In this document: positions 1 through 33,917 of the stretch, in pieces
How the letters are laid out: every line of letters starts with the position of its first letter
Numbering within the stretch: the stretch's first letter is position 1
Virus record (IMG/VR): IMGVR_UViG_3300047273_000109
Coordinates: 1 to 33,917 of that record
Direction: 5' to 3' (one strand)
DNA from: a virus
DNA: 33,917 bases
Notes under the pieces: generated by a model
The model's input: only the letters and a program-made list of their open reading frames with translations
Database searches by the model: none
What the model was told of the DNA's origin: nothing
Made by a program: the position numbers and the translations under genes

Positions 1-120
1 CTCTCTGCCCAAATGATTACGATCCTCCTACTCTCCCTGTCCTTTCTCAGCGGTGTCTATGTCGGCGCTCGCTACTCCGAAAAACTGCTCGCCATCTGGC
101 ACTCTGTCACAGGTAAGTAA
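1..120 (+). CDS. C-terminal part of, or complete, small membrane protein
   Basis: The reading frame is open from the first base and stops with TAA at 118-120, sharing one base with the next ATG (TAATG). An internal ATG at 13-15 would give a complete 35-aa peptide with one hydrophobic helix (residues about 2-20, rich in Leu, Ile and Ser) and a short polar tail. It could equally be the end of a longer protein starting before the window. The one-base overlap with the tail gene implies translational coupling. I do not recognise the family. A role in the tail or in membrane penetration would be a guess from position only. Confidence 0.5.
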   Translation, partial: LSAQMITILLLSLSFLSGVYVGARYSEKLLAIWHSVTGK

Positions 121-1736
121 TGCCAACAAGGGAGTACGCAGTCGATGGTGACGAAGGGTTCATCGGCTTGAACTCTAGGGACAACCCGGTCATTCTGGGT
201 AAGAACTTCGTCTCCAAGGCTCAGAACATCCGTATGGATCGTGGGGTCGCTACCGTCCGCAAGGGTGCTGAACGCCTGACAGTTGGCGCGCTTGTCGGGA
301 CACCAGCCTACGGCTCTTGCTCGTACACGACTGCTGCCGGGGTAGAACTGATTGTCCTAGTCGTCAGTGACGGCCTGTACACTTTCACCCCAGACACGGA
401 CACCCTCTCAGCCAAGGTGAACTTCCCGGCTGGTCAGACTATCTCCGCTGCCGATGAGGTCGAACTGTATCAGGCTACTGGTGTCGGCTATGTGTACATC
501 CTGCGTGGCGAGAGCAAGAGCGTCCTGCGTTGGGATGGGGCTACGACTATTGCCGTCCCCGGTGCTTTGACGCACCATAACTACCCTCCCAGCCGTCACG
601 CCATCTACTATGGCAACCGCCACATCGTCCAGACGGATCGCAATAGCATCAGCGTCAGCCATTACCTATCTGATGCCACTTGGTCGGCGCTAGATGTCTT
701 TACAATCAATGACGGCAGTTCAGATACGCTTGTAGCCGTTACGCCTTGGACTCTTAATGAGTTCGTCATCTTTATGCGGAACAGTATCTTCTACGCTGCC
801 GCTGGCGTAGGTGCTAACGCTTCTGGGGATGCCGCTACTGAAGCCGACTCGTACATCAAGTCGCTCGCCTCTGACATCGGTTGCATCGCTAAGGGGTCTA
901 TCGTTCAGGCTGGCGGTGGCATCCTGTTCCTATCGGACAACGGGGTGTATATGCTTAACCCGGCTGGCGCTGGGAACGGATCGGCTAACACCCCAGAAGG
1001 GATGCGACTCCTTACGCTCGCAGAACCTTTGTCTGCACCCATTTCTGATGTCATCGCTAGGATTAACTTCGCTGCTGTCGGTAAGGCTGTTTCTGCCTAC
1101 TGGGAGAACCGATACTACCTAGCCGTTCCATTGGACAACAGTACGGTAAATAACACCGTGTTGGTGTACAACTTTCTGAATAAGGCTTGGGAGTCCGTTG
1201 ACACCTATAATGCAGCACAGGCGATCGAGAAGTTCGTTGTAGCCAAGCGTGGTAATCGTCGCCGCCTGTTTATGGTTGATAAGAACGAAGGCGTGTTCTT
1301 GCTAGAGGAACTTGATTACGATGAGTTCAATGCGTCTTCCCCCGGCGTGACCGGAACCCCCGTTCTGCCGTTCTACATCCCTACTACCCTCACGGCACTG
1401 TCCTTCCCGCCAATCACGATTGCAGGAGAACTGATTACACGGGCTTACACATTCCAGACTAACCGTGAAAAGCGTTTCGCCAGTCTCCAGGTTGATGCTG
1501 CCTTTACAGCCGGGGCCAATCTTCAGACCACCTTCATTACGGTGAACCCTGACTTCAATACGGTAATCAACTCCTACGGATCGCCCCTGGAGGAAGATGT
1601 CACACTTCGCCTTCCCGTTCGCAAGTCCGGCTACTACTCTCAAGTTAAGTTTAATTCTCTTAACCTTCGCCCGTCCATCAGGTCTGTGACCGTAGAGGCC
1701 ATTGTACCCGGACATATGACTCAAACCCGCAAATAA
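120..1736 (+). CDS. Tail nozzle-like beta-propeller protein (T7 gp12 / P22 gp10 position)
   Basis: This 538-aa protein has no signal peptide or membrane helix. The N-terminus (residues about 10-50: GFIGLNSRDNP, then an NIRMDRGVATVRKG segment) matches the opening common to podovirus nozzle or stabilisation proteins, in which a 'list the ground truth, skip the defaults' strand pair is followed by repeated beta blades. Blade-like repeats with V-x-D-G, Y-x-x-G-N and F-L-S-D-N-G-V-Y motifs run through residues 60-380, as expected for a beta-propeller. It starts on the TAATG junction and its TAA directly abuts the next ATG. Its place immediately before fibre-like and internal-virion genes supports a role in the tail tube that closes the portal channel. 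The assignment rests on motif style and gene order, not on alignment. Confidence 0.55.
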   Translation: MPTREYAVDGDEGFIGLNSRDNPVILGKNFVSKAQNIRMDRGVATVRKGAERLTVGALVGTPAYGSCSYTTAAGVELIVLVVSDGLYTFTPDTDTLSAKVNFPAGQTISAADEVELYQATGVGYVYILRGESKSVLRWDGATTIAVPGALTHHNYPPSRHAIYYGNRHIVQTDRNSISVSHYLSDATWSALDVFTINDGSSDTLVAVTPWTLNEFVIFMRNSIFYAAAGVGANASGDAATEADSYIKSLASDIGCIAKGSIVQAGGGILFLSDNGVYMLNPAGAGNGSANTPEGMRLLTLAEPLSAPISDVIARINFAAVGKAVSAYWENRYYLAVPLDNSTVNNTVLVYNFLNKAWESVDTYNAAQAIEKFVVAKRGNRRRLFMVDKNEGVFLLEELDYDEFNASSPGVTGTPVLPFYIPTTLTALSFPPITIAGELITRAYTFQTNREKRFASLQVDAAFTAGANLQTTFITVNPDFNTVINSYGSPLEEDVTLRLPVRKSGYYSQVKFNSLNLRPSIRSVTVEAIVPGHMTQTRK

Positions 1737-2918
1737 ATGGCCCAACTCCAATCTCCAGAAACCTATGTTGATGGGCAGCAGGTAACTGCTACCCGACTCA
1801 ACAACCAGACCAACGGCGCTACCCTGCTGCCGGGGGCTATCACTGACCAGACTAACATCACGGCTAACACAGTTGCCTCTGGCGACTCTATCCTGCTGTA
1901 CGATCTGTCTGCCACGGCTCTCCGTGAGGCTAATGTCTCTGATGTGCTTGGGTCTAATGTACCTGTCACAACCTCCGCTATCACGGCTGGCGCTAACAGC
2001 GATATCGTTATCACGCCTAATGATGGCACTATTGTCACCGGGCAAGCGTACACCTCTGCTGACGGCCTGACTGTCACAGTCACCTCCACGGCTCACGCTC
2101 TGACGGTTGGACAGGTCATCCTGGTTACGGCAGCTGGAACTGGCTACAACGGCACATTCCGGGTGGCTACAGTTCTGACGAACTCGTTCACCTATGTGAT
2201 GACCACGGCGGCTACCGCTGGATCGGGAACGCTTTCGTACACGAAGAAGGGTCTAGTTAAGAACCCTGCTAACAAGTCGATTGCAGGAAACCTGTATGTT
2301 GACGGCTCTACGGCAGTTGCTGGCTCTGAGTATGTTGCTGGGAGTCTGACTGTTGCTGGCGTTACCACACTTTCTGGAGCAACAACACTTTCTGGAGCGA
2401 CCACGGCCTCTGGTGCATTTACATCTAGCGGGACGGCTAACTTCACGGGGGCTTTGCAAGTCAACGGTACTGTCGGCTATGTGCTTACTGAGATCCAAGA
2501 GTTCACATTCCCCACTCAAGTTACAGTAGGCGTCGGAGTTACCAATGCTGGAACAACGGCTGTATTCACGAAGCCAAGCGAAGAAATCTGGGCTTTTGAA
2601 ACTGCTATTTATGCCAAACACACAGGATATAATACGACAATTGCTGTAAGATATTCCAGCCAAACAATTAGCACAGGCAGTTATCTTGCTATGGAAGTTG
2701 TCCAAGATGCTGGTTCTGGTTCTACATTTATTACAAGAAGTCTTAATGCTCGATGGGTTGTTCCTGCTGGGACTGTGTTAACTGCACAATCTTTGGCTAT
2801 TGATTTTGCAACTCAAACTGGTGCTTATGCGTTTCCTACCAGCGGAGATGGCTGGAGTGCTATGACTGGCAATCTTCCTGCATCGGCAATTCGTATCTAC
2901 AAGTATAGAACAGCCTGA
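1737..2918 (+). CDS. Tail-fibre or tip protein with collagen-like/beta repeats and an AT-rich C-terminal domain
   Basis: A 393-aa protein. The N-terminal 70 residues (ETYVDGQQVTATRLNNQ) resemble virion-attachment regions of phage tail fibres. Residues about 85-170 form an Ig-like or beta-sandwich segment rich in Thr and Val. Residues about 210-240 are short tandem repeats of the T-L-S-G-A-T type, typical of trimeric fibre shafts. The last ~110 residues form a compact beta domain that probably contacts a receptor. Base composition changes sharply here: hand counts give about 58% GC for 1801-1860 but 35-40% for 2581-2700, and codons switch to A/T-ending. This suggests the tip domain was acquired separately. 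It starts directly after the preceding stop and ends in a TGATG overlap with the next gene. Confidence 0.6.
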   Translation: MAQLQSPETYVDGQQVTATRLNNQTNGATLLPGAITDQTNITANTVASGDSILLYDLSATALREANVSDVLGSNVPVTTSAITAGANSDIVITPNDGTIVTGQAYTSADGLTVTVTSTAHALTVGQVILVTAAGTGYNGTFRVATVLTNSFTYVMTTAATAGSGTLSYTKKGLVKNPANKSIAGNLYVDGSTAVAGSEYVAGSLTVAGVTTLSGATTLSGATTASGAFTSSGTANFTGALQVNGTVGYVLTEIQEFTFPTQVTVGVGVTNAGTTAVFTKPSEEIWAFETAIYAKHTGYNTTIAVRYSSQTISTGSYLAMEVVQDAGSGSTFITRSLNARWVVPAGTVLTAQSLAIDFATQTGAYAFPTSGDGWSAMTGNLPASAIRIYKYRTA

Positions 2919-3337
2919 TGCTCCTGTCCGAACTAGCCTCCTTCATTGATGCGAACCGCTACAAGGGTCGCAGGGAGGCGTTCGGCATTAAGGACACCAA
3001 GAACTACCTGCGTTGGGCGTTCCTGCACGACTATCTTTTCGTCTCTTACTCCGAAGGCCGGATCGCTGGGGTCGGTGTTGCCTACCCCATCAACGAGCCT
3101 TACACCGGGGATGAGTCAGCCCTTAACCCGGATTTCAAGGTCTTCCCGGCAGACGAACCCGGCAAGGAACTCTGCATTATGGACTGGTGCGCCCTGAACA
3201 CCGAGGGTCGTGTCGGCCTAGTCCATCGCTTTAAGACCCGCTTCCCGAACTGGGAGAACCAGAAGAAGTGGGCTATCCAATTCGACAACGTGGTCGAAAT
3301 CTCTAATAAATACATAAACCTAACCGAAACACTCTAA
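2918..3337 (+). CDS. Small virion-cluster protein, GNAT-like, in T7 gp13 position
   Basis: This 139-aa protein contains a segment (VSYSEGRIAGVGVAYPI, residues about 40-58) that reads like the central strands of a GNAT acetyltransferase fold, followed by ELCIMDWCAL and a basic, aromatic C-terminal part. T7 gp13 is of the same length, lies in the same place between nozzle and gp14, and has been described as a small internal virion protein. Many podoviruses carry a GNAT-annotated gene here. No acetyl-CoA-binding R/Q-x-x-G-x-G/A loop is clear, so enzymatic activity is doubtful. Coupling is by TGATG at the start and TAATG at the end. Confidence 0.4.
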   Translation: MLLSELASFIDANRYKGRREAFGIKDTKNYLRWAFLHDYLFVSYSEGRIAGVGVAYPINEPYTGDESALNPDFKVFPADEPGKELCIMDWCALNTEGRVGLVHRFKTRFPNWENQKKWAIQFDNVVEISNKYINLTETL

Positions 3338-4386
3338 TGGGCGGCAAAGCAAAAGTACCAGCACCTAATCCTACTGCTGATTATAACCAATATCTAGCCG
3401 AGGGTAGTAATGCTCTCAAGGCCCAAGACCAACTCCTGCGTCAGCAAGTTGGCTATGAGGCTGGCCTCCAGCCCCTCCTTACCGCCCAGCAGATGGCGAG
3501 CCTTAAGGGGCAGTCTCAGGGCTTGCTTGGTCTGTATGGCGATCTGTACGACCCAGCCCAGGCGATGCAGAAGCGTTACGCTGGCGACCAGTTGACGATG
3601 ATGGGTGGCTTTGGTCAACAGGCTACCCAGGCCGCTATTGGGTCGATGGATGCAACCACCCGTGGCATTTACGATACCTTCGGTCAACAGGCTTTGTCTG
3701 ACTTGCAGATGGGTTCGTCGCTGAACGCCCAAGAAACTAACCAAGCCCAGCAAGCTGCACGGGCCGCCGGAGCTGCACGTGGCTTGTCCTTCAGCCGTCA
3801 GGGTGGTGACTTGGAAATCCTTAACACCTACAATATGGGTCAGAAACGTCAGACCCAACGTCAAGGCGTTGCCCAGCAAGCCTACCAGATGGGTACTGCC
3901 CAGCAACAAATCGGACTCCAGGGCTTCCTTAACCCCGCATTCGCAGCCTCCCAGCAGTATGGCCTCAGTGGTTTGGTTCAGGGCGCTCAGGCTTCTTATG
4001 CCGGTCTTGGTTCGTCTTCTTTCCTTACCCCTGAGTCTCAATACCTCGCTAACATCCGGGCTAACCGTATCCAGATGGAAACCTCCATTCAGTCTGCCAA
4101 TGCCGCACGTTCTGGCGCTATCTGGGGTGGGGTTGCTTCTGGTATCGGAGCCGCTATCGGTGGTAAGTGCTGGGTTGCCCGTGAAGTCTATGGCAAGGAT
4201 AACCCGGAATGGATTGTCTTCCGTAATTGGCTTGAGTCCGAAGCCCCCGAATGGCTCGACACTCTTTACACTGAAGAAGGCGAACGCTTTGCTTCGTTTA
4301 TCTCTGACAAGCCTCTCCTAAAGTCCGTTGTCAAGATGGCTATGGATCTGGTGGTTAAACCCCGCACTAATCTTCTTACCGCCTAA
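3337..4386 (+). CDS. Internal virion / DNA-ejection protein with glycine zipper and CWVAREVYG tail
   Basis: A 349-aa protein. Residues about 20-250 are long amphipathic helices very rich in Gln and Ala (MASLKGQSQG, NQAQQAARAAGAARG, AQQAYQMGTAQQQIG), as in T7 gp14-type core proteins. Residues about 260-277 form a glycine zipper (GAIWGGVASGIGAAIGG) that could insert in a membrane. This is followed directly by CWVAREVYG at about 278-286 and an aromatic region with NPEW, FRNWL and APEWL. From memory, this Cys-Trp-Val-Ala-Arg-Glu tail recurs at the C-termini of assorted phage and bacterial proteins; its function is not known to me. Position and composition fit a protein ejected from the capsid that forms part of the trans-envelope conduit. 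Starts and ends are TAATG overlaps. Confidence 0.55.
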   Translation: MGGKAKVPAPNPTADYNQYLAEGSNALKAQDQLLRQQVGYEAGLQPLLTAQQMASLKGQSQGLLGLYGDLYDPAQAMQKRYAGDQLTMMGGFGQQATQAAIGSMDATTRGIYDTFGQQALSDLQMGSSLNAQETNQAQQAARAAGAARGLSFSRQGGDLEILNTYNMGQKRQTQRQGVAQQAYQMGTAQQQIGLQGFLNPAFAASQQYGLSGLVQGAQASYAGLGSSSFLTPESQYLANIRANRIQMETSIQSANAARSGAIWGGVASGIGAAIGGKCWVAREVYGKDNPEWIVFRNWLESEAPEWLDTLYTEEGERFASFISDKPLLKSVVKMAMDLVVKPRTNLLTA

Positions 4387-6734
4387 TGGCCTCTCCCTTC
4401 GCTAAGTATCAGTCTGAACAGGTTCAGCAAATCGCCCCTGGCTTCATTGAGGGCTTTGCTAAGGCTGGCGCGTCCATCGGTCAAGGCATCGCCACTGTTG
4501 GTGCGGGAATCGGAAAGTACCTTGAAGACACCGAAAAGAAGAAGCAGGAAGAAGCCAAGATTCAGGGAATGCTTTCCCCGTATCTTAAGACCGATCCCCG
4601 TGTTCAGAACGTCAAGGCACAGTTGGACGCTGGTAAACTCAAGAAGGATGACGCTGGTAACGTGTACATCCCGGACGAGTTCAAAGACCAGTTCGACCCG
4701 GCTAAGGCAGCTGACGCTATCGGTTTCTACAATGAGACTGGTGGCGACGGCAGTAAGTTGACTGGCCCTGCCCTTACTAAGTTCGCTACGGCTTTTGAGG
4801 CTGAGAAGAAGTATGCGTCTGATGAGGCTGCAAAAGAAGACAAGCGTATTGAGAAACTTAAGACCCTTGCTGAAATCCGAGAAATTGAATCGAAGGCAGC
4901 TGAAAGATTTGGCAAGGTCGCACGTGCCGGAGTTATTAGTGCGTTTGGCGAGGGCGTTGATATGTCTACGCTCAATGTTGATAACTATAATCGTCCTTCT
5001 GGTTCCGTCCTTGATGGTACGCCTTACGCTAACGGTGGATCGTCGCTCGCTAATAGAGGTTCTCTGGCTCCTCCGGCATCTCCTACTATCCTTTCTAACA
5101 CGCAACCGGCTGGAGTGTTTAACGCAGACCTGTCTGGTAATGGCTTCTCGCTGACCCCTAACGCATCCCCGGCTGGATTCAGTGTTGCCCGTTATCAGGC
5201 TGGCGCTCCTACGGCCCAGACACTCAAGGCAGCTGAAGAAAGCCCCGTTCAGTCTACCCCGACTCCGACTGGTGGTGGTACATCCCTTGTTCCTGCTGCC
5301 CTACCCGATGCCGTAAAAGCACCGATGGTGACTGTGGAAAGCACGGCAGGAACTAGCACTGCGTACATACAGGAGATTCCTAAACTCCAACAGGCCAGAG
5401 TCGAACTAGACAACTCTTGGCAGAAAGACATCTCTGCATTCAGCGCAAACTATCAAATTGGTCTTGGCCGACTTACTCAGATGGGTGCTACTACTGAAGA
5501 AATCAAGGCTTACAATGAACAGTTCTCTGCTGTTTATAAACTTAAGGCAGACCGCTACCAGGCTAACATCGCTTCCATTGGAGATCGTCTTGCCGGATTC
5601 GAGAAGTCCGCTGAAGAAGCACGTAAGGCTCAGGCTGCTGGAATTGCAGAGAATGCTGCTGAACTTGCTAAGAAGGCTGACGTTCGTGCTGCTGATTCTG
5701 CTCAACGTGAAAAGGATAAGGCTGAGATGACGAAGATTGAGTTTGAGGCTAAGTATGGAAGGCCAGTTGAAGTTGGAAAGGAAACTCCTCCCTCTGATAA
5801 GAAGGCTACCTTCGCCGCCACAGTCCAGGCTCGCATTCAAGGTGCTGGCGTTATTCCTGGTCGCACAGCCGGTACGGAACAGGGCAACCTTCGTCGTGCG
5901 GCTAACGAAGAACACGTCAAGATTATGAAGGACTACCCGACTTGGTATAACATCGGCCTTACTACCAAGGGTGGTGATGAATATCAATTCGATCTAAACC
6001 AGTATCCTACCTCTGCGCCAATCGATGCCACCATCAAGGCTAAGGTTGACGAAAGCGTTGTTGGCTATCAGGAGGGTCGTGTGTTCCTTACTGGGTTGCT
6101 TGCGGCTGTTGAAAGCACTGACGAGGCGCGTGTTAAGAACTATCTTGATCGATTCCTCGTAACCACAAGCAAGGATGATGTCTTTGCTGAAGGCCAGATG
6201 CTTGGTCAGTTCGGTGTAGCTGCCTTCCGTCGAGCCATTGTTTCTGGCGGTAACTTCTCTGACGCTGACCGTGAATACGTCGCCAAGATTATCACTCAGT
6301 TGAACACGCCTAATCCGTTTGCTAATAAGGATTACCTCAGATCGCAGACAAAGAAACTTGCTGCGTTTATTGACCAGAAGTTCCGTGCCGGACTCACGGC
6401 TCAGGGTGTGCGACTTGACCTGGATAAGTCTGAAGCGTTCCTCAAGCGTGAAGGTGACCAGGCTGGCCTTGAGACACTTAAGGCAACTAGACAGTTCTAT
6501 AGTGCTTATAATATTAACCCGAATAAGACAACTGTCGCAACAAGGGACATTAGTTCCTTCGATCCAGAAGCACTCCGTGCGGCTGCGGATACGGCTCGCA
6601 AGGCTGGCAACGAACCACTTGCCCTTTCATTTGAGAAGGATATCGCCCAACTTGCCAAGGATAAAGCAGATGCTGCGAAGAAGGCTTCCGATGCTGCAAA
6701 GAGGGCAGATGCCGCTAAGAAAGGTAAGAAATAA
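4386..6734 (+). CDS. Internal virion protein (T7 gp15-like position)
   Basis: A 782-aa protein, mostly helical. The N-terminus has a glycine-rich amphipathic stretch (AGASIGQGIATVGAGIGKYLED). Residues about 120-175 are charged helix, about 215-305 a Ser/Pro/Thr/Ala-rich linker, and about 400-460 a strong Ala/Lys/Glu coiled coil. The C-terminal 30 residues are a Lys/Ala helix (AKRADAAKKGKK). I see no catalytic motif. It lies between the gp14-like gene and a giant protein gene, the arrangement of the ejected core proteins in T7-like phages. The start is fixed by the TAATG junction at 4384-4388. Six bases (TTTCTA) separate its stop from the next ATG, with no Shine-Dalgarno sequence. Confidence 0.5.
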   Translation: MASPFAKYQSEQVQQIAPGFIEGFAKAGASIGQGIATVGAGIGKYLEDTEKKKQEEAKIQGMLSPYLKTDPRVQNVKAQLDAGKLKKDDAGNVYIPDEFKDQFDPAKAADAIGFYNETGGDGSKLTGPALTKFATAFEAEKKYASDEAAKEDKRIEKLKTLAEIREIESKAAERFGKVARAGVISAFGEGVDMSTLNVDNYNRPSGSVLDGTPYANGGSSLANRGSLAPPASPTILSNTQPAGVFNADLSGNGFSLTPNASPAGFSVARYQAGAPTAQTLKAAEESPVQSTPTPTGGGTSLVPAALPDAVKAPMVTVESTAGTSTAYIQEIPKLQQARVELDNSWQKDISAFSANYQIGLGRLTQMGATTEEIKAYNEQFSAVYKLKADRYQANIASIGDRLAGFEKSAEEARKAQAAGIAENAAELAKKADVRAADSAQREKDKAEMTKIEFEAKYGRPVEVGKETPPSDKKATFAATVQARIQGAGVIPGRTAGTEQGNLRRAANEEHVKIMKDYPTWYNIGLTTKGGDEYQFDLNQYPTSAPIDATIKAKVDESVVGYQEGRVFLTGLLAAVESTDEARVKNYLDRFLVTTSKDDVFAEGQMLGQFGVAAFRRAIVSGGNFSDADREYVAKIITQLNTPNPFANKDYLRSQTKKLAAFIDQKFRAGLTAQGVRLDLDKSEAFLKREGDQAGLETLKATRQFYSAYNINPNKTTVATRDISSFDPEALRAAADTARKAGNEPLALSFEKDIAQLAKDKADAAKKASDAAKRADAAKKGKK

Positions 6735-6740
6735 TTTCTA

Positions 6741-9700
6741 ATGGCTACAGAACCAATTCCCGGTACACCTACTACCGTCACTGCCCCTGTCGCCCCTGCG
6801 CCAGTCATTGACTTTACAGGACAGCCTTACCTGTACCCGCAGGAAGATGGATCGCTTGGTGGTGTCGGTTCTACTAAGCCAGAGACAATCCCTGGCACTC
6901 CAGAATACGAAGTAACAAGCACGAACGACTTGCGTCAGGCGAATGACTATGTCTTTACGTCCCTTAACAATCGTAAGGCTTATACATCGTTTGAGTCCGC
7001 TGAAAACCTTGCTGTATTTGGAACTGCTACTGCCCCAGATAAGGCTGAAGATCGTAATGCGGCTGCTTGGAAGTTGATTAAGCACGATAGACCGGCAAGC
7101 ACACACAATGCCGGACTTGTCTATGACCGAATTGTTAAGTTTGCCAGCAATAAAAAGCAGCTTGATGTAAAGAACGGAGAGGCTTTCCCTAGCGTCTATG
7201 GCCTGAATAACGATGAAGAACTTATTCAGTTCGTTACAGACCCAAAGAATAACATCCCTATTAGTATCGCCAAGGAACTCATTAGAGAGACAACAGATAC
7301 GACTTATTTCTCTGAGCGTCGTCGATTTGGTGTAGACATTAAAAGCAAGGTTCAAAAGAGCCTTCTTGGTCTTGATGACCGTTATGCGGCTGGAGAAGTT
7401 GTAGCAAAGGGTGGCAAGCCTTACTTTGATGGGCTTACCCGCCAAGCCAAGATTGCCGCTTGGAAGGACTACGCCTATTACAAGGACAATCAGCGTGATG
7501 TTAATTTCATCAATGATGCAGCTTCGGCTGGAATGAACTTTATCGAAGACGGCTTTGTCGCTGTCGGTGGTGCTATTGATGGTATGCTTGCTACGTCTCC
7601 AGATGAATATCTAGCCGACGCTTATCGTACAGACCCGGCTAAGAAAGCAAAGGCAGATGAAATCGTTAAGCGATCTACGGTTGTCCTTAAGCCTGTAATC
7701 GATGCGATCTCCAAGTCCAGGGCTTCTGGCAATGGAAGGCTGACGATGGCTCTCCTGAACGAATACACTGACTTTGATGACGCTGCTAACCAAGAAGTAA
7801 TCAAGGCTCTGTCTGAGATGGCTGCTCTCCGTGCTGATGGTGCATTCCAGCCCGGTAAGCGTTTTGAGAAACTTGCGTCGTTTGGCGCGGGTGTCATCGA
7901 GTCCGTTCCTACATTTAAACACTTTGTCGCAGACTCCCTAGACCCTGGCTCAATCCTGTTCCTCAACGAAAACTTGCAGGATAAATTATTCTCTGGTAGC
8001 AGTGGGATCGGGAAAACAGTTCTTGCTCCCAAGGCTATCGTTATGGCTGCCGGTGGAGCAGTCGTGGCTAAGTTCCAAAACAACACAAAGTACTGGAATG
8101 AGGCTTCGGATGAAGCAGTGCTTAGTGCCATCGAGCAATACAATGGTAACTGGCAGAACGTAAACACGAAGACCGGCAATGCTGTGTCCGTGGCGTTTGA
8201 TGCTATCGGTCTTAAGGCTGCTGCCTATGCCGCTAAGACAGCCTACGGTGACGTTCGCCTTCAGGAAGCAGCGACAGCCACGTTCGATCCAATCACGCTT
8301 TCCCTTGGTGGAACTATGATTGCTATGAAGATGGCTGGACGTGGTGGTATGGGCGCTATCAAGTTTGCTGAGATTTCCACAAGGGGTAAGGCTCTTGCGG
8401 CTGAAGGTGAAGCACTTGCGACTGAAGTAAGAACTGCCGGTTCTAAGGCTAACGCCGCCCTTGCCGACCCTGCATTGACTGGTGCAAACTCGTGGTTCAA
8501 TCTTGAGACAATTAGTATCGAAGGAATTATCAACGAGTTCAAGGCAGCAACAGGGCGTGTTATCAGCGAAAGTGAGGCGGTTGCCGTCCTATTAAGTGGC
8601 ACGGCAGATGACATTATCAAAAACGCTCCAGGTATGCGTGATAAGATTACTGCTTCCCTTACTGGCCCGGAGTTTGCCGATCTAGCCAAACGTGTGCGTG
8701 ACTTCCAATCTAGGGCGGCTGCCCACGCAAAGGATGTAGCCGGACTTGATACTGCCGCCCGTCCTATCTCTGGACGTTTCATTAACGTAGCCGGATACGG
8801 AACAGAGAAACTTGGCACAGGTGTCCGCAGAATGGGCGAGTGGATGGGTGGCGGTAACTCTGAACGTGCGCTTGGTAAATGGGGTCTGCGATGGATTCTC
8901 CAGAACCAGAACCTTCCCTATGTCCAAGGTGCTATTGGCGGTCTTGCCGCTGGCTCGTACACCGCTGCCACAGGTGGAGAGTTTTGGACTGGCGGTCTTG
9001 GTGGCCTTGTGGGAGCCGGAGTTCTTCTTCGACCCCAGGCTATGATGACTGCCGGTGCTGGCCTGGAGACATACGGCAAAGTAGTCGGACGTCTTGGTAA
9101 GGCTGCCGTGGGTGGAGAGTACATCTCCTCTACCCCTCTCAATAAGGTAGCCAACGGCATCAGAGCAGAACTTAGTGCTATCCCTAACACGGCTGACAAT
9201 GTCGCCCGTAGAGCATCTCTAGAAGGTCAACTCCGTATGACCGAGTGGATGGTTGAGTCTGGCTGGGAGAGTGCTGCTCGTAGCGGTTTCCGTGTAATGA
9301 TTGATGACGTTATTCAGGGCGGTTCTACTGGAGCTGCCTTTGCTTGGGCTAACGACAGACAGACTGCCGGTACTGGCTTCGGGGTCGGAGCCGCCTTCGG
9401 TATGGTCACACGATCTGCCGTAGCGATTGGCGCTGACTTCAAGGAAGTATCTGGACTCAAGTCTATTGCATCTGAGGAAAGCGTTCGTGGTAAACAGGTC
9501 TGGGGTGATGTCATTGCCATTGACCGTGGGCTTGATGCTCACCAGTCCGCACGTCTCCGCACTTGGCTTGAAGGTGGTAAGACCTGGGCAGAACAGACAG
9601 AACGTGCTGACTCCTATCGTCGGGCGTATATGGCTACCAATGGTCGTATCCAACTGACTAACCCTTCTGAGATGGCTGCGATGAGTCTCACGACCCACCT

Positions 9701-12700
9701 AGCCCCGGAACAGGTAGCCAAGATTCGTGAGGAGGCTAATGCCGTTCACCCGGATGACCCTACCGCTGCCGCCCTATTTGCTGAACAGAAGTTGGCTGAG
9801 ATGGATAGTCGTAAGCAGTCTAAGGTTAACCTGGACGCTCTTACCCGTGACCTTGCAGATTCAGATCGTCGCATTGATGCCAGCAATGGAAACATCAATC
9901 GGATTAACGAGAAAATTAACACCGAACGTCTTAACCTTAAGAGAAACGGGCTGACTGAATCCAAGGTTCTTGTCCAGCTGCTTCACGAACTTGAGACGCA
10001 GAACACGACTCATAACGTCACGATGGCAGAGAACCTGCAACTTCGTGCAGAGCATTCTGAGGCTGCACGACAGGTCGAGAACCCGCTTACATTCCGTAAG
10101 TTTGAAGAACGGACTAGCGCCAACGGAAGCGGTACTATTCGCCAGGTTAAGGAAGGCGTATATATCGACCAAGGCCAGAACAGCCATACGATCTATTTCG
10201 ATACTACTAAGGGCGACCCGTTCACGATGTTCCACGAAACGTGGGAAGCATTATTGCACGATGATGCCGTCCGGCCTATGGCAAAGGAGATGACTACCAT
10301 CCTGTGGGGTGGAGAAGGCACTGGTCAGCGTATCTCCGACCAAGCACGTGACTATTTCTTTACTACGTATTCCAACCATCTTACTGCGCCAGAGAAGGCT
10401 GCATTCGATGCTCAACTTACTGCTGCCAAGAAGCACTTCACCGACACGGGTAGCACCTCGATGCTTGACCGTTACACCCGTGAGACTCTTGCGTGGTGGA
10501 TGGCTACCATTGATGGACAGGCTCGTCCGTCGGCTTATGCCGGTGGCAAGGAAACTCCTGCCGTCAACGTGGGTGTCCGTGGTAAGGGATTAGTTGATTC
10601 CCTAATGCGACTGACACGTGGTGATCGTCGCCTAATGGACATCCTTCAGAACGACAATATCAGAGCCGAGATTGCCGGTCTTATTGACCCTGAAGTTGGA
10701 ATCATTCCTCGCAAGTATGCTGCCAATATGGTACAGCAACTTCAGTCTTCTGGTATGCGTTTTATGGCGCAGGGCGACGGAACCATCCGTGGCTTCTGGA
10801 CTAACAGCCGTAACGAAGTAGTCCGTGACCCTGTCGTGGTTAAGATGTACGAGTCTATCTTGCGTATGACATCTGGCGGTAAAGGCTCTCCTCGCCTTGC
10901 CGATCTGAATGTCACGCAGCTGACCCACACACAACAGGCTAATCTGTTCCTTGCGTCTGGCCTCACTTGGCTTGTTGACCCTAACACTGGAACTCCTATC
11001 CCCGGCTTAAGTCAACCTGGCCCTACTGCTGCGGCTCCTCCTGCCCCAGCCCCGACACCTGTCCCAGTCCCTGCTGGTGGAACCTCGACTCCCACTGGCA
11101 TCCCGAATCCGACCCCGATTCCAGTAATCCCTACTCGTAACGGTCAGCCGATTCCTCCTCCTACTGCTACTCCGACTCCGGGTCAGCCAGTTCCTCCTCC
11201 TGCCCCTGCTCCGACTCCAGCACAGCCAGGTCGTCCTACGGTTCCCACACCTCCCGCGCCGACTACACCTACGGCTCCTCGTCCGGCTCCTCCAATCGCC
11301 CCGGCTCCTGCGGCTCCGACTGCACCCAAGCCTCCTGCTAATCCGTCGCAGATGCCTCATCTGCATCAGGTCACATCTGAACACGCTGACATCATCGTTC
11401 GTGCGTTGCAGGGTGTCGCTGAAGCGGATCGTGGTTTCCAGTGGTCTGTTGATACTGGCGCGAAGGGCAAGCCTACCATTATGTGGGGCAAGCCTACACG
11501 TGCAGAGATTGCAGCCATCGATGGTCTTCGTGGCAAGCTGCCTGACACTATCGTCGATAATCTCGTTCAGGTCTTCAACTCCCTTGCCCTTGCTGGTAGC
11601 GAGCGTCCTGTCTTCCAGGCGAGAGTAGTCCGTGCTGATACGCATCGTCCTTCTACCACGTCTGAACGACGGCTCAAGATTGGTGATGAGTTCCAGTACA
11701 TTGCTGATGAGACATTCGTTCCCCTCCACCTGGAGACGACCATCCAATACATTGGCCCAGATGGAACACTAAGCGCAGCTGAATACGCAAAACTTAATAA
11801 TACAGATAAAGGTCTGTATACACCTACAAACTCGTTTACGATGAAGGTGTTCAATCTTGGCAAGTTGAACCAGAACCTGTCTACGGCACGATCTGAAGGT
11901 CTGCGTATCTATGACAAGGATGGCAATGTGACCGGCTACGTCAAAGACCTCGCTGGCAATGAAATCACCGCCAAGCAGTTTGCTGAACTGTTCAAGGATG
12001 ACACGGAGTTCAACACCCTTGCCAACCAGTGGCTCCAGCGATACCTCGACGGAGGCCCGATTGACCCGACATCCATTGAGGTTCCGGGTGGCAAGATTAC
12101 TGAGCCTTCTGCCATCTCGCTTGGCAATGGAGACTTGGCTCTTGGTGAAGGTCGCCTTACTGCCCTTCGTGCCGTGTTCGGTCTTACAACCAGAAATGGT
12201 CGTGTCGTAGTTAACCCCACGAACTTCACTACTCAGGTAACCCGTGGATTCAACTTCCCGTTCCAAAGCATCAAGGTGTCCCATATGGGAACGATGGTTG
12301 ATACTGGCGCTAGATCGTTGATGGCACAACCGGCAGTCACCCGTGGTCAGTTCAATATGGCTCCCGGTGCTTGGGATAAATTGCTTGGTTCAAAGGTCGA
12401 GGCTATGCGTGGTACTGGCAATCTGACGAACGCCTGGACTCACCCGGAGCTGCCTAACTCCCACATCCGTGAGTACAATGGTCGTACTTATGAAATCTTC
12501 GTCGAAGGACAGGAAGTCGTTAACACGGCTAAAACATTCGATGAGGCCGTTGCCCAGTCTAATCAAGTTCGTCTTGAGGCTGAAGCGGGTCTTGAAGCGA
12601 GCCAGTTTGCTGATAGGATTCTTAAGGCAGAGGCAAAGAGACTTGCTGATGCAGCCGCCAAGGATGCCAAAGCAAAAGAACAGGTTGAAAGAAGCCGGAC

Positions 12701-13763
12701 TAAGGCTGAGTCCGATTTGCTCAAGGATGTCCGTAAGGGCAACAAGGAGTGGTTCGATGCCTCTGAAGCCATCAGCAACCGTGAGGCTCAAATCGTCAGA
12801 GAACACGAAATCGCTCAGGCTAAGAGCGACGCTGATTACAAGGCAGCCGTCGAAAAGAATAAACTGGAAGTTGAACGCCTCCAGAACGAACGCACCAGAA
12901 TCAACGAGAAACTGAAGCAGGACATTATCCGTCGTAGCGCCGAAAAGATTAGCGAGGCTGAGAAGGCCAACGTGGAACGCACGGCTGCCGTTGACCGTGA
13001 GTCTGCCCAGCGATCCAAGGATTTGCGTGAAGACATTGAAAGCCGTAGTGCTGACAAGGCCGCAAAGGAAGCAAAGGATAAGGCTAAGATTGCAGTAGAG
13101 GACGCTAACGCACTTGCTGATGCCCTTAACTCCAAAGACCCAGAACTTGACCTGGCTAAGATTATCAACGCCAGTCTCCGGGTTGACCCTAATGGCCTTC
13201 GTGTCACGGCTGTTGATCGTCCGCTAATCGTCCGTCGCATCGGTGGAGGTAAGCCCTTCGTTCCCCGTTCCGCTACTACCGGGACACAGGCTGGCCCTGC
13301 TGTCGATGCCACTACTGGCAATACTCGCGCCGCTGGCATCCTTGGCTCCCCTGAAGTCGCTGCCCAGGTTCCTAACGTCAACAAGTACTTCGACAGACAT
13401 ATGGGTCTGAGCGTCGATCTCCAGAATGCCATCAACAGTGTCTGGAAGACTGAACTTGGTAATCAGTTGGTTGCTTACTACAATGGCGTTAATGCCAAGG
13501 GTAAGGCTATCTACACCTACCACCTATACGGCATCGACGGAACTGAGATGTACCGCACACAGGACTCCCGCGCCGCATACAACGCCCTCCAGATGAATGA
13601 GGAACGTATCCGTAACCCGATGAAGAATGTCCCCGGCACAGTCAGCAAGGAGGCGGTTACCGCTGAACTCTACAAGGCTGTTGGCGGTAAAACTATCATT
13701 AACCAGTACTCGACTTCTGTTGAACGGGAGAAGATGGAGCGAGCCGCCAAGCGATACAAATGA
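6741..13763 (+). CDS. Giant internal virion / DNA-ejection protein (2340 aa) with degenerate metallopeptidase-like segment
   Basis: This is by far the largest gene. Visible layout: helical N-terminal part; hydrophobic Gly/Ala-rich segments near residues 428-443, 730-777 (GGLAAGSYTAATGG, GGLGGLVGAGVLL) and 859-897 that could cross membranes; a coiled coil at about 1008-1123; a segment near 1155-1260 with FHETWEALLHD and later RETLAWW; a ~115-residue proline/alanine/threonine linker at about 1422-1537; a mixed alpha/beta region; a long charged coiled coil at about 1940-2130; and a C-terminal domain. H1165-E1166 followed by W-E instead of x-H looks like an HExxH metallopeptidase that has lost its second histidine. 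T7 gp16 fills the same position (1318 aa) and carries a transglycosylase; I see no clear lytic-transglycosylase motif here. Its last four bases overlap the next gene (ATGA). Confidence 0.6.
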   Translation: MATEPIPGTPTTVTAPVAPAPVIDFTGQPYLYPQEDGSLGGVGSTKPETIPGTPEYEVTSTNDLRQANDYVFTSLNNRKAYTSFESAENLAVFGTATAPDKAEDRNAAAWKLIKHDRPASTHNAGLVYDRIVKFASNKKQLDVKNGEAFPSVYGLNNDEELIQFVTDPKNNIPISIAKELIRETTDTTYFSERRRFGVDIKSKVQKSLLGLDDRYAAGEVVAKGGKPYFDGLTRQAKIAAWKDYAYYKDNQRDVNFINDAASAGMNFIEDGFVAVGGAIDGMLATSPDEYLADAYRTDPAKKAKADEIVKRSTVVLKPVIDAISKSRASGNGRLTMALLNEYTDFDDAANQEVIKALSEMAALRADGAFQPGKRFEKLASFGAGVIESVPTFKHFVADSLDPGSILFLNENLQDKLFSGSSGIGKTVLAPKAIVMAAGGAVVAKFQNNTKYWNEASDEAVLSAIEQYNGNWQNVNTKTGNAVSVAFDAIGLKAAAYAAKTAYGDVRLQEAATATFDPITLSLGGTMIAMKMAGRGGMGAIKFAEISTRGKALAAEGEALATEVRTAGSKANAALADPALTGANSWFNLETISIEGIINEFKAATGRVISESEAVAVLLSGTADDIIKNAPGMRDKITASLTGPEFADLAKRVRDFQSRAAAHAKDVAGLDTAARPISGRFINVAGYGTEKLGTGVRRMGEWMGGGNSERALGKWGLRWILQNQNLPYVQGAIGGLAAGSYTAATGGEFWTGGLGGLVGAGVLLRPQAMMTAGAGLETYGKVVGRLGKAAVGGEYISSTPLNKVANGIRAELSAIPNTADNVARRASLEGQLRMTEWMVESGWESAARSGFRVMIDDVIQGGSTGAAFAWANDRQTAGTGFGVGAAFGMVTRSAVAIGADFKEVSGLKSIASEESVRGKQVWGDVIAIDRGLDAHQSARLRTWLEGGKTWAEQTERADSYRRAYMATNGRIQLTNPSEMAAMSLTTHLAPEQVAKIREEANAVHPDDPTAAALFAEQKLAEMDSRKQSKVNLDALTRDLADSDRRIDASNGNINRINEKINTERLNLKRNGLTESKVLVQLLHELETQNTTHNVTMAENLQLRAEHSEAARQVENPLTFRKFEERTSANGSGTIRQVKEGVYIDQGQNSHTIYFDTTKGDPFTMFHETWEALLHDDAVRPMAKEMTTILWGGEGTGQRISDQARDYFFTTYSNHLTAPEKAAFDAQLTAAKKHFTDTGSTSMLDRYTRETLAWWMATIDGQARPSAYAGGKETPAVNVGVRGKGLVDSLMRLTRGDRRLMDILQNDNIRAEIAGLIDPEVGIIPRKYAANMVQQLQSSGMRFMAQGDGTIRGFWTNSRNEVVRDPVVVKMYESILRMTSGGKGSPRLADLNVTQLTHTQQANLFLASGLTWLVDPNTGTPIPGLSQPGPTAAAPPAPAPTPVPVPAGGTSTPTGIPNPTPIPVIPTRNGQPIPPPTATPTPGQPVPPPAPAPTPAQPGRPTVPTPPAPTTPTAPRPAPPIAPAPAAPTAPKPPANPSQMPHLHQVTSEHADIIVRALQGVAEADRGFQWSVDTGAKGKPTIMWGKPTRAEIAAIDGLRGKLPDTIVDNLVQVFNSLALAGSERPVFQARVVRADTHRPSTTSERRLKIGDEFQYIADETFVPLHLETTIQYIGPDGTLSAAEYAKLNNTDKGLYTPTNSFTMKVFNLGKLNQNLSTARSEGLRIYDKDGNVTGYVKDLAGNEITAKQFAELFKDDTEFNTLANQWLQRYLDGGPIDPTSIEVPGGKITEPSAISLGNGDLALGEGRLTALRAVFGLTTRNGRVVVNPTNFTTQVTRGFNFPFQSIKVSHMGTMVDTGARSLMAQPAVTRGQFNMAPGAWDKLLGSKVEAMRGTGNLTNAWTHPELPNSHIREYNGRTYEIFVEGQEVVNTAKTFDEAVAQSNQVRLEAEAGLEASQFADRILKAEAKRLADAAAKDAKAKEQVERSRTKAESDLLKDVRKGNKEWFDASEAISNREAQIVREHEIAQAKSDADYKAAVEKNKLEVERLQNERTRINEKLKQDIIRRSAEKISEAEKANVERTAAVDRESAQRSKDLREDIESRSADKAAKEAKDKAKIAVEDANALADALNSKDPELDLAKIINASLRVDPNGLRVTAVDRPLIVRRIGGGKPFVPRSATTGTQAGPAVDATTGNTRAAGILGSPEVAAQVPNVNKYFDRHMGLSVDLQNAINSVWKTELGNQLVAYYNGVNAKGKAIYTYHLYGIDGTEMYRTQDSRAAYNALQMNEERIRNPMKNVPGTVSKEAVTAELYKAVGGKTIINQYSTSVEREKMERAAKRYK

Positions 13764-14467
13764 TTAAGTTCATCCTACCGGCTATCCTGCTTGTGGCTTG
13801 TGCCACTGCCCCTGAGCCTAACCCTAGCCCTGCCCCTGGCGTTGACGATCTAACGAAGGTCGGCGCTAAGATTGATAGGTCTGAGCAACTAGCTGCTGCT
13901 GCCGTTACCGTGGCTATCGAACAGGCTGACAAGCCGGGTATAGTAAAGGCTGAAGGTAAGGTAGCCCTAGCCTACTTAGTGCCAGCGACTGAGCCAGATA
14001 TCGCCCTAGCCCGTGCAAGGGCTTCTGCGGCCTCCCCAGAGGCATACAACAAGCAGATGGCAGAGGCTAAGGACTTGCAGAGTAAGATTGAATCCCTCTG
14101 GGCTAAGGCTGAAGCGGATGCCGTTAAGTCCAAGGCCGACATCCAAGCCCTCAAGGATAGGAATAGTGAACTGCTCAAGGAAGTAGATCGGGTCAAGCAA
14201 GAGGCTTCCCAGAATATCTGGAGTCTAACCGGGGCGTTTCTAGTAGTGGCGGGTGGCCTGGCGTGTGCCTTCGCCTCAGTCCGTATCGGCATCCCAATCA
14301 TCGCCACAGGCATTCTGGCTGGCGCAGTGCCGTTTATTATCGAGAGCGAGTGGTTTGGTTGGATTGTATCTGCCACACTTATTGCAGGGGCAGCACTTGC
14401 GATTTGGTGGCTCTACGACAAAGTTCGTGATTCTGTTAACTCCAATGGCGACGACAAGCAACCCTGA
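13760..14467 (+). CDS. Lipoprotein with coiled coil and C-terminal membrane helices; unimolecular spanin candidate
   Basis: A 235-aa protein with a lipoprotein signal: basic M-I-K, a hydrophobic core, then the lipobox L-V-A-C with Cys14. A Pro-rich linker follows, then a long charged helix with coiled-coil character (about 85-150, containing LKDRNSELLKEVDRVKQ). The C-terminus has three hydrophobic segments (about 155-173, 175-193 and 199-220) before a short polar tail. Outer-membrane lipid anchor plus periplasmic coiled coil plus inner-membrane helices is the layout of u-spanins, which fuse outer and inner membranes at lysis; classical u-spanins have one C-terminal helix, so three is unusual. 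It is adjacent to holin-like genes. It overlaps the preceding gene by four bases (ATGA) and the holin gene by 23. A plain structural membrane protein remains possible. A Gram-negative host is implied if this is right. Confidence 0.5.
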   Translation: MIKFILPAILLVACATAPEPNPSPAPGVDDLTKVGAKIDRSEQLAAAAVTVAIEQADKPGIVKAEGKVALAYLVPATEPDIALARARASAASPEAYNKQMAEAKDLQSKIESLWAKAEADAVKSKADIQALKDRNSELLKEVDRVKQEASQNIWSLTGAFLVVAGGLACAFASVRIGIPIIATGILAGAVPFIIESEWFGWIVSATLIAGAALAIWWLYDKVRDSVNSNGDDKQP

Positions 14468-14804
14468 CGACTATAGCCAACTGGCTAAGGACTCCATCAT
14501 CGCTTCGGCCTTGGGGTCTGCCGGGATGGTCAGTCGCATCCTCTTGTCGCAAGAGCAGTTGACCATTGGCTGGATCGTAAGACGGACACTTGCAGCTGGG
14601 CTGGTGTCAATTCTCGTAGGTTTCGCACTCCAAGACCAAGTCCAATCTATGACTATGCGGTTTGCAGCCATCGGCCTTGCCGGGGCTTCCGCGCCTGAAG
14701 TCCTTGACGCAGCCATCGCATACGCAAAGAAACGTGCGGGGGTGGAAGTAGCCAAAGTCGGCAAGAAGACCAATGCGAAACCTAAACGAAACAAACGAAA
14801 GTAA
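14445..14804 (+). CDS. Holin, LydA / phage holin superfamily III-like
   Basis: A 119-aa protein. Three hydrophobic segments are visible (about 20-35, 47-63 and 70-90: GWIVRRTLAAGLVSILVGFAL, then RFAAIGLAGASAPEVLDA). The C-terminus is very basic (KKTNAKPKRNKRK), as in many holins. The pattern 'W-x-x-R-R/x-L-A-A-G-L-x-S-x-L-V-G-F' followed by 'A-x-x-G-L-A-G-A-x-x-P-E-x-L-D' is what I associate with LydA-type holins. The function would be timed permeabilisation of the inner membrane. The start is the ATG inside the end of the preceding gene (23-nt overlap); a longer upstream frame exists but lies wholly inside that gene. Confidence 0.6.
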   Translation: MATTSNPDDYSQLAKDSIIASALGSAGMVSRILLSQEQLTIGWIVRRTLAAGLVSILVGFALQDQVQSMTMRFAAIGLAGASAPEVLDAAIAYAKKRAGVEVAKVGKKTNAKPKRNKRK

Positions 14805-15090
14805 TCTGCTTTGGGCGGTTGGGTTCATTTTGGCGATCTCCTGTGGCTGTGCCTTGTACTCAGCCTACGTAGTCCAGACGACTCTGGACGCTCTTGGTAA
14901 TAGTAATATGATGGCCCTTATAATCATCGATGGGGGTAAGTCATTTGCCTCCGATGATGCGTCCTTAGAGCGTAATCTTAATAGCGCCACTGCCGCCCTG
15001 CGTATGACAGCCGACGTAGCCTATGCTACCGTAACTGCCTGTCTGATTATGTTTGCCGGTCTTACGATCCGACTTGTGAAGCGGGTGTGA
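14773..15090 (+). CDS. Two-helix membrane protein of the lysis cassette (second holin or antiholin candidate)
   Basis: A 105-aa protein with a polar, Asn-rich N-terminus, a transmembrane helix at about 13-35 (including a CGC motif), a polar middle section with AS-DDASLERNLNSATAAL and a second helix at about 80-100 ending in RLVKRV. It overlaps the holin gene by 32 bases and is the last gene of the rightward structural operon. Lysis cassettes often end with a second small membrane protein acting as pinholin, antiholin or i-spanin; the sequence does not decide between these. It has no recognisable family motif. Confidence 0.5.
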   Translation: MRNLNETNESNLLWAVGFILAISCGCALYSAYVVQTTLDALGNSNMMALIIIDGGKSFASDDASLERNLNSATAALRMTADVAYATVTACLIMFAGLTIRLVKRV

Positions 15091-15112
15091 ACTTGGCTTC
15101 AGGCCGGACGCA

Positions 15113-15140
15113 TTGACACTCACGTCATACACGGTATTAC
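15113..15140 (+). promoter_or_regulatory. Sigma70-type promoter candidate in the convergent intergenic region
   Basis: TTGACA at 15113-15118 is a perfect -35 hexamer. TATTAC at 15135-15140 (4 of 6 to TATAAT) follows after 16 bases. There is no plus-strand protein gene downstream before the convergent minus-strand genes, so any transcript starting near 15147 would be a short non-coding RNA or antisense to the end of the leftward operon. TTGACA also occurs at two other intergenic sites in this window. Confidence 0.4.
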
Positions 15141-15144
15141 TTCT

Positions 15145-15248
15145 ACCAGCGTTAAGAGGTGGTTAGAAGTGTCATCGTTGTGCGTTGCTCATAAGGAAGC
15201 CTCTTAATCGTTAGGACAACCCGTGGCTAACCAGCGGGAAAGTCCGCT
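15145..15248 (+). ncRNA. Candidate structured small RNA between convergent operons
   Basis: No plausible reading frame lies in 15091-15248. The stretch is rich in complementary segments: ACTTCT (15139-15144) with AGAAGT (15165-15170) plus CCA/TGG just inside; TTAAGAGG (15152-15159) in the loop of that hairpin is perfectly complementary to CCTCTTAA (15200-15207), allowing a pseudoknot or an alternative fold; GTTAG (15210-15214) pairs with CTAAC (15227-15231); AGCGG (15233-15237) pairs with CCGCT (15244-15248) followed by a T-rich run. With the promoter-like pair just upstream, this could be a ~100-nt RNA. It could also simply be a two-way transcription terminator. It shows no tRNA features. 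Confidence 0.35.
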
Positions 15249-15524
15249 TTACTTACCTTTGACCTTACGAAGAAAGGCTTCGTCGATCTGGTAGTAGTTC
15301 ATCATCCGCAGCTTGCTGTTCACGACCCTACGAATCTTCACGTACCTTGCTAACTTGCCACGCACCAGACCTGGAAGCAGAATGCCCCACTGACGACGAC
15401 TGCATCCAAGGATGACAAGCCAATCGTTGATGCTCTTGTGTCCAGCAGGGATAGCCTGTTCTCCCTCGTTGCGCCGGATGTACTCAAGGATCTTGTCTGA
15501 TAGGTTGGTCTTTTTTTTGCTCAT
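15249..15524 (-). CDS. Small basic DNA-binding-like protein
   Basis: A 91-aa protein, strongly basic throughout. The N-terminus is MSKKKTNLSDKI; the central part (NDWLVILGCSRRQWGILLPGLVRG, residues about 30-55) looks like a helix-turn-helix with a recognition helix beginning S-R-R-Q. It ends RKVKGK. It is the last gene of the leftward operon and overlaps the preceding Cys-rich gene by 41 bases, which is long but kept by the only good ATG. It could be a small regulator or nucleoid-type protein; I do not recognise a named family. Confidence 0.5.
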   Translation of the reverse strand: MSKKKTNLSDKILEYIRRNEGEQAIPAGHKSINDWLVILGCSRRQWGILLPGLVRGKLARYVKIRRVVNSKLRMMNYYQIDEAFLRKVKGK

Positions 15525-15684
15525 AGTTTTGTAGGAAATATTGGCACTGACCGTTGTGCTTCATTTGGGGGGTTAGCCAGGACTGTAGCAGGTCGTCAGG
15601 CTTGATGGTATAGCGCAGGCAATTGTCCCGGTTAATGCATAGGACATTGCGGATCCAGCCATCGCATTTAGAGATGTCGGTCAT
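15484..15684 (-). CDS. Small cysteine-rich protein, probable zinc binder
   Basis: A 66-aa protein with the pattern C-D-G-W-x3-L-C-x5-C-L-R-Y-T at the N-terminal half and G-Q-C-x-Y-F near the C-terminus, giving four cysteines suited to a zinc site. Similar short 'C...C-x-R-Y-T...QSW...C-x-F' proteins are common in phages as hypothetical genes (from memory). The start at 15684 is set by the ATGA overlap with the preceding small gene; an upstream in-frame ATG exists but has no coupling. The last 41 bases overlap the next gene. Confidence 0.55.
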   Translation of the reverse strand: MTDISKCDGWIRNVLCINRDNCLRYTIKPDDLLQSWLTPQMKHNGQCQYFLQNYEQKKDQPIRQDP

Positions 15685-15839
15685 TTTGCTGGCTCCCACT
15701 TGTTGAGGGAGAGGAGGTACTGCCAGCGTTTCTTGTTTTCCGCTAGGTCGTGCTGGATTCTTTTCTCCTCAGTGGGGGTAAGGCCACGCTTAGGGATGGC
15801 GTTCTTACCGCACTGGCCTCGCTTGCTGGGTGGCTTCAT
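15681..15839 (-). CDS. Small basic hypothetical protein (52 aa)
   Basis: A short frame that fills the otherwise empty gap between two genes. It starts MKPPSKRGQCGKN, is Lys/Arg-rich, continues with LTPTEEKRIQHDLAENKKRW and ends EPAK. Both ends are four-base ATGA overlaps with its neighbours: its ATG overlaps the TGA of the coiled-coil gene, and its own TGA overlaps the ATG of the Cys-rich gene. This double coupling is strong evidence that it is a real gene despite its length. Helical, probably nucleic-acid or protein binding; no family recognised. Confidence 0.65.
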   Translation of the reverse strand: MKPPSKRGQCGKNAIPKRGLTPTEEKRIQHDLAENKKRWQYLLSLNKWEPAK

Positions 15840-16060
15840 TCTTGCGGAGATTGCGGAGATCTAATGTCCGCATCCTTGCGGAGTTTCTCAAGGTCTTCAA
15901 GGCAACGGAGCCACCGGGCATTATCGCACTCGGCCTCAATGCGCCAGTACTTGACCTGATGCTCCAGCCGCTCGACCTCGGCCTTGAGTCGGGTGACTTC
16001 GGAGAGAGCCAAAACCATCTCTCCCCACTTCTCCGGCTCAACCGGGATGAAGCGGCTCAT
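15836..16060 (-). CDS. Short coiled-coil protein
   Basis: A 74-aa protein. Residues about 18-62 form a continuous heptad pattern (LALSEVTRLKAEVERLEHQVKYW, then LRCLEDLEKLRKD), predicting a coiled-coil dimer or trimer. A short S-P-Q repeat ends the protein. It starts with an ATGA overlap on the upstream HTH gene. A GGAGG-like run lies about 13 bases upstream, but it is part of the upstream coding sequence, so it may be fortuitous. Function unknown; possibly an accessory subunit of a neighbour. Confidence 0.55.
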   Translation of the reverse strand: MSRFIPVEPEKWGEMVLALSEVTRLKAEVERLEHQVKYWRIEAECDNARWLRCLEDLEKLRKDADIRSPQSPQE

Positions 16061-16410
16061 TGGGTCTGCTCCTCCTTTTGAAGACGAATCTTCATATACT
16101 TACAGGCACTGCGAATGCTGGACATACGAAACCCGGTGCGGACTTGCACTTGCTTAATCGTCTCACGGCCTACCAGCGCCTCAAGCACGGCTTGCTTGAC
16201 CGATCCGTAGGCAGGACGGCCTGGCTTGCCTTGAAGGGGTATCTGCTGGCGATAAGCAGCTTGACGGATAGATGTCTCGGCTACACCAGTAGCAATCGAA
16301 GTCTCCTCTAGTGTCCACTTGTTGTCGTACATCTTGAAGGCAGCGTCACGGGCTTTACCCCATCGCTTCTTCCAGATGGAAGGGTCGGTTATATTATATG
16401 TGCGGGTCAT
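16057..16410 (-). CDS. Double helix-turn-helix DNA-binding protein
   Basis: A 117-aa protein. Two HTH units are visible, at about residues 33-58 (TLEETSIATGVAETSIRQAA) and 84-108 (TIKQVQVRTGFRMSSIRSAC), joined by a linker carrying an AT-hook-like GKPGRPAYG. The protein is basic. A second protein further upstream in the operon (17918-18388) also combines a GRP hook with two HTH segments, so they may be distant paralogues. A likely role is transcriptional control of the phage or architectural binding. It starts six bases after the preceding stop with no Shine-Dalgarno sequence, and ends in an ATGA overlap. Confidence 0.6.
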   Translation of the reverse strand: MTRTYNITDPSIWKKRWGKARDAAFKMYDNKWTLEETSIATGVAETSIRQAAYRQQIPLQGKPGRPAYGSVKQAVLEALVGRETIKQVQVRTGFRMSSIRSACKYMKIRLQKEEQTQ

Positions 16411-16416
16411 AGGAAA

Positions 16417-16614
16417 TTATTGGTCACGAATCCCGAATGTGTCGTTACGCACAAACTTGAATTGGTCTGTAGTCATATGCCGGATGATGCCATCGCTGTC
16501 GAGTACGATAGCGTACACATCGTTGGAGAAGGTTCCTCCGTCACGGACATATAGAAGCATCCCGTAGCCGATAGGAGTCTCAACCGGCATAGGATTGCGG
16601 AACTCGTAGATCAT
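16417..16614 (-). CDS. Small beta-rich phage protein
   Basis: A 65-aa protein with alternating hydrophobic residues (GYGMLLYVRDGG, DVYAIVLDSDGIIRH) suggesting a small SH3-like or OB-like barrel. I recall similar 'FRNPxPV..G.GxLLYV.DGG..ENDVxAVVL..GGxIRH' proteins as unannotated genes in many phages; function unknown. Its ATG directly abuts the TAA of the preceding gene. Confidence 0.6.
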   Translation of the reverse strand: MIYEFRNPMPVETPIGYGMLLYVRDGGTFSNDVYAIVLDSDGIIRHMTTDQFKFVRNDTFGIRDQ

Positions 16615-16911
16615 TTAGTCCTTATAGTAATTGATGGAGTCAAAGAACTCGTCACGCATAGCACGTGCTTCGTTGAGGTCTTTGCATAGTGGCTTGTACT
16701 GGCGCTTGCCGTCAGCAGTCCACTTCAGAACCCAGCGATTGGACTTGTCCAGGCTGATGTTCCTATTCGGATTGGTGCGACCCATAATGCCCTTGGGTAG
16801 CAGATCGTATGACGGGTCACAGTACCCGGCCTTAAGGAGTTCACGCATTCGGCCTGGGTCTATGCCCAAGCTGCGAGAGCGTTCTTCGATGTCTTCTGGA
16901 TAGTTAATCAT
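16615..16911 (-). CDS. Small DNA-binding-like protein with AP2/integrase-type beta sheet
   Basis: A 98-aa protein. The C-terminal half (RNISLDKSNRWVLKWTADGK, then a conserved-looking CKDLNEARAMRDEFF) has the three-strand-plus-helix pattern of AP2-like or integrase arm-binding domains, in which 'W-x-x-x-x-x-x-G-K-R ... EA...R' is typical. The N-terminal half is helical and could hold an HTH. The start at 16911 is in a TAATG-type junction two bases beyond the phosphoesterase stop. A longer upstream frame has no coupling and overlaps the phosphoesterase gene, so I prefer the short form. Confidence 0.5.
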   Translation of the reverse strand: MINYPEDIEERSRSLGIDPGRMRELLKAGYCDPSYDLLPKGIMGRTNPNRNISLDKSNRWVLKWTADGKRQYKPLCKDLNEARAMRDEFFDSINYYKD

Positions 16912-16913
16912 TA

Positions 16914-17648
16914 TTATGCAGGAAAGTACCAGCCCTTGCCGAAGCGGTGGGCTTGCTTGCCGATGTAGGAATCCCCATCGACTTGATAATACATAAACCC
17001 GTTTTGCCAGCGCAGGGTAGAACTGTGCCGCATCGCATATTCGGCCTCGTCGATACGCATAGCACAGCCACACAGCCAAGACGCGCCGCCTTCAAAGGAC
17101 TCGTTGTTCAGCTGCTCAAGGCGATGAAGGTGACCCATCGTGAAGCCACCACCGGGCGAGCCGAAGGCACGGGCATCTTTAAGCAGGGCGTTCTGACCGT
17201 GCGAGAATCCGTGGATGAAAGTAAGAGGGCCGATGACGATCCGTCCGTGCTTAACGCTGTAGGGCTTGATGACCTTGCAGCCGACCTTGCGAAGTGTACG
17301 CATCATCTTGTCCTGAATCTCCTGCATATCTTCCTTGGTCTTAATCGAGTCAGTGTTGTGAATGATTTGCCGGATTCTGTCGTCGTGGTTTCCGAATAGG
17401 AAATGTGTAGGCTTGTATCGCTCGATCCATTTGATGCCAGACTCCAGGTCTTCCTGAACGCCTTCACGGGCCTCAGAGGAATCCTTATCGACTCCGCGCC
17501 TAGCCCAGCGGAAATCCCAGTTGTCGCCTAGGTGTACCCTGTATTTTGGGTTCACCCGCTTCACGAAGGACATCACTTGGTCGAGGGTGTCGCTACAGCC
17601 TAGGTCACCGTGGTTGTCGCCCATAGCGACGATATCATATTTACTCAT
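16914..17648 (-). CDS. Calcineurin-like metallophosphoesterase
   Basis: A 244-aa protein with the full set of metallophosphoesterase motifs in order: GDNHGD (near residue 9), HLGDNWDFRW (about 40-50), GNHDDR (about 86-91), FIHG (about 147) and GHLHR (about 180). These supply the Asp, Asn and His ligands of the two-metal site. Family members act as nucleases, protein phosphatases or cyclic-nucleotide phosphodiesterases. Placement within a recombination and replication cluster favours a role on DNA or nucleotides, but substrate cannot be read from sequence. The start is an ATG that overlaps the end of the preceding gene by eight bases. Confidence 0.85.
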   Translation of the reverse strand: MSKYDIVAMGDNHGDLGCSDTLDQVMSFVKRVNPKYRVHLGDNWDFRWARRGVDKDSSEAREGVQEDLESGIKWIERYKPTHFLFGNHDDRIRQIIHNTDSIKTKEDMQEIQDKMMRTLRKVGCKVIKPYSVKHGRIVIGPLTFIHGFSHGQNALLKDARAFGSPGGGFTMGHLHRLEQLNNESFEGGASWLCGCAMRIDEAEYAMRHSSTLRWQNGFMYYQVDGDSYIGKQAHRFGKGWYFPA

Positions 17649-17925
17649 TTGATTGTTTGGTGACACCCACCAAAGCCTCATCGAGCCTGTCGTCAATTAA
17701 ACCAAGGATATCCCACCTGATAGGGTCGATGTGAGAGATGTAGATCTGGTTGCCTCCGGGTAGTATCTCGTACACATCAGATAGATTGAAGTCCTCCACC
17801 TCTGGGTAGAAGTCTTCCAGTTCGTCTTCCTTGCCTTCGTCCCAGACATAGGAAATGAAGACGCTGACATCAAAGATGCGTCCCTCGCACTCAAGACCTT
17901 TGAACGTATGGATTAAGTTATCCAC
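17641..17925 (-). CDS. Acidic hypothetical protein
   Basis: A 94-aa protein, strikingly acidic in the middle (DEGKEDELEDFYPEVEDFN). I chose the GTG at 17925 as start because it overlaps the preceding gene's stop by eight bases (GTGGATAA), exactly the overlap this gene then makes with the phosphoesterase; starts further upstream would force a ~74-base overlap. The C-terminus contains NQIYISHIDPIRWDI. No family recognised. Confidence 0.5.
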   Translation of the reverse strand: MDNLIHTFKGLECEGRIFDVSVFISYVWDEGKEDELEDFYPEVEDFNLSDVYEILPGGNQIYISHIDPIRWDILGLIDDRLDEALVGVTKQSNE

Positions 17926-18388
17926 TGATAGCGCCAGTCTCACGGGCTGGGGTCTGGAGGTTATAGCGGTCACAGTAATAGTAAAGTCCACGACGGGACG
18001 TGCCGGTCATACGACAAGCCTTACTGACTCCGTGCTTTAGGGCTAGGTGATAGGCGACACGGGTCTTAAGGCCGTGCCGGATGTTGGTGAAGACGCCACG
18101 TGCTACGAGTTCAGCCGCCTTCTTGTCCAAGCCTTCAGCGTTCCAGACGTAGGGCTTGTTGTTTTCCTTTGCCCACTTGACGATGCGATAGACGCATACG
18201 TTGTAGGAGTTAGCTGCCGACTCAAGGGTGCATCCAGTCTTCTGGATCATCTCGTATGCCAGGACTACCTTCTGCGCTGGCTTCACGGGTCTACCGCCCG
18301 TCTTCTTCTTGGGCTGTTCAACCGGGGTCATCATCGCCCGAACCTTTGCAGGGTCGAGGCCGACCATTCGTAGGAGTTGGTCGCTCAT
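17918..18388 (-). CDS. DNA-binding protein with AT-hook-like motif and two HTH segments
   Basis: A 156-aa basic protein. It has a GGRPVKPAQK hook-like motif (about 31-40), an HTH at about 55-80 (TLESAANSYNVCVYRIVKWA) and a second at about 120-145 (GVSKACRMTGTSRRGLYYYC). The second resembles resolvase or transposase-type recognition helices. It is a likely regulator or DNA-organising protein of the leftward operon. It is coupled to the preceding gene by ATGA and to the next by an eight-base overlap. Possibly related to the 16057-16410 product, which uses the same elements in a different order. Confidence 0.55.
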   Translation of the reverse strand: MSDQLLRMVGLDPAKVRAMMTPVEQPKKKTGGRPVKPAQKVVLAYEMIQKTGCTLESAANSYNVCVYRIVKWAKENNKPYVWNAEGLDKKAAELVARGVFTNIRHGLKTRVAYHLALKHGVSKACRMTGTSRRGLYYYCDRYNLQTPARETGAISG

Positions 18389-18597
18389 CCTTGTTGGCCT
18401 GGGAGTTTGGAGTGGCGGCGAGCCTGTTCACGGCCCACTGCGTAACGCATAATGTCCATAATCTCGTCGTCGGTCAGAAGGTTCTGGTCGATCTCTTGTA
18501 AGGACGTGAAGAACTCCGTGGAGTTACCGGAACCCGTCTTGCCATCGACGGACTTCGGTTCCTCCTGCGGGTCGTAGGGTTTTTCGTTGGGGTACAT
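18385..18597 (-). CDS. Small hydrophilic hypothetical protein
   Basis: A 70-aa protein. The N-terminal half is polar and probably disordered (NEKPYDPQEEPKSVDGKTG); the second half has an acidic helix (LTDDEIMDIMRYAVGREQARR). It sits 18 bases after the annealing-protein gene and ends in an ATGA overlap with the HTH gene. I recognise no family. It may be an accessory factor of the annealing protein, by position only. Confidence 0.5.
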   Translation of the reverse strand: MYPNEKPYDPQEEPKSVDGKTGSGNSTEFFTSLQEIDQNLLTDDEIMDIMRYAVGREQARRHSKLPGQQG

Positions 18598-18615
18598 AAG
18601 GAAAGTACTTGAGGG

Positions 18616-19506
18616 TTAGAACGGAACGTCGTCGGACGGTTCGTCGTCGATGATGACCTCGCTCTTGCTGGCGGTGGGCATCGGCTTGTAGGCTTCCTCG
18701 GACTGGTCAAGGGCGTTACGGAAGGCCGTGTCCTTATCCGAAATCTTACCCTTGTAAGGCTTCGGCTGGTAGTTCTCGCGCCACCACTTGAGGGAGGCAG
18801 GATTCAACTGACCAAGGGTCTGACCCTGCTGCTTGCCGAACGGGATGACCACAGTACGCCACGTGCCATCAGAGGCTACGGGAGCCGGGGCAGGACGAGG
18901 GGCAGGGGCTTCGCTCTGCTGGGGAGCGTAAGACTGCTGGGGGGCATAGGACTGAGCAGGGGCAGACTCGCCAGTACCACCAGCCCACGTCGGCAGCTGG
19001 GGCGGGTTCCACTTAAAGTACTGCTTGTCCTTGGTAGCACCTTGGTACTTGCCGTTCGGGTCGATGACCGCCCAGGCTTCCGGCAAGTCATACAGATATC
19101 GGCCAATCCCAAGGTTAACCACGGCTCGCTTCATTGCGCCAGAGGCAGCAGACTTGAAGGGATCGATATCGCCATTGGCTTCCACGGCACAAGAGCCGGT
19201 GACAGAGCGATAGGGGAACAGAGGGATACCTTCGCCACGGGGACACTCGATGGTGATGGTCACGGTGCAGACGGCTTGCGTACCGATCTGCTTGAACTCC
19301 TCGGAGTGCGACCAAGCCTGACCGTACACTTCGTCGAGGCGTTCCATTGCAGCACGGTTGTCGATGTAGCACAGGCACTTCGCCCAGAAGGAACCGTCCT
19401 GCTTCTTGCCGGACGACTGGAGTCGCCACTCGATGCGGTCAGGCCCGAAAGGGGCGCGGAGTTTGTTGATGATTTCGTCGTTCATTTGGTTGGGTACTTG
19501 GGTCAT
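18616..19506 (-). CDS. Rad52/Rad22-type single-strand annealing protein with SSB-like tail
   Basis: A 296-aa protein. Residues about 10-150 match the Rad52 fold as seen in phage annealing proteins: YIDNRAAMERLDEVYG, WSH, the strand TVTITIECP, then DPFKSAASGAMKRAVVNLGIGRYLYDLP, the diagnostic C-terminal part. A low-complexity Pro/Gln/Ala linker with Y-A-P-Q-Q repeats follows (about 175-215), then a short domain (about 218-262) with VVIPFGKQQGQTLGQL, like the C-terminal module of exonuclease X and other nucleic-acid proteins, and finally an acidic tip ending DDVPF. The tip mimics the DDDIPF tail of bacterial SSB, which recruits repair proteins. It would anneal strands produced by the nuclease encoded at 22150-22956. 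It starts three bases after the preceding stop with no Shine-Dalgarno sequence. Confidence 0.8.
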   Translation of the reverse strand: MTQVPNQMNDEIINKLRAPFGPDRIEWRLQSSGKKQDGSFWAKCLCYIDNRAAMERLDEVYGQAWSHSEEFKQIGTQAVCTVTITIECPRGEGIPLFPYRSVTGSCAVEANGDIDPFKSAASGAMKRAVVNLGIGRYLYDLPEAWAVIDPNGKYQGATKDKQYFKWNPPQLPTWAGGTGESAPAQSYAPQQSYAPQQSEAPAPRPAPAPVASDGTWRTVVIPFGKQQGQTLGQLNPASLKWWRENYQPKPYKGKISDKDTAFRNALDQSEEAYKPMPTASKSEVIIDDEPSDDVPF

Positions 19507-19509
19507 AAA

Positions 19510-19821
19510 TTATTCGTTATCGATGTCGAGGTTAAAGGTCATATCAAGGCCAGACTCATCGCTTCGCTTCTGGTAAGACTGCCAGGTGTCGAAGGTCGCT
19601 TCGTGCGAACGCCAAGATGCGTTGAATGCATCGAGCGTGTCCGGGTCAAGGTCACGTCCGTGATGCATATTGAACTGGCGCAACGAGTGAAACAGACGGT
19701 TCAACTTGTCAGACAAGTAGACGATCTGGTTCTGCTGGTTGTTGATGGTGTGTTCCACTCGCTCTGCCTCTTGGTTGATGAGGCGAGTGAGGGACTGGAT
19801 ATCGTGTGCTGGGTTGCTCAT
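19510..19821 (-). CDS. Small coiled-coil protein upstream of the annealing protein
   Basis: A 103-aa helical protein. Residues about 10-50 show heptads (LTRLINQEAERVEHTI, IVYLSDKLNRLFHSL); the C-terminus is acidic (DMTFNLDIDNE). The leader is a G-free TTTCCCACCACA directly before the ATG, as in the right-arm genes. It is three bases from the annealing-protein gene and presumably cotranscribed. It could modulate recombination; no family recognised. Confidence 0.55.
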   Translation of the reverse strand: MSNPAHDIQSLTRLINQEAERVEHTINNQQNQIVYLSDKLNRLFHSLRQFNMHHGRDLDPDTLDAFNASWRSHEATFDTWQSYQKRSDESGLDMTFNLDIDNE

Positions 19822-19833
19822 TGTGGTGGGAAA

Positions 19834-20298
19834 TTACTTTGAGAGGATAAGTTTGGCTCGCTGGAGGACGGCCTTACGAAAGCCCCAAGTCTTGTTGATG
19901 TCAAAGTTATGTTGAGCAGCACCTACCCAGCCCATATTGTAGGCCATATAAAGTTTGAACTCGGTGGGCTTCACCTTGTTCTTAATCATCCGTTCTTCGT
20001 GCATCTTGAGGATGAGTTCAGCTGCACGTTGGGACATCTCAAAGTCCTTAGCGTGACCCTTCCAATCCTCCGGCAGAGTGTAGTCGTGAGGGCCAGCAAC
20101 CAGTTTGCTATAGGCTACAGCATCGGCCCAGGCTCTGCGTCCGATCTGGAACGCGCCAAGACTTTCGCCATCGTCTCCGACTGCGTCCGGCTTGAGGTTA
20201 GATTCGATGATGCCTACCTTGTGAACAAGGTCTTCAGTAACGATAGACTTGGCTTCACAGGCTGTGTAAGCAAGGAGGAGTGACAGGATACGTTTCAT
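19834..20298 (-). CDS. Exported lytic transglycosylase (endolysin candidate)
   Basis: A 154-aa protein. The N-terminus MKRILSLLLAYTACEA is a short Sec-type signal sequence with a possible cleavage after CEA. The catalytic region is clear: HKVGIIESNLKPDAVGDDGE followed by SLGAFQIG, with Glu32 as the likely catalytic acid, then YMAYNMGWVGAA, matching the E-S ... G-x-x-Q-I ... A-Y-N pattern of the SLT/lysozyme-like fold. It would cleave the glycan strands of peptidoglycan. It lies among replication genes rather than next to the holin, unusual for an endolysin. A TTGACA promoter-like site lies just upstream. I chose this ATG because it creates the signal peptide; the longer frame overlaps the SWIM gene. 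Confidence 0.75.
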   Translation of the reverse strand: MKRILSLLLAYTACEAKSIVTEDLVHKVGIIESNLKPDAVGDDGESLGAFQIGRRAWADAVAYSKLVAGPHDYTLPEDWKGHAKDFEMSQRAAELILKMHEERMIKNKVKPTEFKLYMAYNMGWVGAAQHNFDINKTWGFRKAVLQRAKLILSK

Positions 20299-20308
20299 AA
20301 GGATGTGA

Positions 20309-20339
20309 ATGGTATGTGGACTGTGTGAATAACTGTCAA
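20309..20339 (-). promoter_or_regulatory. Promoter candidate for the transglycosylase gene
   Basis: On the minus strand TTGACA spans 20339-20334. After a 19-base spacer comes TACCAT (20314-20309), 4 of 6 to TATAAT; a 17-base spacer would give CATACC instead. The spacer contains TTATTCACA, one mismatch from the DnaA box TTATCCACA. It overlaps the end of the SWIM gene, so it would let the distal part of the operon be expressed separately. Confidence 0.4.
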
Positions 20340-20569
20340 GCCCTGTTTCGCAGATTGTTTTCGATAATAATATCAGCCACTTTTTCACGGACAGCCTTGA
20401 TGTGCTTGCACCTACGCAGGGCTGGGGGAACCTGGCTGTCCTTGCCGTTGAGCCGGAAGACGTACTCCTCACACGTGCAGCTCCCAGCGTACAGATCCAC
20501 AGTGTGCGCTAGGTTCTTGCGGGACTGGCTAGTCACTTGCCACTGCATAGCAGGGAAGGACGAGTTCAT
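20336..20569 (-). CDS. Mini SWIM zinc-finger protein
   Basis: A 77-aa protein that is little more than a SWIM finger: C31-x-C33, 20 residues, then C54-x-H56 (SCTCEEYVF ... RRCKHIKAV). SWIM domains bind DNA or protein partners; in bacteria they accompany SNF2 helicases and recombination factors, and eukaryotic SWIM proteins assist Rad51 paralogues. I chose the ATG at 20569, four bases after the helicase-loader stop, over an upstream start that would overlap that gene by 95 bases. Operon context with a loader, a nuclease and an annealing protein suggests a recombination or replication accessory role. Confidence 0.75.
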   Translation of the reverse strand: MNSSFPAMQWQVTSQSRKNLAHTVDLYAGSCTCEEYVFRLNGKDSQVPPALRRCKHIKAVREKVADIIIENNLRNRA

Positions 20570-20573
20570 CGGC

Positions 20574-21275
20574 TTAAGCGTGTACTGCGGTGTAGTACTC
20601 ACGGATGCGACGGAGGAGGGCTTCCCCTGTTTCCTTGTTATTAAACCTGTCGAGGAGTGTTGTGCCATTATAATTCGTGGTGATGATTGTAGGCCGGAGA
20701 TTGCTGGTTCGTTCGTCGATGATGGCGAACAGGTCGGACTCCATACGGGGGGTCAGACGTTCCTTCCCCAGATCGTCGAACGCCAGGAGGGGGACGGTGC
20801 AGAAGTAATCGAGTACCTTGCCGTGCTTATGCTCATCGAACCCCTTCTCGATAGCCATCTCAAGTTTACGCATCGGCAGCCAGATGGCCTTGTCGGGAAA
20901 GTTATCAGCCCAGATACGATTGAAGATTAACCAAGCCGTGCGGGTCTTGCCTGTGCCTGTCGTGCCGTGGAGCAGGAGGCTTGCCTTGTCCCCCGGCTTC
21001 CAGGTCGTGATGCGTTGCAGATTGTCGGAGAGCCTTGAGACTTCCGTGTCGATGAAGGCAACGGGATATTCTGGATGACGATCCAGCCAGATGTATCCGT
21101 GCTTGGCGAGGACTTCGTCATACTTGAAAGGGTAGTCCCAGTATGTCGTCTTGCCTGTGTCAGCGCAAGGCTTGCACGTGAAATACTTTGTGATGAATGT
21201 CTTCTTCACAGGGTCATACACAGGAGTCAACGGCCCCTTGCATCCGTTGCAGAATGGCTTGTGTTTAGCGTCCAT
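20574..21275 (-). CDS. DnaC/IstB-like AAA+ helicase loader
   Basis: A 233-aa protein. The N-terminal zinc ribbon is C9-x2-C12 ... C34-x2-C37. The AAA+ core follows: Walker A GTTGTGKT (about 104-111), Walker B LLAFDDLGKE, sensor-1 TIITTNY and a C-terminal L-L-R-R-I-R-E arginine region. This is the DnaC/DnaI/IstB group, which loads the replicative helicase onto the origin. No helicase gene is visible here, so it probably recruits the host DnaB. The start at 21275 overlaps the preceding stop by 11 bases; the longer upstream frame is inside that gene. Confidence 0.85.
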   Translation of the reverse strand: MDAKHKPFCNGCKGPLTPVYDPVKKTFITKYFTCKPCADTGKTTYWDYPFKYDEVLAKHGYIWLDRHPEYPVAFIDTEVSRLSDNLQRITTWKPGDKASLLLHGTTGTGKTRTAWLIFNRIWADNFPDKAIWLPMRKLEMAIEKGFDEHKHGKVLDYFCTVPLLAFDDLGKERLTPRMESDLFAIIDERTSNLRPTIITTNYNGTTLLDRFNNKETGEALLRRIREYYTAVHA

Positions 21276-21498
21276 CGTTCTTGATCGTCTTGTCGTAGGT
21301 CTGCCAGCCGGACTCAGTGTAGGCCCGGATGACGCAGCTAATCTCAACCTCGTCCCAGTAGATGTTCATACACATCTTGTCCGTGGTAAGTGAAATCTTT
21401 CCACTACCTGGCATCACGAAGTCCTCGATGGCGTTGACGAACTGGTTGTCAGCCCAAGCGTCGAATCCAAGGCGTTTGATTTGGTCTTCAGAATCCAT
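21265..21498 (-). CDS. Small hypothetical protein in the replication operon
   Basis: A 77-aa protein starting MDSEDQIKRLGFDAW. The middle is beta-rich (KISLTTDKMCMNIYW, VEISCVIRAYTESGW). I prefer the ATG at 21498, preceded by the G-free leader CCACAACA seen at many other starts, over a GTG five codons upstream. It overlaps its neighbours by 11 bases on both sides, the tight packing of a translationally coupled operon. Family unknown. Confidence 0.55.
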   Translation of the reverse strand: MDSEDQIKRLGFDAWADNQFVNAIEDFVMPGSGKISLTTDKMCMNIYWDEVEISCVIRAYTESGWQTYDKTIKNDGR

Positions 21499-22153
21499 TG
21501 TTGTGGTCTTCACGGGTTAAGATTTTGGTAAAAGATTTACTATTCTTTACCTTCTCTGGGAACAGTCCCTGCCAGTCGTTAGCGATAGATCGGTTGATGC
21601 ACTCCACGGCTTCCAGTTCGGTCAGCCCTTGGAGCAAGGCAAGCTGCTTCTCTTGAGCGAACCGGGATAGGCGCTTCTTAGTCTTAGTCCGATAGTTAAC
21701 CCATTCACCCCAAGCCCTTCTGAAGTTCTCACCGTGAGGCAAAGAAAGGGGTAGGGGTTCTGTATCTATCTCATTGTTATTCTCTTTTCTACTCTTGGAC
21801 GTCAACTTGGCGTGAGGGTCACGACAGACTGGCGTGAGGGTCACGTCAACTTGGCGTGAGGGGGTGGAGGCAGAATACGACCCGATGGTCTGCACCCTGC
21901 GCTGGTTTCCTGCTGCCTCATTGATGACCTTGATGACCAGACCGGCCTCCTCTAGCCGTGCCAGATACCGCTGGATCGCCCTCTCGCTGACGCTCAGACG
22001 GCTTGCAAGCCAGTCGTTGGATGCCCAGCACCCCTTGCCCCCGTCCAAGACCTCCAGAAGCCCGTAGAGGCACTTCTCCTCCAGGCTCAGGTCAAGGCGT
22101 GAGAGGACAGCCCCTGGAATCCAGAGGCCAAATCCTTCCTTGGGTGCGGTCAC
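21488..22153 (-). CDS. Winged-helix replication initiator / replisome organiser-like protein
   Basis: A 221-aa protein. Residues about 20-85 form a clear winged helix (SLEEKCLYGLLEVLDGGKG, CWASNDWLASRLSVSERAIQ, RYLARLEEAGLVIKV), the arrangement of phage O-type and DnaD-type initiators. A polar linker with PLPLSLP and a helical C-terminal domain follow (FRRAWGEWVNYRTKTKKRLS). Directly upstream of a DnaC-like loader, this is the usual place for the protein that recognises the origin and hands over to the loader. The start codon is GTG, supported by a GTGA overlap with the nuclease stop. Possible binding targets are the iterons at the right edge or the AT-rich gap near 31.1 kb, which is speculation. 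Confidence 0.7.
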   Translation of the reverse strand: MTAPKEGFGLWIPGAVLSRLDLSLEEKCLYGLLEVLDGGKGCWASNDWLASRLSVSERAIQRYLARLEEAGLVIKVINEAAGNQRRVQTIGSYSASTPSRQVDVTLTPVCRDPHAKLTSKSRKENNNEIDTEPLPLSLPHGENFRRAWGEWVNYRTKTKKRLSRFAQEKQLALLQGLTELEAVECINRSIANDWQGLFPEKVKNSKSFTKILTREDHNNGF

Positions 22154-22956
22154 GACAGGTTATCTCCCAGCGTGAGGGTCAGCGCCTTCCCGAAATTGAA
22201 GCCGGGGAAGATGCCAGTTTCGTGGCACTCGTTGTACAGACGGTAGTATTCGTCCAGACGGAGTTCAGCGTGGGCAAGCCAGCCTTCATCGAGGATGACC
22301 TTGGCAGTATCGTGTGCTGCCGTCTCAGTCTCAGCGAAGTACAGGGCCATCTCCTTGGGGGACTTGTTGAGGACGATCTGAAGACAGCGACGATAGTGAA
22401 CGAGCTGCAAGTCGTAGCCCCGGTCACGGATATCCCAGAACAGTTGCTTCTTAGTGAGAGCCTTGCCGTAGGTCTTCACGTCCCCAAGGTAAATCTCCTC
22501 GCCATCCATCGCCAGGATATCGATGCGAGCCTTCATCGGCCAGCCGTACTTGGGATGCTCGCAGAACAGGGTGACTTCCGTGTCGATGCCGGAGCGACCC
22601 ATCAGTTCGTGGAAGTGGGGGTTGGCCTTAAGGTTATCAGCCGTGGCCTTGCCCTGCTCCATAGCAGAGGGGGAGAGCAGGATACCATCGGGGTGTTCCT
22701 CGCGCCACTTGGCACGGGCGTTCTTGCTACCTTCCCCGGTGGTCGGGAGACAGGCGAAGTTCTCCAGAGTGCCTTGGTCGATGGTGAGGGCGTGGACGTA
22801 GTTCCCCAGATCGGTAGCAGCCGATGACTCAAAAGTATCGGTCTGTGCGTACAGGGGTGAGACGTTGAACTTCTTTAGGAAGGAAGCGTTCACGCCAGGG
22901 TTCTTCTTATACTCAGCGAAGGACAGTCCGCTGATGACTTTGTTGATTTTGCTCAT
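22150..22956 (-). CDS. PD-(D/E)XK exonuclease, RecE/Cas4-like
   Basis: A 268-aa protein. Core motifs: G-x-x-x-H (DLGNYVHALTID, about 45-60), then GWPMKARIDILAMDGEEIYL, GDVKTYG (the D-x-K element) and YDLQLVHYRRCLQ (the Q-x-x-x-Y motif shared by RecB, Cas4 and RecE nucleases). The opening SGLSFAEYKKNPGVNASFLKKF is typical of phage exonuclease-VIII-like proteins. It should resect double-stranded ends 5' to 3' to make substrate for the Rad52-like annealing protein in the same operon. It ends in a GTGA overlap with the initiator gene. No Shine-Dalgarno sequence precedes the ATG. Confidence 0.8.
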   Translation of the reverse strand: MSKINKVISGLSFAEYKKNPGVNASFLKKFNVSPLYAQTDTFESSAATDLGNYVHALTIDQGTLENFACLPTTGEGSKNARAKWREEHPDGILLSPSAMEQGKATADNLKANPHFHELMGRSGIDTEVTLFCEHPKYGWPMKARIDILAMDGEEIYLGDVKTYGKALTKKQLFWDIRDRGYDLQLVHYRRCLQIVLNKSPKEMALYFAETETAAHDTAKVILDEGWLAHAELRLDEYYRLYNECHETGIFPGFNFGKALTLTLGDNLS

Positions 22957-22974
22957 AGGTTAGGGAAGGGTTGT

Positions 22975-23403
22975 TTACTCAACGTAATCGTTAATGTCAA
23001 TGACAACTTGTGCAGTTTCTGCGTGAATCTTTTTGAGGATGAGTTCGACGATCAGGTTATCGTCCTTCATCCAGCCAGCATCCACCATACAATCCAGCAC
23101 AGACTTGGCTAAGTTGTCCACGTCCGGGCGGGTAACCTTGGCTACGCTATGCCCCTTCTTGGCGCTCTCCTTGGTATGGGGATAGACGAACACCAGGCCG
23201 ACGGTGGTCGGGCCGTCATACTCCCTGATGGAATACTTATGCTTGGCCTCACGTAAGCGAAGTGTGAACTCCGTACTCCATTTCTTAGCAGAAGACTTTG
23301 CCATCTTGCCGACGAACATAGCGCCGGTCTTCTTGTTCTTAAGGATACGAAGTGCAGCTTGGTGCGTGGGCGGTGGCTCGATCCGAAGGGAGATGGTAGG
23401 CAT
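22975..23403 (-). CDS. rusA: RusA-like Holliday junction resolvase
   Basis: A 142-aa protein. The signature RPDVDNLAKSVLDCM followed by DAGWMKDDNLIVEL is the RusA active-site block with the conserved acidic residues. RusA enzymes are dimeric nucleases that cut four-way junctions symmetrically. I start at MPTISLR (23403), which has GGAG 11 bases upstream, rather than at an ATG eight codons earlier, because the mature family begins with the I-x-P-P-P-T strand. It is the first gene of the leftward operon and completes a nuclease/annealing/resolution set. Confidence 0.85.
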   Translation of the reverse strand: MPTISLRIEPPPTHQAALRILKNKKTGAMFVGKMAKSSAKKWSTEFTLRLREAKHKYSIREYDGPTTVGLVFVYPHTKESAKKGHSVAKVTRPDVDNLAKSVLDCMVDAGWMKDDNLIVELILKKIHAETAQVVIDINDYVE

Positions 23404-23455
23404 TCGATGTGTTACTCCGGCTTGCATCTATTGGTCAAGGTGGCATATTGACTTT
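23404..23455. promoter_or_regulatory. Divergent promoter region between leftward and rightward early genes
   Basis: Only 52 bases separate the two divergent starts. The minus strand shows TTGACC and the plus strand ATTGAC; their -10 regions would lie inside or beside the opposite gene's 5' end, so the promoters would overlap and compete. No palindromic operator is evident. This is inferred mainly from gene orientation. Confidence 0.4.
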
Positions 23456-23932
23456 ATGGATACCGACCCGAAGTTTGAACGCTTGGCAGAGAACAACCCT
23501 GACGCTGGAAAGAAATTGCCCAAGGCTACCGTCAAGCGAATCGAGGAGCTGCTTAAGCAAGGCGTACCCTCGCAAGAGACTGCCAAGATGACTGCGGTGG
23601 AGACGAAGACCGTTACCGAAATCAAACATCAACTCGCTGACTCTGGGCAGTTGGACATCCTTACCTTCAAGCGCAAGACGGCAGCACGTCTCGCATCGTT
23701 CGTGACTAAGGCAACCGAACGCCTGGAGTCTGAGGTCGATGGCATTCCCCTTGGTCAACTGATGCTTTCAACTGCTATCGCTATTGATAAGTTGGAGAAG
23801 TTAGTCGATCCCACGCCTACCGTGAACATCAAAGCAGAATTAAGAATCTCTGCCGATGACATCAATAAGTTGCTGGATGCCAATAGTTTAGTGATAGACA
23901 TCCCGTCGGAAGAAGAACCAAAGTCGGAATAA
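23456..23932 (+). CDS. HTH protein, first gene of the rightward arm
   Basis: A 158-aa protein. Residues about 20-60 read as a homeodomain-like HTH (PKATVKRIEELLKQGVPSQE, TAKMTAVETKTVTEIKHQL). The middle is helical (ASFVTKATERLESEVDGIPL, GQLMLSTAIAIDKLEKLV) and the C-terminus has beta segments and an acidic tail. Such proteins are annotated variously as regulators or small-terminase-like; neither can be settled here. I start at the ATG after the divergent promoter, not at the longer frame that runs back into rusA. It is followed by a conserved ~24-bp element also found at 26678. Confidence 0.55.
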   Translation: MDTDPKFERLAENNPDAGKKLPKATVKRIEELLKQGVPSQETAKMTAVETKTVTEIKHQLADSGQLDILTFKRKTAARLASFVTKATERLESEVDGIPLGQLMLSTAIAIDKLEKLVDPTPTVNIKAELRISADDINKLLDANSLVIDIPSEEEPKSE

Positions 23933-23936
23933 AAGT

Positions 23937-23960
23937 AAAAAGATTTATTTAGACGTTGAC
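23937..23960 (+). promoter_or_regulatory. Conserved upstream element, copy 1 (ends TTAGACGTTGAC)
   Basis: A 24-base block immediately after the HTH gene, A-rich at first and ending TTAGACGTTGAC. It matches a block at 26678-26701 at 22 of 24 positions, and the following GATGG is also shared after a one-base shift. TTGACT could be a -35, but no good -10 follows at 16-19 bases. It may be a site for a dedicated polymerase, sigma factor or activator. Confidence 0.45.
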
Positions 23961-23997
23961 TGGATGGATGTGCGATGTTCTTGTCGCAGTCCTTCCT

Positions 23998-24318
23998 ATG
24001 ACCCAACCAACATACAACACCCGCACTGCCTACGCAGTTGTCAAAACCCGGTTCGGCTTCATCTCCAAAGATGTGGCGAACAGCATCCTGTTTTATAATA
24101 CTCAAGAAGAAGCCGATGCTTATGCCGAAAAGATGCTGGCAGATGATAAGTACACCTGTCTTCTGCACACTGTAGCCGTCATTCCGTTTGACGTGTCCGG
24201 CTATAACGCAAATGAGGTCTGCTTCTTCCCCCACGCTTGGGGTGTAGCCGCCCGTATTGGCGTGTTGCCTAAGAACGGATCTTTTGATTTCTCCCCCTCT
24301 CCCACCACCAAAGAATAA
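23998..24318 (+). CDS. Hypothetical protein
   Basis: A 106-aa protein. The start chosen, MTQPTYNTRTAY, is the first ATG after the conserved TTGAC element; a TTG-initiated longer frame would run through that element. It has mixed alpha/beta character with EEADAYAEKMLADDKY and a Cys/Phe/Pro-rich part (VCFFPHAWG). It ends one base before the next ATG. Not recognised. Confidence 0.5.
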   Translation: MTQPTYNTRTAYAVVKTRFGFISKDVANSILFYNTQEEADAYAEKMLADDKYTCLLHTVAVIPFDVSGYNANEVCFFPHAWGVAARIGVLPKNGSFDFSPSPTTKE

Positions 24319-24319
24319 T

Positions 24320-24691
24320 ATGACTGAAGCCACCACTAACAAGAAGCCCACCACCGTATCCGATATGGTTGAGTACTTCTCCATCCTCCCCCGCGCCAAG
24401 GCTCGCCTTGAGCAAGCCCTCTCTGACGAGATCGTCAAAGGGCTAGACTGGAATACCCTCCGGGCTTTGGCATTCGCTTGCCGTGACCCGAAGACCAGCG
24501 CCAAGGACATCACCCTCTCCCAGAAGGTTATGATGTACCGCAAGTACGACAAACTGTGGGACTCCATTTCGGAGGCCACTAAGTTGTTCGGCAGCTCCAT
24601 CAACCAAGTGAAGTGTCAGCCGGAGATTGGCGAAGATGTCGCCACGTTCCGCACCCGCTTCCTCCAAGCCATCCTTGGGCTAGGAAAATAA
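24320..24691 (+). CDS. Hypothetical helical protein
   Basis: A 123-aa protein, largely helical (VSDMVEYFSILPRAKARLEQAL, in two adjoining helices) with a conserved-looking WNTLRALAFACRD segment. It shares the A of its stop with the methyltransferase ATG (TAATG) and is presumably cotranslated with it. It could be a partner of the methyltransferase, by position only. Confidence 0.55.
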   Translation: MTEATTNKKPTTVSDMVEYFSILPRAKARLEQALSDEIVKGLDWNTLRALAFACRDPKTSAKDITLSQKVMMYRKYDKLWDSISEATKLFGSSINQVKCQPEIGEDVATFRTRFLQAILGLGK

Positions 24692-26154
24692 TGCGTTACT
24701 TTTCAGTATGCTCCGGTATCGAAGCTGCGTCTGTGGCGTGGCACGATATGGGATGGACTCCGGTAGGATTTAGTGAGATCGAGCCATTCCCCTGTGAAGT
24801 ACTGAAACAACGCTATCCTCACGTAAAAAACTACGGAGATCTAAACAACTATGAGCAATGGAATATCGAGCCAGGAACAGTTGATGTTTTGGTCGGAGGC
24901 CCGCCCTGCCAAGCCTTTTCCGTGGCCGGCCTCAGAGAAGGAATGGCTGACCCACGTGGTAACTTATCCCTCATCTATTTCGGATTGGTTAAAAGACTTA
25001 GACCAAAGTGGATTGTGTACGAGAATGTCCCCGGACTGTTGTCAGCGAGGTCTGGATCAGACTTTTCGGCCCTCCTCTCAGCGTTGGCTGAATGCGGCTA
25101 TGGGTTCGCCTACCGAATGCTGGACGCACAACACTTCGGTCTGGCCCAGCGTCGGCAAAGAATCTTCATCGTTGGCTGCCGTACTGGAGACTGGAGGCAT
25201 CCCACAGCGGTACTATTTGACGGCCCAAGCAGCTACAGGCATTTTAAGAAGGGCGAGGACGAGGGGAAAGAAACTCCCACCACTTCTGGAACAGGCGCTG
25301 GAACTCCAAGCAGGATCAACTGCCAGCCAGACGGAATCTCCGGAACAGTCACTAACAAGTGGCACAAAGGAAGCGGAGGCCCAGCCGGAGACGAACACTA
25401 CAACCTCATCGTCCGAGGAGTAAGTAGTCAGTCTCACTGGAATGGTAGTGATATTCATCCTACATTAAACCAGTCACACTCCGGCAGTGGCAGTCCTGGG
25501 TATAGCAACCAAGAGTTATTTGCCCAAGGAGGCAGTGGCCTTGTACCAATAGTATCGAGCCAGTTACTCTACGAAAATCATCCCAATGACAGCAGGGTGT
25601 CTGGCCCTCACGACATCGCTCCAACGATCACAACACGCTTCGGCACGGGTGGTGGCAACGTACCTTTTGTGCAGAACGTATCAGCGGTAGCCATCCCTAT
25701 CGACACACGTAATGCCACACGTGACGCAGAAAAACGTGATGCTATGAACCGGCAAGGTGTAGGTATAGGTAATGAGGGTGACCCGTGTGGTACGCTCACA
25801 TCATCTCACATCAGCGCCGTGGCGTTCCAGCCTGGAAACTTGGCAAGACGTGCTGGCAGTGATCCGTCCACCGAGGTATTCCCTACCCTATCCAAAGACA
25901 GCGGTGATCAGAACCCTCACGTTGCTATCCCGATGGGGGTACGCAGACTCCTGCCTTCTGAGTGCGAATCATTACAAGGCTTCCCGAAGGATTGGACGAG
26001 GATCTCTTGGAAGGGTAAGCTGCCGGAGCAATGTCCAGATGGGCCTAGGTATAAGGCTATCGGGAATAGTATGGCTACCAATTGTATGAAGTGGATCGGT
26101 AGGCGTATACAACTTGTAGATGACTTGGTTGCCACATTGCCACCGCAGGGGTAG
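24691..26154 (+). CDS. C5-cytosine DNA methyltransferase
   Basis: A 487-aa protein with all core motifs: I, FSVCSGIEAAS (4-14); IV, GGPPCQAFSVAG with catalytic Cys73; VI, YENVPG (110-115); VIII, QRRQRIFIVG (153-162); IX/X, RRLLPSECESLQGFP and KAIGNSMA near the C-terminus. It methylates carbon 5 of cytosine in DNA, using AdoMet. Between VIII and IX is a long (~250 aa) variable region with repeated phrases (PTITTRFGTGGG, GTLTSSHISAVA, FPTLSKDSGDQNPH) that should include the target-recognition domain. There is no partner restriction gene, so it probably protects phage DNA from host restriction. The specificity is unknown. A second reading frame at 24851-25423 looks like an overprinted gene. Confidence 0.92.
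   Translation: MRYFSVCSGIEAASVAWHDMGWTPVGFSEIEPFPCEVLKQRYPHVKNYGDLNNYEQWNIEPGTVDVLVGGPPCQAFSVAGLREGMADPRGNLSLIYFGLVKRLRPKWIVYENVPGLLSARSGSDFSALLSALAECGYGFAYRMLDAQHFGLAQRRQRIFIVGCRTGDWRHPTAVLFDGPSSYRHFKKGEDEGKETPTTSGTGAGTPSRINCQPDGISGTVTNKWHKGSGGPAGDEHYNLIVRGVSSQSHWNGSDIHPTLNQSHSGSGSPGYSNQELFAQGGSGLVPIVSSQLLYENHPNDSRVSGPHDIAPTITTRFGTGGGNVPFVQNVSAVAIPIDTRNATRDAEKRDAMNRQGVGIGNEGDPCGTLTSSHISAVAFQPGNLARRAGSDPSTEVFPTLSKDSGDQNPHVAIPMGVRRLLPSECESLQGFPKDWTRISWKGKLPEQCPDGPRYKAIGNSMATNCMKWIGRRIQLVDDLVATLPPQG
24851..25423 (+). CDS. Overprinted gene inside the methyltransferase gene (+1 frame, 190 aa)
   Basis: This frame lies wholly inside the methyltransferase gene. It begins at an ATG after a G-poor leader (AAACAACT) and runs 190 codons. 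It reads like a real protein: EQLMFWSEARPAKPFPWPAS near the start, GMGSPTECW-like AAMGSPTECWTHNTSVWPS, then LETGGIPQRYYLTAQAATGI followed by LRRARTRGKKLPPLLEQALE. I recall closely similar 'L-E-T-G-x-x-P-Q-R-Y-Y-L-S ... GILRRAxxRGKxLP' proteins annotated as hypothetical beside or within phage cytosine methyltransferases, which suggests a conserved overlapping gene. Over the same bases as the basic LRRARTRGKKLP helix, the methyltransferase frame is low-complexity spacer (EGKETPTTSGTGAGTP), suggesting that selection there acts on this frame. Shadow conservation is the alternative explanation. Confidence 0.55.
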   Translation: MSNGISSQEQLMFWSEARPAKPFPWPASEKEWLTHVVTYPSSISDWLKDLDQSGLCTRMSPDCCQRGLDQTFRPSSQRWLNAAMGSPTECWTHNTSVWPSVGKESSSLAAVLETGGIPQRYYLTAQAATGILRRARTRGKKLPPLLEQALELQAGSTASQTESPEQSLTSGTKEAEAQPETNTTTSSSEE

Positions 26155-26170
26155 GAGGTATGCGTAAGGT

Positions 26171-26437
26171 ATGTCCTATTACATTCGCATTGAACCGCAC
26201 ACGCATTTTAGAGAAGCGATCCACAAGACACGACGAGATGGGTACATCACGTACAACTATTGGGGTATGGTAAAGGTATGCGAAAAACTTTACGAAATGA
26301 ATACCGAGGATGCCATCGAATGGGTAGAGTACAACATACTGGGACTGAACGACAGCAACGAGGGTATGTTCGGAGTGAGGTACGCAAGCCCAAGGGTACG
26401 GCGCAAGGTAGGCACACGAAAGAAACGTGCAAGGTAG
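26171..26437 (+). CDS. Small protein with 'YITYNY...DAIEWV' motif, copy 1
   Basis: An 88-aa protein. The central block (RRDGYITYNYWGMVKVCEKL, then TEDAIEWVEYNILGL) is matched by the downstream frame ending at 26688 (KTGLITYDYDLLVDALASW, DAIEWVHKHVLPL), indicating a tandem duplication. The C-terminus is very basic (RVRRKVGTRKKRAR) and encoded by bases that lead into the GTAGG repeat tract. Function unknown. Confidence 0.5.
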   Translation: MSYYIRIEPHTHFREAIHKTRRDGYITYNYWGMVKVCEKLYEMNTEDAIEWVEYNILGLNDSNEGMFGVRYASPRVRRKVGTRKKRAR

Positions 26438-26487
26438 GTAGGGTAGGTAGGGTAGGTAGGCCAAAGGTATGCTGGGTAGGTAGGTAC
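26432..26487 (+). repeat. GGTA-type tandem repeat tract, copy 1
   Basis: Units of GTAGGTAGG(G) repeat across 26432-26460, and GGTAGGTAGGTAC occupies 26475-26487. The same (GGTA)n followed by C occurs at 29712 and 32827, each time at the start of an intergenic module. Confidence 0.8.
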
Positions 26488-26688
26488 GTCTATGTACGCC
26501 ACGCAGAGGGAGCTGCCGTCCGGCACAACAAGACCGGCCTCATCACGTACGACTACGATCTGTTGGTCGACGCGTTGGCATCCTGGCATTCCTGTAAGCA
26601 CGATGCCATTGAGTGGGTACACAAGCACGTGCTGCCACTTGCTGACCTGGCTAAACCGGCACTCCGGATCATTTATAAAAAAGATTAA
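26461..26688 (+). CDS. Paralogue of the preceding gene, start uncertain
   Basis: The frame ends at 26688 and carries the second copy of the motif: RHNKTGLITYDYDLLVDALA followed by CKHDAIEWVHKHVLPL and LRIIYKKD. No in-frame ATG lies between the end of copy 1 and the conserved block. The nearest ones (26260 and 26320) are inside copy 1, so the coordinates given mark only the part that looks coding after the repeat tract. Either the gene starts inside copy 1, uses an unusual start, or has lost its 5' end by slippage in the GTAGG tract. The same DNA words recur in decayed form at 29774-29873. Confidence 0.35.
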   Translation, partial: PKVCWVGRYVYVRHAEGAAVRHNKTGLITYDYDLLVDALASWHSCKHDAIEWVHKHVLPLADLAKPALRIIYKKD

Positions 26689-26702
26689 CTTAGACGTTGA
26701 CG
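26678..26702 (+). promoter_or_regulatory. Conserved upstream element, copy 2 (ends TTAGACGTTGAC)
   Basis: This element matches the block at 23937-23960 at 22 of 24 positions and is again placed at the end of one gene and about 50-60 bases before the next start. TTGACG (26697-26702) could serve as -35 without an obvious -10. It lies ahead of the 261-aa gene that opens the small-gene arm. Confidence 0.45.
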
Positions 26703-26750
26703 ATGGTCTGAACGTCTGATCCACTGTGTGCCTTCCCACCAAGCACACAT

Positions 26751-27536
26751 ATGCACTACTACACCACTAAACTCAATCCGGCCACCATCGAGGCGATCAG
26801 TGCCTATAAGCACTGCACTGATGTCTACAATCAGTCCGCAAACGACAAAGAGGCGATCATCAAGGCGAACACGTGTCCCTCCGGACGTATGCGTAAGGGA
26901 GGCAAGGCACACATCGAGATCGCAGAAGAAGTGCTTCAAGCGAACAGCAAGCAGTACCTGGATGCCAAATCAAAACTGAATATGAATCTGCGTCTGGACA
27001 TCAACCAGACCAAGCAGACGTGCGTCCACAACGTCCTTACCAATCTTATGAGTTGCGGACGATCTGACGTAACGAGGAGTCTGGCACGTGCGGCGCGTGA
27101 CTCCCTTGGAAGCAAGTTGATCCAGACTATGTACGTATGTTCTCCTGCCTACAAGTTTGAGATCTGCCTCACCATTGAAGCGGACGGAGTTATCCTTAAC
27201 GTATCTCCTCTTGGCGAAGGACGAGGAGTCTGTGGAGGAGCGATCAATGTCAGACGCAAAGGAGATATGATCTATGACTACTCAAACCAAGTTAAGATCA
27301 CCGAGTCTATGGATGTTAAGTTGAATGAGAAGGATGGCGAGATCGTCATCCAGCTGCCGGATACTTCCTGCGATGGTGACTATGGCATTACCTTGATGAG
27401 CAGAAACCATATGGATGGCAATTACGCACGTGCGTTCTTCTTCCTTGTCGACGCGTGTGTCGATATCTCCAACGAGTTTAATGGTATGCTCGCCATTCAC
27501 GCACTCTCGCTCGCCAAGTACAAGATCTGCGACTAA
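26751..27536 (+). CDS. Hypothetical protein (261 aa), opens the small-gene arm
   Basis: Its leader is G-poor (CCACCAAGCACACAT) with no Shine-Dalgarno sequence. The N-terminal ~100 residues are helical with several Cys and Lys; residues about 120-240 alternate in beta fashion (KFEICLTIEADGVILNVS, GEIVIQLPDTSCDGDYGITL). It ends HALSLAKYKICD. I see no catalytic motif and no membrane segment. Neighbours give no clue beyond an early or middle accessory role. Confidence 0.55.
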   Translation: MHYYTTKLNPATIEAISAYKHCTDVYNQSANDKEAIIKANTCPSGRMRKGGKAHIEIAEEVLQANSKQYLDAKSKLNMNLRLDINQTKQTCVHNVLTNLMSCGRSDVTRSLARAARDSLGSKLIQTMYVCSPAYKFEICLTIEADGVILNVSPLGEGRGVCGGAINVRRKGDMIYDYSNQVKITESMDVKLNEKDGEIVIQLPDTSCDGDYGITLMSRNHMDGNYARAFFFLVDACVDISNEFNGMLAIHALSLAKYKICD

Positions 27537-27558
27537 TCACTCAACCTGGCTAACACAT

Positions 27559-27816
27559 ATGAAACTCGTTCACTTCAAAAGTCATTCGTGCATCAGCAAG
27601 AGGGACTACTCCCTCGCACACGAAAACTTCAATCTTCCCATCGCCATCAATCCGGATCACGTCATCGCCATCAGTCCAAGGAGCAGAACCAAACTATACG
27701 ACACGTCTGACTCTGTGTACTCGTCTGATGTGTGGTGTGAGCTGCGCGTCATCAGTGGTCAGTCCATTGATGTGGACGGATCGTATGAAGAAGTTACCAA
27801 CAAACTTTCCCAATAA
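27559..27816 (+). CDS. Small beta-rich protein
   Basis: An 85-aa protein. The segment LPIAINPDHVIAISP ... WCELRVISGQSIDVDGSYEE has the strand-turn-strand pattern of small FlbD-like or phage 'V-N-P-x-x-V ... G-x-x-I-x-V-x-G-S-x-E-E-V' proteins, often of unknown function. Leader CTAACACAT before ATG. It is separated by 22 bases from the previous gene. Confidence 0.5.
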   Translation: MKLVHFKSHSCISKRDYSLAHENFNLPIAINPDHVIAISPRSRTKLYDTSDSVYSSDVWCELRVISGQSIDVDGSYEEVTNKLSQ

Positions 27817-27823
27817 CACAACA

Positions 27824-27976
27824 ATGAGCAAAAAGAAAATCACATACGCAATGGTCGTCCAATGGATTGGCGAGGACAAAATCCCAGACCTGGCAGAAAC
27901 CATTCTTGCCATCGCAAATGGCGAGTACAAACCGGCCGATCTCAAAGAAGACATCGACGGAACGTGTTCCGAATAA
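27824..27976 (+). CDS. Very small acidic protein (50 aa)
   Basis: MSKKKITYAMVVQWIGEDKI opens a short helical protein ending in an acidic tail (DLKEDIDGTCSE). It is seven bases downstream of the preceding stop with the G-free leader AACACAACA before ATG, the same leader as at 28998. This position and leader support it as a real gene. No family recognised. Confidence 0.5.
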   Translation: MSKKKITYAMVVQWIGEDKIPDLAETILAIANGEYKPADLKEDIDGTCSE

Positions 27977-27995
27977 TCACTTCCCACATACACAT

Positions 27996-28298
27996 ATGCA
28001 CGAAACATACAAAGACACGCTCGCCAAGATTGGCGATGCCATCGACAACGATGGAATCACCGGACGCATCGATGCACTCATCGATATGCTCTACGTTGCC
28101 TCCTGCCTATCCGGAAAATTAAGTGACGAGTCACACTCGTTCCACTTGGACTACGTAGATTCGGCGCGTACCTCGCTCGATCAGTTTGAAGACAAGAAGA
28201 CGGCACGGCAGTACAAGAAGGACGCAGACGTGCTTGTAAGGGTTGCACACGATCTTTCCAAACTCCGTGTCAAACTCGTCATCAAACTCGACCGATGA
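27996..28298 (+). CDS. Helical hypothetical protein (100 aa)
   Basis: The leader is CTTCCCACATACACAT before ATG. It is mostly helical with amphipathic character (LAKIGDAIDNDGITGRIDAL, then VLVRVAHDLSKLRVKLVIKL). A longer upstream frame overlaps the previous gene and is rejected. Function unknown. Confidence 0.5.
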   Translation: MHETYKDTLAKIGDAIDNDGITGRIDALIDMLYVASCLSGKLSDESHSFHLDYVDSARTSLDQFEDKKTARQYKKDADVLVRVAHDLSKLRVKLVIKLDR

Positions 28299-28302
28299 TC
28301 CT

Positions 28303-28578
28303 ATGAGCAAAACCTACTACACTGAAAAAGGATGGCACATTGCTGCCGTTGAAGATCCGAGGAATCCCTCGTTCAATATCGTAGAGATCACGATCTGCTT
28401 AACCGGAGATACTCTTGTCGTTACGACAGGCGAGTACGCAGATATCGAACGCTCCCTATCTGACATCAAAGCAGTAGACGATATGGGCGAGGAGTTAATC
28501 CTTCTGGATGGCGAGGAGTTTTATGGCAACGTACGTGACGTGCTTGATCCTGTAATAATTTACAAAATTGTTGACTGA
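28303..28578 (+). CDS. Hypothetical protein (91 aa)
   Basis: Beta-rich (ITICLTGDTLVVTTGEYADI), with a short acid-rich middle section. It ends NVRDVLDPVIIYKIVD. The next gene also ends with a V-x-DVLDP-I block, a hint of common ancestry at the C-terminus. It starts four bases after the previous stop and shares one base with the following ATG (TGATG). Confidence 0.5.
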   Translation: MSKTYYTEKGWHIAAVEDPRNPSFNIVEITICLTGDTLVVTTGEYADIERSLSDIKAVDDMGEELILLDGEEFYGNVRDVLDPVIIYKIVD

Positions 28579-28979
28579 TGGCGCGGCGCGTAACTACTAT
28601 GTCTTCCTTCCCTCCTATGAGTACCCAAGAACAAGACGAACGTCTACTGAACCTGGCACACGCCATCGCACGTGCCTATACGTATAACTCCCATACCTAC
28701 ATTCCGGATCACGCATACACTTGGTTGTGTGATTGGGAGGAGTTTCAAGGCAAGGAGTACCTCGAAGAAAATGCGAAACAAGATCACTTGTATGAGGTAC
28801 GGATTCACCAGCTGCTGCGCTTGCTTTGCTGTTCGTTCAATCCGGAGCGTAAGCACTTGGTACGTGTGATCGCCTATAATATCAACGATTACGCACACTG
28901 CGTTTCCACTGTGCCATTAGGCCACTTCTCGAAAGACATTTTCAATCGTGTCTCAGACGTACTCGATCCTATTTTCTAA
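28578..28979 (+). CDS. Hypothetical protein (133 aa)
   Basis: The start at 28578 is supported by the TGATG junction; ATGs at codons 8 and 14 are alternatives. The middle has LLNLAHAIARAYTYNSHTYI, then WLCDWEEFQG and LLRLLCCSFNPERKHLVRVI. It ends RVSDVLDPIF, similar to the end of the preceding gene product. Probably a soluble helical protein; no family recognised. Confidence 0.5.
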   Translation: MARRVTTMSSFPPMSTQEQDERLLNLAHAIARAYTYNSHTYIPDHAYTWLCDWEEFQGKEYLEENAKQDHLYEVRIHQLLRLLCCSFNPERKHLVRVIAYNINDYAHCVSTVPLGHFSKDIFNRVSDVLDPIF

Positions 28980-28997
28980 TTTTCCACACACACAACA

Positions 28998-29279
28998 ATG
29001 AGCGATCAACCAAAAAAGAAGAATGAACCAAAGGTATACAGGATCAGTGAAACGATTCACGTATGCTACGAGGTAGTGGCAACGTCTGAAAAGGACGCAC
29101 TCAGTCACTACCAAGCGATGGCAAACAAGGATTGGATGGATCTGGTAGCAGATTCCGCATCACATTCTTGGGATACTCCGAGCGTGAATAATGAGGAGGA
29201 GTACGATCACGAACAGGAAGACGGACTGTATCCTGTGACCGATAAGGCAAAGGCCTGGATCTCCAAGAACATCGAATAA
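28998..29279 (+). CDS. Hypothetical protein (93 aa)
   Basis: It has the clearest example of the leader: TTTCC followed by CACACACAACA and ATG. The N-terminus is Lys-rich; VYRISETIHVCYEVVATSEK is a strand pair followed by a helix (DALSHYQAMANKDWMDLVAD), reminiscent of small 'V-x-A-x-S-x-x-D-A' ferredoxin-like phage proteins. The acidic centre is NNEEEYDHEQEDG. It ends in a TAATG overlap with the next gene. Confidence 0.5.
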   Translation: MSDQPKKKNEPKVYRISETIHVCYEVVATSEKDALSHYQAMANKDWMDLVADSASHSWDTPSVNNEEEYDHEQEDGLYPVTDKAKAWISKNIE

Positions 29280-29707
29280 TGAAACTCTCGATCTTGGAAG
29301 AAGTGCCGGACGATCTACCCATCGTAGACAAGTGTCTACTTGTGGCGCGTAACCTTGGCAAAGAGGCAGGAGCAAACTGTGCTGAATGGTCTGCACAGGA
29401 TGCATTTGGTGGACGTTGCACACGTGACCACAAAGCGAATGCACGTGCCGTGCTTGATGCAATCGAGGAAGGATCATTATTAGATTCCTATGATTACAAT
29501 CTGCCTAATCTATCCGGTGAGTACTCAGACGAAATGACTCCGGCGCAACTACTCAAAGACGTGATGTATCACACGGACGCAGAACGAGGAGAACACACGG
29601 ACGAGGTAGAGGAGGCACTTGATGATCTGTGCAACGAGTGGGAGGTAGGAGTGATCGAAGGGTACGAGTGGCAGTTAGCCATACTCGCCAAGAGTGCCTT
29701 GGAGTAG
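29279..29707 (+). CDS. Acidic hypothetical protein (142 aa)
   Basis: Strongly acidic, helical (DKCLLVARNLGKEAGANCAE, ANARAVLDAIEEGS, DEVEEALDDLCNEWEVGVI). The start is fixed by the TAATG overlap. It is the last gene before the GGTA repeat and terminator at 29.71-29.77 kb. The acidity could suit DNA mimicry or inhibitor functions, but this is only a composition argument. Confidence 0.5.
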   Translation: MKLSILEEVPDDLPIVDKCLLVARNLGKEAGANCAEWSAQDAFGGRCTRDHKANARAVLDAIEEGSLLDSYDYNLPNLSGEYSDEMTPAQLLKDVMYHTDAERGEHTDEVEEALDDLCNEWEVGVIEGYEWQLAILAKSALE

Positions 29708-29711
29708 GCAA

Positions 29712-29727
29712 GGTAGGTAGGTAGGTA
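29712..29727 (+). repeat. GGTA tandem repeat, copy 2
   Basis: GGTA is repeated three times and followed by GGTAC, five bases after the preceding stop codon. It opens the second intergenic module, as at 26475 and 32827. Confidence 0.8.
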
Positions 29728-29732
29728 CATCA

Positions 29733-29766
29733 GGTACACGCATACACGTGTGCCTTTTTTGTTTTT
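29733..29766 (+). terminator. Intrinsic terminator
   Basis: GGTACACG (29733-29740) pairs with CGTGTGCC (29747-29754), eight base pairs with one G-T pair and a six-base loop, followed by TTTTTTG and TTTTTG. It ends the 26.7-29.7 kb gene cluster. Confidence 0.75.
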
Positions 29767-29924
29767 GTCTATCAGCTGCCGTCCGAATCCTGGCTAACGA
29801 TCACGCACGTCCGCAGTCCGGAGGCACGACAAGACCGGCCGACGCGTGACCTGGCTAACGTGTGCCGGATCATCCTGCAAAGTGTATGCACAATCCCACT
29901 ACAACACTCGGACGATCTGAGTAG
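29767..29924. other. Non-coding stretch with a decayed copy of 26.5-26.7 kb DNA
   Basis: No gene is seen here. Four words occur in the same order as in 26511-26672: AGCTGCCGTCCG (29774), ACAAGACCGGCC (29829), TGACCTGGCTAA (29847) and CCGGATCAT (29865); in the first copy they begin at 26511, 26528, 26643 and 26664. This looks like a shrunken, frame-destroyed duplicate of the 3' part of the 'DAIEWV' paralogue, or a functional module reused in both places. Confidence 0.5.
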
Positions 29925-29966
29925 TTGACTATTTAGTTTCACGTGTCCTTATAGATCACGCACTAC
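29925..29966 (+). promoter_or_regulatory. Promoter with conserved start-site box, copy 1
   Basis: TTGACT (29925-29930), 19-base spacer, TATAGA (29950-29955), then ACGCACTAC at 29958-29966, eight bases before the next ATG. The same arrangement with identical spacing occurs at 33038-33079, which makes a real promoter and start region likely. The 19-base spacer is longer than the usual 17. Confidence 0.6.
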
Positions 29967-29973
29967 ACACCAT

Positions 29974-30285
29974 ATGGAACGCATCACTAAATCACGTTTA
30001 GATCACCGGATTAATATCCTTAACCAAATGCTCAGACTTCCGGCCACTGCTTACACAAAGCAGGAAGACGGATCACTGAAACAGAACGAGGGACATATCT
30101 ACATCCAATCCGTATACAACGGATACGCCATCGAACAAATGTGCGCTTCCGGATCTCGCAACGTCCGTGAACGAATCTTCACGGCACGTGAATGTTGGGA
30201 AGTACTCGGAGGAATGATCGAGGGAGTTTATATGGTATCCAAGTACTTTGATATCGTAACCAAGGAGCAAACTCCTAACGTCTAA
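29974..30285 (+). CDS. Small phage protein with 'GHIYIQSVYNGYAIEQ' motif
   Basis: A 103-aa protein. A helical N-terminus (RLDHRINILNQMLRLP) is followed by a beta hairpin (GHIYIQSVYNGYAIEQM) and a helical end (TARECWEVLGGMIEGV). The layout 'helix, then G-x-x-x-x-x-x-x-Y-G-G-Y-x-L' is common in small hypothetical phage proteins found in replication or accessory regions; function unknown to me. First gene after the 29925 promoter; leader CACTACACACCAT before ATG, no Shine-Dalgarno. Confidence 0.6.
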   Translation: MERITKSRLDHRINILNQMLRLPATAYTKQEDGSLKQNEGHIYIQSVYNGYAIEQMCASGSRNVRERIFTARECWEVLGGMIEGVYMVSKYFDIVTKEQTPNV

Positions 30286-30304
30286 TTTCCACCCCACACA
30301 CACA

Positions 30305-30793
30305 ATGCACGACATCCAAGAAGACACGCTGGTAAAGAAGTACCTCGAAATTGAATCCGCTTACACGCAAGCAATGGTGTATTGCGGACGATCCGGACGA
30401 GGTAACGCTTATATCACGGAAGACGAATCGATCGTAAATACCTGGCGATTTGGCAAAGCAGTTTGCACTGCTATGCTGATGGGCCTAACGGATTTAACGA
30501 AGACGAAAACCGGAAAGGAGTTAGCAGACAAAGCGGACGGAATGCACTGCGAGATCTGCAATATCGTATCGAGTGCGTTTATGTTCACCGACGCGGAAAG
30601 TGTTTCGTGTCCTTGTAACGATTATGATATACATACGAGCGTACTTGAATCCTTCACGGAGGTATCCGGATCTGAGTGCCGTGCCTTATCCGATTCGCTC
30701 CGGCCAATCGTCCGCACGTTGTACGCAATTGCAGTGATCGAGAATGATGACAAAGCTGCCACTGTCGCAAAGCGGATTCTGGATCGTCTGTGA
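30305..30793 (+). CDS. Hypothetical protein (162 aa)
   Basis: The leader is TTTCCACCCCACACACACA before ATG. Helical, with several cysteines (HCEICNIV, VSCPCNDYDIH, ECRAL) that could bind metal but form no standard finger. It ends VAKRILDRL. It is followed by about 60 bases and then the 30850 terminator, so this gene and 29974-30285 form a two-gene transcription unit. Confidence 0.5.
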   Translation: MHDIQEDTLVKKYLEIESAYTQAMVYCGRSGRGNAYITEDESIVNTWRFGKAVCTAMLMGLTDLTKTKTGKELADKADGMHCEICNIVSSAFMFTDAESVSCPCNDYDIHTSVLESFTEVSGSECRALSDSLRPIVRTLYAIAVIENDDKAATVAKRILDRL

Positions 30794-30849
30794 TACCTCT
30801 TATCCTTCTCCTGCTGACGTTGGTCTGGTTCAGTAGGGAGTAACCAACG

Positions 30850-30874
30850 AGGGAGGCGAGTGCCTCCCTTTTTT
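30850..30874 (+). terminator. Intrinsic terminator of the GGGAGGC family, copy 1
   Basis: GGGAGGC (30851-30857), loop GAGT, GCCTCCC (30862-30868), then TTTTTT and GTGCCT. The same hairpin and the same TTTTTTGTGCCT tail occur at 32796 and, with the hairpin inverted, at 33671. Confidence 0.85.
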
Positions 30875-31418
30875 GTGCCTACTCCGGCGGCGCGTGGAAG
30901 TTTCTTAGATCCGGACGCAGTTTGTTCTTGAATAGGAAGAAGTGAGATCCGGCACGTCTGGCGTTCGCCCTGGGGTCGTTTACTGTTTACGAGTGTCCTA
31001 CCCTTCACCACATAGTAAACCAGCCTTGTAGGGCATTTGTGTGCTTATGTAAATCGTTGATAGTTAACGAGTTATGTAACTTGTAAAAATGTGTAAAAAG
31101 ATGGGTTAACTACCTAATCATTAGTAATGAACCCTGGATTAGAAAGTTATTCACAACCGGCACAATTTGCTTGAATTGAAAATATAGTTGACGATCTGGC
31201 CGACACTGTTTTCGCCCAATAAAATCAAGGGTTTTATGACGTGCCTCCACACTTGCCCCTGGTGGCGTTTTGATTGACTACCCCTTACCAGATCACTCCC
31301 AAAGTAAACCCCACTTTAAAACGGCACGGATTCAAAGTGTGCGATTTATTCCCTTATTTACTCAATTTGCTTGTGCCGGATCTGCTGCGCGTAGACACTA
31401 CTCACGCACAACACTACT
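30875..31418. other. Longest non-coding gap; AT-rich, possible origin or long leader
   Basis: No convincing gene lies in these 544 bases. The part 31021-31155 is AT-rich (hand count about 30% GC in 31081-31140). It holds a perfect 13-base odd palindrome TCATTAGTAATGA (31118-31130), TTATTCACA (31147-31155, one mismatch from a DnaA box), GTTGAC at 31187 and a weak ATAAAA/TTTTAT hairpin (31219-31237). A loose match to the conserved promoter ends in ACGCACAAC at 31404, before the gene at 31419. It may be an origin, a regulatory region, or both. Confidence 0.4.
31157..31379. repeat. Direct repeat CAATTTGCTTG flanked by inverted CCGGCAC/GTGCCGG
   Basis: CAATTTGCTTG occurs at 31163-31173 and again at 31363-31373, exactly 200 bases apart. 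The first copy is preceded by CCGGCA(C) (31158-31164) and the second followed by (G)TGCCGG (31373-31379), giving outward-placed inverted repeats. The bounded segment is non-coding. Confidence 0.6.
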
Positions 31419-31658
31419 ATGCACGACCCCAAAATCACACACTGCCGGATCACTGATCTCGTTGGAATGTTCACAATGCCAAAAGTGTACGTTCGTTACG
31501 ACAACCAAGGCGAGTACACGGACGGCACTGATTACGAAATGCTGTTTGAGTATTATCCTGATGAATTGTCGTTCCGTCCTTCTGAGTTTGTTGGACTGAC
31601 CAAAGCGGAAGCGATCACGCTCAAACACCAGAAGGATCTCGCCTACCTCCGTTCCTAA
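31419..31658 (+). CDS. Hypothetical protein (79 aa)
   Basis: Beta-rich middle (MPKVYVRYDNQGEYTDGTDY, EMLFEYYPDELSFRP) and a helical end (GLTKAEAITLKHQKDLAYL). The SEFVGLT-KAEA segment resembles the small 'FVGLTxxEA' proteins seen in phage accessory regions. Leader CACGCACAACACTACT before ATG. It is followed after one base by the ATG of a tiny membrane peptide. Confidence 0.5.
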   Translation: MHDPKITHCRITDLVGMFTMPKVYVRYDNQGEYTDGTDYEMLFEYYPDELSFRPSEFVGLTKAEAITLKHQKDLAYLRS

Positions 31659-31659
31659 T

Positions 31660-31746
31660 ATGAAAAGATTCTTCCTCGATCTCATCACTGCCGTTTTCAT
31701 TGTGCTGATCTTCTGGATCACGTGCGTTGCCTTCTTATCCCTATGA
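31660..31746 (+). CDS. Tiny single-helix membrane peptide (28 aa)
   Basis: The frame encodes a short basic start (MKRFFLDL), then a continuous hydrophobic helix (ITAVFIVLIFWITCVAFLSL) to the stop. It begins one base after the preceding stop and ends in an ATGA overlap with the next gene, so it exactly fills the gap. Positive-inside start plus one membrane span fits a real inner-membrane micropeptide. Possible roles include membrane targeting of a host factor or superinfection effects; none can be shown. Confidence 0.6.
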   Translation: MKRFFLDLITAVFIVLIFWITCVAFLSL

Positions 31747-32003
31747 GACAAAACAACATCAGTCCGGCACTCGTCTTGCTTGATCCTACCTCGTTAGAGA
31801 GTGACAGGATGGGCGAGAATCCTGCGCGTCATAATGAACCGTTCTTCTCTTGGTCACCGTGTGCGTGTTGTGGTGATCGCTTGGGAGGTAATCGCACGGA
31901 GTGCAGTGCCTTAATCAAGCACGTCCTGCCGGACGGCACTCACGAATTGCACATTGATGATGTGTACGATTGTTGCGATCAATGCGTGATCGATTGGCAG
32001 TAA
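31743..32003 (+). CDS. Small zinc-ribbon-like protein (86 aa)
   Basis: It contains CACCGDRLGGNR (about 36-47) and CCDQC near the C-terminus, two cysteine clusters suited to one zinc site. The phrase F-S-W-S-x-C-x-C-C-G-x-x-L-G-G-x-R recurs, from memory, in many uncharacterised phage proteins. The start at 31743 comes from the ATGA overlap with the micropeptide gene. It probably binds nucleic acid or protein; function unknown. Confidence 0.6.
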   Translation: MRQNNISPALVLLDPTSLESDRMGENPARHNEPFFSWSPCACCGDRLGGNRTECSALIKHVLPDGTHELHIDDVYDCCDQCVIDWQ

Positions 32004-32025
32004 ACACTTTCCCCATACACACAAA

Positions 32026-32556
32026 ATGAAAAAAGATCCAAAGAACAAGCACCGTCCGGAACAGTTAGAAGATCATCAACTCCTGGTTGATGCACTCCGG
32101 ATTAATTGTGCCTACTCCAATTCCATTCTTAGGATGGACATCAACAACGGACGGAATGAGTGGTACGATAATATCGTACAATCGTACATTGAGCAGGATG
32201 GGGTTGCTGATCTCACACCAAAAGCTGCCGTTCGTGATCTGCAAACGATCTCCTGCATTCTACAAGAGTTAGCCACTGCGTTTGATCACGCACGGCACTA
32301 CATCGAGAAAGAGAACGGACTGCGTCCCAAGGATAGTGCAGAACGTGCTGATGATGTCGCACACGATGCAACGGAACAACTGTTCCGGCACTTGATGGAC
32401 TACATCGATCCGAAGAACGCACACGATCAAGGTGGATGGGCATCAGTTAACTTGATGGAGCAAAGCGAACGCATCGAGGAAGTGGCGCGAGAGTGCTTCA
32501 TTGATCTGCAAGAATATCACGCACGTTGCGAACAGTACAAAAAGGAAAACAAATGA
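32026..32556 (+). CDS. Helical hypothetical protein (176 aa)
   Basis: The leader is TTTCCCCATACACACAAA before ATG. It begins MKKDPKNKHRPEQLED and is helical throughout (DLQTISCILQELATAFDHAR, then AERADDVAHDATEQLFRHLM and QSERIEEVARECFIDLQEYH). The repeated H/E/D-rich helices could bind metal, but no motif is clear. It ends in an ATGA overlap with the next gene. Confidence 0.5.
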   Translation: MKKDPKNKHRPEQLEDHQLLVDALRINCAYSNSILRMDINNGRNEWYDNIVQSYIEQDGVADLTPKAAVRDLQTISCILQELATAFDHARHYIEKENGLRPKDSAERADDVAHDATEQLFRHLMDYIDPKNAHDQGGWASVNLMEQSERIEEVARECFIDLQEYHARCEQYKKENK

Positions 32557-32771
32557 GCATCACCACACGTGAACAGATCGAGGAACGAATCCGGACGATC
32601 CGACAAAACGTCCGTGAAGGCAAATCCCATATGTGGGCATTAAACGGATATGATGCTGAGACGATTAACCGGATCAGATCAGACGCATACAGTGCCGTTG
32701 AAAAGTACGTGAAGGAATTAAAAGCAATGGGAGTACGTGCCTCCCTCAGTAGGGAAACGAAATGGTTCTGA
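32553..32771 (+). CDS. Small basic helical protein (72 aa)
   Basis: MSITTREQIEERIRTIRQNV opens a charged helical protein (SDAYSAVEKYVKELKAMGVR) ending RETKWF. It is coupled to the preceding gene by ATGA. It is the last gene before the 32795 terminator. Not recognised. Confidence 0.5.
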   Translation: MSITTREQIEERIRTIRQNVREGKSHMWALNGYDAETINRIRSDAYSAVEKYVKELKAMGVRASLSRETKWF

Positions 32772-32794
32772 GGCAGATCGACGCGTAACAATTT

Positions 32795-32819
32795 AGGGAG
32801 GCGAGTGCCTCCCTTTTTT
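32795..32819 (+). terminator. Intrinsic terminator of the GGGAGGC family, copy 2
   Basis: GGGAGGC (32796-32802), loop GAGT, GCCTCCC (32807-32813), then TTTTTT and GTGCCT. Identical to copy 1 in stem, loop and tail. Confidence 0.85.
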
Positions 32820-32826
32820 GTGCCTT

Positions 32827-32847
32827 GGTAGGTAGGTAGGTAGGTAC
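32827..32847 (+). repeat. GGTA tandem repeat, copy 3
   Basis: GGTA is repeated five times and ends in C, starting eight bases after the terminator T-run. It opens the third intergenic module. Confidence 0.8.
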
Positions 32848-33037
32848 ACGCACGCATTACGCACGCACTCCGGCACGTGCTGATCACGTACGCCTGGCCT
32901 CAGCTGCCGGACGTAAGTAAGATCCAACTACACACGTAGTTAAAAAATAATTACGTACGTATGTAGTAAACAACTACGCAAGACCGGCCAAGATCGCTTT
33001 GATCGTGTATCCAGAATCCGCACACAAAATCCTGGCA
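32848..33037. other. Non-coding intergenic module 3
   Basis: No gene is seen. It contains AGCTGCCGGACG (32902), CGTAGTTAA and ATTACGTACGTAT (32934-32962, partly palindromic and similar to the right-edge iterons), TATGTAGTAAAC (32960-32971, repeated at 33770), GCAAGACCGGCCA (32978) and AATCCTGGC (33028, also at 29787). The order of shared words follows the other two modules. Confidence 0.5.
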
Positions 33038-33079
33038 TTGACAGTTAACTATTTCGGATCAAGATAAGTGACGCACTAC
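33038..33079 (+). promoter_or_regulatory. Promoter with conserved start-site box, copy 2
   Basis: TTGACA (33038-33043), 19-base spacer, GATAAG (33063-33068), then ACGCACTAC (33071-33079), seven bases before the ATG at 33087. All offsets equal those of the 29925 promoter. Confidence 0.6.
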
Positions 33080-33086
33080 TAACACA

Positions 33087-33647
33087 ATGAGCATATCAAT
33101 ACAGACGGCACTTATCACCCTCCTCGGTTCTAACCCTCCTCGATCTGTCGAGGAAGCACGCGCCGTGATCACAGCAATGGAATACGCATACGGACGTCCG
33201 TGTGTCTTCCCTTCTGACGTTGGCAATCACGTTCCTACTCGCCTCGAAATGTTCCGGCACTTGGTCGCAACGTCTGACAAGCGAGACAACGAACGCAAGG
33301 CACTCGGATACACTGAGGAAGCATTCCAGAACCTTCTTGATCGCCTCCGGAAAATCGATGTGAACGGTTACGCCACTCTTACGGACGATTCACTGACCGG
33401 ATACGGAATTGAGGAGCGTTGCGAAATGGTGAAGCAAGCGATCGAACACATTGAAGCACAGGAACACGTGTACGTAACTATCAAGGACGTTCGTATTGCT
33501 CGCTCCTCCGGTTATCCAATCTTCATCAAGGCAGGAACACGTGTGATGCACGAATGGAAAAACGAGTTTTGGGTTTACGGTAAAGTAAACAACTACCAAG
33601 TGCCTTCTGAATGTGTCGCACGGATCACCGGAGCAGGAAGTTTGTAA
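33087..33647 (+). CDS. Hypothetical protein (186 aa)
   Basis: The leader is ACTACTAACACA before ATG. Helical N-terminal two thirds (SVEEARAVITAMEYAYGRPC, AFQNLLDRLRKIDVNG) and a beta-rich C-terminal third (HVYVTIKDVRIARSSGYPIF, IKAGTRVMHEW). The C-terminal part has the look of a small SH3-like domain with an 'I-K-A-G-T-x-V' strand. It is the only gene between the 33038 promoter and the 33671 terminator. Function unknown. Confidence 0.55.
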   Translation: MSISIQTALITLLGSNPPRSVEEARAVITAMEYAYGRPCVFPSDVGNHVPTRLEMFRHLVATSDKRDNERKALGYTEEAFQNLLDRLRKIDVNGYATLTDDSLTGYGIEERCEMVKQAIEHIEAQEHVYVTIKDVRIARSSGYPIFIKAGTRVMHEWKNEFWVYGKVNNYQVPSECVARITGAGSL

Positions 33648-33670
33648 ACAGGTAACACATACAGAATCAA

Positions 33671-33694
33671 GGGAGGCACTCGCCTCCCTTTTTT
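33671..33694 (+). terminator. Intrinsic terminator of the GGGAGGC family, copy 3 (inverted hairpin)
   Basis: GGGAGGC (33671-33677), loop ACTC, GCCTCCC (33682-33688), then TTTTTT and GTGCCT. The stem-loop is the exact reverse complement of copies 1 and 2, while the T-run and GTGCCT tail keep the same orientation. Confidence 0.85.
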
Positions 33695-33828
33695 GTGCCT
33701 TGATCATATAGGACACAGGAAAAGGTTACGCGCAGGATTTTGGAGATCCGTTCAAAGGCACTTTCCGAATATGTAGTAAACGGATACGCATTAGCCAGGG
33801 CGAACGGCAGCGGATCGTATGCGGAAGA
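33695..33828. other. Non-coding approach to the repeat array
   Basis: No gene is seen. TATGTAGTAAAC followed by GGATACGC (33770-33789) matches 32960-32979 at 17 of 20 positions. CGTA at 33816-33819 falls in the phase of a preceding, otherwise degenerate, 27-base unit of the downstream array. Confidence 0.45.
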
Positions 33829-33917
33829 TCATTACGTGTGTTCGTAGTTAACTTCTCATTACGTCCGGACGTATTCAAAAGATCATTACATTAGAACGTA
33901 ATAGAAATGTCATTACG
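33829..33917. repeat. Iteron array: direct repeats with exact 27-bp period, cut by the window edge
   Basis: TCATTAC begins at 33829, 33856, 33883 and 33910, each exactly 27 bases apart. In the three complete units, 14 of 27 columns are invariant: TCATTAC at positions 1-7, T at 9, G at 12, CGTA at 15-18, T at 20 and A at 23. Within each unit the halves face each other (ATTACG ... CGTA), so each is a dyad; unit 2 has the perfect palindrome TACGTCCGGACGTA. Arrays like this are binding sites for replication initiators, partition proteins or cooperative repressors. The array is likely to continue past 33917. Confidence 0.8.

Follow-up and report, generated by a model that had tools for sequence, protein, structure and literature searches.

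What is the function of the ladder of short repeats at the right edge of this viral DNA? The stretch analysed here (the window, 33,917 bp) ends on a row of four TCATTAC motifs that start strictly 27 bp apart, at positions 33829, 33856, 33883 and 33910, with GTA at a fixed offset, as the initial annotation had described. Because a winged-helix initiator and a DnaC-like helicase loader are encoded in the same window, that annotation took the ladder for an iteron origin of replication and named a repressor or partition array as the alternative. Our analysis makes it reasonably likely that the array is an operator array of a regulator and not a replication origin. The window is the whole IMG/VR record and has no end overlap, so the array stands at an assembly edge and not at a shown genome end, and it is cut by the end of the contig. 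On the + strand of the entire window TCATTAC occurs only six times. The 27-bp units have just 16-18 of 27 bases in common, and a tandem-repeat finder (TRF), proposed earlier as a check, makes no call on them at score 30; together these results indicate a ladder of short motifs rather than a recent tandem duplication. When the exact dyad GTAGTTAACTTCTCAYTAC was used as a query, no contig of the same species came up, only known relatives and matches in coding sequences, and a scan for TCATTAC-N20-TCATTAC gave single matches, probably due to chance, among the matches listed.

Relatives of the phage were collected via the tail protein, the exonuclease and the large terminase, and the array is present at the same syntenic place (last early gene, terminator, array, late region) in 11 of them (G004, G032, G033, G006, G037, G039, G040, G052, G018, G036 and G012), G004 and G012 being circular genomes closed by overlaps of ~125 bp. 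The invariant unit across these relatives is a 19-bp imperfect palindrome, GTA-N13-TAC, for example GTAGTTA-ACTTC-TCATTAC. The dyad symmetry reported initially is real, but its phase was wrong, and the conserved dyad spans the boundaries of the units drawn at that time. The inward dyad chosen there (TCATTAC...GTA) is equally symmetric when one genome is viewed alone, and the phase is therefore settled by comparison only. Isolated single copies, found at the region called O1 below, have the phase of the GTA-N13-TAC arrays. Spacing within the dyad is constant in all array-bearing relatives, and the gap from one dyad to the next is variable (~3-8 bp): it is 8 bp in the window (period 27), 5 bp in G037, G039, G040 and G052 (period 24), 5-6 bp in G032 (period 24-25) and 3-7 bp in G004, G012, G018 and G036 (period 22-26). 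A period of 27 bp is thus private to the window phage, although the array itself recurs in the 11 relatives, mostly at 22-26 bp. The argument that this period would place successive sites on alternating faces of the DNA does not generalise, the period being 24 in most relatives.

Read in the conserved phase, the edge array (hereafter O3) contains four complete dyads and not "three and a bit". Scored with a PWM trained on relatives only, these are GTATGCGGAAGATCATTAC (33817..33835, 14.6 bits), GTAGTTAACTTCTCATTAC (33844..33862, 19.1 bits), GTATTCAAAAGATCATTAC (33871..33889, 18.0 bits) and GTAATAGAAATGTCATTAC (33898..33916, 15.2 bits), none of them, like the dyads described below, being assigned to a strand. 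The second is present as the same 19-mer in the array of the relative G052/L200, and the fourth stops one base short of the contig end. A possible degenerate distal dyad, ATATGTAGTAAACGGATAC (33769..33787, strand likewise unassigned), reaches 8.0 bits only and lies 48 bp upstream of the first O3 dyad; in G037, G040 and G052 one dyad is found 45-47 bp upstream of the next. With the matrix trained on the relatives' sites alone and a cut-off of at least 12 bits, the window contains 10 sites against 0.68 expected, and no more than three were found in any of 60 simulated genomes. Five adjacent pairs of sites lie 20-30 bp apart in the window, and none in the 60 simulations. A site at the divergent start at 23445 was rejected, as it is partly coding sequence and, in some genomes that have the array, is weaker or missing.

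The dyads of the window fall into three regions, namely O1 with a single site, O2 with three and O3 with at least four, all of them intergenic and each behind an intrinsic terminator (29732..29755, 32795..32814 and 33669..33690, respectively, all on the + strand). The O1 dyad, GTATGCACAATCCCACTAC (29884..29902, 17.5 bits), has a counterpart in G037, at the matching position ahead of the homologous gene, and is followed after exactly 22 bp by TTGACT, a -35-like motif (29925..29930, + strand). The O2 dyads are GTAAGTAAGATCCAACTAC (32913..32931, 15.3 bits), GTAGTTAAAAAATAATTAC (32936..32954, 19.5 bits), which is identical to a dyad in O2 of G004, and GTATGTAGTAAACAACTAC (32959..32977, 17.2 bits). 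A second -35-like motif, TTGACA (33038..33043, + strand), lies 60 bp downstream of the last of them. Between O2 and O3 stands the last early gene (33087..33647, + strand), which is not conserved and which, used as a search marker, retrieved no relatives. Short (GGTA)n runs are found after early genes, near terminators, at 26432-26460, 29711-29727 and 32827-32846, and such tetranucleotide runs recur in G004 and G037.

All three regions are present in G037, G039 and G040, and at least O2 and O3 in G004 and G052. The distance from the last dyad to TTGAC is exactly 22 bp at O1 of the window and at O2 of G004 and G052, and exactly 33 bp at both O1 and O2 of G037, G039 and G040, which are close kin, so that not every 33-bp case counts as independent. 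One of these two distances is found in nine of ten O1/O2 regions, which we regard as putative promoters. In O2 of the window the dyads stand 60 and 83 bp from TTGACA, the same distances at which O2 of G037 has its second and third dyads. Spacers of independent regions are unrelated, with 5-10 of 22 and 7-11 of 33 positions identical. It is mainly because these distances are kept over unrelated spacers, and differ by one helical turn, that we read the dyads as operators; judged from sequence comparison, the conserved distances appear to point to a promoter-linked regulator. A sigma-70 scan reported no promoter at the O1/O2 motifs, and the -10 elements are weak. No TTGAC is found near O3, except in G012.

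The dyads are therefore probably putative sites of a control protein, forming a gene switch at three places in the early region. The repressor array offered initially as the alternative, that is, an operator array, is the best fit, since two further intergenic regions also have these dyads upstream of promoter-like motifs, so that one palindromic site is found at several putative promoter regions (O1, O2 and O3) of a single genome. We propose that one dimeric DNA-binding regulator would recognise the 19-bp GTA-N13-TAC dyad at O1, O2 and O3. At O1 and O2 its place would be upstream of a TTGAC(T/A) promoter by two or three helical turns, and by more than that in one case, in the manner of a class-I activator; alternatively, it might act there by upstream repression or looping. 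The O3 ladder, located where the early region meets the late (terminase) operon, could control the switch from early to late expression, possibly also through contacts with O2, ~0.9 kb away. Such a precise operator (GTA-N13-TAC, three regions, a 22/33-bp register) can serve as bait for the early/late regulator of this phage group.

Two known systems are comparable. The lambda operators oL and oR are imperfect palindromes of 17-19 bp, placed in tandem at about 23-27 bp. The window phage resembles this CI/Cro arrangement in having several tandem imperfect palindromes in two or more separate sets. However, its sequence differs, the dyads lie upstream of the promoter-like motif and not over it, the number of sites varies from 1 to 6, and no CI/Cro-like protein or integrase was found among the proteins scanned, the window being a fragment. 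The sites of the P2 Ogr and P4 delta late-promoter activators are single TGT-N12-ACA sites near -55; here the likeness lies in short half-sites about 12-13 bp apart, upstream of weak promoters, whereas no Ogr-like zinc-finger protein was identified in the window phage. For lambda CI, PMC5880393 describes two sets of three operators joined by DNA looping.

Most array-bearing relatives have AT-rich TATAATA repeats after O3; such repeats are absent from O1 and O2, and also from G036, where the array is present. The repeats precede a G-rich block and then the conserved element CTTTTT(T/C)TGCAATAAGCC, which lies ~1.2-2 kb before the terminase. At L203 (4157-4250) and other loci upstream of the terminase, the order ahead of the late operon is a conserved G-rich block, then GGGTTNACCC and CTTTTT(T/C)TGCAATAAGCC, and relatives that lack the array show it as well. 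That a class-II activator might work at TATAATA was considered and rejected, as the distance from O3 to this element is not constant (4, 15, 23-29 bp, or larger). Also discarded was the interpretation of TGGAC-TTTTT-TTGCA, within the conserved element, as a sigma-54 motif; by eye, the GG is not conserved and the spacing is one base short. In L181 (487-561), L303 (16657-16729) and L185 (9856-9930) a tRNA-Thr (anticodon TGT) lies between the array region and the terminase.

The position of O3 just ahead of the terminase operon, with the terminase ~1.2-2 kb downstream, raises the question of whether a small terminase or a ParB-like protein would bind it as a site for packaging (pac/cos) or partition (parS-like). 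In the relatives, the first late gene begins with an HTH-like stretch, and the G-rich block and CTTTTT(T/C)TGCAATAAGCC are conserved beside O3, both of which would suit such a role. However, relatives with an 81-90% identical large terminase are missing the dyads and keep the TGCAATAAGCC element, the dyads are also found upstream of early promoter-like motifs, and no ParA- or ParB-like protein was found among the proteins scanned. We consider a packaging or partition role unlikely. Because array-less relatives have the TGCAATAAGCC element too, it belongs to something other than the array, perhaps to the late promoter region or to packaging. In the array-less relatives L204, L214, L216-L218 and L239 a very GC-rich intergenic block replaces the array upstream of the terminase, which indicates that the early arm is mosaic.

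If the dyads are operators, the regulator could be encoded by the phage or by its host. Among the genomes compared, the only proteins that strictly co-occur with the operator arrays are a C5-cytosine methyltransferase (24613-26154) and an acidic 142-aa protein (29279-29707), both linked to the same arm as the sites and neither an obvious DNA-binding regulator. A candidate with two predicted trihelical HTH-like units (17918..18388, - strand) occurs in array-less relatives too, and a fold search gave no significant PDB match. Other HTH proteins of the phage are encoded at 15249-15524 and 16057-16410. A search against Rfam gave no match. No phage regulator thus tracks the presence of the sites, as would be expected if the dyads belonged to a host regulator exploited by the phage. 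The only two relatives of the terminase in cellular genomes are both on Verrucomicrobia MAG contigs, for which reason the host is probably a member of Verrucomicrobiota, which might itself encode the regulator. This explanation agrees with the operator-array reading except for the encoder of the protein, and we hold it to be rather improbable.

A replicative role for O3 next to another origin is a further explanation. It might be a second, accessory origin, or an incompatibility or copy-control locus, served by a different initiator. Most relatives with the array have dyads, AT-rich DNA and a G-rich block conserved together at a single locus, as such a role would need; however, no second initiator was found, the dyads are shared with O1 and O2, G036 is without the AT-rich block, and the GC skew across the genome, which had been suggested as a check, is weak and uninformative. 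We rate this as quite unlikely. Just as doubtful is a second origin or early/late replication switch, made up of the dyad ladder, the TATAATA repeats and the G-rich block, that would work independently of the O-like initiator, through a protein that binds the dyads and has early promoters under its control as well.

The replication origin itself is likely to lie elsewhere. The presence of both replication genes noted initially is supported by profile matches: the O-like initiator with a winged helix (21488..22153, - strand) matches phrog_678 (E=3e-18) and Pfam HTH_36 (E=1e-9), and the DnaC-like loader (20574..21347, - strand) matches phrog_50 (E=4e-24). Inside the initiator gene are three 22-bp iterons, CCCTCACGCCAAGTTGACGTGA (21797..21862, - strand), beside a DUE-like tract (21758..21799, - strand; 69% A+T, 76% purine). 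Tandem iterons with dyad symmetry in an O-like gene and an adjacent AT-rich tract, as seen at 21758-21862, constitute a lambda-type layout, comparable to ori-lambda (PMC7466680), and the sequence makes the iterons at 21797-21862 the likely origin. All 24 O-like genes of the relatives have 3-4 internal iterons (22-23 bp) and an AT-rich, purine-rich tract, and the iteron sequence changes along with the O lineage, so a putative lambda-type origin within the initiator gene is general in this podophage group. The edge array (33817-33917), in contrast to ori-lambda, has another sequence and another place, outside the initiator gene, and is not conserved together with the initiator. It is absent from G021, G041, G044, G050 and G051 and so does not accompany the initiator everywhere; G021, G044, G050 and G051 have both initiator and loader, and the last three are circular genomes.

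That the edge array is the main origin, at which dimers of the O-like initiator would occupy the dyads and open the AT-rich block beside them, is very improbable: although a lambda-like initiator and loader are present, TATAATA repeats follow the array in most relatives and the 19-bp dyads are similar in form to lambda iterons, this reading is not supported because the O-like genes have their own iterons and relatives with initiator and loader do without the array, while G036 has no AT-rich block behind its array and the identical dyad type stands at O1 and O2 beside promoter-like motifs. The likely origin assignment is thereby corrected for a group of uncultured podophages that probably infect Verrucomicrobiota.

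The 24 relatives, with one layout and diverging iteron sequences, also form a ready set for a study of initiator-iteron co-evolution. The palindrome at 31118-31130, which had been related to the array through its TCATTA half-site, is a different motif from the array dyad. The intergenic segment 31118-31146, CTAATCATTAGTAATGAACCCTGGATTAG, consists of nested palindromes, and a similar GTAATGAACCTATGATTA(G/A) is found in G004, G037, G039 and G040.
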